From: Myxococcota bacterium
GTDB taxonomy: Bacteria > Myxococcota_A > Polyangia > HGW-17
Assembly: GCA_018821305.1 (NCBI GenBank)
Contig: JAHJMN010000146.1
Location: forward strand, 1 to 64,000
Length of the DNA stretch: 64,000 nt
Direction of reading: 5' to 3'
The position numbers and the translations under genes are program-made. A model generated the notes under the pieces. That model had not been told where the DNA came from. It saw only the letters and a list, made by a program, of their open reading frames with translations, and made no database searches. Positions 1 to 64,000 of this stretch are shown piece after piece (positions within the stretch are counted from its first letter, which is position 1; the number at the start of each line of letters is the position of its first letter).

Positions 1-56
1 CATTATGATTGCAAGCTCTGAATCCAGACGCTCTTTGTACTTGGCGAGGTTATTTC

Positions 57-205
57 GTGTTCTGAAAGTCAATTTTTGTCAAAATTGAGCATGTTTAAGA
101 AAACATGCTATTCAAAACACTACTTCACTTTTCAGGTCTTAGTTGTTACTGTCCTGCAGTTAAATCTGGAATTAACTTTTGTAATTTTTTTACAGGACAG
201 TAACT
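57..205. repeat. Family C + B palindromic intergenic repeat, copy 1
   Basis: The element starts with GTGTTCTGAA, contains two adjacent hairpins (TCAATTTT/CAAAATTGA and AGCATGTTT/AACATGCT), closes with TTCAAAACAC, and is followed by a second module bounded by GTTACTGTCCTG and CAGGACAGTAAC. The same two-hairpin module recurs near 37784 and, inverted, near 24750-24856. The module end supplies the last codons and stop of the minus-strand ORF at 190-372. Confidence 0.8.
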
Positions 206-470
206 TGGTAGTTGTATTTTCCTTCCACAGTATTTCTGTAATCCTTCGGAACACAAAGCTTGATTGTCACCTTTTCAGGCAACTTGCTGTTTTTATTCCG
301 GAAGAACATCTCAAGCTTTGTCAGGCCGACCATTCCATCTCCTCTTTTTGGATTCTCTGGTTCTAACTCCATTTCAACCTTTAAGGGCTTTTGCCCTGGT
401 CATTGTACCCCCAATTTTTTCCCGGTTTTTCCCATTCGATGCTCATAAACTTAGCAAATCCATCAAAATC
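190..470 (-). pseudogene. Frameshifted small-gene remnant, unknown family
   Basis: On the minus strand one frame reads DFDGFAKFMSIEWEKPGKN and on to a stop near 385. A second frame then continues as KVEMELEPENPKRGDGMVG down to position 190. The residue composition is protein-like in both parts, and they join smoothly if a single-base indel lies near 385-395. The final residues QVTVL and the stop come from the GTTACTGTCCTG repeat end, so the original C-terminus may be lost too. The 60-aa ORF starting at 372 could instead be a small real gene, since AAGG lies 5 nt before its ATG. No family is recognised. Confidence 0.35.
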
Positions 471-493
471 GCGTAAACAAAAAATCGAGATTA

Positions 494-707
494 GAAAAGT
501 TTATATTTGCTTCCAGTCTTTGTAGTTTTGCATTGATATTGGATGTTTATGACCTGAGCCTGTCCCTGTTTACCTGATGCCTGTATCTCTGTTAAGAAAT
601 TTCAGGTATTCAGGAAAACAGTAGCACGATCAGGAAAACAGGGGCTAGTTCCTGAAGTATTTCTTTAAATATAATACTATCGTATTACTCAGGAAGCGGA
701 TTAGAGC
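494..707. repeat. Family D intergenic repeat, copy 1
   Basis: It contains CATTGATATTGGATG, GACCTGAGCCTGTCCCTG, several CAGGAAAACAG-type words, then CTTTAAATATAATACTATCG and the terminal TATTACTCAGGAAGCGG. The same ordered words appear near 40404-40666 and 58432-58810. It lies directly downstream of the PP2C gene, which is transcribed toward it. Confidence 0.7.
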
Positions 708-709
708 TG

Positions 710-1999
710 TTAGTCTTCAACTAGATCGTCTGTTAGATCTTCGTTGATATCTTCAGCTTCCATTACATCACGGAGTTGGGTAGTTGTATTTCTGAGTTTT
801 GTTGTAAGGTCCTCAATAAAGCTCCACAGAAGTTTAGTCGCAAGACGGTGCTCATCACGTATAATCTGGAAGAAGTCTTTTTTCTTCAGAACAAGAATTT
901 TTGCCGGTGTATCCGCAATTACTGTTGCGCTTCTTGGCTGCTTATCCACGAGAGCCATTTCCCCGAAATGAGTTCTGTCAGCAAGCATTCCAATATATCT
1001 TCCGTTTATTTCGACACGTACTTTGCCGCGGACTATAATAAACAGTTCTTCACCGATATCACCTTCTCGAACAATTATGGCACCGGGGGAGAAACTGCGG
1101 AGTTCTGTAAAGTTGTGAACGAGGACAAGTTCTTGATAATTAAGATGTTTGAACAGTTTAATATCTTTAAGTACATCGAGAGACAGGTTAATTTCCGCCG
1201 CACGATTGATGGCATCCTGCATATCGCCTTCCATAGGCATGCGAACAACTAAAGCAGTGATGTTATCGTGTCCTCCCCCTTCGTTGGCGATCTGAATAAA
1301 ACGCTTGGCAACTCGCTCCAGGTCTTCATCACGAAAAGTTTCATCAATTAAAATGTCATCAAGGTATGCGCTGAGACCATCACTGCACAGAAGGAAATTA
1401 TCTCCGGGCAGCACTGGAAAATCAAAAGTATCGGATTCAATGCTTTCATAGACACCAACGGCACGTGTAAGTGCGTTTTTCTGTTCGGCGTAGGGGCTTG
1501 CAAGGAATTCTTCCTTTGTAAATTTTCCGCGCCGCACCAATTCATTCATAAGGCTGTGATCCACCGTTAATTGGTGAACTTTACCCTGACGCATAAGGTA
1601 AACCCGTGAATCCCCCACATGAACAATGTAGCCGCGATCATTTATTACAAGTAAAGCATCGCAAGTGGTTCCCATACCACGTTTATCTGGATCTTTTTGA
1701 GCTTCCCTGAAAATACCGAGACAAGCACTTTGCACAGCTTGTTCTAAAAGCATAAGAATGTCGTACTTAGTATATTCGGGATTTCCTTTTGCAAAACCAG
1801 TTATAAGATCACGGTTTTCCAAAACGACTTTTTTAACTTCTTCCACCGCCAATGCACTGGCGACTTCTCCAGCGGCATGTCCTCCCATACCGTCAGCAAC
1901 GATAAATAAGTTAAGGTCTGTATCATACCCGTGACTGTCCTCGTTATGATCTCTCTGCATTCCAACGTCGGTAAGGGCAAAACTTTCGATAAGTGCCAT
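710..1999 (-). CDS. PP2C-family Ser/Thr protein phosphatase fused to a cyclic-nucleotide-binding domain
   Basis: This predicted Mn/Mg-dependent phosphatase removes phosphate from Ser/Thr residues and could reverse the kinases encoded in this window. The PP2C domain (about residues 5-250) has the metal-binding motifs RDHNED, VADGMGGHAAGE and GGHDNITALV. A cNMP-binding domain follows (about 285-410) with a phosphate-binding-cassette-like FGEMALVDKQPRSATV. The protein has no signal peptide or membrane segment and is probably cytoplasmic. AAAGGAG lies 7 nt before the ATG. The fusion suggests that ligand binding controls the phosphatase, but the ligand and substrate are unknown. It is monocistronic. 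Confidence 0.93.
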   Translation of the reverse strand: MALIESFALTDVGMQRDHNEDSHGYDTDLNLFIVADGMGGHAAGEVASALAVEEVKKVVLENRDLITGFAKGNPEYTKYDILMLLEQAVQSACLGIFREAQKDPDKRGMGTTCDALLVINDRGYIVHVGDSRVYLMRQGKVHQLTVDHSLMNELVRRGKFTKEEFLASPYAEQKNALTRAVGVYESIESDTFDFPVLPGDNFLLCSDGLSAYLDDILIDETFRDEDLERVAKRFIQIANEGGGHDNITALVVRMPMEGDMQDAINRAAEINLSLDVLKDIKLFKHLNYQELVLVHNFTELRSFSPGAIIVREGDIGEELFIIVRGKVRVEINGRYIGMLADRTHFGEMALVDKQPRSATVIADTPAKILVLKKKDFFQIIRDEHRLATKLLWSFIEDLTTKLRNTTTQLRDVMEAEDINEDLTDDLVED

Positions 2000-2179
2000 A
2001 GGATAGCTCCTTTAAAATAATCATCCGAAAATACCGGAAATAAAACTGAATTCATCAAATCTGAGCAAACAAAGCTGTCTGGATACCCATTTAAATGCAC
2101 GAATCCGGAAATGTGCTTTATTTTAATGATAATTTATAGGTTTTTGCAACAGGAAAATAAAGGATATTCTAAACAGTTC

Positions 2180-2300
2180 ATATCCTGTAGTTCGCTTTGC
2201 AAAGGATTTTATTATTAATCCTAACAGGCTACTATCAGTAAATTCAACACTTTTGGGGCATTGTCCTGAGGGAAAAATCAGGGAAACTTTGAAAAAAGTT
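2180..2300. repeat. Diverged family A repeat
   Basis: The words TCGCTTTGCAAAGGATTTTA, TTATTAATCCTAACAGGC, AAATTCAACAC and ATTGTCCTGAGGGAAAAATC match, in order and with substitutions, the better-conserved copies at 13088 and 62733. Compensating changes keep a hairpin (AGGATT...AATCCT where others have AGAATT...AATTCT), which hints that the fold rather than the sequence is kept. Confidence 0.6.
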
Positions 2301-2527
2301 ATTTAATGTCAGTGATATAACAGAAAACGATTTCCTGCAGAATTACGTTGTAGACAATAAACCCAAGGTACTCTATTTATTGAAGAGTTTGTCGCTCACT
2401 GTTTTCTATGAAAACTGGAGGCCGACTTTGACGATTTTCTTCAGAAATACGTCTTAGTTATGATTTTTTCGAAAAATCCTTCTTTAAACGAGATGAGAGC
2501 TTAATATTAATATAAAAAACGGCCTGA

Positions 2528-2551
2528 ATCCGAAAAACGAATTTTTCGGAT
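2528..2551. promoter_or_regulatory. Perfect 10-bp inverted repeat upstream of the P-loop/TPR gene
   Basis: ATCCGAAAAA and TTTTTCGGAT are separated by a CGAA loop. The structure ends 20 nt before the start codon and just before the GGAG ribosome-binding site. It could be an operator, a 5'-UTR hairpin controlling translation, or a terminator for transcription entering from upstream, although no T-run follows it on the plus strand. Confidence 0.45.
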
Positions 2552-2571
2552 ATGAAATATGGAGTAATCGA

Positions 2572-4254
2572 ATGGATGGAATGAGAGTAATTTTAATCAG
2601 CGCAAAACCCGGCTCCGGCAAGTCTGCTTTAGCTATGAAAATTGCTGAACTTAACGGTTTTCATAAAACAGTGTATTTTCGGGATGAAAACAATGTCTTT
2701 TTCCCCGATTCCTTTCAGATGGCGGAAAAAATGTTTGCGGTACCATTTCCTCCGCTCTATTCGGATACATTCAGCCATGATATTGCCCTGCGGGATATGC
2801 TGATTTTTGCAAGCAGTGTTGAAAAATTCAATCTTGCTATTATTGAAACAACGACATCATCGGTTCTACACTACATCATTTCAGACATATTTAAATCTGC
2901 ACTCCCGCTGACCGCGATAGTTTCCGACGAGGCGTGGGGTACGATTTCCCTGATACAGGCTATTGATAACCCACAGATGGTAGTTGATCTGGAAGATGAA
3001 ATTGAAGAGTTCAGGTACTCCGGGCGGGAAAATATCCGCAACAGTTTTGTTATTGAAGGTGAAGGTTTTAAAAATAAGAATCCTTTCGGAGATATTCCCT
3101 GTCGCGTTTTTCGGCTATCGGATGATGCAGCGGTTCTTGATGGAAAGCCCCTTGGTGGTCGATGGGATACACTTCCAGCAAAATTAGTCATGCCCCATGA
3201 CATGGAACACGAGGGTTTTCCCGATGGTGGTTTTGAGGGAAGGGATTATTCTCTTTCATTTTCCACAGCAATTGAAGTATTCCTTGATCCTGATAACAAT
3301 GACTATCTGGAAAAGATGATATCTATAGGGGAAACCATTTTCCGTTTGAACACGGGAAACGCAATAGATCCCCGGGGATTGGAACAATCGGAAGTCAGCT
3401 CTCAGATATCTCAAATGATAGAAGATGGATACCCTCAAATGGCTCTTGCTCTTGCTCTGAGCAGTTTGTCGGTACATGGAAATTCCGCTGCCTGGGAAGA
3501 TATGGCAAGGTGTTTCAGTTCCATGGACTGCTATCGTGAAACCATGTTCTTTTTGCGTCTGGCAGGGAGGGTTGGGGATGAGAGTTCTCTGAAAAACCTG
3601 TTCCGCGTAACATCGGCATGGAGCAAAGCTCAGGATGCTACAGAGTTTGTCACCAAAATGGCAACTTTTGACACAGATGATACCAATTATCTTTTGGCCA
3701 AGTACTATCATGAAATGCTGAATTGGGCTGAATGCGAAAAGTACCTGGATAAGATCGCCGAAACAAATGATGACAACTATTATGATACTTTGCTGATTCG
3801 CTCGGACATATACATGATGACCGGCCGAACTGAAAAAGCTGTGGAGATTCGTCGTGAAATGCTGGAAATGTTCCCTGACGACGATGGCGTTTTGTATTTG
3901 CTGGGGATTGCCCTCATTCAGAATTTCCAGTGGGAAGACGCTCTGGGCGTCCTGAAAAGTGCTCTGGACATGGGAAATGATTTTCCACCGAATCTTATTA
4001 CATTGGCACTGTGTTTAAAGATGACCGGAGAAGAAGGTGCCGAAGAACTAATTGAGGAGGCTCTTGACAGTGCTACAGAAGATTACAGTGATAACCCCGA
4101 ATACACGGTCTTCATTGAAAACATGATTCTGGCACTCATGGCATGTGGTAAATGTGAGGATGCCGATGCCATTTTCGAATCAAACAGTGACAAGCTGTTT
4201 TCGACGGACTTTCTCGTCTTAAAAGAGCGAATTTACGATCCTCTGAAAATCTGA
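2572..4254 (+). CDS. P-loop NTPase with C-terminal TPR repeats, function unknown
   Basis: The N-terminus carries a Walker A motif AKPGSGKSALA (about residues 10-20), and a hydrophobic strand ending NLAIIETTTS could act as a Walker B equivalent. The middle has no recognisable motifs. The second half is helical with TPR-like repeats, for example ALALALSSLSVHGNSAAWED, then degenerate units to about residue 540. No membrane segment or signal peptide is seen. GGAG lies 7 nt before the ATG; a second ATG nine bases on is also possible. The ABC exporter gene begins 14 nt downstream, so the two are probably co-transcribed and may act together. I do not recognise the family. Confidence 0.75.
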   Translation: MDGMRVILISAKPGSGKSALAMKIAELNGFHKTVYFRDENNVFFPDSFQMAEKMFAVPFPPLYSDTFSHDIALRDMLIFASSVEKFNLAIIETTTSSVLHYIISDIFKSALPLTAIVSDEAWGTISLIQAIDNPQMVVDLEDEIEEFRYSGRENIRNSFVIEGEGFKNKNPFGDIPCRVFRLSDDAAVLDGKPLGGRWDTLPAKLVMPHDMEHEGFPDGGFEGRDYSLSFSTAIEVFLDPDNNDYLEKMISIGETIFRLNTGNAIDPRGLEQSEVSSQISQMIEDGYPQMALALALSSLSVHGNSAAWEDMARCFSSMDCYRETMFFLRLAGRVGDESSLKNLFRVTSAWSKAQDATEFVTKMATFDTDDTNYLLAKYYHEMLNWAECEKYLDKIAETNDDNYYDTLLIRSDIYMMTGRTEKAVEIRREMLEMFPDDDGVLYLLGIALIQNFQWEDALGVLKSALDMGNDFPPNLITLALCLKMTGEEGAEELIEEALDSATEDYSDNPEYTVFIENMILALMACGKCEDADAIFESNSDKLFSTDFLVLKERIYDPLKI

Positions 4255-4268
4255 AAACTGCAGGTCTC

Positions 4269-6149
4269 ATGTTTAAAGATTCCCCGATTCTTTTGAGGGT
4301 TTTAAAACGTAATGGTCATCTCATTGCCATAAGCGGTATTATTGCTGTAATTGAAGCTCTGATTCTTATTGGAATACCTCTACTTACAAAGCAGCAACTG
4401 GAAATTCTCGAAGGAAAGCTTACACCGGGAAGTCTTTCCATGGCAACCTTGTTTGTAATAATTTGTGCTGCCATAGGCACCGCCATGTTACTGACTTTCA
4501 TAACTTCAATCATAGGGAGGATCATTGATGCCAGACTCAGGGAACAGCTCGCCATGGATACGGATGGAGAACTTTATGAAAAACTGGCATCTTTAGACAG
4601 CGGTTTTCTGGGAAATCCTCGCAACCGCAGGCTGATATATGTTTTCTTTGAAATAAGCCAATTGCCTCATTCTCTAATCAGTTTTGTAAGACGGAATATA
4701 AAATCCATTGTTTCCTTTGCCGGCGTAATTCCTCTTATGCTCATGAATTCTCTTGTATGTACAGGTATTGTATTTGCAGCAGGGGCAATGCAGGTAATTG
4801 TAATACGATTGAGGCTGCGTCGTGAAAATGCTTTTCGAATTCACCGGGAGAAAAAGCTTGCGGCCATAAATGAACTTGTGTGGCTTTATCGCTATCATTA
4901 TCATGAGTTAGCACAGATAAGGGGAGAAAACCGCACATTTCCGGCATACTGGGCTGCCAGGGTACAGGCTCTGGAGCTTGAGGTAAGACAGGAAAAGATT
5001 AATGCTGTCCGTGAAGTTCTTCTGCATTTTCTTGAGACCCTTTCCCTGATAACTGTTGCGGTAATATTAGGTTTTCAAGTCCTTAATGGGGTCATGACCA
5101 TCGGAACATTTACTATGCTTACTATGTATTCCGCTGCTATTTCCGGTAGTATTACGGATTTGAATACTAGTACCGGGGAGTGGTACCGTCTGCGTTCTGT
5201 TATTGCTCAGATGAATTTTTTCATGAATATGAAGCCTCGAATAAGTGCTCCTGTTGAGGACAATGACGCAAAGATCGAATCAGTGAAATCCATAACTATT
5301 GAAGATATAAAATTTTCATATCCGACATTAATGGATAGTGAGATCAGATATCTGGAGCATATTATAAAAGAGCTCTCCATCAGTTTAGAAAAGCAGGAGA
5401 GTTGGGCTGCAGATCATGAGTTGGTAAATGAGTGGAAAAGGCTACTTGAGGAAAGTCGTCTTGCCCCCCCGATAGTTTTATCTCACCTGAATGCGACAAT
5501 AAAAGCAAACGAAATAACTGCGGTAATAGGACCAAACGGCTGTGGTAAAACTACTCTCATGAGGCTTATTGCAAGGGTTTATGACCCTGAATCAGGCTGT
5601 ATTAAACTTGAAAACAGGGATATGAGAAGCTTTTCTATTGCTCAGACAGCCCAACTGGTGACCTTTGTTCCTCAGACTCCATTTCTTATGGAAGCATTTA
5701 GTCTGCGGGATAATATACTTAGTGGATGCCCATTTGCGAGGGATGATGAAATTTTTGATGTCCTTGAGAAACTGGGGATTCATGAAGAAATTAAAGAACT
5801 TCCCAGAGGGCTTGATTCAATAGTGGGGGATGAAGTTACACTTTCTGGCGGTCAGAGTCAGCTTATAGCTATTGCTCGGGCCGTTCTTCAGAAAAGGCCG
5901 GTTCTGATTTTAGATGAAGGAACAAACCAGTTGGATTCGGAGCACGAAGGCCACATTCTGAAACTATTACGTCAAATGAAGGAAGGTCGAATTATTATCA
6001 TCATAACCCATCGAATGACAACTGCCCGCAAAACCGACCGCATTTTAGTAATGGAAAAGGGGACCATCGTTGACGAAGGCCCCCATGATCTGCTTGTTGC
6101 AAAGAATGGTCTTTACAGAAAATTCTGGGAAATACAAGTGCTTGAATAA
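4269..6149 (+). CDS. ABC transporter with fused permease and ATPase domains, unusual NBD insertion
   Basis: This half-transporter has an N-terminal membrane domain (about residues 1-310, several hydrophobic helices) and a C-terminal nucleotide-binding domain, as in exporters. Walker A is GPNGCGKTT, the Q-loop is FVPQTP, the signature is LSGGQ, Walker B is PVLILDE, and the H-loop is ITHR. It probably works as a homodimer. About 45 charged, helical residues sit between the A-loop strand (EDIKFSYPT) and the strand before Walker A, which is not usual for exporters. The substrate is unknown. The gene lies 14 nt after the P-loop/TPR gene. The membrane domain is weakly conserved, so assignment to a lipid or peptide exporter subtype would be a guess. 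Confidence 0.88.
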   Translation: MFKDSPILLRVLKRNGHLIAISGIIAVIEALILIGIPLLTKQQLEILEGKLTPGSLSMATLFVIICAAIGTAMLLTFITSIIGRIIDARLREQLAMDTDGELYEKLASLDSGFLGNPRNRRLIYVFFEISQLPHSLISFVRRNIKSIVSFAGVIPLMLMNSLVCTGIVFAAGAMQVIVIRLRLRRENAFRIHREKKLAAINELVWLYRYHYHELAQIRGENRTFPAYWAARVQALELEVRQEKINAVREVLLHFLETLSLITVAVILGFQVLNGVMTIGTFTMLTMYSAAISGSITDLNTSTGEWYRLRSVIAQMNFFMNMKPRISAPVEDNDAKIESVKSITIEDIKFSYPTLMDSEIRYLEHIIKELSISLEKQESWAADHELVNEWKRLLEESRLAPPIVLSHLNATIKANEITAVIGPNGCGKTTLMRLIARVYDPESGCIKLENRDMRSFSIAQTAQLVTFVPQTPFLMEAFSLRDNILSGCPFARDDEIFDVLEKLGIHEEIKELPRGLDSIVGDEVTLSGGQSQLIAIARAVLQKRPVLILDEGTNQLDSEHEGHILKLLRQMKEGRIIIIITHRMTTARKTDRILVMEKGTIVDEGPHDLLVAKNGLYRKFWEIQVLE

Positions 6150-6194
6150 TAGTAGTCAATTGAAAGGCCGTAAAAAACCGTGCCTTAAAGCTCA

Positions 6195-6246
6195 GTTATT
6201 CGTTGTAGTCAGGATTTTATATAAAATCCTTCGCTAAGCGAATAAC
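6195..6246. repeat. Nested hairpin between the ABC gene and the microprotein gene
   Basis: An outer stem GTTATTCG/CGAATAAC encloses a perfect inner palindrome AGGATTTTATATAAAATCCT. The structure lies between two convergent genes, the ABC exporter and the Cys-rich microprotein, so it may end transcription from both sides. The inner stem resembles the AGAATTTT/AAAATTCT stem of family A repeats. Confidence 0.55.
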
Positions 6247-6256
6247 AGGACCTTAA

Positions 6257-6370
6257 CTATTTCATAACATTTGTGCGGTGGCACTGACAGCAGTATCCCT
6301 TTTTTCCTTTTTTCTGTTCAGCTCTGCATTTAGCGCATTCAGTGTGTCTACAATAAGAACATTTAGCCAT
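6257..6370 (-). CDS. 37-aa cysteine-rich microprotein, possible zinc-binding knuckle
   Basis: This ORF is too short for the track. The peptide begins MAKCSYCRHTECAKC and ends KGYCCQCHRTNVMK. It has seven Cys and two His, including two CxxC pairs, which would suit one zinc site or an Fe-S site. AAGGAG lies 7 nt before the ATG, a strong ribosome-binding site. The charged spacer QKKGKKG separates the two Cys groups. It sits immediately downstream of, and on the same strand as, the Ser/Thr kinase gene, about 100 nt after that gene's stop. No signal peptide is present. The function is unknown; expression is inferred from the start signals and the composition. Confidence 0.7.
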   Translation of the reverse strand: MAKCSYCRHTECAKCRAEQKKGKKGYCCQCHRTNVMK

Positions 6371-6469
6371 GTTGAAATCTCCTTTCGGCTTTAGTGTGTG
6401 AACTCCGATAAGCGATTATAGTGGAAATTTTCAATACAGGAAGTGGGATTTTAAAAAAAATTACAACCT

Positions 6470-8659
6470 TTATGGTTTTCTCCCGTTATAAGGGTGAAAG
6501 TTGCCATATTCATCGTAATAGCCCTGACTATAATATTGCTCATCGCCAGCATTTGTATTGTCCTGGCCGTAATAGGCATTGTATTCTGACTGGGATAGTG
6601 GATACCAACGGCCATCCTCACCGTAGTAACCCTGCTGTTGGGATTGATCGTAGGAATACCACTGGCCATCATCTGCATAATAACCCTGTGGCTGTTGTTG
6701 GGATTGATCGTAGGAATACCACTGCCCATCTTCCCCGTAATAACCCTGAGGTTGTTGCTGAGATTGGTAAGCGCCGGAATTATTCTGATTGTACTGCTGC
6801 TGTTGTCCCTGTTGCTGATATGGCCCGGAGCTATTTTGATTGTACTGTTGCTGTTGTCCCTGTTGCTGAGATTGGTAAGCGCCGGAATTATTCTGATTGT
6901 ACTGCTGTTGTCCCTGTTGCTGATATGGCCCGGAAGGATATTGTTGCCTTGACTGGTCATATGAATACCACTGACCATCATCCGCATAGTAGCCGCTGGC
7001 CTGATTGTATGGATACCACTGGCCATCATCTGCATAATAACCCTGTGGCTGTTGCTGGGACTGGTCATATGAATACCACTCACCGCTGTGAGGATAAAAC
7101 TCCGGTTGAGAATTGAACTGATTGTTTCCGTATCCGAAACCGTCTGTAAGTTGCGAGTTATCTTCTGCAATGAAGGAATTATGGTCAAGGTAGTTTGCAG
7201 GATAATTATTATTATTATACTCAGAGTTGAATGTGGGCTGATAATTATTGTAATCTTTGAATACTTCGGATGATTCCGTAAGAATTTCCCCTTCCCCTTC
7301 ATCTAAAACCACTTTCAATTCAAGGGATTTGGAATTTCGCTGCTGAGTTTCCGTCATTATTTCGCGGTCAAAAGTGCCACTGACTTGGACACGATCTGCA
7401 CCAAGTGAGCCAGCTTCTTTAGCACTGCGAAGGTTGGACGTAGCAACCTTTGATTTTGTTCCGGGGCGGCCAGGTTTTTGAGGGATTCTTTCCGCTGGCA
7501 TATCAGAAAGACTGTAAATATCAGTTTTTCCAGAAGAATCTTCACTGATTTCACTTATTTCTTCAATGTCGTCATCATCGAGGAGATCATCTACGTCAAT
7601 AACCTCCGATACCGAACTTCCGCTGCTTCCTTCTTCTTCTCCTACGGCAGCAGATGGATACTTATCAAAATCCTCAAAATTAATATTTGAGTACTTTTTA
7701 CGTTTTTCCCAGATTTCCTCGGCATCTTTTTTAAAGTATTCCAACAGGAACTTCTGAAGTTTGGAAGTATTCCACCAATCACCCATCTTGTAGGATATAT
7801 GGGTAAGATCGCTTCCCAGTTCTTCCGCATGGGAATATCGTTTATCACGGTCAAAAGCCAAAGCTTTCATAACAATAGTAACAAGTTCCGGAGAAAGATC
7901 TGGCCGGATATCACCTATGGATGGCCAGTCCCCGGATACAATTCGTCGGAGGTTGTCCATATCGTTGGGTTCATCAAATAGAAGTTTTCCGGCGAGAAGT
8001 TCCCACAAAACGACACCAAGGGAAAAAATATCACTTCGATTGTCAATGTCTTTGCCCTGGAGCTGTTCTGGAGTCATGTAGCCGAATTTACCCTTGACGA
8101 TGCCTGCCTGTGTCTTAGTGGCCCGCTGGGTGGCCTTTGCGATGCCGAAATCGATTAGTTTAACGGCGCCTTCAAAGGAAACGAGAATATTCGCTGGAGT
8201 AATGTCCCGGTGTACAATGTTTAGAGGTTCGCCATTTCGGCCTTTGAGGGAATGGGCATAGTCCATTCCGTCGCATACTTTTGCAATCATGTGAAGTGCG
8301 GCACCGACGGGCAACTGTGTCTTGTTGTCCCACATGTGTTTTTCGATGCCTTTGAGACTGAGACCGGCTATGTACTCCATAACCTGGTAGAAATCTTCAC
8401 CGATTCGTCCGAAATCGTAAACCTGACAAATATTTGCATGTTGAAGACCTGAAGCGATGTGGGCTTCGTCTTTGAACATAGTGACGAAACTTTCATCTTC
8501 ACAGATGTGTGGCAGTATCTTTTTAATGGCAACGGTTTTTTGAAAACCCTCAACACCGAAGTGTTTGGCCAAAAACACTTCCGCCATTCCGCCTGTACTT
8601 ATCCTTTCAAGCAGAAGATATTTGCCGAATCTGGCAGGATACGAAGTTCTAAGACTAAT
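6470..8659 (-). CDS. Ser/Thr protein kinase with low-complexity Tyr/Gln repeat tail, probable ATT start
   Basis: This is a eukaryote-type kinase with VAIKKILP, VHRDITPANIL and LIDFGIAKA motifs. The track starts at an internal ATG (8587) that cuts off the glycine-rich loop. The same frame upstream encodes FGKYLLLERISTGG, which is part of the kinase fold, but it contains no ATG, GTG or TTG before the stop. An ATT at 8659 has GAGGTG four nt upstream and is the best start; an indel in the T-run near 8685 is the alternative. After the kinase (to about residue 300) come an acidic linker (DDLLDDDDIEEISEIS) and, from about residue 510, tandem units like GYYADDGQWYSYDQSQ and QQQYNQNNSGAYQ. No membrane segment is seen. 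It is divergent from the peroxiredoxin gene. Confidence 0.87.
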   Translation of the reverse strand: MSLRTSYPARFGKYLLLERISTGGMAEVFLAKHFGVEGFQKTVAIKKILPHICEDESFVTMFKDEAHIASGLQHANICQVYDFGRIGEDFYQVMEYIAGLSLKGIEKHMWDNKTQLPVGAALHMIAKVCDGMDYAHSLKGRNGEPLNIVHRDITPANILVSFEGAVKLIDFGIAKATQRATKTQAGIVKGKFGYMTPEQLQGKDIDNRSDIFSLGVVLWELLAGKLLFDEPNDMDNLRRIVSGDWPSIGDIRPDLSPELVTIVMKALAFDRDKRYSHAEELGSDLTHISYKMGDWWNTSKLQKFLLEYFKKDAEEIWEKRKKYSNINFEDFDKYPSAAVGEEEGSSGSSVSEVIDVDDLLDDDDIEEISEISEDSSGKTDIYSLSDMPAERIPQKPGRPGTKSKVATSNLRSAKEAGSLGADRVQVSGTFDREIMTETQQRNSKSLELKVVLDEGEGEILTESSEVFKDYNNYQPTFNSEYNNNNYPANYLDHNSFIAEDNSQLTDGFGYGNNQFNSQPEFYPHSGEWYSYDQSQQQPQGYYADDGQWYPYNQASGYYADDGQWYSYDQSRQQYPSGPYQQQGQQQYNQNNSGAYQSQQQGQQQQYNQNSSGPYQQQGQQQQYNQNNSGAYQSQQQPQGYYGEDGQWYSYDQSQQQPQGYYADDGQWYSYDQSQQQGYYGEDGRWYPLSQSEYNAYYGQDNTNAGDEQYYSQGYYDEYGNFHPYNGRKP
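6560..7090 (-). repeat. In-frame tandem repeats coding the kinase tail
   Basis: The DNA holds two interleaved coding repeats. One encodes about five copies of GYY(A/G)(D/E)DG(Q/R)WY plus degenerate end copies, and the other about four copies of a Gln/Asn/Tyr unit. Some units are nearly identical at the DNA level, which suggests recent expansion by recombination or slippage. The repeats also create long open frames in the other readings (6421-7116, 6451-7302, 6638-6952), which are shadows. Confidence 0.85.
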
Positions 8660-8890
8660 AGCACACCTCGGACAGTCAAAACAAAAAATTGTTATGAGAC
8701 ATTCAGTTCATGTAAACCAGATGACTCCGGAGCTGAATTATATAGCAAAATTCAGTTTTATGAAATTTGTAAAGATACTCAACACAAAAAATTAACATTT
8801 TCCAAGCAATTCGCTCTTTTTTCTTATACCCTACAATAGATTAGGATGCGTCCTTTTTTTGACGAAATATAGATATTTGCTCATAAGGTG

Positions 8891-8919
8891 TTGACTTTGT
8901 ATTGGTTTTTCTATGTAAA
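8891..8919 (+). promoter_or_regulatory. Probable sigma-70-type promoter of the peroxiredoxin gene
   Basis: A -35 box TTGACT and a -10 box TGTAAA are separated by 17 nt. The start codon is about 40 nt downstream. The direction and spacing fit the bcp gene. Confidence 0.5.
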
Positions 8920-8926
8920 TACTATT

Positions 8927-8942
8927 GATCTGGTAACAGATC
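8927..8942. promoter_or_regulatory. Inverted repeat in the bcp leader, possible operator
   Basis: GATCTG-GTAA-CAGATC is a perfect 6-bp dyad lying between the predicted -10 box and the ribosome-binding site. Its position near the expected transcription start suits a repressor site or a small 5'-end hairpin. Which of these it is cannot be told from sequence. Confidence 0.4.
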
Positions 8943-8958
8943 TGAAAGGAAGAAAATT

Positions 8959-9411
8959 ATGAGTGATCTGCCCGAAATAACTCTTTTAGATATGAATGGA
9001 AATTCAGTTTCTCTTGATGGTTTTAAAGACCAGAACGTGATCATTTATTTTTACCCTAGAGACAATACCCCAGGATGTACTACGGAAGCCTGTGAATTCA
9101 GAGATTTTAACGGCGAAATAATTTCAATGGGATATAAAATTATAGGAATCAGTCGGGATTCCGCGGATTCTCACCGGAAGTTTACAGAAAAATATGGTCT
9201 CGATTTTACATTGTTATCAGATCCGGAGATGGAAGCACACAAGGCTCTTGGTGCCTGGGGAACAAAAAAAATGTACGGTAAAGAAACTCAGGGGGTAATA
9301 CGATCAACTTTTGTTTTTACCAAGGGCAAGTTAATTAAATCCTGGACGAATGTAAAAGCCGCGGGCCATGCGGCCAGAGTACTGGAATACATTAGAGATA
9401 AAGTGTCCTGA
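8959..9411 (+). CDS. bcp: Bcp-type thioredoxin-dependent peroxiredoxin
   Basis: This enzyme reduces hydrogen peroxide and organic peroxides with electrons from thioredoxin. The 150-aa length fits the Bcp/PrxQ family. The peroxidatic Cys lies in NTPGCTTEACEFRD, and the second Cys five residues later is the usual PrxQ resolving Cys. No signal peptide is present, so it is cytoplasmic. GAAAGGAAG precedes the ATG. The last codons and stop (GTG TCC TGA) fall in a short stretch, GTGTCCTGAAATTCGCTTTG, that matches the left end of the family A repeats, so the native C-terminus may have been replaced by a repeat end. Confidence 0.93.
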   Translation: MSDLPEITLLDMNGNSVSLDGFKDQNVIIYFYPRDNTPGCTTEACEFRDFNGEIISMGYKIIGISRDSADSHRKFTEKYGLDFTLLSDPEMEAHKALGAWGTKKMYGKETQGVIRSTFVFTKGKLIKSWTNVKAAGHAARVLEYIRDKVS

Positions 9412-9426
9412 AATTCGCTTTGCAAA

Positions 9427-11379
9427 CTAAAGAGACAGGGCTGGGCAGGCTTTAATAACGGAAGAGTTGTTTTTTTCAAGCCCGTAAATGTGCTTTATCC
9501 AACCGGAAATAAGTGGATCAATACGATTATCCTTATTTCTGAATGATTTTGATACGATTTCCGCAATCCAATCCGGTAGATCTTTTCGACCTATTCTAAG
9601 TTCTACCAGATCAAGACGTCTTAATATGTCCGGATCCATGGATGGAAACTGTGCATATTCCCCCAGTTGTTTCTGGTCAGTTTCTTCAATTCGGCCGCGG
9701 CAAATTAATCTATCCAGAGCTTTCAGTTGTTTCTGTTTCTCTCGATAGGGACTGATGTCACTTATTTTAAGTCGGTTGTTCTTTAACGATTTTGTTATTC
9801 GACGTTCCAGTGAATTAATTGCAGCATTGTTAAGTTTTGTTCGCAGAGGTCCCTCTTCGGTAACAAAAATTACAGATCTGGATGTTGCAGGAAAAGCTGC
9901 AGCATAATGATCTCTTCCTCGACAGAGATTTCCCCCCGTAAGTCCGCAGAGGACTGAACCAAGGGCGATAAGTTTAGTGTTACTGCCTTTTTCCTTTAAA
10001 AGTGGTGAAAATAGAGAGGCAGTCATCTGGGTACTGTTAATCGTTTTACGATTCCAAAAAAGGGTAAAAACTGGTATTCCATTTTTGTTAAAATTAGTTA
10101 TTAAATCATTAAGATACTCGATTTGAGATGGTTTATTGAAGTGGATCCAAACGAAAAAAGGTTGTTTAAGAAGATCCAAAACTTTAAAAACCTTATTGAT
10201 ATCTTTTGAAACCATGGGTTTTGAAAAACCGAAATAAGGGTTTGTTCGGAGCCATGGACTGTCTGGTAAATTAGTATCAGTGAAGGCGTAAAGATGGTAT
10301 CCCCACTTTTCCTTCATTGCAGATGGCAAAGTAATTGTATCCATGGGCAACCATGGAGCAAGGTGAACTCTCATACCATAGTGATTTCCTGAAAAAAGAG
10401 TAGCAAGATTGACCAGAGTGTTTTTGTGGGCAGCTCTAACATTAGTATAATGTGAGCCGCCTGGAGATGTAATGTTCATTCCAGAGTCTGAAGTAATTAA
10501 AACCATGGAGGTTGATCGATTGATCCTGAATTTTCCGGGAACAGATTGTTCCACCGAAGGAGAATTATTCACTGTAGTTTTAGGAATGTATTTTTTTCCG
10601 GAAGTTAAAAAGGTGTAACATCGTTCACATGAAACACCAATAGTTTGAGGACTATGCTTCATTGTCCACGACACCCAGGTAATCCCAGCGAGGGCGGCAA
10701 AAAGCAGGACAACGGAAGACATTGGTCTCGCAAGTATACTGCCATCAGTCATTCTTCGGCGGAGACTTTGTTTACGGGATCTTATAGAAAGAACTGTCCA
10801 TATTAGAAGCATGCTTATTAAAAACAGTCCGAGAGCTAGAACTTCCCAGAAAAGAAAAGAAGGAATATACCTGAAACCAATACTTTCCGTGGCAGCGGCA
10901 AAACCAGCAGCGGCAAAAAATACTGCTGTTATTAACAGAACAGATGATGATATATATGCGCTTGAAATTTTTTTAAGAATGGAAAATAGAAAACCCGATG
11001 AGAAATAGATCCCTGCAGTGAGAATTGCGGCTATGCCTGCTTTAGAGAATGTATCAATTTTCAAAGCAGTGATTGGGTAGAGAGCCAGTACACCAAGGGT
11101 CAGGGTGATTGAGTATTTGTAATAGGTCGTCTTTACAACGGTATCTGCTCCAAATTTTTCTATTGCGAATACAATAAGTCCGACAATAAAACCCATGATT
11201 CCCGCTGTACATACCGATATTGCAACATGGAAAGCAGTGATAATTGATATTGCGTTGTAGTTACCCGAACTTATAATTTTAACAAGATCAGGAATTGCAA
11301 GACATAGACCCGCTGGAAGTCCCAGAGCCAGCCCACCGGTTAAATACCTTCTTATAATATTGCGTCTTTCACTAATCAT
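9427..11379 (-). CDS. Multi-pass membrane protein with degenerate sulfatase/alkaline-phosphatase-like domain
   Basis: About six or seven hydrophobic helices occupy residues 10-240. The soluble part then follows the order of sulfatase-like proteins: a strand MVLITSDSG, a segment NLATLFSGNHYG where the nucleophile region would be, and PFFVWIHFNKPS. The usual DHG metal-binding motif is not visible where expected (ALGSVLCGLTGG), so I infer that catalysis is lost or changed. The C-terminal 130 residues are helical. The ATG overlaps the ThpR stop (ATGA), making this the last gene of a four-gene operon. The role is unknown; envelope modification or sensing are possibilities. Confidence 0.6.
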   Translation of the reverse strand: MISERRNIIRRYLTGGLALGLPAGLCLAIPDLVKIISSGNYNAISIITAFHVAISVCTAGIMGFIVGLIVFAIEKFGADTVVKTTYYKYSITLTLGVLALYPITALKIDTFSKAGIAAILTAGIYFSSGFLFSILKKISSAYISSSVLLITAVFFAAAGFAAATESIGFRYIPSFLFWEVLALGLFLISMLLIWTVLSIRSRKQSLRRRMTDGSILARPMSSVVLLFAALAGITWVSWTMKHSPQTIGVSCERCYTFLTSGKKYIPKTTVNNSPSVEQSVPGKFRINRSTSMVLITSDSGMNITSPGGSHYTNVRAAHKNTLVNLATLFSGNHYGMRVHLAPWLPMDTITLPSAMKEKWGYHLYAFTDTNLPDSPWLRTNPYFGFSKPMVSKDINKVFKVLDLLKQPFFVWIHFNKPSQIEYLNDLITNFNKNGIPVFTLFWNRKTINSTQMTASLFSPLLKEKGSNTKLIALGSVLCGLTGGNLCRGRDHYAAAFPATSRSVIFVTEEGPLRTKLNNAAINSLERRITKSLKNNRLKISDISPYREKQKQLKALDRLICRGRIEETDQKQLGEYAQFPSMDPDILRRLDLVELRIGRKDLPDWIAEIVSKSFRNKDNRIDPLISGWIKHIYGLEKNNSSVIKACPALSL

Positions 11380-11963
11380 TTATTACCCACAGGGACTCTT
11401 TTAAGAGCCGTGTAAACAGGTCCCGATGCATTCAGATCTGAAGAAAAAAGAACGATCTCGGACACGGTAAATCGGGGACCTGATCTTTCTTCATCGGTAA
11501 AAGAGATGAGTTGCGAGATCTGTTCACGATCAGGCGATTTCCTTCTGCCGATTGTTATGTGAGGGTGGAAATTCTCACGGGAAAAACCCTTGAGGCTCCG
11601 GTTTAAATTATCAAGTTCTCCAGTTTCATCTTTAACGGAAATAAAAACAGAACCCGAATTTCCCGGAGATCCGAAAAATTTGCAATTTCCGCAGGAGAAA
11701 GAAAAAGGTTTAGTGTTAACTGCACGTTCAATGCGCTCTGTAATATCATCTATTTCGTGAATTGAGGTGTCACCAAGAAATTCAAGTGTAAGATGAAACT
11801 TTTCGTTGACATCTGAACAGTTACGACCGGTATAACGTATTGAATCACCGGCAAAGGCTTTTAGAGAGTTTTGAACGTTTAGACAATACACCGCTGCTTC
11901 CCCGGCAATGGGGATTGCTACAAAAAGCCGCTTGGTGTCAGTGCTATTTTTCAAAGCGTTCAA
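11376..11963 (-). CDS. thpR: RNA 2',3'-cyclic phosphodiesterase (2H family)
   Basis: Enzymes of this family open 2',3'-cyclic phosphates on RNA ends. The two signature motifs are FHLTLEFLG and FHPHITIGRRK, each giving one catalytic His and Thr. The track start at 12038 adds residues unlike the family that lie inside the methyltransferase gene. The TTG at 11963 with GGAAG six nt upstream gives 195 aa, close to the usual length; a TTG at 11954 is also possible. The 5' end overlaps the methyltransferase stop by about 20 nt and the 3' end overlaps the next gene, indicating translational coupling. Confidence 0.85.
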   Translation of the reverse strand: MNALKNSTDTKRLFVAIPIAGEAAVYCLNVQNSLKAFAGDSIRYTGRNCSDVNEKFHLTLEFLGDTSIHEIDDITERIERAVNTKPFSFSCGNCKFFGSPGNSGSVFISVKDETGELDNLNRSLKGFSRENFHPHITIGRRKSPDREQISQLISFTDEERSGPRFTVSEIVLFSSDLNASGPVYTALKRVPVGNK

Positions 11964-12879
11964 TTCTTTCTTCCGCACCGGAGCAGACTTCAGTAAGTCG
12001 CTGCCAGGTAATATCAATGGCAGCTTTTTCAATATCACACCCTGCCCAGGTTATACCAAGGTTTTCGGCGGCAATAAAAGTTGTACCGCTACCGCAGAAC
12101 AGGTCTATAACCCGACCACCTGAAGGTACATGAATTTTAAGTATTCTTTCTAAAAGAGCAACGGGTTTCTGTGTCGGCCAGTGAGTTCGTTGGGGATCAA
12201 GTTGATGAAGATGGGGAATGTCATTCCATACATCAGTAAGAGTTGGATTTCTATCATCATTATAAGTATATGTTTTTCCACCCGATTTGATTGATTTTAC
12301 GATAGAACCATCAGGCATGAGTGTTTTTTTAAGGTGGTTTCTCACCAGCTTTTGACCACATGATGAACATCGATTTGTATCAACCACTGCATTGGTAGAA
12401 TTAAAATGATAATTCGGGGACTTTGAGTACCACAAAAGAGTGTCATATTTCCTGGGATAAGAATTGTGGGGTCTCCCTCCGGTCCGATAAGACCAGATTA
12501 TTTGATTTCTAAAGTTGTTGCCTCCAAAAATCGTATCTCCAATAATTCTTATATGATGACTCAGTGTATTATCAACATGGATTATGATGCTACCAGTTCT
12601 ATCCAGAAGGTTTTTAACGTGGTAGATAACTTCTTCAATTGATTTAAGTATTTCAGAAGGTTTTGGATCCTCATAGCCTGTTTCTTCACTGCCGAAATAT
12701 CTGTTTTTGCCAAAAGGCGGATCTATATACACCAGATCAGGAATGAACGAATCCTCTGCTAAAACAGCAAGGCATTCCAATGCCGAACAATGAAAAAGGC
12801 GTCCACTGGAGGAAGCAACCGCAGAAAGGTGCTTTTTGAAAAGTGGTGGTGACGGAAGACAGAAATTGTTGTGATTCAT
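11944..12879 (-). CDS. Site-specific DNA methyltransferase (N4-cytosine/N6-adenine), class beta
   Basis: The catalytic motif YIDPPFGKNRYFG lies near residue 55 and the AdoMet motif DLFCGSGTTFIAAENLG near residue 270, so the order is class beta. A putative zinc knuckle, CSSCGQ, lies in the middle (target-recognition) region, paired with only one clear CxxC. The 311-aa length is normal for solitary enzymes. No restriction endonuclease gene is adjacent, so it is likely an orphan methylase used for epigenetic marking rather than defence. The start codon overlaps the stop of the small membrane-protein gene (ATGA), and the 3' end overlaps thpR. Confidence 0.9.
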   Translation of the reverse strand: MNHNNFCLPSPPLFKKHLSAVASSSGRLFHCSALECLAVLAEDSFIPDLVYIDPPFGKNRYFGSEETGYEDPKPSEILKSIEEVIYHVKNLLDRTGSIIIHVDNTLSHHIRIIGDTIFGGNNFRNQIIWSYRTGGRPHNSYPRKYDTLLWYSKSPNYHFNSTNAVVDTNRCSSCGQKLVRNHLKKTLMPDGSIVKSIKSGGKTYTYNDDRNPTLTDVWNDIPHLHQLDPQRTHWPTQKPVALLERILKIHVPSGGRVIDLFCGSGTTFIAAENLGITWAGCDIEKAAIDITWQRLTEVCSGAEERIERFEK

Positions 12880-13070
12880 AACAGTCCGTCGGTGAATAGA
12901 ATTGCAAGAGATCCGAAAAAACCTGCGAGAAAAATCCAGGAGGAAATGGCCGCGGCGAGTCTTGTTTTTACAGGTATATTCTTATATACCATGCGCCTGA
13001 ATGAGAAACTGATTCCCCATACGCAGACTGTACAAAGAGTTACTCCAATGAATATCATGATTTGTAGCAA
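12876..13070 (-). CDS. Small membrane protein with two predicted helices
   Basis: This 64-aa protein is mostly hydrophobic: a helix near residues 2-22 (MIFIGVTLCTVCVWGISFSF), a short basic loop (RRMVYKNIPVKTR), and a second helix near 38-60. Its stop overlaps the methyltransferase ATG, which supports it being real and translated first in the operon. A weak ribosome-binding site precedes the ATG; the ATG four codons later is an alternative. No family is recognised. Confidence 0.6.
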   Translation of the reverse strand: MLQIMIFIGVTLCTVCVWGISFSFRRMVYKNIPVKTRLAAAISSWIFLAGFFGSLAILFTDGLL

Positions 13071-13087
13071 TCGGGATTAAGTAGTTC

Positions 13088-13225
13088 GTGTCCGGAAATT
13101 CGCTTCGTGAAGAATTTTATTAAAAATTCTATCCGGCCACTAGTAATATTTTCAACACCTTGCGGTTACTGTCCTGAGCAAAAATTGGGCGAAAAATTTG
13201 ATTTATTGTATTTCAGGACAGTAAC
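13088..13225. repeat. Family A intergenic repeat, well-conserved copy
   Basis: The element opens with GTGTCCGGAAATTCGCTTCG, has the hairpin AGAATTTT-ATTA-AAAATTCT closed by ATCCGGCCACTAG, continues through ACCTTGCGGTTACTGTCCTG, and ends with CAGGACAGTAAC. It is nearly identical over most of its length to the copy at 62733-62869. It fills the gap between the convergent-side end of carD and the start of the small membrane-protein gene. Confidence 0.85.
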
Positions 13226-13241
13226 TAACTAAAAAGCGCAA

Positions 13242-13751
13242 TCAAGTTGCGGGCTGAACGTCTTTAAAAATGTCTTCAAGATCTTTTTCGACTTCTTCAT
13301 CAGTTTTTTCCTGAACAACGCACAGTTCACGCTGAATAAGCGCTTTTGCTGTTTCAAGCATACGTTTTTCACCAAAACTAAGGGTTTTTTTAAACTTCAG
13401 AAGAGAAAGATCTCTAAAAACTTCCGCCACATCAAAAAGTGAGCCAGTTTTTATTTTTTCAACAAAACCACGATAACGGCGATTCCAGGTTTGTTTGTCA
13501 AAAACTACATCTCGAGTTCCAAGAATATCAAAAAGTAGTTTAACTTCATCCGTGGTAATGAGTTTTCTGAGACCCACGGCCTCCGCTTTGTGAACAGGAA
13601 CCATGATTTTGATACCTGTTTCCAGCATGACAAGTTCAAAAAAAATAATGACAGAACCGCCAAGAGATTTTTCAATTACTCCTGCAATCTCTGCAACACC
13701 CTGACCGGGATAGGCAACCATGCCGCCAACTTCAAACTTGATATCTGCCAT
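13242..13751 (-). CDS. CarD/CdnL-family transcription regulator
   Basis: Members bind RNA polymerase beta through an N-terminal Tudor-like domain and stabilise open complexes. The N-terminus (FEVGGMVAYPGQGVAEIAG) is the typical RNAP-interaction domain, and the helical C-terminal part begins near residue 75 (FDILGTRD). I chose the ATG at 13751 because AGGAG lies 5 nt before it; the track start at 13772 has no such site. The resulting protein is 169 aa, usual for the family. The acidic tail EEVEKDLEDIFKDV is an extra. It is monocistronic. Confidence 0.92.
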   Translation of the reverse strand: MADIKFEVGGMVAYPGQGVAEIAGVIEKSLGGSVIIFFELVMLETGIKIMVPVHKAEAVGLRKLITTDEVKLLFDILGTRDVVFDKQTWNRRYRGFVEKIKTGSLFDVAEVFRDLSLLKFKKTLSFGEKRMLETAKALIQRELCVVQEKTDEEVEKDLEDIFKDVQPAT

Positions 13752-14110
13752 AAATAACTCCTGCCGAACCACAAACTTAACTGCTCCAGATCTATGTGAA
13801 CTGAAACTACCTGTTGATACCTGAATATTCTACTCATACGTAATGAAATCAGTGCACAATGAGTAATTTACACTTTGTCCTGAAGCAGAATTTTATCAAA
13901 AACTCAAAAACCGGCAATTTCAGAACAAGGACAATAAACCCGGATCAGCATAAACAAAACCAACCGGACGCCTATTTTATGCCAATAGAAGCGCATATTC
14001 AATACTTTTTTATTAATTATACTGTGTATTTATAAAAGTGCTTCTGATTTTTTTTTCACGCATGTTAATTATAGTATATTTCCTTCAAAATCAGAATTGA
14101 GCCTGAAAAA
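13752..14110. other. Intergenic region between carD and the PAP2 gene
   Basis: This holds the carD leader and the 3' flank of the PAP2 gene. Bases about 13877-13934 contain TTTGTCCTGAAGCAGAATTT and CAATTTCAGAACAAGGAC, a degraded copy of the repeat ends seen elsewhere. AT-rich sequence with a T-run near 14050 follows. I see no gene or clear promoter. Confidence 0.45.
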
Positions 14111-14980
14111 TCAAGATCTGAATATTCTTTCGGAGACTATCGCCCGGAGCCTTTTTGATTTGTAAATAAAAGCCCATGCTGTAAGTGCCAGAATCCAACC
14201 GGAAATCACGTCGATTGCAAAATGCTGTTTTGTGGTGAGGGTTGATAGTGAAATGGCAATGGCACTACCCATTGTGAAAATACTGATAAAAAGACGTTCT
14301 TTTTTAAATGACATTAAGCCTGCAAGGAGGGACACAGAACAGTGCGAAGAGGGGAAACAGTTGTGGGCAACATCATGTTTTTGAAGGAGTCTCACAACTT
14401 CAGCACTAAGATGAGTGCCCGATGGGGATGGGCGAATCATTTCTACGGGCCATAAAAGCATCAGGATGTAGTTAAAGGAAAGCATAATGCCGAAAGAAAT
14501 CAAAATCATAAGAGCATCGGAAGCATTATCGGAGGCCGCAAAAGGAATCAGAAAGATCATATAAACTGTAAGATAAATAAATACCGTCGATGTAAAAAAA
14601 CCAAAACATGAGTCAATGGGCGAAAAAAGTGTGTACATAGTGCGCCCTTCCTGGAAAAAACCGGTGAGAAAATACCCGGAAGACCACACCGCGAAGGCAA
14701 CAATTCCGATAAAAATGACAAGGTGGTCCGAAATCCAGGTTCTGGTGGTTTTGAAAGTTTCTTTACCTGTGAGGTTTTCTCCTATTAATATATTGAAATA
14801 TCTATGTATTATCATGGAAAGTAAAAATGGAAGGACAAATACTGCGAGGATGAGGGCAGTAGAAATAGAAAATTTCAATGTAAAAACAGAGTCAATAATT
14901 GAGAGTAAATACATCCCCGACATGGTTGAAATGATCCATACAAGAATTATTCTGCGGGAATATTCGCTGGCCAAATTCAT
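14111..14980 (-). CDS. PAP2-superfamily membrane phosphatase or phosphotransferase
   Basis: This inner-membrane protein has about six hydrophobic helices. The acid-phosphatase motifs are present: a motif-2 segment CFPSSHCSVSLLAG and a motif-3 segment KQHFAIDVISGW with the catalytic His and Asp. Motif 1 is less clear near MIRPSPSG. Family members dephosphorylate lipid phosphates or transfer phospho-headgroups, and the layout with late motifs resembles the inositolphosphotransferase-like PAP2_3 group. The substrate cannot be told. GAAGG lies 8 nt before the ATG. It is monocistronic. Confidence 0.85.
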   Translation of the reverse strand: MNLASEYSRRIILVWIISTMSGMYLLSIIDSVFTLKFSISTALILAVFVLPFLLSMIIHRYFNILIGENLTGKETFKTTRTWISDHLVIFIGIVAFAVWSSGYFLTGFFQEGRTMYTLFSPIDSCFGFFTSTVFIYLTVYMIFLIPFAASDNASDALMILISFGIMLSFNYILMLLWPVEMIRPSPSGTHLSAEVVRLLQKHDVAHNCFPSSHCSVSLLAGLMSFKKERLFISIFTMGSAIAISLSTLTTKQHFAIDVISGWILALTAWAFIYKSKRLRAIVSERIFRS

Positions 14981-15073
14981 TCAGACTGCCTTCAGGTTAA
15001 AAGGATAAAAGAATAATCAAACAATGATAATATTTTAATAATGCTATCTCGTATTGACATGATTGTATTATTT

Positions 15074-16408
15074 CTAAAACGCTGGCATAGCGCATCCGAA
15101 CAAAGTATGTGTCCGCACTTCTTCTACTTTGATGGATATGATTCTACCGACGAGACTTTGTGGGTCTGAATCTGTAATGAAATTAATTACATGGTTTTGT
15201 GGGGTTCGTCCTCTTGCAACGAGTGGATCTCTGAGGGAAGGTCCTTCCACCAGCACTAAAATGGCTTGTCCACAATATTTCTGAAGAAGTGAGGGCAGTT
15301 TTGCTTCAAACATGGTTTGGAGTTCGGTTAACCGCTTTCCCTTGATTTCTTCGGTAATATGATCCGGCATCAAAGCCGCTGCTGTGTTCGGCCTGGAGCT
15401 ATATTTAAATGAGAACATACCTTCGTACTCGATTTTTGATACCGCATCGAATGTTTTTCGGAAGTCATCTTCTGTTTCCCCAGGAAAGCCAACAATTATG
15501 TCTGTGGTTAAGGCAATATCAGAACGTATAGATCTGATATTGTTAACTATATTAAAGTAATGATCAATGTGGTATTTCCGCTTCATGGCATCTAAAATAC
15601 GATCTGATCCGGACTGTAAAGGCAGATGAAGCCATGGCATTAATTTATTATTGTTTCCAAAAGCTTTTATCAGTTCCGGACTGATGTCCGCTGGATGGGA
15701 CGTTGTAAAGCGTATGCGTTTTACCCCTTCAATGGTTGAAATCTTTGATATGAGACCTGCAAAACCGCCATCGCCCTTCCACGAATTGACATTCTGACCA
15801 AGAAGAAAGATCTCTGAGGTGCCTTTATCAACTACATGGTGCACTTCCTGAAGTATTTCTTCAAAGGGACGGGACCTTTCTGGCCCTCTTGCCGCGGGAA
15901 CAACACAATATGCACAATAATTGTCACAACCTTTCTGGATTGGGATAAATGCACTCACTTGAAACTTTTCTGAGCTGTTTGCTAAAAACCGGGGATCTCC
16001 CTGATCCAACCAGGATATGCGATCTCCCGTCAGTTCATTTCGGCTTAACATTGAAGGTAGTTCTTCGTACCAATCAGGACCGGCTATAATATCTGCACCA
16101 TCGGCAAATAATTCTTCCCCTTCAAGTTGAGCAACGCAACCGGCAATGACAATCTTGACACCGGCATTTCGTGAGCGGACATTCTCAATTACAGAAATTA
16201 CGCGGTTACGAGGCTTTTCCCTTACAGAGCATGTGTTAATTATCAGAATATCGGTTTTTTCCACATCCTGCTCCGGTTCATATCCGCTTCCCTTCATTAT
16301 TTCAGATATTCTGTCGGAATCGTAAACATTCATCTGGCACCCGAAAGTTCGGATGGAAAACTTCTTTTTTATGTTATATGTTTTTTTACTATGGTCAGTT
16401 TCGTTCAT
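15074..16408 (-). CDS. miaB: tRNA-2-methylthio-N6-dimethylallyladenosine synthase
   Basis: MiaB adds a methylthio group to i6A37 of tRNAs reading UNN codons, using two 4Fe-4S clusters and SAM. The N-terminal MTTase domain begins IRTFGCQMNVYDSD, with cluster-binding Cys also in NTCSVREK and AGCVAQ. The radical-SAM motif is CDNYCAYC (about residue 165), and a TRAM domain ends the protein. The 444-aa length is normal. The start lies only 10 nt from the divergent lipoprotein ATG, so the promoter must lie inside the neighbouring gene. Confidence 0.96.
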   Translation of the reverse strand: MNETDHSKKTYNIKKKFSIRTFGCQMNVYDSDRISEIMKGSGYEPEQDVEKTDILIINTCSVREKPRNRVISVIENVRSRNAGVKIVIAGCVAQLEGEELFADGADIIAGPDWYEELPSMLSRNELTGDRISWLDQGDPRFLANSSEKFQVSAFIPIQKGCDNYCAYCVVPAARGPERSRPFEEILQEVHHVVDKGTSEIFLLGQNVNSWKGDGGFAGLISKISTIEGVKRIRFTTSHPADISPELIKAFGNNNKLMPWLHLPLQSGSDRILDAMKRKYHIDHYFNIVNNIRSIRSDIALTTDIIVGFPGETEDDFRKTFDAVSKIEYEGMFSFKYSSRPNTAAALMPDHITEEIKGKRLTELQTMFEAKLPSLLQKYCGQAILVLVEGPSLRDPLVARGRTPQNHVINFITDSDPQSLVGRIISIKVEEVRTHTLFGCAMPAF

Positions 16409-16418
16409 GGAGCAACTA

Positions 16419-16913
16419 ATGCCTTACTTGAGTAAAATATCTATGTTATTGATTCTACTGGTATTTATTGCCGGATGCAAAAAATCGAAAGAACCTTCCT
16501 GTTCCGAAAATAATGAAATTACAAAAAAATTCCAGCACGGAAATCTCATTAAATTTCAAATAATGCTTCTCAAGTCTCTAAAAAAGGGTGTTTTTGAAAA
16601 GGCAAATCAACTTCTTATGGGAAATGGGAAGGTAGTCGATAAGTGCTTGAAAAACACTAAACTCTGTAGTTTAAAGTCATGTTTGAAGGATGTAGATCTT
16701 CCATCCATAAGGATAACTAATAAACAAATAGGTGGATGTAAAGTAGACTGTCGGGAGTTTGACTGTATTGCAGATATTGTCTGCAAGGATATACTCTGGG
16801 AACTTGAGGATAATACTAAGACTAAAGTCATTATCAAATTTGAAAAGTTAGCGGAAATTAAAGGACATATTTATGCTCCGGACAAAATCCATTGTGAAAT
16901 AAAGCGGAAGTAG
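16419..16913 (+). CDS. Small lipoprotein, Cys-rich, unknown function
   Basis: The signal peptide and lipobox (LLILLVFIAGCKKS) point to export and lipid anchoring. The mature part has several Cys (CLKNTKLCSLKSCLKD, CKVDCREFDC), likely in disulfides. I chose ATG 16419 because GGAG lies 7 nt upstream; the track start at 16353 runs back into miaB. The NtrC-type gene starts 11 nt after its stop, so the two are probably co-transcribed. The family is not recognised. Confidence 0.75.
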   Translation: MPYLSKISMLLILLVFIAGCKKSKEPSCSENNEITKKFQHGNLIKFQIMLLKSLKKGVFEKANQLLMGNGKVVDKCLKNTKLCSLKSCLKDVDLPSIRITNKQIGGCKVDCREFDCIADIVCKDILWELEDNTKTKVIIKFEKLAEIKGHIYAPDKIHCEIKRK

Positions 16914-16924
16914 TTCGTTCGAAA

Positions 16925-18367
16925 ATGCATGAAGACAGCAATATTCTTATAATTGACGACGATGAATACCTCCAGAGAGCATGGGCCAAGGTTTTAAAAA
17001 ACTATAACCTGTCTCAGGCTTTTAATTATATGGATGGTATTCGGCTGTTCAGAGAATTTGAACCGGATATGGTTTTACTTGACGTTGTTTTGCCTGATGG
17101 CAGCGGTCTTGATCTTCTTGCGGAACTTAAAAATACTAATCCGAATATCCCTATTGTTGTTATGACCGGGCGTTTTGATATGACTGTGGCGGCACAGGCC
17201 GTAAAAGGTGGTGCTTATGACTTTCTGTCTAAACCCATCAATATGGAAAAACTGAAAGTTACGATAAAGCGTGCTCTGGATGCCAGTGCGCTGGCCAATG
17301 AAGTAACTCGCCTTCGCCTTGAAAGTACTCTTGGGGAAAGTCTGGGGCTTTCAAGTTTTGTAGTCAATTCAAAAGCAATGCAGGATGTTATGGCTAAAAT
17401 GAGTACTGTGTCTGCGATGCAGACTACGGTGCTTTTACTGGGCCCGTCCGGTGTTGGAAAGAGCAGGCTGGCCCGGATGCTTCATCAAATGAGCAATCGG
17501 AAAGACAAGCCTTTTATTGAAGTTAACCTTACAACAATAAATGAAGGTGTTCTGGAAAGTCAACTGTTTGGACATATGAAGGGAGCATTCACCGGAGCTA
17601 CTCGAGAAAATGCCGGTTTCTTTGCTTCAGCGGATACGGGAACAATTTTTCTGGATGAAATAGGTGAGATTCCAAGGAATATTCAAGTAAAGTTGCTTCA
17701 AGTTATACAGGATAGGATGTTTTATCCCGTTGGAAGCACAAAACCCGTCGAAATTGATGTGCGTATTGTGGCTGCAACGGTACAGGATCTCAGAAAACTT
17801 GTGAGTGAAGGAAGTTTTCGCGAAGATCTTTTCTATAGACTCAATGTGTTTCCCATCCACGTTCCTCCTTTAGCAGAACGGAGAATGGATATTCCGGCTC
17901 TGGTGCAATACTTTGTAAGCAGGATATGCAGGCGTGAGGGACTTCCGCCCAAGAGTCTGGCGTCAAACTTTCTGGACATTATAATGTCTTATGATTGGCC
18001 TGGAAATGTCAGGGAACTTGAAAATGCCCTCGAATATGCCATTACTGTGTCCAAAGACAGGCCAGAACTCAGGGAAAGGGATCTTTCCGGGTTTCGTATT
18101 ATCAAGGATGAAAATACGACGAAAGAAAATCAAGGTTTTATTGATCCATCGGATCATATTCCCGAAATTTCCGGAAATTTTAATCTTGATGCATATATGG
18201 ATGGACTTTATACAAAAATTATTTCTTATGTTCTGGCCCGGGAGAATGGAAACTTGACAAAAACCTCAGCAGCCTTGGGAATTACAAGGCGAAGGCTTTC
18301 TTTGCTTATGAATCGACTTAATATTGATGTTGTTACTGCAAAGGGACGGCCTCGAACCTTCGATTGA
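16925..18367 (+). CDS. Sigma-54-dependent NtrC-family response regulator
   Basis: It has three domains: a receiver (about residues 5-120) with acidic pocket IIDDDE, phosphoacceptor [11 protein letters not shown] and conserved Lys SKPIN; an AAA+ domain (about 145-375) with Walker A GPSGVGKS, sigma-54-contacting GAFTGA and Walker [10 protein letters not shown]; and a Fis-type helix-turn-helix at the C-terminus ([19 protein letters not shown]). Phosphorylation should drive ATP-dependent opening of RpoN promoters. No histidine kinase is adjacent, so it is an orphan regulator. A candidate sigma-54 promoter lies at 40841, but no link between the two is shown. Confidence 0.95.
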
Positions 18368-18468
18368 TTTCCAACCGTTAAAAAAATTAATTTTTTTTAT
18401 CCATTATTCATTTTTCATGCTATTTTTTTACGGACAGTTTGAAGTCAATATTATGAGGAGATTTTGCT

Positions 18469-18864
18469 ATGAAGACTGGTAATTTTCTGAGAAAGGCCAT
18501 TATTGGTGTTTTAAGTGCTGGTTCAACTCTTCTAATTGCCGCATGCTATGGGGTTTATGATCGGTTTGACGTGGCGAGAGGCTACGTAAAAGACGCTGAT
18601 GGCAATCCAATTCCTAATATTCAGGTATGCGCACAGCATCCAGAATATGGGGAAGAATGCTCGGTAACCTATGAAGATGGTTATTATTATATAAATACAG
18701 ATATAAGTGATGAATCCTATAACACTCAAGGCTTTGTGATCTGTGCCACAGATACGGACGGGGCTTTGAACGGTGAATTCGAACAACGCTGTGTAAATAT
18801 TCCTGCAGGTACCGAACTTCCACTGGATCTTAATCTACCCATGGATCCTGTTATTGAAAAGTAA
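18469..18864 (+). CDS. Lipoprotein with carboxypeptidase-regulatory-like domain
   Basis: The signal peptide ends in a lipobox (LLIAACYG). The mature part RGYVKDADGNPIPNIQVCA is typical of the carboxypeptidase-regulatory-like (transthyretin-like) fold. The overall form also recalls the putative lipoproteins found with radical-SAM maturases in some Bacteroidetes, but no such maturase is adjacent. Four Cys in the mature part could form disulfides. GAGGAG precedes the ATG. The function is unknown. Confidence 0.75.
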   Translation: MKTGNFLRKAIIGVLSAGSTLLIAACYGVYDRFDVARGYVKDADGNPIPNIQVCAQHPEYGEECSVTYEDGYYYINTDISDESYNTQGFVICATDTDGALNGEFEQRCVNIPAGTELPLDLNLPMDPVIEK

Positions 18865-18946
18865 CATGTTTCTAACTTAAGTTAATTCATGTGCTGAAAT
18901 TCACTTTAGAAGAAATTTACCAAAACAAGAGACAAACTGGATAAAA

Positions 18947-19420
18947 ATGGACTTTGATGAACTGAAAAAAATATCAGAATCAAGAAATTCAGAGGGTATC
19001 TATCTCGTTACCGTCAAAAAAGGCAAAGTAAAAGTCTCGGATGTGAATGAAGTAGAAATAATAGTAAAGTCCTTTGAAAAAAGGTCAAATACTTTAACCA
19101 ATTTGGTTTTCGCTGTTTGCGGTCTACTTCTAATATCTCTTTTGATTACAGTAAATACACCACTCATTAAGTATATTCCTCAAATTTCCTTTTTAAAGGG
19201 AGTTTTTGCAGGAATTGGTGTCAGCGTGGCTTTGTTTATTATATTCGGCCTTGTTACGGATTTCATATCAAGTGCAAAACTTCAGAATATGAAAGACGAA
19301 TTTGCTTCAGATCTTTCACGGCTGGGTGTTGATACCCAGTGGCTTTTATCACAGGATTGGCTGGAAAAAAAATACTCTACTGTTTTTAATGCGTTATCAA
19401 AAGGATTTCCCGAAAAGTAG
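18947..19420 (+). CDS. Small two-helix membrane protein
   Basis: Two hydrophobic segments (about residues 50-70 and 80-105) separate a short cytoplasmic N-terminus from a charged, helical C-terminus. GGA lies 5 nt before the ATG. The 3' end meets the Lon-like gene end to end (stops abut), so transcription is convergent. No family is recognised. Confidence 0.65.
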   Translation: MDFDELKKISESRNSEGIYLVTVKKGKVKVSDVNEVEIIVKSFEKRSNTLTNLVFAVCGLLLISLLITVNTPLIKYIPQISFLKGVFAGIGVSVALFIIFGLVTDFISSAKLQNMKDEFASDLSRLGVDTQWLLSQDWLEKKYSTVFNALSKGFPEK

Positions 19421-21922
19421 TTATTTTTTATCGTCGTCGTCGTCTGCGGAAGATAATTCCTCAATCCGTTTACAAACATGCCAGTTTATACTGCCTGCTG
19501 TCCATGTTCCATCTTCTTCCAGAACGCCAGCTTTAACACCAGTTAGTATTTCGATACCTTCATCAATAGTTGAAATGGCCCAGATTTTAAATTTTCCATC
19601 TTCAACTGCATCAATAACTTCATCATTAAGCATGAGATTTCGAAGATTTGCCCTGGGAATAATTACGCCATTTCCCCTATCAGGAGTGAATCCCTGCATT
19701 TTGCATACTTCGTAAAACCCTTCGATTTTCTCGTTAACACCGCCGATTGCCTGAATTACGCCCTGTTGATTGACACTCCCAGTTACGGCAATGCCCTGAT
19801 AGATGGGAATACCGCTCAGAGACGACAAAAGCGCAAAAAGCTCAGTGGAAGAAGCACTGTCACCTTCCACCTGACTATAACTCTGTTCAAAAGTGATGGA
19901 TGCGGAAATATTCATGGGTTTTTGCTGGGCAAAACGTCCGGAAAGATAACCCACCATGATCATGCTGCCTTTATCATGAATGTTCCCACTGAGGTTGACT
20001 TCTCGATCGATATTTATGATGCCCTTGTCACCGGCAAAAGTAATGGCTGTAATGCGTGAAGGAATACCAAATGCGTAATCTCCCATGTCATATACTGCCA
20101 TGCCATTGATTTGGCCTACTACATCACTGGATGTGTCAATCAGAATTATATTTGTTTTAATTTCACGTAGAGCAAGTTTCTCGATGCGGTCATGCCGTCG
20201 TTTGCGTTCTTCCATGGCCCGATCGACGTCCTTATCATCAATAAATCGCGGTCGTTTTGTACGTTGCCTGGACCAGAAATCAGATTCAGCAATGATCTCA
20301 ATGAGGTTAGATGTGCGATTTGTTATCAGATCCTGATCTGCTGTAAAGCGACAACTGTACTCAACGATTCTAGCTACAGCTCTGGCATGGAGCGGATTGA
20401 AACCCTCCTCATCACATATCTGCCCTAGAAATCCTGCCATGTTGCGGATGTTTTCAGGAGTACGATCCATGAATAGGGAAAAATCGGATTTTACTTTGAA
20501 AAGACGATTGAATTCTTCATCCTGATTCTGAAGAAAGTAAAAAATGTCATCGTTTCCGACAAGTATGATTTTAACATCAAGGGGAACCGGTGATGGTTTA
20601 ACAGTTCCGGTAATGCGCGGGCGACCTTCATCACGAAGTTCTTCAACACGAATTTCCCGATGGCGCAGGGCTTTTTTAAGAGCAAACCATGCGGCTCCAT
20701 TAAGCAAAACATCTGTACACTGAAGGATAAGATACCCTCCGTTAGCTTTGTGGAGAGCTCCGGGCATAATATGGCTGTGGTCGGTGTTTAAAGCACCATT
20801 CATTTCGTTATATTCAAGGTAGCCCAAAAGGTTTGAATATGTCGGGAGTTTTTCAATAATAACAGGAGCACTGGTGGCTTTTGACCGATCAACCAGAACA
20901 TTGATTCGGAATTCCAGTGGAAGATCATCTCCTCCAAGAATTACAGTGCGAGCCTGTTCCATGGCTTCCATCATTTCATTAATTTCTTCATCTTTGGAAT
21001 GATGGGGCTCCCGGGGCATGAATTCCATGTATGATTCAAGGTAGTGATCTCTGATTCCGGCAAAATATGCGTCAACAACCTTGCTTTTTATTCCAAGTCT
21101 TTCTTTTGTTTCTTTTAAAAGGCGGTCGATAAGAGGAGTAAGACGCTTTTCCTCCTCCCTGGAAATAATTTCCTGAAACTCTTTTTCAAGAGCACGCTGG
21201 CGACGGTCGAATTCAAGTGTAAGTTCAAGAAGTTCAAGGTTAGCTTGATTAAGTTGCTGCTGAAGTGACAGAATTTCTGCATCCACTTCTTCAAAATTTA
21301 ACATTTCTTCTTCAGTGATAAGTTCGCCATTATATTCAGCTGCAGGAACAAGATCTCCATCCTCGGACACCTTGATATGAATACCACGCTTGGCAGCCTC
21401 CTCCATAAGTTCCTGAAGGCTGTCGTTGAGAGATTTGCGAGCCCTCGTGGTCATATCGCTGCGAAGTCTGTTCATCCCCTGTGCTGTAAGAATACGCTGG
21501 GTTTCCACCATCAGTTCAGAATGAGCCTTGCGCATGAGATCTGCCCAGAGAATACCCTTGCCCGCAGGAATGATTACACCTGTTGGTTCATAAGTATCTT
21601 CAAAATTATAAATATAACAGATATCTCCAGGAATTGGGTCTTTAGCCGCTCTTGCTTTTACGATTCTGGTAATAGTGCTGGTTTTGCCGCTTCCAGAATT
21701 CCCAACTGCAAAAATATTGTAGCCACGACTTTTTATAGAGAGTCCAAACTCAATGGCATCCACTGCGTCTTTCTGATCAAGGGTGCCGGACCATTCCGTT
21801 ACCTCCCTTGTCGTTGTAAAGCCCAGCTCTGCGGGGTTGCAACGATGCTTTAATTTTTCAGTTGGAATGAGATTTTTTTTAAGAACAGAAGCGGATACTT
21901 TTTTCAGATTTTTTTTTGTCAC
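19421..21922 (-). CDS. Lon-like ATP-dependent protease with insertion-type AAA module
   Basis: This is an S16-family protease of the LonB/YcbZ-like group rather than classical LonA: it lacks the N-terminal substrate domain and has a coiled-coil insertion (about residues 190-300) within the AAA region. Walker A is GNSGSGKTST (about residue 80). The proteolytic Ser lies in VEGDSASSTELFALLS (about 675) and the Lys in GGVNEKIEGFYEVC (about 718). It starts with GTG preceded by AAGGTGAG. It probably degrades unfolded or regulatory proteins in the cytoplasm. Confidence 0.93.
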   Translation of the reverse strand: MTKKNLKKVSASVLKKNLIPTEKLKHRCNPAELGFTTTREVTEWSGTLDQKDAVDAIEFGLSIKSRGYNIFAVGNSGSGKTSTITRIVKARAAKDPIPGDICYIYNFEDTYEPTGVIIPAGKGILWADLMRKAHSELMVETQRILTAQGMNRLRSDMTTRARKSLNDSLQELMEEAAKRGIHIKVSEDGDLVPAAEYNGELITEEEMLNFEEVDAEILSLQQQLNQANLELLELTLEFDRRQRALEKEFQEIISREEEKRLTPLIDRLLKETKERLGIKSKVVDAYFAGIRDHYLESYMEFMPREPHHSKDEEINEMMEAMEQARTVILGGDDLPLEFRINVLVDRSKATSAPVIIEKLPTYSNLLGYLEYNEMNGALNTDHSHIMPGALHKANGGYLILQCTDVLLNGAAWFALKKALRHREIRVEELRDEGRPRITGTVKPSPVPLDVKIILVGNDDIFYFLQNQDEEFNRLFKVKSDFSLFMDRTPENIRNMAGFLGQICDEEGFNPLHARAVARIVEYSCRFTADQDLITNRTSNLIEIIAESDFWSRQRTKRPRFIDDKDVDRAMEERKRRHDRIEKLALREIKTNIILIDTSSDVVGQINGMAVYDMGDYAFGIPSRITAITFAGDKGIINIDREVNLSGNIHDKGSMIMVGYLSGRFAQQKPMNISASITFEQSYSQVEGDSASSTELFALLSSLSGIPIYQGIAVTGSVNQQGVIQAIGGVNEKIEGFYEVCKMQGFTPDRGNGVIIPRANLRNLMLNDEVIDAVEDGKFKIWAISTIDEGIEILTGVKAGVLEEDGTWTAGSINWHVCKRIEELSSADDDDDKK

Positions 21923-21995
21923 GAATTTCTCACCTTATGAACTTGGTCAATCAAAGTTTCTAAAAAATTTATTTATTTCAGTATAAAACACTAGT

Positions 21996-22823
21996 TTACG
22001 GTTTGGTTACATTCTTTTTTACAGCTGGGGCAATAGATGTGTCTTCAGCCCTGAGCTTTTCAACCGTTGCACCTTTGTCAATTTTCAGGTGCTTATATTT
22101 TTCACTCTCAAAGCGTCCGTCTTTATTGCGAATTCGATCCATGTCACCATCACAATCGATATCCCAGGAAATACTGATAAGTACTCCGTCCGTGTCAAAG
22201 TTTTCAAAATAGTTATACTGGGGGCAAACTCGCATTGGTGAGCCGGAAGGATTGATAACCTTGAGTGCTATCTGGGTTATAACGCCATCATTGTATGTTT
22301 TTTCTACTTCCCAGAATTTTTCGTCAGCATCAGTATTCTGGAGCTCTTTAAAAATAACGCCATTCCGATAAATTATTTTGTGGTCTATTATCCCGTCCCG
22401 GTCCCAATCCTGTTGGACTTCTTTTATATTTTTCCCCGAACCATCGTAAAAATAAAATAAATCCATAAGGCCATCACCATTGAGATCTGCTTCCCTGCAG
22501 GCCAGTGTGTTGTCAGTTCGATAATACTTAATTATACCTATGGGATTAACTGATGTTATGTAAAGCTCTTTGCGGTTGAGGTTCGGTTTTTCCGCTTTCG
22601 GATCAATGCTTTTCATTTCCTCGAATTGCCAGTTAGTGCAACGTTCCTTGACTCTTTTGATAGCTTCGCTACTGGCACATACCTTTACCTTGGGACAGTT
22701 GCATTCCACTTTGGCTTTTTTGTCAGTCTTATCGGTGGTTGTTTTTGATTTCTTTTTTGATTTGCAGGCACTAAGGCTGACTACTGCTACGGAAATAAAA
22801 ATAAGTAATCGTTTTAGAGACAA
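21996..22823 (-). CDS. Lipoprotein with Asp-rich calcium-binding-like repeats
   Basis: A signal peptide with lipobox (VSLSACKS) is followed by a Lys-rich linker. The mature part has repeated Asp motifs such as DLNGDGLMDLFYFYDG, DWDRDGIIDHK and DIDCDGDMDRI, which look like EF-hand-type or FG-GAP calcium loops. I chose TTG 22823 because AAAGGA lies 8 nt upstream; the track ATG at 22832 abuts that site. The role is unknown; a cell-surface calcium-dependent protein is a guess. Confidence 0.75.
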   Translation of the reverse strand: MSLKRLLIFISVAVVSLSACKSKKKSKTTTDKTDKKAKVECNCPKVKVCASSEAIKRVKERCTNWQFEEMKSIDPKAEKPNLNRKELYITSVNPIGIIKYYRTDNTLACREADLNGDGLMDLFYFYDGSGKNIKEVQQDWDRDGIIDHKIIYRNGVIFKELQNTDADEKFWEVEKTYNDGVITQIALKVINPSGSPMRVCPQYNYFENFDTDGVLISISWDIDCDGDMDRIRNKDGRFESEKYKHLKIDKGATVEKLRAEDTSIAPAVKKNVTKP

Positions 22824-22862
22824 GGTGCACATCCTTTCGGTTACTGTTACCCGCTTTATTCA

Positions 22863-23030
22863 TGTCCGGAAACTTTGATTATTTTCAACCGTTTCGCCAT
22901 GCGAAATCGGATGAAGTACTTTATGGAAAATCCTATCCGGCCACTAGTAATATTTTCAGCGTCTTATAGTCTGTATCCTGAATTAAAATTTCGGAAAAAT
23001 CCAACTATTCCCAGAATAGAGACTGCATGG
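22863..23030. repeat. Family A repeat variant (A' end)
   Basis: It opens with ATGTCCGGAAACTTTGATTA, keeps ATCCTATCCGGCCACTAG, TAATATTTTCAGC, then TAGTCTGTATCCTGAATT and ends near AATAGAGACTGCATGG. The second half matches the glyQ-upstream copy (41804-41937) rather than the CAGGACAGTAAC-type end, showing that different right halves are joined to the same left half. Confidence 0.65.
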
Positions 23031-23116
23031 TTAGCGTTTCAACCGCTTATATTATCTTCATATTTTTAGAAACTTCAACTTACTTCACAATAAAAAAGTA
23101 CTTTTATAAGTTGTTT

Positions 23117-23266
23117 GTGTCCGGAAATTAGCTTCATGAAGAATTTAATAAATAATTATATCCGGCCACTAGTAATATTTTCAGCATCTCGCAGCGTATA
23201 TCCGGCCTTAAAAATTTGATGAAAAACTGGGTTTTCCTAATTTCCGGAAAGACACTAAACTGATGG
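23117..23266. repeat. Family A repeat variant (A' end), second copy
   Basis: It opens with GTGTCCGGAAATTAGCTTCA, has a hairpin of AT-rich halves closed by ATATCCGGCCACTAG, then TCAGCATCTCGCAGCG, TATATCCGGCC, and ends with TTTCCGGAAAGACAC. The TATCCGG and TTTCCGGA words form the right-half stem. Confidence 0.7.
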
Positions 23267-23374
23267 TCCATGGCTCAGGTACATTCGACAAATGATCCCG
23301 ATCCAAAAACTTCTGACAATAAACAGTAAATTCAGTTGTACTCTGATATATTTTTATTGAAAAGGATAAAAATT

Positions 23375-24532
23375 TTACAGGCGGGATTTTATGGCGTCGA
23401 TCTTGTCCGTGCGTTCCCAAGTGAAGTTCGGTTCTGTACGACCAAAGTGACCATAGGCTGAAGTAGCTTTATATCTGGGTTTGAGAAGATCCAGTGTGCT
23501 GATGATGGCTCTAGGACGGCAATCAAAAATATCTTTTACGATCTGTTCAATTTTTTCATCAGGAATAATACCTGTGCCATACGTTTCTACCATGAGAGAA
23601 ACAGGGGTTGCAACGCCGATTGCATATGCAAGTTGAACCTGACAGCGTTTTGCAAGCCCAGCGGCCACAAGGTTTTTAGCAATATAGCGTGCCATGTAGC
23701 ATGCACTGCGATCAACTTTGGAAGGATCTTTTCCGGAGAAAGCACCGCCACCATGCGCCGCCATTCCACCGTATGTATCGACAATAATTTTACGTCCAGT
23801 GAGACCACTATCGCCCATGGGTCCACCTATGACGAATCTACCAGTCGGATTAATGAAGAATTTAATATCTTTTGCCATGAGGTTAGCAGGGACGACTTTT
23901 TTCACGACTTCTTCGATGATTCCTTCTTCGATCTGCTTGTGGGTTACATCAGGGCTGTGCTGACTTGATACAACGATGGTATTGATATCTTTGGGAATAC
24001 CGTCAACGTAATTAACAGTTACCTGGGTTTTTCCATCGGGGCGGAGGAAGGGAAGTGTTCCGTCCTTACGAACTTGAGCCAGTTTATAAGCCAGTTTGTG
24101 GGCTTTCATTATTGGTAAGGGCATGAGTTCGGCGGTTTCATCAGATGCATAACCGAACATCATTCCCTGATCGCCCGCTCCCTGGTCTTGCTCATAAAAA
24201 CCGTGACCATTTACACCCATTGCAATATCAGTACTTTGCTGCTCTATTGCAGAAATAACTGAGCAAGTCTCATAGTCAAAGCCCATAGCACTTTCGGTAT
24301 AGCCAATTTCTTTAACTGTTTGTCTGACTACATCAGGAAAATGAACATATGTTGAAGTTGTTATTTCTCCGGCAATGAGAACCATACCGGTTTTGGTAAG
24401 GGTTTCACAAGCCACGCGGGCATTGGGATCCTTTTCGATAATACTGTCTAAAATGGCATCGGATACGGCATCACAGACCTTATCGGGATGTCCTTCAGTA
24501 ACTGATTCTGAAGTAAAAAGATGAGAAGCCAT
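23375..24532 (-). CDS. metK: S-adenosylmethionine synthetase
   Basis: MetK makes AdoMet from methionine and ATP, supplying MiaB and the DNA methyltransferase of this window among others. Signature motifs are [12 protein letters not shown] and GGGAFSGKD, and the N-terminus [15 protein letters not shown] is diagnostic. The 385-aa length is standard for bacterial enzymes. AAAGGA lies 7 nt before the ATG. It is monocistronic, with repeats on both sides. Confidence 0.97.
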
Positions 24533-24927
24533 TAGATTTTCCTTTCTTGTTTTAATTGCAAAAACCGGGATGAACCGATTTTTAAGTTAACACTTATTAC
24601 AGTAAAAAACTATTCCGGTCAATAAGCCTGTTAGAGATCTTATGCCAATCGTATGTAACAGAAGTGATCCGAAATCTCTTTACAAAACCGGCGGATTAAC
24701 TAGTTAGTTACTGTCCTGAAATACGACATTTCGAAGCTAGCTACGAAATTCAACACAGGACATTAAGAATGAAGACTTTGAAATTATTGTAGTGTTATGA
24801 ATAGCATGTTTTCCTAAACATGCTCAATTTTTACAAAAATTGAATTTCAGAACACGAACATACTATTTCATTTACGACTTTGAAAAGTCCCTAACCTGAA
24901 GGTGGCTTTTCAGGTCCGGAGATTGTT
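24533..24927. other. Divergent metK-mnmG intergenic region
   Basis: On the minus strand TTGACC and TAATAA, 17 nt apart, could be the metK promoter. I see no recognisable SAM riboswitch. A family B plus inverted C repeat fills 24707-24856. Before mnmG a small hairpin CCTGAA/TTCAGG (24895-24914) lies just upstream of the GGAG site. Confidence 0.45.
24707..24856. repeat. Family B + inverted family C repeat
   Basis: It begins GTTACTGTCCTG, passes through AACACAGGACATTAAGAATG, and ends with the two-hairpin module AGCATGTTTT/AAACATGCT and CAATTTTT/AAAAATTG, TTCAGAACAC. Its right part is the reverse complement, with few differences, of about 37784-37885. Confidence 0.8.
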
Positions 24928-26790
24928 ATGACAGATTTCGATGTAATAGTTGTTGGCGGTGGTCACGCCGGTATGGAAGCGTCATTTGCATCCGCACGGC
25001 TTGGTTGTCGAACGGGGCTGGTTACGCTGGATCCGGATCTTCTGGGGGAAATGCCCTGTAATCCTGCGGTGGGTGGAATTGCAAAAGGCCATCTGGTAAA
25101 GGAAATAGACGCTCTTGGTGGAATAATGGGTATTATGACGGATCTTGCGGCAATTCAATATCGTCGATTGAACACTCGCCGTGGTCCTGCGGTTAGAGCA
25201 ACAAGGGCTCAAGTTGACAGACATCGCTATGTAAAAAATATGGTTGAAAGAGCCGAACTTCAGAGTAACCTGAGTGTTATTAAAGGCGAAGTCGTAGATG
25301 TTATTATCAAAAATGGTGCTGTTTGTGCAGTTAAAACAGCTGATGGCAGAGAGATCTCCACCGGAACTTGTGTAATAACTACAGGAACTTATCTTAATGG
25401 ATTGTTGCACACGGGGTCAGTTATCACTGCTGGAGGAATTTATGGTTTACCGCCGTCAAAGGGGCTCAGTGAAAGTCTGGAAAAAGCAGGGGCAAAAATA
25501 GCCCGACTTAAAACCGGAACTCCCGCAAGACTGGCAAAACATTCAATCGATTTCACAAAACTGATTCCACAGGGTAGTGAAGACCATGTTCAACAATTCA
25601 GTTTCTATGGTCCACGGGGGGCACTGCCTCAGGTTGATTGCCACATAACATGGACAAATGAAATCACCCATAACCTTATATCATCCGGTTTTGCTACGGC
25701 TCCTCTTTTTAACGGGCAAATAAGTGGAACGGGGCCTCGCTATTGCCCATCCATTGAAGATAAAGTCGCAAAATTTCCCGATCGCCATCGTCATCATGTC
25801 TTTTTAGAACCGGAAGGTCTTGATACGGACTGGATTTACCCAAATGGTGTCAGTACATCATTGCCCGCAGAACTCCAACTTTCTTTTCTTCGCTCTATTG
25901 AGGGACTTGAAAATGTTGAAATACGTCGTCCCGGTTATGCGGTGGAATATGACAGCGCCGATTCAAAAGATCTGCAGCGCACACTGGAAACAAAATACTG
26001 TTCAGGGCTTTATCTTGCAGGTCAGATCAATGGCACAAGCGGTTATGAGGAAGCTGCAGCCCAGGGGCTTATTGCGGGAATTAACGCAGCTCTTCGCATC
26101 ACCGGCAGGGAACCATACACCGTGGAACGCTGGGAAGGCTATATTGGTGTAATGATAGATGATCTGATCACAAAAGGCACCGATGAACCCTACCGTCTGT
26201 TTACAAGCCGCAGTGAATACCGTCTTTCTTTAAGGGAGGATAATGCCGATGAACGGTTTACTCCGGCAGGTCGTGATTTGGGACTGATAGATGATGATGC
26301 ATGGGCTGTATATAATAAACGTCGTGAACTGCTTGAATCCGAAACTCAGCGGCTTGAAAATATAAAAATTCCCAAAAGTGCTATAAGCGGGGTATGTGAA
26401 ACTCTTGGAATTTCAAATCCCGACCGGGGAATGACTCTTTCGGAACTTCTCAAGCGACCGGAAGTTGCCTACCAGGATCTCATTGACCACAATATTATAG
26501 AACCCGTCCTTTCCGCTCAACTTGGAGAGCGAATGGAGAGTCGGATAAAATATGAAGGATATCTTGCCCATCAGGAAAAAGAAATAGGTCGGCTAAAAAA
26601 AGTAAAATCTGTTAAGTTGCCAGAAGATTTTGATTTTGCAGCTGTTTCCGGTCTCAGAGTCGAATGGGTACAAAAACTGAAAAAAGCCCGACCTTCGAAT
26701 CTTGCGGAAGTTTTAGCAGTTCCCGGAATTGCTCCCGCTGCTATTACAGCTATTGCTGCCCACCTGCGAACCGATAAAACTGAGAAGTAG
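24928..26790 (+). CDS. mnmG: tRNA uridine-5-carboxymethylaminomethyl modification enzyme MnmG (GidA)
   Basis: MnmG, with MnmE, modifies U34 of several tRNAs, using FAD and a methylene-tetrahydrofolate or glycine/ammonium source. The N-terminal FAD motif is [11 protein letters not shown], followed by the family motifs [19 protein letters not shown] and GTPARL. The C-terminal helical domain reaches [13 protein letters not shown]. The 620-aa length is normal. GGAG lies 6 nt before the ATG. The usual partner mnmE is not in the window. Confidence 0.97.
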
Positions 26791-26818
26791 GGTTTTTAAA
26801 AATAGTTGGATTTAATAA

Positions 26819-27316
26819 CTATTTCCCTGCTGCAGAAGCTGCAACTCCAACTAACAATAGTACGCCAAGGATTCCAAAAAATCCTCCAATTGAGTAGCCA
26901 AGTATTTTATTAAAGGTTCCGACTGGTTTGGAGGGACCTGTTTCACTTCCATATGTAATAGATATTCTTTTTATTTTCTTAATTGGAACTAATTTTTCTG
27001 ATAAGTTCGCTCCTGCAATAGATAAGTCTTCACCTTTGATGCGTGCCAAAATTGGATAATGAATATCTCTTTTTCCCCATTCCGTAAAAAGAGTTATAAA
27101 CTGAAATTTTGTTGGCAATTCATACACTCTGCCATCTTCCAGATAAACTGACTTTTTAGTATGAATTGTTGCTGAATGGAGTGAGGTATCACTTGTTATA
27201 CTATAAGTTTTTTGTCCGCTCAGTTTTACGATTTCTGTGGGACGAATGAAAACTGTGGAACTACAGGAAGCAAAAATGTAAATAAAAGCAGGAATAAGAA
27301 GAAAAAGTTTTTTCAT
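26819..27316 (-). CDS. Small lipoprotein with C-terminal membrane helix
   Basis: The signal peptide and lipobox (FIYIFASCSS) fit a lipoprotein. A Gly/Ala-rich hydrophobic segment (GGFFGILGVLLLVGVAASAAG) ends the protein and could be a second membrane contact. I chose ATG 27316 because GGGAG lies just upstream; the track start 11 codons earlier has no such site. The family is not recognised. Confidence 0.7.
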   Translation of the reverse strand: MKKLFLLIPAFIYIFASCSSTVFIRPTEIVKLSGQKTYSITSDTSLHSATIHTKKSVYLEDGRVYELPTKFQFITLFTEWGKRDIHYPILARIKGEDLSIAGANLSEKLVPIKKIKRISITYGSETGPSKPVGTFNKILGYSIGGFFGILGVLLLVGVAASAAGK

Positions 27317-27433
27317 ATGTTCTCCCTTGAAGATAAACATATATTGCAAGGAATAGTTGTATAGTCAATAAAAAAAAGAATGTCTTATAATCGTTGGAGG
27401 AATAATAGGAACGATATTGGGAAATTGAATGGT

Positions 27434-28921
27434 TTAGAATTGATGCAGTTTTTCTTGATCAGTAACAGTCAGAAGAGCTCGACGCTTTATTGAAATGGCG
27501 CCATCTTTTTCGAGTTTTGTCAGACAGGAAAAAACTCGTTCCCTTGGAATTCCTGTATCTGCAGATATTTCTTCAGTGCTTATATCAAGATTTTCCAGCT
27601 CTTGTTTAGCAATCCATTGGGCAATAGTTGTCAGATCCAACTTGAGATTGTCCGGATGGTGGTGAGAAAGCAGGAAAGAATCAAGGGCTTGAGTTCGCTG
27701 GATTTCCAGATGTGTTTTTGGTCGGTAGTAACGAGAATTTTCCAGTTCTTCCGGTCGGTAAGAAATCCGTTTAGCACCCACAACATGAGGGTAAACATAG
27801 CCGTTTCCGGAACCTTCGATTCTGGATGCTGCAAAACTGGAATCCTGCAGGGGCAGGGGTACGGAAAATGCGGGTTTAGAGCGCACATCCGTTAAAGCGG
27901 CATCAATTGCTTCCACGACAGAATTACTCTTCGGGGCTGATGCGATGTGAATTACAGCCTGAGCGAGGAGGATGCGTGCTTCGGGGAATCCTGTTTTACG
28001 GACGGCTTCACAAGCACTTTGAGCAATTACTAAAGCCATAGGATCTGCCATTCCAACATCTTCCGCGGCGCAAACCACAAGTCTCCGGCAGATGAACTCA
28101 GGATCTTCACCTCCTTCAATCATTCTAGCAAGCCAGTAAAGACTTGCATCCACATCGGAACCCCGCAGACTTTTTTGAAAAGCGCTGGCATGGTCGTAAT
28201 GCTCATTGCCACCCTTGTCATATCGACTGAGAACAGTTTTAGTAACCGCATCAAGAAGGTCTTCATTAAAAATAAGGACACCATTTGTATCTATAGACAT
28301 ACTGTAGAGATCTTCCAGTAACTGTAGAGACTTTCTGATATCTCCACCACCGCGAAGAGCAACGGTTTGAAGAATATTATTGTGATCAATTCTATAGCCG
28401 CTCCAGTTTTCAATCCAGGTTACAGCTCGACTTAAAACTAAAACGACATCGTCAATCTGAGGTGAGTTAAACTTGAGGGTTCGCAGGCGAGATCTCAGGG
28501 CCGGAATAAGCCCCGAACCTGGATTTTCCGTCGTTGCTCCCAGAAGAGTCAATTTACCATTTTCAACGTGAGGAAGCAGGGCATCCTGCTGAGTTTTACT
28601 GAAACGATGAATCTCATCAATAAATAAGGCAACCTTTTGAAGCCCGGCGGTTTCATCTACAACTTTGCGAATCTGTGCTACACCTGCATTGACGGCACTT
28701 ATTTCGTAAAAAGCAGCTTCAGCATTACTGCACAGGATTCTAGCCATTGTAGTTTTTCCTGTACCGGGTGGTCCCCAGAATACACACGATGAAAGATTCT
28801 TTTCCCCGTAAAGTTTTCCAAGATAAGTGCCTGATCCGGTCAAGTGTTGCTGTCCAACAAAATCCTCCATACAGGCGGGTCTCATGATTTCAGGCAAAGG
28901 TATTTCAAATTTTTTTTTCAT
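27434..28921 (-). CDS. rarA: RarA/MgsA AAA+ recombination factor with C-terminal winged-helix extension
   Basis: RarA acts at stalled replication forks. The N-terminus has MRPACMEDFVGQQHLTG, Walker A GPPGTGKTT, Walker B ALFIDEIHRF and sensor 1 LLGATTENPG. The clamp-loader-like C-terminal domain ends near residue 410 (NSRYYRPKTHLEIQ). About 75 further residues follow, resembling a winged helix (ISTEEISADTGIPRERVFSC, then DGAISIKRRALLTVT), which the usual roughly 440-aa RarA lacks. The extension might contact DNA. It is monocistronic. Confidence 0.93.
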   Translation of the reverse strand: MKKKFEIPLPEIMRPACMEDFVGQQHLTGSGTYLGKLYGEKNLSSCVFWGPPGTGKTTMARILCSNAEAAFYEISAVNAGVAQIRKVVDETAGLQKVALFIDEIHRFSKTQQDALLPHVENGKLTLLGATTENPGSGLIPALRSRLRTLKFNSPQIDDVVLVLSRAVTWIENWSGYRIDHNNILQTVALRGGGDIRKSLQLLEDLYSMSIDTNGVLIFNEDLLDAVTKTVLSRYDKGGNEHYDHASAFQKSLRGSDVDASLYWLARMIEGGEDPEFICRRLVVCAAEDVGMADPMALVIAQSACEAVRKTGFPEARILLAQAVIHIASAPKSNSVVEAIDAALTDVRSKPAFSVPLPLQDSSFAASRIEGSGNGYVYPHVVGAKRISYRPEELENSRYYRPKTHLEIQRTQALDSFLLSHHHPDNLKLDLTTIAQWIAKQELENLDISTEEISADTGIPRERVFSCLTKLEKDGAISIKRRALLTVTDQEKLHQF

Positions 28922-29011
28922 TCAGCTTGATTTCTCCGTAAAACAGCGCTAAAAATATAATATGGATTTTTTAGTAATTTAAATTACAAAAAAATCTCAG
29001 GAGTAATAACA

Positions 29012-29620
29012 ATGCGCGCACTGCTTTTTAATATAACGATAATTACTGCAATAGTCACTTCCTCCGGTGCTGTCCGGGCAGACAACGACAGTTGGTTCAC
29101 ATTAGGATTTGCTTTTCACACTGTAAAGAGCAATCTTTCCGATGCTGGTTCTCCCTTCGGTCAGGGAATCAACATGGGATGGCAGCTCAGAGCCCGTATT
29201 TTCCGCTCAATTCATGTGGAATTTGATTACAATATGTCCCGGCTTCCCTCTGATGCCCAGTCTGAAATTCTTAATCCGTCATCAGTTACACGGGAACCCC
29301 TTAAAAGTCTAACCATCAGTCTTGACCTCGCGCATACTCCCGTGGGAACTCCCTATATTCTCGCAGGGACAGGTTGGGGTGAAAGTTCCGGGGACTTCTC
29401 CGGAAATGTTTATCACGCAGGTCTCGGTTATGAACTCGGGTTCTGGAAAAACTGGGCCTTTTCTGCAGAAGTTAGATTTTTAGGGCCTTCTATAAATGAT
29501 ATTCAGACCTATATGAACAGTTCTTCATCAAAAAAATCCGCTTCGGAGATCCCAACGATGCGTGATTTTTATAATTCCAGTCAGTATCAGGTAATGGTTG
29601 CTTTAAGATACTACTTCTAA
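29012..29620 (+). CDS. Outer-membrane beta-barrel protein
   Basis: A signal peptide (about residues 1-23, ending AVRA) leads to a chain of alternating hydrophobic strands with Gly and aromatic residues, ending in YQVMVALRYYF. A terminal Phe is the classic outer-membrane insertion signal. The length fits an eight-stranded barrel. AGGAG lies 8 nt before the ATG. It is probably a small porin or structural protein; the specificity is not visible. Confidence 0.7.
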   Translation: MRALLFNITIITAIVTSSGAVRADNDSWFTLGFAFHTVKSNLSDAGSPFGQGINMGWQLRARIFRSIHVEFDYNMSRLPSDAQSEILNPSSVTREPLKSLTISLDLAHTPVGTPYILAGTGWGESSGDFSGNVYHAGLGYELGFWKNWAFSAEVRFLGPSINDIQTYMNSSSSKKSASEIPTMRDFYNSSQYQVMVALRYYF

Positions 29621-29710
29621 AAACCATTGTTATTTTGTGAAATATTACAGGAAATCGTTGCTTTTGCTGATTTTTTGATCTTTTACTGAAACAATGTTTT
29701 GTTTGTCAGT

Positions 29711-31972
29711 ATGAGAAACTATAACCGTACTGCTACTGATACCGTTAGAAACAATCAACTTCCGCCGCCGCCACCGCCACCCCCACCATCCTACTCGAGG
29801 AAAACATCACCTCCATCTTCTTCATCCGCGGGAAGTTTTTTTACTGCAATCATTGTTATTGCAGCCTTTTCGATGCTTGTTTACACACTGTTTAACAAGT
29901 TTGCAGGTACATCGGAGAATGGAAGTAAAAATGGGAAAAAATCAATAGTTGCGGGGAATAAAGATGATAAAGGAATAAAAAAATCAGATAGTAAAATAAA
30001 AAATCTTTCCGTGTCAATTGCTCCTTCCCTTATTAAGGAAGATGAAAATATACCGCCTGAACAATTAGTATATGTTGCTCAAAAAGGGAAACTCAAGGCT
30101 CAGCGAATTGAGGATGCTGTTAAATTTGGATATTCAATCATTGATTTAAGTGATGATTTTGCACCCTTTATTTTTACGGATGGACCTGATACGCCCAACA
30201 AATATCGAAAAACTTATTTAAACCTAGCAAATGATCGAACGGATGAAGAAGGAAAACCGCTGAAGGCAGGGGACCATAATTATGCTGAATTATATGGAAT
30301 TATTCCATCTTTCGGTGTTATTGCTAGACGTTTTGTCGAGGATGACTCAAAAGAGTGCTTTAAAAAATTAAATTATAAATATTTTAATCAGGCAAATTAT
30401 CACGTGACCTATGTTTCCCGCAGAGATCTGCGCAAAGAAATGGAAACACTTAAAAAGGAAGCGGCAAAGTCAAAGAAGAAAAACAGTTATGCTTCCCGAC
30501 GTCATCGACTTATCACTGCTAAATATTATATGGTTACCGAAGCTCAAAAACGACTTAAATGCGAAGGGCTTTTGAGCTCATATTCTCCGGGTTATATTAA
30601 TTATTCAACTATTGAAGCCATAAAGGATTTTGAGCACAAACACATGATTTTCGGATGGGGAATTCTTTCCGGCGACACAAGAAAAGGTTTTGGCCGAACG
30701 CCTCTGGAAAACAATTACAGATCATTACGCCGCGCAGTGCGGGAACGAATAGTTCACAATCTTGGCTTAATTGAAGACGGAAGTGTTAATAAGGTAAAGG
30801 GATTGTCCGATGAGTTCAAGGATCGGGAAGGAAAAAGCCAGCGAATTCCAAATCTTGTGAAAACATACACGGATATCTTTATGAAGGAAATGGGACTTGA
30901 AACACCGGAAAAAGCGCTAAAGTTTTTTAAGGATTTAAAAGGCCGACCCTTTGAACGAATGAAAGTTGCTGTTAAATTTCCACCTCTTCCAGATTATTAT
31001 GATAAGTTCAACTTCAGTGTTGTAATTGATCGTGGCGATGTTTATTACGACGCTCCATTTGATGCCTCGGGAAAGAATCGCTTTCAGCCCGTTTCCCGCC
31101 GACCAAGATTGATACTCTACACTACCTGGAAGGGCCAAAAAGTCCCTCTGGTTCGCTGGGGAACAACCATCGGGGGCTGGCGAAGTGAATTTAAAGATGG
31201 CAAAGAATATTACGCCTACAAAGAGAGCGATGTTGGCCCAAGAATCTGGAAGGACATTTTTTCTGCACCTGTTTGGATTCCGCCGAAAAGTTCACCTCCA
31301 TCAGGACTTCTCCGTTCACATCGAAATAAAGATGGCCGCTGGATTACCCGTGTGAACCGGGAAGAAATAGGCCCCAGTTATTTGAGTGCTTACGGACTTG
31401 TAGCTGCTCACCATATAAGAAATCGCTCTGACAGTGGAAAATCCATCTGGTTTGATAATGGAATCCGAACTCATGGCAGTATGGATTATATGAGTATTAT
31501 GCGACGCCACAGCCATGGTTGTCACAGACTTCACAATCATCTGGCCGTGCGATTGTTTTCCTTTATACTTATGCATACGGACCATAAGCGGAAGGGACAG
31601 ACTAAATTGATCTATACGAGATCGTTCAGTCATAAAAATAAAGATTACAAAATTAAGTTGGATACACGGGGGTATCAGTTCAGTTTGACAAAACCCATTG
31701 AAGTTGAAGTTATTCGGGGCAGGGTTTTAGGGAAATTAAAACAGCCTTTCAAAGGATATCTGCCAAAACCTGGTGTTGAGTACGAAAAAGATGATCCAAA
31801 CTTATCCGGAGAAGTTGACAGCACAGATAAATCCGGAGCGGGCCAGGGAGCTGCAGAGGCTTCTGTTGAGACAAAAATTAAGGAAAAGGAAGAAAAAAGA
31901 TCCGATGAAAAACTCCTAAAAAGTAACCGGAAACTTCCACCACCACCAATGGGTGTCAAACCCCTCGACTAG
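29711..31972 (+). CDS. L,D-transpeptidase (YkuD family) with Pro-rich N-terminus
   Basis: L,D-transpeptidases make 3-3 peptidoglycan cross-links or attach proteins to the wall. The catalytic motif SHGCHR, preceded by a His 14 residues earlier (IRTHGSMDYM), lies at about residues 586-604. An N-terminal membrane anchor follows a Pro run (about residues 18-30). A peptidoglycan-binding-like segment, INYSTIEAIKDFEHK, lies near residue 300, and a disordered Lys/Ser-rich tail ends the protein. The track start is TTG 29699; ATG 29711 is my choice, though neither has a clear ribosome-binding site. A family E repeat begins one base after the stop. Confidence 0.85.
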   Translation: MRNYNRTATDTVRNNQLPPPPPPPPPSYSRKTSPPSSSSAGSFFTAIIVIAAFSMLVYTLFNKFAGTSENGSKNGKKSIVAGNKDDKGIKKSDSKIKNLSVSIAPSLIKEDENIPPEQLVYVAQKGKLKAQRIEDAVKFGYSIIDLSDDFAPFIFTDGPDTPNKYRKTYLNLANDRTDEEGKPLKAGDHNYAELYGIIPSFGVIARRFVEDDSKECFKKLNYKYFNQANYHVTYVSRRDLRKEMETLKKEAAKSKKKNSYASRRHRLITAKYYMVTEAQKRLKCEGLLSSYSPGYINYSTIEAIKDFEHKHMIFGWGILSGDTRKGFGRTPLENNYRSLRRAVRERIVHNLGLIEDGSVNKVKGLSDEFKDREGKSQRIPNLVKTYTDIFMKEMGLETPEKALKFFKDLKGRPFERMKVAVKFPPLPDYYDKFNFSVVIDRGDVYYDAPFDASGKNRFQPVSRRPRLILYTTWKGQKVPLVRWGTTIGGWRSEFKDGKEYYAYKESDVGPRIWKDIFSAPVWIPPKSSPPSGLLRSHRNKDGRWITRVNREEIGPSYLSAYGLVAAHHIRNRSDSGKSIWFDNGIRTHGSMDYMSIMRRHSHGCHRLHNHLAVRLFSFILMHTDHKRKGQTKLIYTRSFSHKNKDYKIKLDTRGYQFSLTKPIEVEVIRGRVLGKLKQPFKGYLPKPGVEYEKDDPNLSGEVDSTDKSGAGQGAAEASVETKIKEKEEKRSDEKLLKSNRKLPPPPMGVKPLD

Positions 31973-32155
31973 ACCCAATGCTGTTCGGTTAGTACTTTTT
32001 TGAAGTAAATAACCAATAAATACAACGTCATATAATAATTAAATGAAAACAGTAAGTCAGGAAAATAGAAATTATTAGCTGGAACAGGATAATAAGGGGC
32101 TTTCCTCTAACGTATTTCTTTTAAAAAGCCACAATTATATTACTTCAGGACACGA
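31973..32155. repeat. Family E + degraded family D compound repeat
   Basis: It begins ACCCAATGCTGTTCGGTTAG directly after a stop codon, as does the copy at 40333, and shares AATAAATACAA. It then runs into words resembling family D (AGTCAGGAAAA, GGAACAGGA, CTTTTAAAAAGCCACAAT) and ends TTCAGGACACGAAC. Confidence 0.65.
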
Positions 32156-32211
32156 ACAATTTCTGCAATTCTTAATATAAATTATAAAATCGATTACAAA
32201 TTAAAAAATTC

Positions 32212-32233
32212 GGAATAAGGTACACCGTATTCC
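32212..32233. promoter_or_regulatory. Near-perfect 22-bp dyad, putative Rrf2-family operator
   Basis: GGAATA and TATTCC flank a 10-bp centre that is itself nearly symmetrical (only two of the eleven pairs mismatch). It ends 10 bp before the -35 box of the Rrf2 promoter. The position suits an autoregulatory site, but the binding protein is an inference. Confidence 0.55.
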
Positions 32234-32243
32234 ACAATTGCCA

Positions 32244-32271
32244 TTGACTTTCAAAAATCAAGTATTAGGAT
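32244..32271 (+). promoter_or_regulatory. Promoter of the oxygen-defence cluster
   Basis: TTGACT and TAGGAT are 16 nt apart, close to the sigma-70 consensus, about 40 nt upstream of the Rrf2 start. It is probably the main promoter for the cluster, although a gap of about 100 nt before the next gene could hold another. Confidence 0.5.
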
Positions 32272-32307
32272 ACTCATATCTCATTTGGTTCTGCTGGAAG
32301 GAGTCAC

Positions 32308-32748
32308 ATGTTCAACGCACTAAACATCAGCGAAGCATCAAATCTTGCAATTCACGCACTCATTGTACTCAATAACCTTGGAGGTAAGAAAAAGCTCTCC
32401 ACTCAGTACATTGCCAAATTACTGAAAGTTTCTGAGTCACATCTGGCCAAAGTTATGCAACGCCTTGTAAAGAAAGGGATTCTACAGAGCGTTCGCGGAG
32501 CAAAAGGCGGATTTAATCTGAAGAAAAAGCCTGAAGATATTACATTGCTGGAAGTTACAGAAATCATAGATGGAAACGTTCCAACAAAAAGATGCCTTTT
32601 TCAGATTCCCCGTTGTCAGGATGGGGATTGCATAATTGCAAGGCTGCAACATGATGTGAGTGTAATGGTAAGAGAACGATTAGCTCAGCATTCCATCGCC
32701 GATTTTATGGTCGATTTTAAGTATATGAGCGAAATGGAAAACAGTTAG
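32308..32748 (+). CDS. Rrf2-family transcription regulator with three conserved Cys
   Basis: The N-terminal winged helix (QYIAKLLKVSESHLAKVMQR) is typical of the family, which includes IscR and NsrR. The C-terminal part has three Cys in RCLFQIPRCQDGDCIIARL, spaced as in Fe-S-binding members, so it may sense oxygen, nitric oxide or iron through a cluster. Heading a cluster of superoxide and oxygen reducers supports a redox-regulatory role. GAAGGAG precedes the ATG. Confidence 0.88.
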   Translation: MFNALNISEASNLAIHALIVLNNLGGKKKLSTQYIAKLLKVSESHLAKVMQRLVKKGILQSVRGAKGGFNLKKKPEDITLLEVTEIIDGNVPTKRCLFQIPRCQDGDCIIARLQHDVSVMVRERLAQHSIADFMVDFKYMSEMENS

Positions 32749-32852
32749 TTCCTTTGTTTCAGGACACGGACTAATTAATATTCTGGATGATTTTCCATGT
32801 TTTCAGAATTATTTTTTCATTTTTGAGTTGAGTTTATACGTAAGGAGGCCCA

Positions 32853-33068
32853 ATGGCAGAGAAAACTATCACAACGGAAGAAAAGAAAGTTTTAACAGCG
32901 TTTAACTCTATTGGAGGAAATACTACCCCAAAGGCAGTTGCAGAGGTTTCAGGACTGGATTCAAAAATTGTTACAAACGTAATTAAATCCCTGAAGGAAA
33001 ACGGGCTTATTGACAGCCCCGTTCGATGTCGCTACTGTATTACCGAAGCGGGAAAAAATAATTTATAA
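32853..33068 (+). CDS. Small winged-helix transcription factor-like protein
   Basis: The 71-aa protein is a single winged helix: helices around TTEEKKVLTAFNSIGG, TPKAVAEVSG and SKIVTNVIKSLKENGLI, then a wing with CRYC. Similar proteins occur next to superoxide reductase genes, which matches its position here; this is from memory, not a search. The CxxC might bind a metal. AAGGAGG precedes the ATG. Its target is unknown. Confidence 0.75.
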   Translation: MAEKTITTEEKKVLTAFNSIGGNTTPKAVAEVSGLDSKIVTNVIKSLKENGLIDSPVRCRYCITEAGKNNL

Positions 33069-33109
33069 AATCAAAGTGATTTTTTAATCATACACACAAG
33101 GAGAAATCA

Positions 33110-33484
33110 ATGGAAGTAAAAGTTTTAAAATGTGATAAATGTGGAAATATCGTTGAAATGCTTCATGAAGGACCTGGGGCAATGAGCTGCTGTGGTGAAG
33201 AAATGAAGCTCATCGTGGAAAATACCGTTGATGCTGCTCGTGAGAAACATGTTCCGGTTATTGAAAAGATCGATGGCGGAATTCGTGTAACAGTGGGCAG
33301 TGTTGAGCATCCTATGCTTGATGCTCATTTTATACAGTGGATTGAAGTAATTACTGAAAATATGGTACTCCGGGCTCATCTGAAACCCGGGGAAAAACCC
33401 GTTGCTGAATTCAAAATTGATAACACACAGAAATTCTATGTCAGAGAATATTGCAATCTGCATGGATTATGGAAGGCGGAATAA
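33110..33484 (+). CDS. Desulfoferrodoxin, two-iron superoxide reductase
   Basis: The enzyme reduces superoxide to peroxide without making oxygen, which suits anaerobes. The N-terminal desulforedoxin domain has the rubredoxin-type site CDKCGNIV...SCCGEEM. The catalytic neelaredoxin domain has EKHVPVIE, SVEHPMLDAHFIQWIE and the C-terminal CNLHGLW that binds the active-site iron. The 124-aa length is typical of 2Fe forms. AAGGAG precedes the ATG. It is immediately followed by the ferritin gene. Confidence 0.95.
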   Translation: MEVKVLKCDKCGNIVEMLHEGPGAMSCCGEEMKLIVENTVDAAREKHVPVIEKIDGGIRVTVGSVEHPMLDAHFIQWIEVITENMVLRAHLKPGEKPVAEFKIDNTQKFYVREYCNLHGLWKAE

Positions 33485-33486
33485 TC

Positions 33487-33978
33487 ATGGACGCAAAACT
33501 TGTTAGTGAACTCAATAAACAAATTAACGAAGAAATGTTTTCTTCATATCTCTATCTGTCCATGGCTGCATACTTTGAAAACGCTAATTACGGCGGTTTC
33601 GCTGCCTGGATGCATGCCCAGTCCCGGGAGGAAATGGGTCATGCAATGAAAATGTTTAAGTTCCTTCTGGAACGTGGAGAAAAAGTAGAACTTGAAGCTA
33701 TTGCTAAACCACAGGCATCATGGGAAAAACCTTATGATGTTTTTAAGGCAAGTTTAGCTCATGAGCAGCATATAACTTCGAGAATTAATCATTTATATTT
33801 TCTTGCTAAAGAAGTTAAGGATTCCGCTGCCGAAATTTTCCTCCAATGGTTTGTTACAGAACAGGTGGAAGAGGAAGCATCCGTATCCGAAGTCGTTGCA
33901 AAAATGGAAATGCTCAATGAAGCTCCCGTTGCAATGTACATGCTGAGTAAAGAACTCGGAGCCCGCGGAGCTCACTAA
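33487..33978 (+). CDS. Bacterial non-haem ferritin
   Basis: The protein stores iron and may limit Fenton chemistry. The family motifs are present: EEMFSSYLYLSMAAYFE with the first ferroxidase Glu, and SREEMGHAMKMFKF with the ExxH motif. The 163-aa length is normal. I chose ATG 33487 because it follows the superoxide reductase stop by three bases and starts the typical helix; the track start at 33451 lies inside the previous gene. Coupled translation with the superoxide reductase is likely. Confidence 0.95.
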   Translation: MDAKLVSELNKQINEEMFSSYLYLSMAAYFENANYGGFAAWMHAQSREEMGHAMKMFKFLLERGEKVELEAIAKPQASWEKPYDVFKASLAHEQHITSRINHLYFLAKEVKDSAAEIFLQWFVTEQVEEEASVSEVVAKMEMLNEAPVAMYMLSKELGARGAH

Positions 33979-34119
33979 AACTCTCCTGATCTTATAAAGA
34001 TATTCCTTGCTTACGGAATATCTTGACCGTTTCCTCAATTGTATGGCAGAAAATACTTCGTATCGATCCTTTCTTTGCAAATTTAATATTTGATAAACGA
34101 TTTTATTAAAGGAAATATC

Positions 34120-35334
34120 ATGAATCATATCAGTGCAGTAAAAATAAGCGATCATGTATACTGGGTTGGAGCAATTGACTGGAGTGTCAGGGATTTTCAT
34201 GGCTATGATACATCCCGCGGTACGACCTATAACGCATATCTTGTAACCGGATCAAAAAATATACTTATCGACACAGTTAAACGTGACTACGTTGATGAAC
34301 TGATCAGTCGTGTTCAAAGCGTTATCCCTCTTGATAAAATAGATTATATTATTTCCAACCACGCCGAGCCTGATCATAGTGGCAGCCTGGACATTATGAT
34401 TGAAAAAATTAAACCAGAAAAAGTTTTTGCCTCAAAGATGGGCGTCAAGGCCCTTGCAGAGCATTTTTTATGGGAGCACGACATTACGGCAGTTGATGAT
34501 GGCAGTGAAATTGAACTGGGTGGTCTGAAGTTCCGTTTTTATGAAACCCGCATGCTTCATTGGCCGGATTCAATGTTTACTTTTCTCGTAGATGACAATC
34601 TCCTGTTCAGTCAGGATGCTTTTGGAATGCATCTTGCCTCATCCGAACGATTTGCCGATGAGTGTGAATGGCCGATACTTGAGTATGAATCAGCAAAATA
34701 CTTTGCTAATATCCTTCTTCCCTATGCTCCCCTTATTGGCAAACTTGTTACAAAAATTGGAGAGTTAGGATTGAATCCTGCGGTTGTTGCCCCGGATCAC
34801 GGACCTATCTGGAGAGGAGATGATATTGGAAAGATCATAAATCTCTATCTTAGATGGACAAAACAGGAAATGACGTCAAAGGTTGTTATTATTTATGACA
34901 CCATGTGGGGTGCTACAAAGAAAATGGCTCAGTCAATGGCTGATACCTTTGCTGCTGCGGGGCATTACGTTAAAGTTCTTCCACTCAAAGGTGTTCACAG
35001 ATCCAATGTAATAACGGAAATTCTTGAGGCTGGTGCTGTAATAATTGGGTCACCAACTCTCAATAATAACCTGTTTCCGACACTGGCTGATGTTCTTACC
35101 TATTGCCGGGGTCTAAAACCTAAAAACCTTATCGGTGCAGCTTTCGGGTCCTATGGCTGGAGTGGTGAAGGTGTTCCTCAGGTAAAGACAATTATGGAAG
35201 AAATGGGCATTGAGTTCATTGGTAGTTGTAAAGCAAAATATGGACCTTCTGAAAAAGATATTGAGTGCTGTCGAGATCTCGCACGACAGGTTTCCGAAGT
35301 ACTAAAAGAAAAAATTGCCAATAAAACGAACTGA
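34120..35334 (+). CDS. Flavodiiron protein (FprA type), oxygen or nitric oxide reductase
   Basis: A metallo-beta-lactamase-like domain (about residues 1-245) holds the diiron site, with the motif NHAEPDHSGSLD. A flavodoxin domain (about 255-395, KVVIIYDTMWGATKKMA) binds FMN. Such proteins reduce O2 to water or NO to N2O using electrons from rubredoxin or another carrier. I chose ATG 34120 with AAGGAAA upstream. No rubredoxin gene is in the cluster, so the electron carrier is elsewhere or the next gene donates directly. Confidence 0.94.
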   Translation: MNHISAVKISDHVYWVGAIDWSVRDFHGYDTSRGTTYNAYLVTGSKNILIDTVKRDYVDELISRVQSVIPLDKIDYIISNHAEPDHSGSLDIMIEKIKPEKVFASKMGVKALAEHFLWEHDITAVDDGSEIELGGLKFRFYETRMLHWPDSMFTFLVDDNLLFSQDAFGMHLASSERFADECEWPILEYESAKYFANILLPYAPLIGKLVTKIGELGLNPAVVAPDHGPIWRGDDIGKIINLYLRWTKQEMTSKVVIIYDTMWGATKKMAQSMADTFAAAGHYVKVLPLKGVHRSNVITEILEAGAVIIGSPTLNNNLFPTLADVLTYCRGLKPKNLIGAAFGSYGWSGEGVPQVKTIMEEMGIEFIGSCKAKYGPSEKDIECCRDLARQVSEVLKEKIANKTN

Positions 35335-35363
35335 CCTCCAATAATCAGGCAGCAGGTAAAACA

Positions 35364-36527
35364 ATGTCCAATGAAAAAATCATTATAGTTGGCGGTGGTG
35401 GTGCAGGTGTCAGTGCCGCTCAGGCTATTCGCTCTGTTAATTCAACGATTCCTGTAACAATTGTTACTAAAGAATCAATAAAACCGTATTTTCGTCCTGT
35501 ATTAACATCTCTCCTCGAAAGTCTGGATGGAGAAAATAAAAAAGGCTTTTTTGTAAAAGACGAACAGTGGTTTTTAGATAACAATATTGAATTTATAACA
35601 GATTTCAATGTTGCCAAAATTGATTCCGAAAATAAAACTCTGGTGAATTCCAATGGTATGAGTCTGTCGTGGTCAAAGCTTATTATTGCTACGGGATCTG
35701 AGCCTCTGGTGATTCCTGATGCATTCCGACACAGAAAAAACGTTTTTACAGTTCGAACCATTGAAGATACTCGAAGGTTATATAATTTTATTTCCGGGGT
35801 TTCTTCAGTCCTCATTTCCGGGGGTGGTTTGCTCGGTCTGGAAGCTGCATGGTATATTCTTCGCCGGGGCATAACAGTACATGTTTCAGAATATTTCAAA
35901 CGCCTTTTACCTCGCCAGTTGGACGAAGATGGTGGTGCTTATCTTACAGATATTATAAGTAAATCAGGGGTAAAGCTGCATACTGGTGCATGTATTAAAG
36001 ATTTCTCAGGTGAGACATACCTGGATGTCGTTCTTGATAATGGTGAAGAACTCAAAGCAGGATGTATTGTATATTCCGTAGGAGTTAAAAGTTCATTTCC
36101 AGAATTAACTCCGGAGCCACCGAAATTGGAACGCGGAATTATTGTAGACGAACATATGCGTTCATCAATTGATAATATCTACGCATGCGGTGATTGCGCT
36201 CAGTTTGGAAATTTTATTCCAGCTCTGTGGATGGTTGCCCTGAAACAGGGGGAAACCGCCGGAAAAAATGCCGCCGGGGGAGATGCAGTTTATCAGCATC
36301 AACTCTATCCGGCTATGCTAAAGGCTTTTGATACCCATGTGATGAGCGTTGGATCGATTGAAGGAAGTTTTATTGAAAATCGCACGGCAAACTCCTTTAT
36401 GCGATTGTTTCACGACGAGAATGGAAATTCTAAAGGAGCCTGGTGCATAGGTGATCCTCAGCGAGCGACTAAACTTATCAAAATGGTAAAAGACTCATCT
36501 CCTGCAGAATCATCAGTATTTCATTGA
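35364..36527 (+). CDS. NAD(P)H-dependent FAD oxidoreductase, NADH:rubredoxin reductase-like
   Basis: An N-terminal FAD motif IVGGGGAGVSAAQAI, a middle NAD-binding motif ISGGGLLGLEAAWY, and a C-terminal FAD contact YACGDCAQF are in the usual order for this family. It probably passes electrons from NAD(P)H to the flavodiiron protein or superoxide reductase, directly or via rubredoxin. It follows the flavodiiron gene by 29 nt. Confidence 0.88.
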   Translation: MSNEKIIIVGGGGAGVSAAQAIRSVNSTIPVTIVTKESIKPYFRPVLTSLLESLDGENKKGFFVKDEQWFLDNNIEFITDFNVAKIDSENKTLVNSNGMSLSWSKLIIATGSEPLVIPDAFRHRKNVFTVRTIEDTRRLYNFISGVSSVLISGGGLLGLEAAWYILRRGITVHVSEYFKRLLPRQLDEDGGAYLTDIISKSGVKLHTGACIKDFSGETYLDVVLDNGEELKAGCIVYSVGVKSSFPELTPEPPKLERGIIVDEHMRSSIDNIYACGDCAQFGNFIPALWMVALKQGETAGKNAAGGDAVYQHQLYPAMLKAFDTHVMSVGSIEGSFIENRTANSFMRLFHDENGNSKGAWCIGDPQRATKLIKMVKDSSPAESSVFH

Positions 36528-36583
36528 ATTTGTTTTAATAAGATTCTTGGCGGTGTTTATAATAATATTATTGAGGAGTTAAT

Positions 36584-36922
36584 ATGGCATCTACACTGGA
36601 TTTTGTTGAGTTTGTTGCAGGTCAGATAACCGGGGCGGGTCTTATTACGTTCAGAAAAATGTTCGGCGAATATGCTTTTTACTGTAATGGAAAGGTTGTA
36701 GCTTTAATATGTGACAATCAGTTTTTCGCAAAACCGCACCCCCAAATCAGAGAGTTTATTGGAACTGTTACTGAAGCTCCACCATATCCTGGTGCTAAAA
36801 TGCACTTTTTAATTTCTGATAAACTTGAAGATGCTGACTGGATGAGCGAACTTATTAGAATCTCATACAATTGTCTTCCTGAGCCTGCCCCTAAAAAACC
36901 CCGGAAAAAGAAAACGAAATAG
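36584..36922 (+). CDS. TfoX N-terminal-domain protein
   Basis: The core VAGQITGAGLITFRKMFGEYAFY and VALICDNQFFAKP is typical of the TfoX N-terminal family, and the length of about 112 aa fits single-domain members. The C-terminal tail KKPRKKKTK is basic. The biochemical role of the family is unclear. GAGGAG precedes the ATG. It is last in the oxygen-defence direction but may be independent. Confidence 0.8.
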   Translation: MASTLDFVEFVAGQITGAGLITFRKMFGEYAFYCNGKVVALICDNQFFAKPHPQIREFIGTVTEAPPYPGAKMHFLISDKLEDADWMSELIRISYNCLPEPAPKKPRKKKTK

Positions 36923-36949
36923 TATCAGAGAATTACCAATGTAGAAAAT

Positions 36950-37645
36950 TTATTCAATGCGTGCAGTGGCCATGGAGTGAACCTTTGTGGTGAGTTCGCC
37001 TGTGGGAACAGGATCACCTGCCATAAAGGCAGTCTGGCCTCCGATAAAGAAATAAAATGGAACACTTGGGGCCTGACAGTAGTCCGTAAGGATGTTTTCC
37101 CCGTTTGATGTAAGAATAATATCGTAAACTCCAGTAGCTCCTGCGGGAATAGATGCGAGAGTTCCGATGAGGCTGGCTCCTGGATTTATGTCTCCATTGG
37201 CGTCATACAATGCCGTGACATTTTGCGGTGCAAGATAAATTTCAAGGGGTGGAAGATCAAAATTAAGAGTATTAACAGTTACTTCCATTTGGATGTACTT
37301 GAACGATACTGTGACATGATCTTTAGAACTGACTACAGCGAGTTCTTCTACTTCTTCCTGAAGATTGACTAAAGCACTGCGGAGTACATATTCGCCAATG
37401 GCCATGCAAGTAGAAGATGCGGTGTCGCACTTAAAGTTTTCACCACCGGCAGTTTGACATACGGTATCGTCTGTGCACGCTACTTCAGGAATCTCACCTT
37501 GGACATCAATATTGAAATCATTGGTATTAATAGTGAATTCTTTTTCCGGAAGAATAAAATTGAAATCGGTGATGTCTTCGGCAATAAAATCGCATGATGA
37601 TGTGAATAAAAGCAGGAAAATTAAAAATAAGTTAGTTTTAAACAT
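36950..37645 (-). CDS. Lipoprotein with Cys-rich motif
   Basis: The signal peptide ends with a lipobox (LLFTSSCDF). A short Cys motif CTDDTVCQTAGGENFKCD resembles those of many Myxococcota-like surface lipoproteins, and another Cys lies near the end. The rest looks beta-rich. AGAGG lies 6 nt before the ATG. It is convergent with the TfoX-like gene. The function is unknown. Confidence 0.75.
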   Translation of the reverse strand: MFKTNLFLIFLLLFTSSCDFIAEDITDFNFILPEKEFTINTNDFNIDVQGEIPEVACTDDTVCQTAGGENFKCDTASSTCMAIGEYVLRSALVNLQEEVEELAVVSSKDHVTVSFKYIQMEVTVNTLNFDLPPLEIYLAPQNVTALYDANGDINPGASLIGTLASIPAGATGVYDIILTSNGENILTDYCQAPSVPFYFFIGGQTAFMAGDPVPTGELTTKVHSMATARIE

Positions 37646-38165
37646 TCTGAACCTCTTTTCATGTACTTTTCAGAACTCGTCCGAAAAAGTATAACAATAA
37701 ATATATTGAAACCATAAAACAAAAATCATACACAGTATAATTATATTACTTTAGAGAACAACAGGACAGTAACTAAATCGATCGTGTCCTGAATTTCAAT
37801 TTTTATCAAAATTGAGCATGTTTACGAAATCATGCTATTCAGAACACTGTAATAATTACAAAGTCTTCATTCTTAATGTCCTGTGTTAAATTAAGTCGTT
37901 AACTTGAAAAAATAGTATTACAGGACATTAACTAACTAGATCGGCGGAAAAGGTAATAAATTTACCTGATCCCTCGAAACAGTGTACCACTCTTTGTCAC
38001 TTTGGTTGCCTTTTTTCAAGTATTTTTTATATTTCCTGATATTTTGGTTGCAGTATCTAAGAGTCTGGTGTTAAAAAACGCAGTTTTCTTCGCGAAGTAA
38101 AATTCCGGACGCGAAATAATTTGGATTTTAAAGAATCGATAGATATATTCTCAGGGTATTTGATT
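37646..38165. other. Intergenic region with a large compound repeat, upstream of glgX
   Basis: A repeat of families B and C fills about 37753-37935. The remaining AT-rich 230 bp before glgX should hold its promoter, but I could not pick one with confidence. Confidence 0.55.
37753..37935. repeat. Family B/C compound repeat, reference copy
   Basis: After CAGGACAGTAAC there is a C module: GTGTCCTGAAT ... ATTCAGAACAC as near-perfect outer arms enclosing TCAATTTTTATCAAAATTGA and GCATGTTTACGAAATCATGC. A B-like module TTAATGTCCTGTG ... CAGGACATTAA follows. The C module is repeated at 57 and inverted at 24750-24856. Confidence 0.85.
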
Positions 38166-40328
38166 ATGCTTATAGAACCGGAAAAAAGACGTATACGCCT
38201 CAGACAAGCTCCTCCTTTTCCCATGGGAGCATCTCATCACTACGGCGGAACTCGATTTGTTGTGTTTTCCAGACATGCCACGGCAGTATCCCTTTTATTT
38301 TTTGACAACGCCAATGATGTGAATCCATCAAAAGAATGGAAATTGAGTCCCGATCTTCATCGTTTCGGTGATATCTGGTCCTGTTTTATTGAAGGGTCAA
38401 GAGAGGGGCAAATTTACGCATGGAAAATGGATGGGGATGAAGTTATTGATGGAATAAAAAGTTTTACCCCCGAAGCTTTCCTTATTGATCCTTATACAAA
38501 AGCAATATGCGGACCATATGAATGGCGGGATGGACTTGGTTCCAGGGATATTCCCACTGCACCAAAATCAGTAGTAACATCACCAGTTTACAACTGGAAA
38601 CGCACAATTTCTCCTAAAATACCAATGGAAAAGACCGTAATCTATGAAGTGCACTTGCGAGGATATTCAGCACACCCTTCGGCACAAGTGGATTTCCCCG
38701 GGACATTTGCAGGGTTCATTGAAAAAATAAAATGGATAAAAGAACTTGGCATAACAACCGTTGAACTTCTTCCTATTCAGGCTTTTGCTGAAAATGAAGT
38801 CATCAATCGAAATCCATTCACTGGGGAAAGGTTGAAAAACTACTGGGGATATTCCACCATGGCCTTTATGGCAGTTCATCCACCGTATGGAGCTTTGCCC
38901 GGAGAAGAGAAAGAAGAATTCAGTCAATTCGTAAGGACTCTTCATGACAACGGACTTGAAGTTATTTTAGATATTGTTTTCAACCATACAGCAGAAGGCA
39001 ACCAGACGGGGCCCGTTTTAAGTTTTCGCGGCCTTGATAACTCCATCTACTACATGATGGATACGGAAAATAAATGTTATCTGAACTACTCCGGCTGCGG
39101 AAATACACTTAACTGCAATCATCCCGTGGTGAGAGATTTCATTATGGACGTTTTGCGTTACTGGGTGGTGGAAATGGGAGTTGACGGATTTCGATTCGAT
39201 CTGGCAAGTATACTTGGCAGGGATCAGGATGGAAATCTTCTGGATAATCCTCCCCTTGTGGAAAGGATTGCAGAAGATCCGATACTGCGAAATGTAAAAA
39301 TAATAGCAGAAGCATGGGATGCGGGCGGCGCGTATCAGGTGGGAAGTTTCCCAGGTACACGCTGGGCGGAGTGGAATGGTCGTTTCCGTGATGATATTCG
39401 AGCTTTCTGGCTCACGGAAGGTGGAAGTATTGCGGATTTTGCCACAAGACTTGCGGGAAGCGAAGATCTTTACGGCTCATCGGGTAGAACTCCTCTGCAT
39501 AGCATTAATTTTGTAGCGAGTCACGATGGATTTTCCCTGAGAGATCTTGTTTCTTATGATTATAAACACAATGAAATAAATGGGGAAAATAACCGTGATG
39601 GTGACAATCATAACCTGAGTGATAATCATGGTATTGAAGGCTATACACATGATCATGAAATCAGGAATCTGCGGCTCCGTCAGATGAAAAACCTACTTCT
39701 GACCCTTTTCGTCTCTCAGGGAGTTCCAATGATTTACTCCGGAGACGAATATGGCCATACCAAACTTGGAAACAACAACACCTACTGTCAGGATAACCCT
39801 GTTACATGGTTTGACTGGCGGCTCACAGGTAATTCCCTTGTTGATGAATTTACAGTGAGCGGATTTGCAGATCCCCTTGATGTGGATATTGAAGAAGGTC
39901 GTCACATCACAGATTTTATCAGAAACCTCATAAGTTTTCGTAATAACCATCCACATTTACGCCGCAAAACATTTTTTTCAGGCTCTATAGTAAAAAATTC
40001 ACCATCTCCATTTTCTGGTATGCGAGATATCATGTGGATAAATGAAAAAATGGAAGAAATCGACTGGAGCTACCCGAGAAAGTTTATTGGTGTCATTCTA
40101 GGGCCTGTCATTGAGAATGATTGTGTTAATCTTCCGGTTCAAATGTACTTTAATGCCACGGATGAAGATATCGTTGCGGTGATAAGAAGTATTCCCGGTT
40201 ACCGCTGGAAAATCATGTTTGATACCTCAGATATGAGGATTTCCGACAACTCAGATCGCATACTCGAAGATACCATAATTACAGTAAAATCCAGAAGTTC
40301 CGTAGTAGCTTCGCTGGTTAAAGTATGA
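38166..40328 (+). CDS. glgX: Glycogen debranching enzyme, GlgX/isoamylase type
   Basis: This GH13 enzyme hydrolyses alpha-1,6 branches of glycogen. A CBM48-like N-terminal domain (FPMGASHHYGGTRF) precedes the TIM barrel with DIVFNHTAEG, the nucleophile region DGFRFDLAS, the acid/base region IIAEAWDAGG, and FVASHDGFSL. The 720-aa length is normal. I chose ATG 38166; the track start at 38121 is a TTG and lacks a ribosome-binding site. No other glycogen gene is nearby. A family E repeat begins four bases after the stop. Confidence 0.95.
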   Translation: MLIEPEKRRIRLRQAPPFPMGASHHYGGTRFVVFSRHATAVSLLFFDNANDVNPSKEWKLSPDLHRFGDIWSCFIEGSREGQIYAWKMDGDEVIDGIKSFTPEAFLIDPYTKAICGPYEWRDGLGSRDIPTAPKSVVTSPVYNWKRTISPKIPMEKTVIYEVHLRGYSAHPSAQVDFPGTFAGFIEKIKWIKELGITTVELLPIQAFAENEVINRNPFTGERLKNYWGYSTMAFMAVHPPYGALPGEEKEEFSQFVRTLHDNGLEVILDIVFNHTAEGNQTGPVLSFRGLDNSIYYMMDTENKCYLNYSGCGNTLNCNHPVVRDFIMDVLRYWVVEMGVDGFRFDLASILGRDQDGNLLDNPPLVERIAEDPILRNVKIIAEAWDAGGAYQVGSFPGTRWAEWNGRFRDDIRAFWLTEGGSIADFATRLAGSEDLYGSSGRTPLHSINFVASHDGFSLRDLVSYDYKHNEINGENNRDGDNHNLSDNHGIEGYTHDHEIRNLRLRQMKNLLLTLFVSQGVPMIYSGDEYGHTKLGNNNTYCQDNPVTWFDWRLTGNSLVDEFTVSGFADPLDVDIEEGRHITDFIRNLISFRNNHPHLRRKTFFSGSIVKNSPSPFSGMRDIMWINEKMEEIDWSYPRKFIGVILGPVIENDCVNLPVQMYFNATDEDIVAVIRSIPGYRWKIMFDTSDMRISDNSDRILEDTIITVKSRSSVVASLVKV

Positions 40329-40332
40329 CTAT

Positions 40333-40666
40333 ACCCAATGCTGGTCGGTTAGTGAACTTCCGAGTAAATTAGTCAATAAATACAATCTTGTAAAACAATT
40401 ACAGGCAGACAGGAATTCAGGAAAACAGGGGTCAGGAGCAAGGATCGAAATTTAAAAAGTGAATATTTGCTTTCAACCTTTGTAATTTTCCATTGATATT
40501 GAATGGTTAACCGCTGATCCTGATCCTGTTTGCCTGACTACCCGAGTCCCTGTTAAAAAATTACAGGTAGACAGTGAATCAGTAGCAGGAACAGGACAAT
40601 CAACTCTTTCCTGAAGATTTTCTTTAGAATAACTCACAATCGTATTACTCAGGAAGCGGTCTAACC
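40333..40666. repeat. Family E + family D compound repeat
   Basis: It begins ACCCAATGCTGGTCGGTTAG, like the copy after 31972, continues with AATAAATACAATCTTG, and passes into family D words: CAGGAAAACAGGGGTCAGGA, CATTGATATTGAATG, CTGATCCTGATCCTGTTTG, and CGTATTACTCAGGAAGCGGT at the end. The order agrees with the first part of the 58.4-kb copy, in the opposite sense. Confidence 0.75.
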
Positions 40667-40840
40667 AAAATCTGAGAAGAAACCATACGTTAACAATAGT
40701 TCATGTAAAACAAATCATACAATAGTAACTTTATTTTCACACACTGAACCGCGGACCTGCTTTTTCGGAAAAAGGTTCCATGTTCAGTAACCGTTTGTAA
40801 TAAAATAATAAACTTAGAAAATTGAAGAAAAATCATCAAG

Positions 40841-40856
40841 TGGCATCATCATTGCG
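40841..40856 (+). promoter_or_regulatory. Candidate sigma-54 (RpoN) promoter
   Basis: TGGCATCATCATTGCG matches the -24/-12 consensus (TGGCAC-N5-TTGCA), with GG and GC separated by exactly 10 nt. It lies about 95 nt upstream of the gene's start codon. It would need an activator such as the NtrC-family protein at 16925. Confidence 0.55.
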
Positions 40857-40950
40857 CCTGTAAAAAGACGTAGCCGCCAGAATCCTGAAACTTTTATGGA
40901 TTCAATTGATTCTGTCGAATTTAACGCTCATTTTCCACAGGAGGTATCCA

Positions 40951-41487
40951 ATGTTTCGTATATCAATCTTTATGCTCGTTACGGTTTTTTCAATTCCTGC
41001 GGCAAACGCCCGAATCAGACGACATCATCGCCAACATATGAGTTTATGGAATGTCGGATATTCGTATGTACCGGTTTCGTGGACTGATCAGTGCATGCTT
41101 GATATATTAGAAGAATATCCGAATGCAAGTCTGACCACACAGAAGATCCTGTACATCCGATGTCTGAATCGTTATCAGAGACCTGTGGTCACTATTAATC
41201 CGGTCTATTCGAGACACTACGTTCGTCATTCACATCGAAAACCGGTTTATAATAGGCCCCGTCACAATTATCGTCGCGACAGAATCAAACCGGCTCCCGT
41301 AAATCGTCGTCCTAGAATTCACTCGAGGACCACCCCTGTCCGGAGACCAACTGTGGCTAAAAGCAGATCCCGCTCAAATAATTCGGGTTACTCAAGATCC
41401 TCAAGCCGCAGTTCCTCAAGATCTTCCAGTTCCTCAAGATCCTCAAGATCCTCAAGCTCCTCCAGTTCATCCCGCTCTCGCCGCTGA
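40951..41487 (+). CDS. Secreted Arg/Ser-rich protein
   Basis: A signal peptide (MFRISIFMLVTVFSIPAANA) directs export. The mature part is highly basic (RIRRHHRQ and later HSHRKPVYNRPRHNYRRD) and ends in a Ser/Arg repeat tail (SRSSSRSSSRSSSSSRSS). I chose ATG 40951 because AGGAGG lies 6 nt upstream. A CxxxxxxxC-type pair (CMLDILEE...CLNRY) may form a disulfide. It could bind DNA, polysaccharide or the cell surface; this is not decidable here. Confidence 0.8.
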   Translation: MFRISIFMLVTVFSIPAANARIRRHHRQHMSLWNVGYSYVPVSWTDQCMLDILEEYPNASLTTQKILYIRCLNRYQRPVVTINPVYSRHYVRHSHRKPVYNRPRHNYRRDRIKPAPVNRRPRIHSRTTPVRRPTVAKSRSRSNNSGYSRSSSRSSSRSSSSSRSSRSSSSSSSSRSRR

Positions 41488-41946
41488 AAAAATCCACTGG
41501 TCTTTTAATAATATCTATCAAATCAATAGTTTTACATAAATATAGAGAAAACACAGGAACTTAATATTAAAAAAAAATTAGATTATTTGTTACGTATGTT
41601 GAGTTTCAGATACGAACTGCCTTGAAAATCCTCTAAATTAATGGCAAGTTATGGCACTGAATCGCCTGTCCGGTAAAGACCCTCAAGGTAACTCACTGGC
41701 TTTCGATTCTTTATTTTTTAAGAATTGACGTTCAGTATTTCAGGTATTTCTACTTTCTACCCGGGGGGTTAACTGTTTTCCTGAACTACTGGGTTGTCAA
41801 CATTCGGGGTCTTTTGTGAATTTATTAAAAATTCTATTCGGCCACTACTAATATTTTCCGTATCTCTTAGTCTCTATCCGGACTATAAAGATGCAGAAAA
41901 CAGTGTTTTTTCGAATTTCCGGATAGAGATTAAACGGAGGTCTGAA
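41488..41946. other. Intergenic region ending in a repeat that abuts the glyQ ribosome-binding site
   Basis: Bases 41488-41800 are AT-rich with no supported gene. A repeat at about 41804-41937 (described separately) reads open in the glyQ frame and ends right at the GGAGG site, which explains the long N-terminal extension of the track ORF. Confidence 0.6.
41804..41937. repeat. Family A repeat variant (A' end) upstream of glyQ
   Basis: It contains TTTATTAAAAATTCTATTCG, GCCACTACTAATATTTTCCG, TAGTCTCTATCCGGACTATA and the inverted arm TTTCCGGATAGAGATTAAA. Its right half resembles that of the 22863 copy. The CTCTATCCGGA and TCCGGATAGAG arms form a perfect 11-bp stem, with the ribosome-binding site just after it. 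Confidence 0.75.
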
Positions 41947-42822
41947 TTGCTTTTTCAACAGGTAATCCTGGAACTTACAAAATTCTGGGCTGATCACGGA
42001 TGCATCGTATGGCAGCCCTTTGATATTGAAACCGGAGCCGGAACATTCAATCCTGCAACCTTCCTTATGTCTCTGGGTCCTGAGCCATGGAAGGTATGTT
42101 ATGTTGAGCCATCTAGAAGGCCTGGAGACGGAAGATATGGGGAAAATCCCAATCGTCTTGGTCGTTACTATCAGTATCAGGTGGTTTTAAAGCCAAATCC
42201 TGAAAATACTCAGGAACTTTACCTCGATTCACTTCGTCGCCTTGGTATCGATCCCTATGAACATGATATTCGTTTTGTCGAAGATGACTGGGAATCGCCT
42301 ACTCTCGGGGCATGGGGGCTTGGCTGGGAGGTTTGGGCTGACGGAATGGAAGTCACTCAGTTTACATATTTCCAGCAGGTTGGCGGTTTCGATGTAAAAC
42401 CCGTTTGTGCTGAACTCACGTATGGTCTTGAACGTATAGCTATGTTCCTTCAAAATGTAGATAACGTATATGATCTTGAGTGGGCCCCGGGTGTTTATTA
42501 TGGCCAGATTCACCGACATGATGAACTAGAACTTTCAAAATACAACTTTGAAATTGCGGATACGGCTATGGCTTTTGACCTTTTCAATAAATACGAAAAT
42601 GAGGCAAACCGCATTTTCGATGAAGGGCTTGCACTTCCTGGCTATGAATACTGTCTTAAATGCAGTCATGTTTTTAATATCCTTGATGCCCGGGGAGCTA
42701 TTTCCACAACGGAACGTCAAAGATTCATCCTTCGGGTTCGTACACTTGCCCGCAGAGCGGCTCAGGTATGGCTGAAAGTCCGGGAAGATCTCGGTTATCC
42801 ATTACTTCCGAAAGGTGCATAA
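41947..42822 (+). CDS. glyQ: Glycyl-tRNA synthetase alpha subunit
   Basis: GlyQ carries the active site of the bacterial alpha2-beta2 GlyRS. The signature regions are [36 protein letters not shown] and [14 protein letters not shown]. The family normally starts just before this, so I chose the TTG at 41947, with GGAGG 6 nt upstream, giving 291 aa; the 51 extra residues in the track ORF are read from the repeat. It is followed directly by glyS. Confidence 0.94.
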
Positions 42823-44874
42823 ATGAAAAAAGACTTCATCTGCGAACTTTTATGCGAAGAAATTCCCGTTAAAGAGCAACTGGTGTTTCTTAACGAGAAA
42901 AAAGCTTTTGAAAACATTCTTAATTCTTCACGACTGGGTTTCGAATCAGTTCAGATTTTTGTTACTCCAAGGCGCCTCTCCATTTATGTTCATGGACTTG
43001 ATGAAATGCAAAAAGGCCTGAAAGAAGAAATTCTTGGTCCTCCTGTGGATATTGCTGAAAAAGATGGCGTTCCTACAAAGGCCGGCGAAGGTTTCGCTAA
43101 AAAAACCGGCATAGATTGGAAGGATTTCCATCGAGCAGAAAAAGGCGGAAAACTCTGCATTGCATACTGGAAAATTGAAGAAGGTCGCAAATCCACCGAT
43201 GTTCTGGGGGCGGTTCTTCCTGATTTTATTAAATCAATTCATTTCAGTAAATCAATGCGCTGGTGTGATTACGAGTACACATTTTCAAGGCCTCTCAAGT
43301 CTGTTCTAGCTTTGCATGGTACGGATCTTGTTCCTTTCAATATCTATAATCTCGATAGTTGCCGAAAACTATACGGTCATCGCTTTTTGTCTCCGGATTT
43401 TGTTGAGATCGAAAGAGCTGAAGATTACATCGAACTTCTAAAACGATATAATGTAAATATTGATCATAAAGAAAGGCAGCGGCTTATTTATGTAGAACTT
43501 CAGGCACTTGCACAAGATCATAAGCTTGACCTTATAGAGGATCCTGACCTTCTTGAAGAAGTTTCTCTTCTCCTTGAACAACCCACTGTAGTCCTGGGAC
43601 AATTCTCCGAATCCTTCCTTGAAGTGCCCGAAGAGGCTATTTTAAGTGCCATGAGGAAACATCAGCGATATTTCGGATTCCGAAAAAATGGAGCATTGGC
43701 TCCTTATTTTGCTACGGCTCTGGGTACTCGACTGAAAGATCCATCTCTTGCTCTCCGGGGAAATGTACGCGTACTCAGCGCAAGATTGAGTGATGCTTCA
43801 TTTTTCTTCCGTGAAGATCTTTCCAGACCACTGGAAAGTAGAAAACCTCGTCTTGAGGCTATGGTTTACCATCAGAAACTCGGAACTCTCTGGGATAAAG
43901 TAGAACGCATTATTTCTCTTTCCAAGTGGTTTGCTCCAATTTGCGCAGCAGATCCCCAAAAGGCAGAGAGAGCGGCATTTCTCTGCAAAATGGATTTGGA
44001 AACACACATGGTATATGAGTTTCCTGAACTTCAAGGGCTCATGGGTCGCTATTATGCCTCAAAACAGGGTGAAGATGCTTCGGTTTCCGCTGCGGTTTTT
44101 GAACACTATCTTCCTAGAAATGCACAGGATTTTCTTCCGTCTGTTCCCGAGGGGGTCACAGTAGCTCTTGCAGATCGTCTTGATACTATAACCGGTGGGG
44201 TAGCTGCGGGACTTAAACCAACAGGTAGCGCAGATCCATTTGCTTTAAGAAGGAATGCTCTTGGTCTTATACGCATCACTCTTGAACACGGACTCAGTTG
44301 GTCTCTTGAAGAAGGTATCTTAAAAGCTGCTTCAAATTTAAAAATTCCGTGTAATGGAACCGATATTAAGGCATTTATAATTGATCGTCTTCGTAATTAT
44401 CTCGCGGAAAAATTTCCGAAGGAAATGGTTGAAGCCGTCATTAGCTGCGGTGATGATAACATCTGTGATGTTAATGAGCGGATCAACGCTATTTCGCGCA
44501 TGAGCCAGACTCCATCGTTCAGTCCTCTGGTTGCTTTGTTTAAACGCATGAACATCCTAAAAAAAGCAGAAAATATTGGTGATCAGATTGATGAAACTGC
44601 CCTTGTTGAAAAAGCAGAGATTGATCTTAACAGAATTCTGCAGGATGTTACGGGTAGAGTCGAAAACAAGACAAATATCGGAGAATATACCGATGCTCTT
44701 GAAATTCTTTCAACATTGTATGAACCGGTTGATACATTTTTTGATGATGAAAAAGGCGTCAGGGTAATGGCAGATGATGAAAAATGCCGGTCAAACCGAC
44801 TTACTCTTTTAAAACAACTGGATCAACTCTTTAGAAAAATAGCAGACTTTAAAATGCTAGCGGGGCTATCATGA
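42823..44874 (+). CDS. glyS: Glycyl-tRNA synthetase beta subunit
   Basis: GlyS binds tRNA-Gly and completes the alpha2-beta2 enzyme. The N-terminal FICELLCEEIPVKE, the HD-like and B3/B4 regions (RKHQRYFGF and FEHYLPRNAQDFLP), and a C-terminal anticodon-binding domain (FFDDEKGVRVMADDEKCRSN) follow the usual order. The 683-aa length is normal. The ATG follows the glyQ stop directly, and the stop overlaps the next ATG. Confidence 0.96.
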   Translation: MKKDFICELLCEEIPVKEQLVFLNEKKAFENILNSSRLGFESVQIFVTPRRLSIYVHGLDEMQKGLKEEILGPPVDIAEKDGVPTKAGEGFAKKTGIDWKDFHRAEKGGKLCIAYWKIEEGRKSTDVLGAVLPDFIKSIHFSKSMRWCDYEYTFSRPLKSVLALHGTDLVPFNIYNLDSCRKLYGHRFLSPDFVEIERAEDYIELLKRYNVNIDHKERQRLIYVELQALAQDHKLDLIEDPDLLEEVSLLLEQPTVVLGQFSESFLEVPEEAILSAMRKHQRYFGFRKNGALAPYFATALGTRLKDPSLALRGNVRVLSARLSDASFFFREDLSRPLESRKPRLEAMVYHQKLGTLWDKVERIISLSKWFAPICAADPQKAERAAFLCKMDLETHMVYEFPELQGLMGRYYASKQGEDASVSAAVFEHYLPRNAQDFLPSVPEGVTVALADRLDTITGGVAAGLKPTGSADPFALRRNALGLIRITLEHGLSWSLEEGILKAASNLKIPCNGTDIKAFIIDRLRNYLAEKFPKEMVEAVISCGDDNICDVNERINAISRMSQTPSFSPLVALFKRMNILKKAENIGDQIDETALVEKAEIDLNRILQDVTGRVENKTNIGEYTDALEILSTLYEPVDTFFDDEKGVRVMADDEKCRSNRLTLLKQLDQLFRKIADFKMLAGLS

Positions 44875-45149
44875 GATCTTTTGTCGGTCTTTTAGGACTT
44901 GCCATTGTTATCGGTGCTATTTTACTCGCCGTAAATGCGGGTATGGATGCCCATAGCCTTTACAAAAAAGGTAAACTATCATTTGAAGTTATGAATCCTC
45001 GTTTTTGGCTCAATGACCCCTCAAATTATGTTCAGGGAATAGCTCCAAACGGAAAATGGTTAATAAAAGGCTTCGGATCTCTCATTTTATTTTTTATTGG
45101 GAGACATATTCAAAATCAGTCAAGCCCTATGCATGACGGTTGGAAATAG
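44871..45149 (+). CDS. Small membrane protein
   Basis: The 92-aa protein has an N-terminal helix (VGLLGLAIVIGAILLAVNAG) and a second near residues 68-85 (GSLILFFIGRH). In its MotA-like N-terminal look it recalls membrane-anchored accessory proteins, but it is too short to assign. Its ATG overlaps the glyS stop (ATGA), and the next lipoprotein gene starts three bases after its stop, so the four genes form an operon. Confidence 0.65.
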   Translation: MRSFVGLLGLAIVIGAILLAVNAGMDAHSLYKKGKLSFEVMNPRFWLNDPSNYVQGIAPNGKWLIKGFGSLILFFIGRHIQNQSSPMHDGWK

Positions 45150-45152
45150 CAA

Positions 45153-46454
45153 ATGAAAACATATATTTCTATATTAATGGCACTGTTGTTATTAAATGCC
45201 TGTGCAAAAGAGACTCCGGGTATTGATCCTGTGGAAACGGAAATTTTCTTCCCCACGGGGCTTTTGCTCAAAGAAAACACTCTGTTTGTAACCAATGGAA
45301 ACAGTGATCTTAAGTACAACGGCTCCACGATATCAGCCCTTGATTTTCAGGAAATTCTATCCATGCTTGAGAATCCTCTGGAAAAAGCCGGTTGTTATCC
45401 TGATCCTGAAAACATAAGCGAATTTCTGTGCGATCTGACATCTGATTATGTTCAGACAACCCTTCGTACGGGCAACTTTGCCGGGTACATGATTGCGGCA
45501 AATCACCCCGGGACCGACTTTGATTATCGCTTATATGTAAGCGTGCGTGGTGATCCATCAGTTACATTTATTGATGTATCCGTTGATAATGATGGAAAAA
45601 TTACCTGTATGGACTGCGGAAACGGTTGTGATGACTCTTTTCCCAGGGATTGCAAACGTTCTAACCGCATTGAACCGGATGATGCTTTATATTCGGATCC
45701 GTTTCGTTTCCACTATGATTCATCAAGAGAAATCATAGTTGTTTCACACCTTAGTGAGGCAGCCTTAACGGTTATAGATAATGCCGTGGATCCGCCTATG
45801 GTTTCTCAGGTTCTGGAAAATGTTTTCACGGAGAACTCCGTGGGATATGCCGGAGGATTCTCCATGGCATCTGTTGGCAATGATCGCTTTTTTGCAACAA
45901 ATGCATACGGGCCGGAGATTATGAGTTTTTCATTTGTGGATGCCGACCCGATTGATTTTATAATTCCCTCAAGTAATTATTATCTTCAGGCACCATGGGG
46001 GCCCTTCGAATATGGTGCGGAAGCTCGTGGGATGGTGGTTTCCTCCGACGGGAATACTTTATATTCCACGGTCAGGTATCCGCCTTTACTTCTTGCTCAT
46101 GATCTGACTCCTGATGAAAACCATCTTCCATCTATGGATCTATTGGGAGCATTTGAGATTCCCATGCAGCCGTCTCTTATAAAAACCTCCAGTATTGCTT
46201 TCGGATACGAGCTTATTTATATTGCAAATTTTTCAATTGGACAGATAACAGTTGTTGATCCAGTTCAGGGTAAAGTCATTGAAAATATTGATGCGGGCAG
46301 TGGTCCGAGTGATTTTATTTTTGTGGAAGAACCGGAATTTACCGGAATAATATCCGCAAACTTTGGTGAAGGAACTATATCCTTCATAAAAATTGAGAAT
46401 GGAATCCATAAACGGATAGGACGTTTGGGAAAACCACAGAAAATCGGAAACTGA
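45153..46454 (+). CDS. Lipoprotein with predicted beta-propeller fold
   Basis: The lipobox LLLNACAKE follows a short signal peptide. The mature part reads as repeated blades of the YVTN type (EIIVVSHLSEAALTVIDN, LIYIANFSIGQITVVDPVQG), so a 6- or 7-bladed propeller is likely. It also has a Cys cluster (CMDCGNGCDDSFPRDC). GGAAA precedes the ATG. It probably acts at the outer membrane or periplasm. Its ligand is unknown. Confidence 0.75.
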   Translation: MKTYISILMALLLLNACAKETPGIDPVETEIFFPTGLLLKENTLFVTNGNSDLKYNGSTISALDFQEILSMLENPLEKAGCYPDPENISEFLCDLTSDYVQTTLRTGNFAGYMIAANHPGTDFDYRLYVSVRGDPSVTFIDVSVDNDGKITCMDCGNGCDDSFPRDCKRSNRIEPDDALYSDPFRFHYDSSREIIVVSHLSEAALTVIDNAVDPPMVSQVLENVFTENSVGYAGGFSMASVGNDRFFATNAYGPEIMSFSFVDADPIDFIIPSSNYYLQAPWGPFEYGAEARGMVVSSDGNTLYSTVRYPPLLLAHDLTPDENHLPSMDLLGAFEIPMQPSLIKTSSIAFGYELIYIANFSIGQITVVDPVQGKVIENIDAGSGPSDFIFVEEPEFTGIISANFGEGTISFIKIENGIHKRIGRLGKPQKIGN

Positions 46455-46465
46455 CAGGCTAAAAA

Positions 46466-48910
46466 ATGCACTATAAACTTCTATTTTTATTATCTGTATC
46501 CTTGTTTTTTATAATTTCCTGCGATGAAACAACTTCCGAAGCCCCGGATCGCCTGTTAGATGGTCCTATACAGTCTGTGTTTTTCTGCACAACCACTGAT
46601 GCATCTGGAAACCAGCAATATCTGAGCGCCACCGAGTGCAGTACTTCTGATGAAAACACCGTGAAATATGCACTGACTCTGGCTTCCACAAGGGGAGAAT
46701 TGGCTTTAGTCAGTCTCTCAAGTGAGAAGTTCATTGATCTGGATAAATATCAGCCTGGTTATAATTTTATCCCCGTTGGCAAACCGGTGTCTGGGATGGT
46801 TATCAATGAAGATACCGGTGTTGTAAGCATTCTTGGATCAGAACCCGCTAAGATTACTAAAGTCAACATAGAAGACATTGTTCAATTTTTAAATGGAAAC
46901 AGCACTTCAATACCAACAGTTACATCCAATTTCGCCACAACAAGTGGTTTTTTAAGGGCAAACGCCACTTCAATCGAGATGTTACCGTCTTCGGAGAATT
47001 TTCTCGCAGTTATGCCGAGATGCGGGGCTGTTGTTGCCCTTAGTGGAGACGCTACAGTCCTTAATGCACTGAGAATGGAAGATGCAACTTCACTCTCAGT
47101 AGTAACAGGAGATTTTCAGTGTCCCGCAGAAGGTGCCCCCATTGAAAATGAAGCACCGTCTTCAGAAGAGACGTTTTCTCGATTTCCAACAACCCTTTTA
47201 TCCTCAGATGGTTATGTATACATGGCATTCTATGACGGTTCAGATGCTTCTGTTTTTCAAGTGGAACTGGACTCTGCGGGAGCAATCCTGAACACAACGC
47301 CCATCACTCTTGAAGGTAATACCGGTGGGATTGCACGCATGAGAATGTCTCCCCAAACAAGGTGGGGAAAGTTTCTTTACCTGATCACCCGAGCGGGAGA
47401 TGTGAGAGTTGTCCGCGTTGATGATCTTACAGAATGCGACACTAACGTTGAAACAGGTGCTTTGGGAAATATTTCTATTGATGATCCAAACCGAGGGTGT
47501 GTACCTGTGGGTTTGATGCCTCGAAACCATATATCTACTGCACCAGGTATCAGGCCCGGGCGCAATCAGATTGCCGTGGACGTTGCCTTTTTTGAAGATG
47601 AAGTTACATCAGATCTTGATTCCAAAACGACTCTCAATGGAATTTTTGCTTTTATCCTCACTATGAATGGGAATCTTTATGTAACTAACCTTGATGAAAC
47701 TTTTTCTGAAACTCTTTATAGTTATAGGCTGACTGATGATAATGAAGTTTTTTATCCCGCCGAAGTAATGGCTCACAGACTTAGAAATCTTACTGCGGTA
47801 GAATCAAATGGTTTTGAAACCACCGGTAGACCTCGAGTGACAAATGATCCCTATTATCGTGTAGATGGATATTCAATTATTCCCGATGATAGACCTGCTA
47901 TGGTTATTGAAAATGATTCACTGGTTTCTGATATCGAACAATACATGAGTCGAAATGAAACCTGGTCTTTCGTCTGGCAGGGGACAATTCCAGATACAGC
48001 TAGAAGTTCAGGTATAGTTCCCGAAGATGATTCATTCCTCGAACTTTATGATCCAGGAACAAGTTTCTGTGAAAAAGATATCAGGCCCGGTGATGTAGTA
48101 ACTTTTGCAGGATGCTATGATAGTGACGACTGTGATCCTGGTTTTCAGTGTCTTAGAACTCCCCTTCAGAGCTATGATACAAACGGAATGTGTTTCCCGG
48201 AAGATTCCAGTATCGACTACAGTAATGTATGTCGAAAGCTACTTGCTTCAGACAGGGAATATTTGATCACCGAGGTTTATTCCGATTCCCTTACCCTTGA
48301 ATTGAATTATCTGCATGAAACTATTGATTCTACTGCTCTTGTTTCCTGTGAAAGCAATATTGACTGTACTCGCTTGACTGATAGAGGCGGTGGTGTATGT
48401 ACTGAAATAAATGGACAAAAATACTGTGTCAGTGCTCCGATACCATTAGAATCCGTGGGAATGGATGTAGAGAAATGGTGTCTCACCGGGTTTCAACCTT
48501 ACAATATAAGAACGGGAAATGAGTTTTTCGTATACAGCAGTTCCACACCGTATGTTTTTGAAACTTCAACAAATTCAGGAATGCAATGTGTATATGAGGG
48601 TCCATCTCAAAATCGATTTGCTCCCGTTAATGGAATTGTTGAATTGCCCTTCTTTAAATTTAACATGACCTTCAACCCATCTCGATTAATTGAGTGGAAA
48701 TATTCCATCAGTTTCGAAATGGAAGGAGCATTCAGTTATTTCGTAGGCGATATGGGTGCTCGATTCCCTGCTTCAATTTCCTATGGCCCTGATGGTAATT
48801 TCTACATATCCGATGCCGGTGATACAGGTTCTTCAGGGACAACCGTGGGCCAATTGATCCGTCTTGTTCCAGATGATTTCTACATTGATTCAGATTTTAT
48901 CATCCGCTAA
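46466..48910 (+). CDS. Large Cys-rich lipoprotein with propeller-like repeats
   Basis: The signal peptide with lipobox (FFIISCDE) starts an 814-aa surface protein. The body is repetitive and beta-rich; the second half has paired Cys motifs such as CYDSDDCDPGFQC and CESNIDCTRL of the type seen in Myxococcota-like surface proteins. The end GDMGARFPASISYGPDGNFYI again looks like a propeller blade. It lies 11 nt after the previous lipoprotein gene, so the two are probably a pair. Confidence 0.75.
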   Translation: MHYKLLFLLSVSLFFIISCDETTSEAPDRLLDGPIQSVFFCTTTDASGNQQYLSATECSTSDENTVKYALTLASTRGELALVSLSSEKFIDLDKYQPGYNFIPVGKPVSGMVINEDTGVVSILGSEPAKITKVNIEDIVQFLNGNSTSIPTVTSNFATTSGFLRANATSIEMLPSSENFLAVMPRCGAVVALSGDATVLNALRMEDATSLSVVTGDFQCPAEGAPIENEAPSSEETFSRFPTTLLSSDGYVYMAFYDGSDASVFQVELDSAGAILNTTPITLEGNTGGIARMRMSPQTRWGKFLYLITRAGDVRVVRVDDLTECDTNVETGALGNISIDDPNRGCVPVGLMPRNHISTAPGIRPGRNQIAVDVAFFEDEVTSDLDSKTTLNGIFAFILTMNGNLYVTNLDETFSETLYSYRLTDDNEVFYPAEVMAHRLRNLTAVESNGFETTGRPRVTNDPYYRVDGYSIIPDDRPAMVIENDSLVSDIEQYMSRNETWSFVWQGTIPDTARSSGIVPEDDSFLELYDPGTSFCEKDIRPGDVVTFAGCYDSDDCDPGFQCLRTPLQSYDTNGMCFPEDSSIDYSNVCRKLLASDREYLITEVYSDSLTLELNYLHETIDSTALVSCESNIDCTRLTDRGGGVCTEINGQKYCVSAPIPLESVGMDVEKWCLTGFQPYNIRTGNEFFVYSSSTPYVFETSTNSGMQCVYEGPSQNRFAPVNGIVELPFFKFNMTFNPSRLIEWKYSISFEMEGAFSYFVGDMGARFPASISYGPDGNFYISDAGDTGSSGTTVGQLIRLVPDDFYIDSDFIIR

Positions 48911-49051
48911 CGCAACCTTTCCATATTTTCCGCGATAATAAGTCAATGTCGGTGAAAACTTGAAAATACAGTAGTTCAGGATATTGACTGATTCAAGATA
49001 TTGATTTTTTCCTGATTTTTTTTATTTTCATTGCAGAACATGGAGATTGCT

Positions 49052-50083
49052 GTGTCCGATCGACCCGGAGGGGAGCCTAATCAGGAGCCAACCCCAAAAA
49101 GACTTGAAAGAGCTTACAAAGAAGGCGAAACCGCTTGGTCTACCCGAATAGTTGCAGCCATTCAGTTTTCCGTTTTTCTTCTTATCTTTTCGGCAGTTAT
49201 AAAATCTTCGTGGAATTTAATATTGGAGTTCGGTGCAGGGATTTTTTCCGGAAAAACGACGGTTAATGGAATTCATCTTGTGCTTTATGACAGGATTCTC
49301 GCAATTACACTTCCTGTCATTATTGCCATTGGTGGCGCTACTCTGGCAGCGGGATTTCTTCAAATTGGTTTCCGTTTCAATATTCACCGACTTCAACCTA
49401 AACTTTCCAATCTAAGCCCAGTGCGCGGAATTAAACAGATATTCAGTCTGAAACGTGTAACAGATATGCTTCTCAGTCTGTTCTTTATTGTTTTCGTTTT
49501 AATATTACTAACTGAGACTGTTTGGAATCATCGAAAACACTTTGTTCAAAGCGCATTGAATCAGGAACTGGGTAACATTGGTGTTTATACCGATATTATT
49601 TTCTCGTTTTCTACTAAACTTCTTGTATTTACGATCATTTTTGCGGCAGTAGACTGGTTTATAATATATAGAAGGTATCGTCAAAATCTTATGATGACTA
49701 GATATGAAGTAGAAAAGGAAATGAAACAGGATGAGGGTGATGCAAATATTAAGAGTCAGCGTCGGCAAATGCACGCAGAACTCTCAATGTCCGAAGGTAT
49801 AAAAGCAGTCAAGGAGGCAGACATCGTGATAGTAAACCCCACAAAAATTGCTGTAGCCCTGAAAAGTTTTGATGGCAGTATTCCTCAAGTAGTGGCCAGT
49901 GGAGAAAATGCTAATGCACTGAAAATAAGAAAAGAAGCGGAGAAGCATGGTGTACCCGTTTATCGTGATGTTCACCTTGCCAGAAATCTGAAATCAATCA
50001 ATGTGGGAAGTGAGATACCACAAGAGCTTTTCGATGCAATTGCTATAATTCTGGCAACAATCGAGAAAGATGGCACAGTATGA
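49052..50083 (+). CDS. FlhB/YscU-family export switch protein, orphan
   Basis: In flagellar and type III secretion systems this protein forms part of the export gate and sets substrate switching. Four membrane helices lie in about residues 20-210, followed by a soluble domain with the autocleavage-type site VNPTKIAVALK, where NPTH is usual; N-P-T is kept. PTPKRLERAYKEGE is the conserved N-terminal part. I chose GTG 49052, as GGAG lies 6 nt upstream; ATG 49040 is possible. No other flagellar or secretion gene is in the window. Confidence 0.88.
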   Translation: MSDRPGGEPNQEPTPKRLERAYKEGETAWSTRIVAAIQFSVFLLIFSAVIKSSWNLILEFGAGIFSGKTTVNGIHLVLYDRILAITLPVIIAIGGATLAAGFLQIGFRFNIHRLQPKLSNLSPVRGIKQIFSLKRVTDMLLSLFFIVFVLILLTETVWNHRKHFVQSALNQELGNIGVYTDIIFSFSTKLLVFTIIFAAVDWFIIYRRYRQNLMMTRYEVEKEMKQDEGDANIKSQRRQMHAELSMSEGIKAVKEADIVIVNPTKIAVALKSFDGSIPQVVASGENANALKIRKEAEKHGVPVYRDVHLARNLKSINVGSEIPQELFDAIAIILATIEKDGTV

Positions 50084-50325
50084 AAATAACAAATGGAATA
50101 CGAAATATTTTACTAAAGGTAACCCAGACACAATCTGGGGAACCAGTTCCTGAGGTTACGTTTTCAGATTTACAAAAAGACAAAAAGTCAACATGGTCTT
50201 CTTTCGATTTTAATCAGGCAATTTCCGGATCGGAATTGATTGATAAATACTTTCCTGGGCTAGAAAAAATGAAACAGATGCGTCAAAAAATCCGGGGTCG
50301 GATGGGTTCAATAATCTGCGGTTGA
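50080..50325 (+). CDS. Small unknown protein coupled to the FlhB-like gene
   Basis: The ATG overlaps the previous stop (ATGA), so translation is coupled. The 81-aa product is soluble and charged, with a basic end (LEKMKQMRQKIRGRMGS). It might be a partner or chaperone of the export protein, but the sequence shows no known motif. Confidence 0.6.
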   Translation: MKITNGIRNILLKVTQTQSGEPVPEVTFSDLQKDKKSTWSSFDFNQAISGSELIDKYFPGLEKMKQMRQKIRGRMGSIICG

Positions 50326-50346
50326 TCTCGTGAACAATGGGCCGTT

Positions 50347-52137
50347 TTAATTGCCAGAGATTCTCGGATAAAAATCAAGGTAGTAATCTACTGCGTCAAT
50401 AGAGTGTCTGTAGGTTACTCTTCCATTAACAACCCTCATTTGGGCTGGCATATAAAATCTTACAAAGGGAAGAGCATCCATATATTTTCGTTTTATTTCT
50501 TTCAGTTCGTCTGAGGATAAAAATTGTTCAGGTTTAGGCATTTTATCCATTACTGCTTTAAGTCTGTCTGGAGTAGGACTTACAATAATCTCCATCAAAG
50601 ATTTCAGTGATGTTGTAAGCTCAGAATTCTTAAATGCTTCGGGAAAAACGTCTTCATGGAAAAAGTTTTTAACATTTTTCCATGGAGCTACTTGAGGATT
50701 GCCTTCAGACCGCTTTATTTCTCTGAGACCTAAAACCAATCGAATGAGTGCCTCATCGGCAATAACATCCAGGGAAGGGATTTCAGAAATTGACCGGTGG
50801 ATAAGATATCGATAACTCCAGTACTGAATCGGAGTCTTCTCGCATCCTGATTTTTGGGAAAAACCTGTAACTGAATGATTTATCATAATTAATTGTATAA
50901 CGAGCCTTCGCCAGATAGTTTTTATTACTTCAGAATCATCATACTCCTTATGAAATGTTCTGGTTTTAAGATTATCCGAAGACAGTTGTACGGCATCCTT
51001 TATTCGGTAATCCATTTCAGTCAGAAGCTCATTCATCCCCGAATAGCAGGAGTGAAAATTTTTTGCATCATTTTCGGAAAAGATCAGTTTTGCAATATTA
51101 AAACCAGTTTTTCTCCAGTCTGTGTTGTAAATATTTCCCGGCAAAACATCACTACCTGGATAAACTTCCCTTTTAATACACATCGAGCAGGGCCCTGCCG
51201 CACGGATCAAATATTCATCAGTGTATTTTTTATCCTCAAGCGTGTACTTGGTTTGTGGAAAATAATTTTGAGCCGTATCAATAAATGTTTTCTGGAACAG
51301 ATCAAAAGCAAAACGCTTACTCTCAGCATTGAAAGTAAGCCATAATCGGAAATCATCGCCAAAGGGCTTTATATGCAGACGATATCTTGCGATTTCAAAA
51401 TGGCTCTCTGCAGGTTTTATTTTTTTTGACAAAATATTAATCATTCTACGGAAGGCGTTTCTCTGGTCTCGGGAGAGCTTTAATTGGAGTGATTTTAATA
51501 GTTCGATGCTGTTTTTTGGCTCCACAATGCCGTTTCTTCTACCGTTCCACACAATCTCCGTGAGGGAAGTGAGAAATAAGTCGAGATCTTTTTGGGTTGT
51601 ATGCCTGAGATTATAGCCTTTACTGTAAAGCTTTTTAACAAGTTCCCTAAAATCCTTTTCTTTAAATGTCGGTTTGTGATTTGAAGGAATTGTTTTTAAG
51701 GCGAATAGAGGCAATGTATAATTTCTAATATTCTGTAACAAATCAGAAGCGGAAGACTCTTTCTCAGAAGAATTGAGCAGTGAAGCTATAAAACTTGCAG
51801 TGTCAAATTCATCAAGACTCTGGAAAATCTTCATTTCCCAGGAATTCATGAATTCAATTATCGTGTTCAGCGTCTTTGTTTCATCCGTAGACAAAGCGTA
51901 GGAAGGCGCAGACGAGAGATTGTGAAAAAGATACTGATTTTTTCCATCGAAAAAATCGAAAACAACTTTTCTTGTTTCAACAGTTTTTCGTTTCTTTTCG
52001 CGGCTTATCCCATCACTGGCTATATCACTATTGCTCTGATCTTTTGTTTCCGTTGAGGATTTTCCTTTACCGGATAAAACAAGAGTCTCATCAGAGCATG
52101 ATGTTAAAATTGCTATGATAATCAAAATTCTATACAT
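50347..52137 (-). CDS. Large lipoprotein, unknown function
   Basis: A short signal peptide with lipobox (IIAILTSCSDE) leads to a Ser/Thr/Lys-rich linker and a helical 550-aa body. A CSMC motif lies near the middle. AAGGAAA precedes the ATG. It begins one base after the patatin gene's stop on the same strand, so the two are co-transcribed and may act together at the envelope. The family is not recognised. Confidence 0.7.
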   Translation of the reverse strand: MYRILIIIAILTSCSDETLVLSGKGKSSTETKDQSNSDIASDGISREKKRKTVETRKVVFDFFDGKNQYLFHNLSSAPSYALSTDETKTLNTIIEFMNSWEMKIFQSLDEFDTASFIASLLNSSEKESSASDLLQNIRNYTLPLFALKTIPSNHKPTFKEKDFRELVKKLYSKGYNLRHTTQKDLDLFLTSLTEIVWNGRRNGIVEPKNSIELLKSLQLKLSRDQRNAFRRMINILSKKIKPAESHFEIARYRLHIKPFGDDFRLWLTFNAESKRFAFDLFQKTFIDTAQNYFPQTKYTLEDKKYTDEYLIRAAGPCSMCIKREVYPGSDVLPGNIYNTDWRKTGFNIAKLIFSENDAKNFHSCYSGMNELLTEMDYRIKDAVQLSSDNLKTRTFHKEYDDSEVIKTIWRRLVIQLIMINHSVTGFSQKSGCEKTPIQYWSYRYLIHRSISEIPSLDVIADEALIRLVLGLREIKRSEGNPQVAPWKNVKNFFHEDVFPEAFKNSELTTSLKSLMEIIVSPTPDRLKAVMDKMPKPEQFLSSDELKEIKRKYMDALPFVRFYMPAQMRVVNGRVTYRHSIDAVDYYLDFYPRISGN

Positions 52138-52138
52138 T

Positions 52139-53575
52139 TTATTTCCTTAACCCCTGCAACTCAAATCCATGTCTTTCAAAAGCTCTTGTAATTCTTTGAC
52201 TTTCTTCCTGCATTCTTGTGCGGGTTTCTTCATAGGATATGCGTTCTATCTCAACTTGAAAGTTTAACTTCAGTGGACTACCACTCATTATTTTCATATC
52301 GTCCTCTTTTGGGATAAAAACAATAATATCAACTTCAGGATGCTGATCTGCCAGATGAGGAAGCATTCCCATGAATCTGGTATTAATAAGAGCTTTTAAT
52401 CCTTGTATACTTGCAAAAACGCCTCCCTTGCTTTTAACAAAACCACTTTGAGCAGATCTAACGGGTACTAATGGATCTGTTACAACAATCAAAGTGGCTC
52501 CATGTTCTATGGCTAATTCAATTTCAGAGGTTCTCGTATAAGAACCGTCAATAAACCACCTGCCATTTATGTATTGAGGAGTATAAAAGGGTATTAAGGA
52601 CATACTGGCATGAATGGCCCGGCTTACGGGAACATCATCCCATCCTTCTGTTCCAAATACAATGTGCTCATAAGTATCCTGGTCCGTCGCACCAATAAAT
52701 AGACTATGACCGAGTTCCTTAAAACTATTGGTCATCCCGGGTAAACTGAATGTTTTTTCAACCACTTTTTCAATAATATCCCCCTTGAAAAAGGCATTAG
52801 GTACTGCACGGAAAAGCTTGTGTATCAGAGATTCAGAGGTAAATGCAGTTGCGCTGAATGAATGGATAAGGGCCCGGGCAAACTCTGAAAAAGCCGGATC
52901 AAATAGTTTTCCCGGACTTATTGATGACAGTATCGTTGAATCCTGCATAAAAGCGCGGGCGAGTTCAATTGGCGGTATTCCATTTGCAAGACTGGAAGCC
53001 ATGATTGCTCCTGCGCTTATCCCATAAAATAGATCGAAATCAATAATACTTGAGCCAACAAGAGACTCGTCCAGAGCCCGAAGAGATCCTATTTCATAAA
53101 TCAGCCCTTCAATTCCTCCTCCGGCACAGCACAGAGCGGTCTTACCTTTTTTTTCCGGAAGGGCAACTTTTCTTAGCCTTTGATAAAAATCACTACCACC
53201 GGAAATAAATACATCTCCGATATTCAGTTTTCCAAGGGAAAGCAATGTATCTGATGTTACAGATTCAGCGAGAAAAAAGCAGAGTACTTTGGGGCAACTC
53301 AAATGCCTCTGATGGAAGGGTACCGAAGTAATAATATTGATAAAACGAAGATAATTTAGACCGCAGTCACAATCCAGGACAGCTGCGTCCCAGGCCTTTG
53401 CCCGTGATTGGGCTACTGCCTCCTCTATGGAAAATGCGAATGTAAAATCAAAAATATGATCTCCATCTTTGCATCGAACATAGTCTGAATGATTCCATTT
53501 TTCTTCTCCAAGAATTTTTGCAAAAACTTGTTTGCGCTCGGGAGTCGTAATACTGAGTATTTCCAATCTAGTCAT
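52139..53575 (-). CDS. Patatin-like phospholipase with N-terminal receiver-like domain
   Basis: The patatin domain has the oxyanion motif GGGIEG, the Ser nucleophile GISAG and the Asp of DGSYTRT, so a lipid-acyl hydrolase is expected. The first 150 residues (MTRLEILSITTPERK, then AVLDCDCGLNYLRF) resemble a response-regulator receiver without its full acidic set, so the domain may only bind partners. I chose ATG 53575 (GGA upstream) over 53626; neither site is strong. No signal peptide is seen. Confidence 0.85.
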   Translation of the reverse strand: MTRLEILSITTPERKQVFAKILGEEKWNHSDYVRCKDGDHIFDFTFAFSIEEAVAQSRAKAWDAAVLDCDCGLNYLRFINIITSVPFHQRHLSCPKVLCFFLAESVTSDTLLSLGKLNIGDVFISGGSDFYQRLRKVALPEKKGKTALCCAGGGIEGLIYEIGSLRALDESLVGSSIIDFDLFYGISAGAIMASSLANGIPPIELARAFMQDSTILSSISPGKLFDPAFSEFARALIHSFSATAFTSESLIHKLFRAVPNAFFKGDIIEKVVEKTFSLPGMTNSFKELGHSLFIGATDQDTYEHIVFGTEGWDDVPVSRAIHASMSLIPFYTPQYINGRWFIDGSYTRTSEIELAIEHGATLIVVTDPLVPVRSAQSGFVKSKGGVFASIQGLKALINTRFMGMLPHLADQHPEVDIIVFIPKEDDMKIMSGSPLKLNFQVEIERISYEETRTRMQEESQRITRAFERHGFELQGLRK

Positions 53576-53698
53576 GATTTTTCCAGTAGATATAAGCAGG
53601 GGTATGCCATTGACTGTAGTGGACATTACATTTATAATCCGATGACAACATCAGACATCTACGGTCTGAACCTGCTACCCACGTGAGTTGAAATTAAC

Positions 53699-55213
53699 AT
53701 GATGATGAAAAAAATCCAGCTGACGCTTCTCCTATCCGTATTTCTTATTTCCGGATGTGGTAAAAAGAAGAAATCAATAGAAAGTCTTGTATCATCAAAC
53801 AGTTACACTGAAATGGGTCAGATTGTTTCAAGTGAATCTGAATCAACTGATCGCAAAACTCAGGCAGTAGTTGCTCTGGTTAAAGCAGGAAAATATTCTA
53901 CAGTTCTTCAATCAATTCAAGGAAAACCGGAAGCAGAAAAAATAATAAAACCAGCCATTTCATGGAGTCTTGAGCAACTTAAGGGTAATACTACTCAGGC
54001 TGTCGTGGCAAAAGATGCTCTCACAGGCTTGGTAAATTATACTTCTACGGCCGCTTCCAGCGCTGTCTTCAACTGGTTTGCTACTGATATTGAAAAAAGG
54101 AAAGAAGCTGGTGATTACAAACTGAAAAACTGTTTAGAGATTCATTGGAACCGTGCCGACGCTTTGGCTAAAGAGGCTGTATCAAAAGCTCATGCATCAT
54201 GGATGGTAAAAGACTTGAAAAAGCGAGGACATGAGGGTGTGGTTCTCTTTAAAAGGGGCCGACTGGATAAGCCTGATTTGAAAAAAATCACTAAAGTAGA
54301 AAGTATTTACCGAAACTACTTTGAATATTTTAAAAAAGCCACCAGTAATGCAATTATTGACGCATTGACTCCAGTTACACCGTCGGATGTTTTACTTTTA
54401 CAGATATCATTCCTCTTTGATTATGCGGATGAAAACCAACGAAAAAAAGCTGGAGATGTTCTTCTGAAAAAAATGATTGAAACCCGCCGATTTACTCTTG
54501 TTTCTCTTAAAGCAATGGGGGATTTTAAACCAGTTGGAGCAACTGATTATCTCAAAACACTGCTGAAACCAGGAATGCAGAAAGATGTACTTGAGGCCGC
54601 ACTGACTGCTCTAATTGCAATTACTGCCGATGCAAAATCCACAGAAATTCTATTTGATCATGCTCTTCCGCTTTTTAAAGCTCTTGCTGGTGGTAAAGCC
54701 CCAGACCACAAAACTATGGCTCTGGCAATCACAAGTGCAAAGGGATTGGAGTATCCACGTGAATGTCAACTGAACCGTTCTCATGGAACCATCCTCAAAG
54801 CAGTTTTCAATGCAAAACTGAAGGGAGATCTCTTTGAATTGCGAAACTCAATAATTAAATCCATCTATCGTATGATCATTTGTACAGAAGGCGTGGATGG
54901 GCTTGATTATCTTATTAAGTCAACTAAATTTCCGATATCATTTGAACAACTTAAATCGCTGGTTACAAGTTTCAACACTCTTAACGAGAAAGATCTTAAT
55001 AATTACCTGAGTAAATCAATCAATTCAAAAAACCTGTTAAACACTGTTGTATCTGTTTGGGGTATTTCCGCATTTTCAGGAAAAGAGTCCATTGAAATAA
55101 TAAACAAATACAAGAACGATCTTCGACAAATTCCTCAGTGGAACCAGACTGTGGGAGATTTTACTAAGTCACTTGTTTCAACTATGGAAAAAAGACTTGC
55201 CCTGAAAAAATAA
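53699..55213 (+). CDS. Lipoprotein with HEAT-like helical repeats
   Basis: The signal peptide and lipobox (FLISGCGKK) are followed by a Lys-rich linker and a mostly helical body with repeat-like pairs (for example GATDYLKTLLKPGMQKDVLE and AALTALIAITADAKSTEILF), resembling HEAT repeats and so a protein-binding scaffold. Three ATGs in a row start the gene; the first is used here. No clear ribosome-binding site precedes it. Confidence 0.7.
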   Translation: MMMKKIQLTLLLSVFLISGCGKKKKSIESLVSSNSYTEMGQIVSSESESTDRKTQAVVALVKAGKYSTVLQSIQGKPEAEKIIKPAISWSLEQLKGNTTQAVVAKDALTGLVNYTSTAASSAVFNWFATDIEKRKEAGDYKLKNCLEIHWNRADALAKEAVSKAHASWMVKDLKKRGHEGVVLFKRGRLDKPDLKKITKVESIYRNYFEYFKKATSNAIIDALTPVTPSDVLLLQISFLFDYADENQRKKAGDVLLKKMIETRRFTLVSLKAMGDFKPVGATDYLKTLLKPGMQKDVLEAALTALIAITADAKSTEILFDHALPLFKALAGGKAPDHKTMALAITSAKGLEYPRECQLNRSHGTILKAVFNAKLKGDLFELRNSIIKSIYRMIICTEGVDGLDYLIKSTKFPISFEQLKSLVTSFNTLNEKDLNNYLSKSINSKNLLNTVVSVWGISAFSGKESIEIINKYKNDLRQIPQWNQTVGDFTKSLVSTMEKRLALKK

Positions 55214-55351
55214 GTTCATGTTTTGAAATTTAAATTTTGAAATTTAATGGCATTTGTGTTTTTATACTGTGGTTGTTTTTACTGATATTTTTAAAGTATG
55301 TAGTAACTTCATCCTCTGGTGAGGTTAGGGTTTTTTATAACGGAGGACATT

Positions 55352-55963
55352 ATGGATTCCCGTAAATCAATGAGACATTTCTACTGCCGTGACGTGTTAT
55401 GGGAAACATTTGAACAGATGGCAACTGATTTTGCTGTTAGTGTGGATTATCTTATTAACGAGTCAATGCGTCACTATGCAAAAAATAAAGGTTATGAAGT
55501 TGGTGACACGAAGGGGATGCAGGCACCTTCAAATCTTGTGAATCCGCCTACGGTGGAAGTCCAAATTGGAAAAAACAGCCCTCCACCACTGCCTGGGCAA
55601 ACTTCAAGAAAACCTTCAAGACAAAGTGGTGCTTTTTCTCTTTCTCAAGAAATTTATGCGGATATTCCAACAGATAGTCCGCCTATGACCCTTTATGTTA
55701 TGTATGATGGAGAGAAACATCCGATTGATAAAGATCAGTATATTATTGGTCGTGTTGGTAAACTTTGTGATCTGGTAATCAAAGACTCCAATATATCGAG
55801 AAAACATGCTGCTGTAATCAAGCGCAATGGAAATTATTACATAAAAGATCTTGGTTCCACTAACGGTATTGAATATAACGGGATGAGAATTGATAATAAA
55901 CGTATAGATGAGGGTGATTCCTACCTTCTTTGCGATAACAAGGTTACTTTTACGTTCAAGTAG
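55352..55963 (+). CDS. FHA-domain protein with N-terminal helical domain
   Basis: FHA domains bind phosphothreonine, so this protein is a likely reader of the window's Ser/Thr kinases. The FHA part (about residues 110-195) has IGRVGKLCDLVI, SRKHAAVI and DLGSTNGIEYNG. The N-terminus (about 1-50) is helical (WETFEQMATDFAVSVDYLI) and may be a ribbon-helix-helix-like fold; a Pro-rich linker follows. I chose ATG 55352, as GGAGG lies upstream. Confidence 0.88.
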   Translation: MDSRKSMRHFYCRDVLWETFEQMATDFAVSVDYLINESMRHYAKNKGYEVGDTKGMQAPSNLVNPPTVEVQIGKNSPPPLPGQTSRKPSRQSGAFSLSQEIYADIPTDSPPMTLYVMYDGEKHPIDKDQYIIGRVGKLCDLVIKDSNISRKHAAVIKRNGNYYIKDLGSTNGIEYNGMRIDNKRIDEGDSYLLCDNKVTFTFK

Positions 55964-56017
55964 TCGATTAGATTCTCCCAAAGCTTATTTTTTACATCTC
56001 CAATTATAGACTTTCCA

Positions 56018-58336
56018 ATGAAGCCTTCTTCAGAATTCCGAAAAAATCTATGTGATTTCCTGATGGGACAAGGGAATGTAAGGTTTCCCGATATTCCTGA
56101 TAATATTGGTACCCAGTCCGAAAATGCCAAATTGTGGTTGAAATCTGTTTGCGAAGGTGTCTCGGAACATACAAAAATCCAAGCGGCTCGTGGTATTCGA
56201 TTGATTGATAAAGGTGAATTGATTATTCGAAATGTTGACAAGGCAGCAGAGGATGATCGAGTTGAAAAACACAGTGATATACACCCGCTTCTTTCTTCGA
56301 TAACACTTTTAAAAGGGTGTGGTCCTCAGACGGCAGAAAAATTCTCTAATGCTGGAATATTCACCATCTATGATTTGCTTTCCTGTCACCCTGTGGAATA
56401 TCGGGACTTGCGCAAAGTATTGAAAATAAATGAGATTCAGGAAGGCGTTTTCTGCTGTTTATGTGTTACGGTCACTAAGCGCTCCATGTTTTCAGGCAAG
56501 CTATTCGCTGATGCCAGCGATGAAACCGGTGTAATCAAACTTAACTGGTTCAGAACATGGCCGGCCCTTGCAAAGCAGGTAATTCCAGGACAAACCATAT
56601 ATATTTCTGGAAGGTGTACTGTTCGCGGTACCTTCAAGACTTTTTCCCATCCGGATGTAAGCATTGAACGACCCCATTACTTTTTTATTCGCTACAGTGG
56701 TGAAACAACAGGAAATCTAATTAAAAGATTTGTTTCTCAAGCTATTGAATTTGCATCAAATTCTCAAGCGGAAACACTGCCAGATTATATTCTTAAAGAA
56801 CGCTCTCTCTGGGCTGTTGCAGATTCACTGAAATATATTCATAATCCACCTGAAGATATTTCGTTGGATGATATAAGGCAACTTGCTAGGGGGTATCACA
56901 GCTCCCAGAAGCGTTTTGCCTACGAGGAATTGCTTCAGATTCAATTGACAATGTTATCAAGGAAAAAGGCTGTTACAGAAGTTGAAGGTCCCGTCATAAA
57001 CACTGGTTCTGTACATAGTTTTTTAAACCTTTTACCCTTCAAACTGACAAATGGGCAAAATAAAGCACTTTTGGAAATTCTGAAAGATATCTCTTCGGGG
57101 AAAATAATGAACAGGCTCCTTCAGGGGGATGTGGGTAGCGGGAAGACTGCCGTTGCCATTGGTGCATGCATCGTTACAGCACTTTCAGGTTATCAGGCTG
57201 CTTTCATGGTACCCACAACCATCCTTGCAACTCAACAAATGGATACTTTTACCCGTATAGCTGAACAATTGAATTTGAAATGTGCAATACTCACAGGAGA
57301 CACTCCTTCTCCCGTTCGTAAATCAATTCTTGCAATGCTTGAAGGGGGCGCAATTGATATACTGATAGGGACTCATTCCTTGATTCAGCAAAATGTGCTT
57401 TTTCAGGACCTTGCTCTTGCTGTAATTGATGAGCAGCATAGATTTGGAGTATCACAACGGGCCACATTGAGGACTAAAAGCGGATTTGGAAATTGTCATC
57501 TTCTTGTTATGACTGCTACTCCGATTCCCAGAAGTCTCGCTCTTACTGCTTATGGTGATTTGGAAATAAGCATCATTGATGAACTTCCACCCGGCCGCAA
57601 TCCCGTGGAAACTGTTGTAATTAAAACGAAAAAAGAAAAGAAACAATTAGTTAATAAATTGAATGATTATCTCTCAAAAGGTGAGAAGATATTTATAGTT
57701 GTACCATTGATTGATACGGGAGAAGAAAAAGACCGGCCCGACATACACATCATCCACCGTTTTTTTTCAGAAAATCTTCCGGAAGCAAGATCAGCTCTTC
57801 TTCATGGAAGGATGTCAAATCACGAAAAAAATGAAACTATACAGAATTTTCGTGATGGCTTGCTGAATATGGTTGTTGCTACAACAGTGATCGAAGTTGG
57901 AATGGATATACCAGACGCATCGATTATTGTAATTATTGAAAGTGATCGATTTGGACTTGCTCAACTTCATCAATTACGTGGAAGAGTAGGTCGAAAATCT
58001 GGAAGTGAAGCATTCTGTTACCTGCTTGTCTCCGAAAAACCCACGGCAGATGGTTTAGAGCGACTGGAAATAATGAAAACCTGTTCAAATGGATTTGAAC
58101 TCAGCGAAGAAGATCTTAGAATGCGTGGCGCTGGAGACATTCTGGGAACAAAACAATCGGGAATAATGGCCCTGAAATTTGGCAGCCTTATTCATCATAG
58201 AGAAATTCTGGAGTTGGCTCGTGAAGATGCCCAGAAAATCCTGACCAGAGACCCTCAACTTCAGAGTCAGCCTTTTTTAAGGCAGAAGACAATAGATTTG
58301 TCACTGCGAGAAATATTTGGAGCCGAAAGTGGCTAA
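56018..58336 (+). CDS. recG: ATP-dependent DNA helicase RecG
   Basis: RecG rescues stalled forks and processes Holliday junctions. An N-terminal OB-type wedge domain (about residues 140-230) is followed by SF2 motifs: Walker A GDVGSGKTAVA, DEQHRFGVSQR, TATPIPRSLALT, LHGRMSNHEKNE, and HQLRGRVGR. A C-terminal lock region follows. The 772-aa length is at the upper end of normal because of about 70 extra N-terminal residues. No strong ribosome-binding site precedes the ATG. Confidence 0.96.
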   Translation: MKPSSEFRKNLCDFLMGQGNVRFPDIPDNIGTQSENAKLWLKSVCEGVSEHTKIQAARGIRLIDKGELIIRNVDKAAEDDRVEKHSDIHPLLSSITLLKGCGPQTAEKFSNAGIFTIYDLLSCHPVEYRDLRKVLKINEIQEGVFCCLCVTVTKRSMFSGKLFADASDETGVIKLNWFRTWPALAKQVIPGQTIYISGRCTVRGTFKTFSHPDVSIERPHYFFIRYSGETTGNLIKRFVSQAIEFASNSQAETLPDYILKERSLWAVADSLKYIHNPPEDISLDDIRQLARGYHSSQKRFAYEELLQIQLTMLSRKKAVTEVEGPVINTGSVHSFLNLLPFKLTNGQNKALLEILKDISSGKIMNRLLQGDVGSGKTAVAIGACIVTALSGYQAAFMVPTTILATQQMDTFTRIAEQLNLKCAILTGDTPSPVRKSILAMLEGGAIDILIGTHSLIQQNVLFQDLALAVIDEQHRFGVSQRATLRTKSGFGNCHLLVMTATPIPRSLALTAYGDLEISIIDELPPGRNPVETVVIKTKKEKKQLVNKLNDYLSKGEKIFIVVPLIDTGEEKDRPDIHIIHRFFSENLPEARSALLHGRMSNHEKNETIQNFRDGLLNMVVATTVIEVGMDIPDASIIVIIESDRFGLAQLHQLRGRVGRKSGSEAFCYLLVSEKPTADGLERLEIMKTCSNGFELSEEDLRMRGAGDILGTKQSGIMALKFGSLIHHREILELAREDAQKILTRDPQLQSQPFLRQKTIDLSLREIFGAESG

Positions 58337-58431
58337 GGTGGGTGGTGGGGTAATCACATCAGCCCCAATGACAACACCCCTGTATTCCTATACGACGCTT
58401 AATCCGCGGATCTCCGGTGCCCTGATTTCTT

Positions 58432-58810
58432 AACAGGGGAGTCAGGAAGTCAGGAAAACAGGATCAGGCTCAGGTCATAAACATTCAATATCAAAGCATA
58501 ATTACAAATGGCAGGATGAAAACAAGTACTTTTCCCGTTTCGATCCTTTTATTCCGAGAGCGGTCTAGACCGCTTCCTGATTAATACGATTGTGACTCGT
58601 TTAAAAAAAATGCTTCAGGAAAGACCCCTGTTTTCCTGTTCCTGCTACTGATTTCCTGGTTACCTGAAATATTTTAACAGGGACTCAGGAAGTCAGGAAA
58701 ACAGCGACAGGCTCAGGTCATAAACATCCAATATCAATGTAAAATTACAAAGACTGGAAGAATATATTCACTGTTCTACTCTCGATCCTTTTATTCCGAG
58801 AGCGGTCTAG
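58432..58810. repeat. Family D repeat, head-to-head compound copy
   Basis: Two direct copies contain CAGGAAGTCAGGAAAACAG, GGCTCAGGTCATAAACAT, and TTTATTCCGAGAGCGGTCTA. Between them lies an inverted piece, CCGCTTCCTGATTAATACGA to CCCCTGTTTTCCTGTTCCTG. The first junction forms a perfect palindrome GCGGTCTAGACCGC (58560-58573). Matching words exist at 494-707 and 40404-40666. Confidence 0.8.
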
Positions 58811-58892
58811 CAATATTTACAGCACCTTGCGGTTACTGTCTTGAATAATAAACTGACGAAAAATTTGATTTCTTGTATTTCAGGACAGTAAC
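58811..58892. repeat. Partial family A/B repeat
   Basis: It carries CAGCACCTTGCGGTTACTGT, GACGAAAAATTTGATTTCTT and CAGGACAGTAAC, equal to the right half of the family A copies at 13088 and 62733. The left half is missing. Confidence 0.75.
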
Positions 58893-59030
58893 TGATTAAA
58901 GAACATGAACAAATTTCAGGATGTGACCAATTTATTAATGAGATTTATGAATTACCATGGTAAAATAACTTTCGCATTGGTGAAACCTGTAATATCCAGT
59001 CATTACAGTAGTTTTCTTTAGAGGTTGATT

Positions 59031-60923
59031 TTGCTGAACAAAATCGGTAAGTACGAACTTATTGAAGAAGTTGGACGGGGTGGAATGGCCGTTGTCTACA
59101 GGGCAAAGGATTCCATTTTAGGGAGGCAGGTTGCACTTAAACTTCTTCATCCGTATCTTGCAGAAGACCATCAGGCAAAAATCCGACTCGAGAGTGAGGC
59201 GAGGGCAGTAGCCAGTCTTCATCATCCCTTAATTCCTGAAGTCTATGATTTTTCAGGACATGACTCTGAGCATGCTTATATTGTAACAGAGTATGTTGAT
59301 GGTGTTACGCTCGCAAAATTTCTAAAACAAAACGCTTTTGATTTGCCAGAATGTGCTCTGGTTGTTTTTCATCGTATTGTCACCGCTCTTGATCATGCAC
59401 ATAAAACTGGGATTGTTCACCGGGATCTGAAACCTGAAAATATAATGATAACGGGTGATGGCGAAATCAGACTTATGGATTTTGGAATCAGCAGAGTCGT
59501 CGAAAACCCGGGAATCACTTCCACCGGGCAGATCCTTGGTTCTCCAGCCTACATGGCTCCAGAAATTGTTCGAGGACAGATAGCAGATGAAAAATCTGAT
59601 ATTTTTGCATGCGGAATACTCATTTATCAGATGACAACCGGTTGTCTACCGTTCACTGGAACAAATCCCCATGCGGTGCTCGTTAAAATTGCAGAAACAG
59701 AATATGAGGATCCAGAAGTTAAGAAACCGGAAATAGGTACCCGTGTTTCTCGTTTTATACGACGACTCCTTTCAAAAAATCCCGAAGATCGACCTCAGAA
59801 TACATCAATACTCCTGAAAGAAACAGAGGCATTACTTGCAGATTCAAACATAAATAGTAATGAAATCATTGATTTAAGTCGAAAAGTTATTACCCGTGGA
59901 ACTGAATGTGAAAAGAAACTTAAACCACGAGTTATTAATTCACTGATAAAATTGACTCGTACTGAAGGAAACTCTGCTCTTGCACACCAGACAATAAACC
60001 GCCTGCTATGTATCGCACCAGACAACAGTGAGGTAAAACTCCTCTGGGAAAATATTTACGCTGATGATAACAGGTTTAAATTCAAACCTGCAATTGTTAT
60101 CTCAAGCTTGATTACAATTACAGTGTTGATAATTGCTATTTTTATTTTTCTTAATCGTAACCGAACAAAACCGGATTTGTTCAGATTCAGTTTATACTAT
60201 CCTGATACTCAGGTGCTCTTTGTACCTCAGGATAAAGATCTCATATCTACGGATATTGCCGATCCCGATGCTGATACAAGTTACAGTTATGTTCCGATTC
60301 TCGTAAATGACGCAACACAGCTTGCTGTAAATAGCATGGTCCCGATGGATAAAAAAAACAACGGTCATAAACCTCCGGTTGATATGAAACAACCGGTTTT
60401 TGTTAAGAATGGAACACCGGTCATGCCGGCGGATCCTATGATGGAGTCTGCTCTAGAACGAGAATTTACGATTTTTCCTTTTCCTCAGGGTAAAGTTAAA
60501 GTTTATCTTGACAATAAATTCCTGGGGTTCTGGGGTCCATCACCGGGTATTTCTTCTGTCCGCATTGGTAATGGAAAACATGCGGTAAAGTTGACCCACC
60601 CTCTTTGTTATTCTAAGACTATTACAATTCCTGAAAACATGAAGTCTGGAAGGATAAATGTCAGGTTGAACTGGAAACCAGCACGTCTAATCGTTGAAGC
60701 TCCAGAAGGCAGTGTTGTTGCAGTAAAAACACTTGAAGGCAACCTGAAGACTCTACCAGGCATTCCTGGCGCTCCCATTGAAGTAGTTTTTCCCCAATTC
60801 TGGGATAAATCCAATATCAGGGTAAAAGTAATTGTTGCTTCAGGTAAATTCCGAACCAAGGAGAAAAATATTACCCTTATGGCCGGTAGACTCATGAAAA
60901 TGCCTTTCGAATCATTTGATTAA
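59031..60923 (+). CDS. Transmembrane Ser/Thr protein kinase, PknB-like
   Basis: The kinase domain (about residues 5-265) has IGKYELIEEVGRGGMAVVYR, VALKLL, HRDLKPENIM, LMDFGISRV and APEIV. A helix (about 350-372, VISSLITITVLIIAIFIFL) anchors it, and the C-terminal extracytoplasmic part has a PEGA-like region (KVYLDNKFLGFWG). The signal from the periplasmic domain probably controls the kinase. I chose TTG 59031, as GAGGT lies 5 nt upstream; the track start at 59025 is another TTG, two codons earlier. It is monocistronic. Confidence 0.92.
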   Translation: MLNKIGKYELIEEVGRGGMAVVYRAKDSILGRQVALKLLHPYLAEDHQAKIRLESEARAVASLHHPLIPEVYDFSGHDSEHAYIVTEYVDGVTLAKFLKQNAFDLPECALVVFHRIVTALDHAHKTGIVHRDLKPENIMITGDGEIRLMDFGISRVVENPGITSTGQILGSPAYMAPEIVRGQIADEKSDIFACGILIYQMTTGCLPFTGTNPHAVLVKIAETEYEDPEVKKPEIGTRVSRFIRRLLSKNPEDRPQNTSILLKETEALLADSNINSNEIIDLSRKVITRGTECEKKLKPRVINSLIKLTRTEGNSALAHQTINRLLCIAPDNSEVKLLWENIYADDNRFKFKPAIVISSLITITVLIIAIFIFLNRNRTKPDLFRFSLYYPDTQVLFVPQDKDLISTDIADPDADTSYSYVPILVNDATQLAVNSMVPMDKKNNGHKPPVDMKQPVFVKNGTPVMPADPMMESALEREFTIFPFPQGKVKVYLDNKFLGFWGPSPGISSVRIGNGKHAVKLTHPLCYSKTITIPENMKSGRINVRLNWKPARLIVEAPEGSVVAVKTLEGNLKTLPGIPGAPIEVVFPQFWDKSNIRVKVIVASGKFRTKEKNITLMAGRLMKMPFESFD

Positions 60924-60943
60924 AATGGCATTTATATCCTGTT

Positions 60944-61030
60944 TCAAACCTGTTTTTTTAGATTAACAGTCGCATATAGGAGAGCAGCACTTATTGCCAT
61001 TATTATAATATTTCCAAAAATTGCCACCAT
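60944..61030 (-). CDS. 28-aa single-helix membrane microprotein
   Basis: This ORF is too short for the track. The peptide MVAIFGNIIIMAISAALLYA, followed by TVNLKKQV, is one membrane helix with a basic end, of the kind seen in small subunits of membrane complexes. AGGAGG lies a few nt before the ATG, a very strong ribosome-binding site. It lies in the 211-bp gap between the kinase and YifB genes, downstream of yifB on the same strand, but its own promoter is likely. Confidence 0.7.
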   Translation of the reverse strand: MVAIFGNIIIMAISAALLYATVNLKKQV

Positions 61031-61134
61031 AGGAAACCTCCTGTGTGTAGGAACAAGTACCTACAAAACCTACATTAAACCACCATTAGTCACACGTCAA
61101 TCTTTTCTTTAAAAAAAATTGTAAATAATTGATA

Positions 61135-62682
61135 TTATGCATAGAAACCGTTGTATGCTTTTGGAAGAGGCTTTGTATCGGCAGTACGCAATTTTGATGC
61201 TTCCTTTATATGTGCCATTGTAATATGACTGGATCCTTCAAGATCAGCTATTGTTCTTGCAATCTTAAGGATTTTATCCACGCTTCGCACTGAAAGACTG
61301 TTTCGCTCAACGGTTTTCTCCAGCCATAACTCCGATTGAAAGTCAATATTGCAGTATTGGCGGATCATTCGACTATTCATTCTGGAATTGTTTTTTTCAA
61401 CTTCGTCCTTGTATCTATTTTGCTGAATCTCCCATGCTTTTATTACTCTGTGTCTGATATCACTACTATTTTCACCAGCACTAGAACTGCTTCTTATTTC
61501 GGCATAAGTAAGACCTGGAACTTCTATCTGAATATCAATGCGATCAATCAGGGGGCCTGAAAGACGATTTCGGTAAATTTCAACTGTTCTATTTGTACAG
61601 ATGCATTCTTTTCTGGGATCACCATAATGCCCGCAGGGACATGGATTCATAGCTGCAATCAATTGGAAGTTACAAGGAAATGAAATACTACCCCGTGCTC
61701 TTGTGATCGTTACAATGCCATTTTCGAGAGGCTGACGAAGAGTTTCCAGAGTTTGTCTCGAAAACTCGAGCAGTTCGTCGAGGAATAAAATTCCATTGTG
61801 AGCAAGACTGATTTCCCCAGGTCTTGGCCCTGGTCCTCCACCAACGAGTCCTGCACTTGTAATAGTATGATGAGGATTCCTGCAAGGCCTGGAATATATA
61901 AGATTATTGCCCTTTAAAATGCCTGCAACAGAATAGATCTTTGTACATTCAATTGCCTGCTGGTTATCCATCGGTGGAAGAATTCCTGGTAATCTGCGGG
62001 CAAGCATACTTTTCCCACTTCCAGGTGGTCCTATCATCAAAAGATTATGACCTCCGGCGGCAGCTATTTCCATTGCCCTTATGGCAGGATTCTGACCACG
62101 GATATCACAGAAATCCGGAATGTCATTTGAATGAAAAGTCGGCTCATCTCTGTAAGTGTTTTCCCATTCTCGTTCACCGGTTAGACATTGCATCACTTGA
62201 ATGAGAGAATCAGCAATACAAACTTCAATTCCACTAATAAGTGCCGCTTCACTACCATTTTCTCTCGGTACAACAATCCGATTGTATCCTTTTCTTGCGG
62301 CCATATCTGTTATGGATAGAACGCCGTGAACTGGCCTGACAGTGCCGTCAAGGCTCAATTCACCGATGAAAAGGGTTCCACTAAAAATATCAGTTTTAAA
62401 TGAACCATCAACTGCGATGACACCAAGAGCGATTGGTAGATCAAAAGCGGTAGTATCTTTTCGGATTTCAGCTGGCGCGAGGTTTACGGTAATTTTCTTG
62501 CTTTTCAAAATAAATCCTGAGTTTTCTACAGCTGTCTTTATTCTTACTTTTCCTTCAGTTACTGCCGTGGATGCCATTCCTACAAGATGAAAACCGGGCA
62601 GTCCTACCCTTGAATCAACTTCAACAATAATTTCAAAAGCATCAATTCCAATGACATCTCCTGTATGTACTTCTGTAAGCAT
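61135..62682 (-). CDS. YifB/ComM-family magnesium chelatase-like ATPase
   Basis: An N-terminal Lon-like fold (LTEVHTGDVIGIDAFEIIVE, then GLPGFHLVGMASTAV) is followed by an AAA+ domain with Walker A GPPGSGKSMLARRLPGILPP and Walker B GILFLDELLEF, and a C-terminal Mg-chelatase-like region. ComM acts as a helicase in branch migration during transformation; whether this one does so is unknown. AAGGA lies 6 nt before the ATG. The 515-aa length is normal. Confidence 0.93.
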   Translation of the reverse strand: MLTEVHTGDVIGIDAFEIIVEVDSRVGLPGFHLVGMASTAVTEGKVRIKTAVENSGFILKSKKITVNLAPAEIRKDTTAFDLPIALGVIAVDGSFKTDIFSGTLFIGELSLDGTVRPVHGVLSITDMAARKGYNRIVVPRENGSEAALISGIEVCIADSLIQVMQCLTGEREWENTYRDEPTFHSNDIPDFCDIRGQNPAIRAMEIAAAGGHNLLMIGPPGSGKSMLARRLPGILPPMDNQQAIECTKIYSVAGILKGNNLIYSRPCRNPHHTITSAGLVGGGPGPRPGEISLAHNGILFLDELLEFSRQTLETLRQPLENGIVTITRARGSISFPCNFQLIAAMNPCPCGHYGDPRKECICTNRTVEIYRNRLSGPLIDRIDIQIEVPGLTYAEIRSSSSAGENSSDIRHRVIKAWEIQQNRYKDEVEKNNSRMNSRMIRQYCNIDFQSELWLEKTVERNSLSVRSVDKILKIARTIADLEGSSHITMAHIKEASKLRTADTKPLPKAYNGFYA

Positions 62683-63210
62683 TTCTTATCCTTCCTGACC
62701 CTTTGAACAGGTAGGTCGATATGAATTCGTTCGTGTCCGGAAATTCGCTTCGCGAAGAATTTTATTAAAAATTCTATCCGGCCACTATAATAAATTCAAC
62801 ACCTTGCGGTTACTGTCCTGAGCAAAAATCGGGCGAAAAATTTGAATTTCGGTATTTCAGGACAGTAACGAATTCAAGTTACTGACGGTGTGTAATCACT
62901 TTTTATGCCATTCTTTTGCTATTGTATTTTGTATACGGTTTCAATTTGCAATTAAGACGAGTTTTAATATAAATTCTGTTGTAATAGTTGTATAAAAACA
63001 ATATCTTGAAGTTTATGATCTTAAAATGATCTTTATGGAAAATTAAAAATCTTTATTTTTAAATGGTTGCCAAACAATACTTCTTTTTTAAAAGTTCCCA
63101 TGAACTTACATCGATATTTAGACAATACCGTCCGCATATGGTCTTTTTTTTTTCAAGTTTTAATGATACATTCCCACCGTATTTTTATTGTTTTAACAGG
63201 AGTTGAAAAT
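62683..63210. other. Divergent intergenic region between yifB and the Kce-like gene
   Basis: A family A repeat lies at 62733-62869. The remaining 340 bp is AT-rich with a T-run near 63146 and no supported gene. The ribosome-binding site AGGAG precedes 63211; a promoter was not identified with confidence. Confidence 0.55.
62733..62869. repeat. Family A intergenic repeat, well-conserved copy
   Basis: It reads GTGTCCGGAAATTCGCTTCG, then AGAATTTTATTAAAAATTCT, ATCCGGCCACTA, ACCTTGCGGTTACTGTCCTG, and ends CAGGACAGTAAC. The TTCGCTTCGCGAA near its left end is a small hairpin. It is almost identical to 13088-13225 although 49 kb away. Confidence 0.85.
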
Positions 63211-64000
63211 ATGGAAAAACTTATTATTACCGCAGCAATAACCGGCGCAGAAACTACTCGGGAACAACAAAGTGCTCTTCCGGTAACCCCACTGGAAGTA
63301 GCAAAAGCAGTGTCAGACTGTGAGAAAGCTGGAGCTTCCATCATTCATCTCCACGCAAGGGATGATGATGCAAATCCAACAGCGAGTATAGAGCGCTTTG
63401 GTGAGTATTTGCATGAAATTCGCAAAGTAAGCAATATTGTAGTCGAATTCACCACTGGCGGCGCTATTGGAATGACTGATGATGAAAGACTTGGGCCGAC
63501 TTCAATGAAGCCTGAAATGGCTTCTCTGGATTGTGGCAGTGTGAACTTTGCCGATGAAATTCTTCCAAATTCGCTACCCTCAATGAGGACATTTGCAAAA
63601 ACAATGATGGAATACGGTGTGAAACCTACGTTTGAATGTTTTGACGTGGGTCATGTTTATAATGCAAATATGCTCATAAAAGAGGGACTTGTTAAACCAC
63701 CATTCCATTTTACATTTGTTTTAGGAGTACCAGGCGCCATGCCTGCGACAGTTGAGGCCCTTCTCATGATGAAATCCGCTCTACCGCAGGAAGATCTTGA
63801 ATGGACAGGAATTGGTATAGGGGGACGGGGAAGTGTTCTTATTCCTCCCGTAAGCGCCCTTATGGGTGGACATGCCCGCGTTGGGTTTGAAGATAACATT
63901 TATTATCGTAAAGGTGAGATTGCTGTATCAAACGCTCAACTTGTCGAACGTATACGATTATTGGCTGAGATGTTTGGGAGAAAGTTAGCGACTCCGGATG
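63211..64000 (+). CDS. 3-keto-5-aminohexanoate cleavage enzyme family (BKACE), partial
   Basis: This gene runs off the window, so it is missing from the ORF track. The start MEKLIITAAITGAETTREQQ and the zinc-binding HLHARDDD are typical of the Kce/BKACE family, which cleaves beta-keto acids using acetyl-CoA. In lysine fermentation Kce makes L-3-aminobutyryl-CoA and acetoacetate. GIGIGGRGSVLIPPVSALMG and GGHARVGFEDNIYY near the end are conserved. AGGAG lies 8 nt before the ATG. At least 263 codons are present. The exact substrate cannot be read from this part. Confidence 0.9.
   Translation, partial: MEKLIITAAITGAETTREQQSALPVTPLEVAKAVSDCEKAGASIIHLHARDDDANPTASIERFGEYLHEIRKVSNIVVEFTTGGAIGMTDDERLGPTSMKPEMASLDCGSVNFADEILPNSLPSMRTFAKTMMEYGVKPTFECFDVGHVYNANMLIKEGLVKPPFHFTFVLGVPGAMPATVEALLMMKSALPQEDLEWTGIGIGGRGSVLIPPVSALMGGHARVGFEDNIYYRKGEIAVSNAQLVERIRLLAEMFGRKLATPD

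Follow-up and report, generated by a model that had tools for sequence, protein, structure and literature searches.

Translation initiation factor IF3 represses the AUU start of its own gene, infC (PMC9410913). In Streptomyces, it also represses the GTC start of sigR, which lies behind the sequence AGGAGGTG, and a canonical start deregulates that system (PMC5472188). The AUU and AUA starts of cvfC1, ccpN and citZ in Staphylococcus aureus give about 10% of the yield of AUG in poor medium, and that of ccpN gives up to 30% of the AUG yield in rich medium (PMC13009471). AUU starts were proposed for lepA in two species by an earlier survey (PMC1780047).

The gene described here encodes a Ser/Thr kinase and lies on the minus strand of the window (the whole stretch of 64,000 nucleotides that was analysed, from a Myxococcota genome). 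By analogy, it would join the small known class of genes whose starts are discriminated against by IF3, and it is regarded as an addition to a known class because infC, pcnB, sigR, ccpN and cvfC1 are precedents. The nearest parallel is infC of the same genomes: its start, like that of the kinase, is kept within the AUH class (H = A, C or U; isoleucine codons), with a GGAGGTG before it at a similar distance. However, infC encodes IF3 and autoregulates, whereas control of the kinase would act in trans. The analogy with infC drawn in an earlier, sequence-only reading of this DNA would thus hold for IF3-limited initiation but not for literal autoregulation, since the kinase gene does not encode IF3. 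Streptomyces sigR resembles the kinase in specifying a regulatory protein from a conserved non-canonical start with an extended Shine-Dalgarno (SD) sequence (AGGAGGTG), but it is a sigma factor gene of Actinomycetota with a GTC codon, and repression by IF3 is experimental there and proposed by analogy for the kinase (PMC5472188). The conserved AUH starts of S. aureus cvfC1 (AUU) and ccpN (AUA) also have a strong SD and were found by comparison combined with initiation-site mapping, but these genes belong to other protein families, and their initiation and its efficiency have been measured (PMC13009471). Escherichia coli pcnB has, like the kinase, an AUU start outside infC, which is described as limiting expression, but it encodes poly(A) polymerase. 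Finally, bacterial Ser/Thr kinases of the PknB/StkP type have the kinase domain in common with this protein, which differs from them in a score far below the cut-off of the PASTA-kinase model, a Tyr/Gln repeat tail and a non-canonical start.

The kinase frame is open on the minus strand from 8707 to 6471, and the upstream in-frame stop is a TGA at 8710-8708. From this stop down to ATG 8587 it contains no ATG, GTG or TTG, and ATG 8587, the first canonical in-frame codon, lies 3' of the glycine-rich loop FGKYLLLERISTGG (8629-8588). This confirms the initial observation that the loop is encoded upstream of the first ATG, with no usual start codon back to the stop. An ATT at 8659-8657 is preceded by GAGGTG at 8669-8664, leaving a gap of 4 nt. 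The frame of ATG 8702 consists of MSHNNFLF only (8 codons) and ends at TGA 8678-8676. Further upstream, a TATAAT box at 8742-8737 belongs to a plausible promoter, identified by consensus match only. An Rfam search for a known RNA leader at the kinase gave only sub-threshold chance matches. The features of the locus are as follows.

6470..8659, minus strand: Ser/Thr kinase coding sequence with its very probable ATT start at 8659, 729 codons, stop at the low end (open frame; Pkinase PF00069, 136.8 bits; coding signature from ATT)
8657..8659, minus strand: predicted ATT start codon; the homologous codon is ATT, ATA or ATC in 9/10 orthologues including this genome
8664..8669, minus strand: GAGGTG, predicted SD sequence, with the best anti-SD pairing among in-frame candidates (-9.7 kcal/mol)
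8588..8629, minus strand: glycine-rich loop, 5' of the first ATG
8585..8587, minus strand: earliest canonical codon in frame; it encodes the Met of a GGMAEV motif and is not the start
8676..8702, minus strand: MSHNNFLF, a short ATG frame out of register with the kinase and taken to be a chance ORF; without counterpart in the sister genome
8737..8764, minus strand: possible sigma-70-type promoter, TTCATA-16-TATAAT (consensus match only, 10/12; not clearly above shuffled expectation)
7823..8614, minus strand: Pfam Pkinase match
6560..7085 (limits approximate), minus strand: Gln/Tyr-rich C-terminal tail with GYYGEDGQWYPY-type repeats, read from the translation and found in other orthologues of the family

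By a rough estimate, about 40 codons free of canonical starts would occur by chance in about 1 of 8 cases, which is not improbable alone. As their absence over so short a distance is weak evidence by itself, conservation was tested, and the weight of the case for ATT lies in the arrangement in orthologues, the onset of coding at ATT, and the rarity of such starts among kinase and conserved genes.

The orthologue set comprises ten genes, from this genome (G000) and nine related ones, all independent MAGs and together covering four families of one myxobacterial order. Several were assembled separately and carry the labels Deltaproteobacteria, Myxococcota or Polyangiaceae (ZodW, GH18, Old_saline, HGW-17, HGW-22, MM_PC, T11). 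The order is presumably a GTDB order named after HGW-17, in class Polyangia. The ten kinases form one clade (support 100/99), separate from paralogous kinases of the class. Their homologous start is ATT in five (G000, G001, G002, G004, G006), ATA in three (G003, G007, G009), ATC in G008 and ATG in G010, so that a non-canonical AUH codon is conserved in 9/10. A plain ATG, proposed at the outset as a sign against the ATT if found elsewhere in orthologues, does occur, but only in the distant G010 and at the homologous position. It fits a switch of codon there and not an error in the other nine; since G010 has ATG, the AUH start is not indispensable.

The SD sequences were compared over in-frame ATG, GTG, TTG, CTG and ATH codons before or within the glycine-rich loop, and in 9/9 of the AUH kinase genes the homologous AUH codon is the one preceded by the strongest pairing with the 16S tail. 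A scan blind to codons places the best site at the AUH start in seven genomes (G000, G001, G002, G004, G006, G007, G009) and elsewhere in G003 and G008; the SD of G003 is weak. GAGGTG itself is also present in G004, G006 and G007, and the related AGGTG in G001 and G002. In G009 the start reads GGGGAGGTGTTATT-ATA, where the candidates are the ATA, with a gap of 5 nt, and the ATT directly 5' of it, and a GTG three codons beyond the ATA lies at an excessive distance from the SD. In-frame ATG or TTG codons further upstream in G001, G004, G006 and G007 have neither an SD nor coding conservation. The proposal of a start at ATT 8659 with a well-placed GAGGTG is supported by the suggested comparison of orthologues for both elements: AUH and SD stand at the same place in the orthologues, and infC is alike. 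Start position, SD, conserved AUH codon and coding onset (see below) are all strongly supported by these comparisons.

In the mechanism that we propose, the GAGGTG would direct initiation, probably with fMet, to the AUU at 8659 of this PknB-like kinase gene, at a codon kept as AUU, AUA or AUC throughout this order of uncultured myxobacteria, with AUG a rare exception. As in infC and sigR, IF3 would discriminate against the mispaired start codon, making initiation inefficient and dependent on IF3 activity. Kinase production is probably low because an AUH start is policed by IF3, and the purpose may be a low kinase dosage with a level that reflects the condition of the initiation machinery. We consider it likely, by analogy, that a conserved start of low efficiency, limited by IF3, restricts the dosage of the kinase.

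The main rival to an IF3-dependent kinase level is a purely passive role in low expression, in which a genuine AUH start acts only as a fixed weak initiator, keeping the kinase scarce regardless of IF3 level or growth state. This is a serious possibility, although not the one we would expect. A study cited in two reports describes the AUU start of E. coli pcnB as limiting its translation (PMC13009471, PMC9410913), the AUU start of S. aureus cvfC1 shows no medium-dependent change (PMC13009471), and G010 copes with ATG. Against this, the precedents lead one to expect some IF3 dependence of any AUH start, and the fixed initiator therefore differs mainly in physiological meaning from the IF3-limited start that we favour. 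At the other extreme, the kinase could serve specifically to report IF3 status: a shortage of IF3 would raise initiation at AUU, and the extra kinase would signal the translational state to its targets, in an order-wide circuit parallel to infC autoregulation. We regard such a circuit as speculative and unlikely.

A third view, that the lineage uses AUH codons loosely in many genes including the kinase, for example through relaxed IF3 discrimination, appears very unlikely and is rejected. It could draw on infC, which also has an AUH start in these genomes: ATT in G000, G001, G002, G004, G006 and G009, ATC in G003, G005, G010 and G012, and ATA in G008, mostly preceded by GGAGGTG or GGAGGT. However, infC has AUH in other bacteria too, and the IF3 C-domain scores above its curated cut-off in 12/13 genomes. 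The 5.2 Mb genome of G000 has 65 Pkinase-domain matches, a large kinase repertoire; 51 of these genes were examined for their starts, and 50 have a canonical in-frame codon before the domain, the exception being the kinase studied here. A broader survey set 1.07 Mb of G000 sequence (partly overlapping, about a fifth of the genome) against 1.28 Mb of G001 and yielded 352 conserved genes for which the 5' end was available from both genomes. It flagged 15, and in two of them, infC and the kinase, the conserved domain already begins before the first canonical codon; these are the only two without a canonical start, leaving 350/352 with one. The 13 other flags were rejected as non-canonical starts: they look ordinary, in that a canonical start marks the end of the stretch conserved upstream, and many have an SD sequence at that point or a neighbouring gene in a different frame. 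Since nearly all surveyed starts are canonical, the lineage appears to follow ordinary start rules with the usual exception of infC, and it is with infC that the kinase, judged by sequence, has its initiator design in common.

The onset of coding is seen between G000 and its sister species, G001. Over the first 24 codons from the ATT, 9 codons differ, 8 of them synonymously, with mismatches by codon position of 0/1/8, while the 72 nt 5' of the ATT are unrelated, with 18/72 identical, a random level of similarity. The close pair G004 and G007 shows the same change: differences by codon position are 4/4/0 in the 84 nt upstream, a non-coding pattern, and 0/0/3 downstream of the kinase start. Because these patterns switch at the AUH start, longer products from upstream codons are disfavoured, as is a start at ATG 8587, and translation of the kinase almost certainly starts at ATT 8659, and at the corresponding isoleucine codon in the eight other AUH genomes. 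An indel from sequencing or assembly in the T6 run (8688-8683) was the other explanation offered in the sequence-only reading; ATG 8702 is close, and a one-base change would join it (MSHNNF...) to the kinase frame. This is extremely improbable and is rejected, as conservation begins at the ATT and the unrelated region 5' of it has no coding signature, neither the MSHNNF frame nor the T-run has a counterpart in the sister genome, ATG 8702 has no SD, and a canonical start is likewise missing at this place in G002, G003 and G008, which were assembled independently. Gene callers would choose ATG 8587, as the first canonical codon, and thereby a kinase-like protein without the glycine-rich loop. 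This start too is rejected as extremely improbable: the 24 codons between ATT and ATG are translated, given 8 synonymous against 1 non-synonymous difference, the loop residues are invariant across orthologues, and the ATG is an ordinary methionine of the domain, present also in paralogues with canonical starts.

The protein matches Pfam Pkinase (PF00069) with 136.8 bits against a cut-off of 31.7 and has the ATP loop and the VAIKK, HRD and DFG motifs, whose residues are invariant. The nearest solved structures by sequence are PknB and StkP. The PASTA-domain kinase model NF033483 (PknB/Stk1) reaches 247.5 bits against a curated cut-off of 450, through the kinase part only, and the Pfam search of the kinase found no PASTA match. 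In the C-terminal tail, the number of GYYGEDGQWYPY-type repeats varies among orthologues, and the Gln/Tyr-rich stretch is probably disordered. Genes for a CarD-like protein, a DNA methyltransferase, a LigT-like protein and a large membrane protein make up the neighbourhood, which G001 conserves and of which G002 and G003 retain a part. The membrane protein gene (9427-11379, minus strand) keeps its synteny with the kinase in all three of these genomes, and its product has no match in Pfam. A peroxiredoxin (AhpC-TSA) gene at 8959-9411 on the plus strand and the kinase gene diverge from each other, an arrangement also present in G001; at the other orthologous loci no such gene was found adjoining the kinase. 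On the 3' side of the kinase, a small Cys-rich ORF (MAKCSYCRHTECAKCRAEQKKGKK...) begins at about 6300-6371 on the minus strand, behind AAGGAG.

Retention of an AUU, AUA or AUC start is known for few bacterial genes, and in the open-access literature searched no protein kinase is among them; a search of these papers for bacterial kinases starting at ATT gave nothing relevant. Gene callers restricted to ATG, GTG and TTG would misplace the start of these kinases, either inside the domain, with loss of the ATP-binding loop, or at an incorrect codon further upstream. What distinguishes the present case is that the member is a kinase and that the whole AUH set is conserved order-wide. Because the AUH class is conserved and infC has the same design in these genomes, the kinase would be a natural test of whether discrimination by IF3 in trans may set the dosage of a signalling protein.
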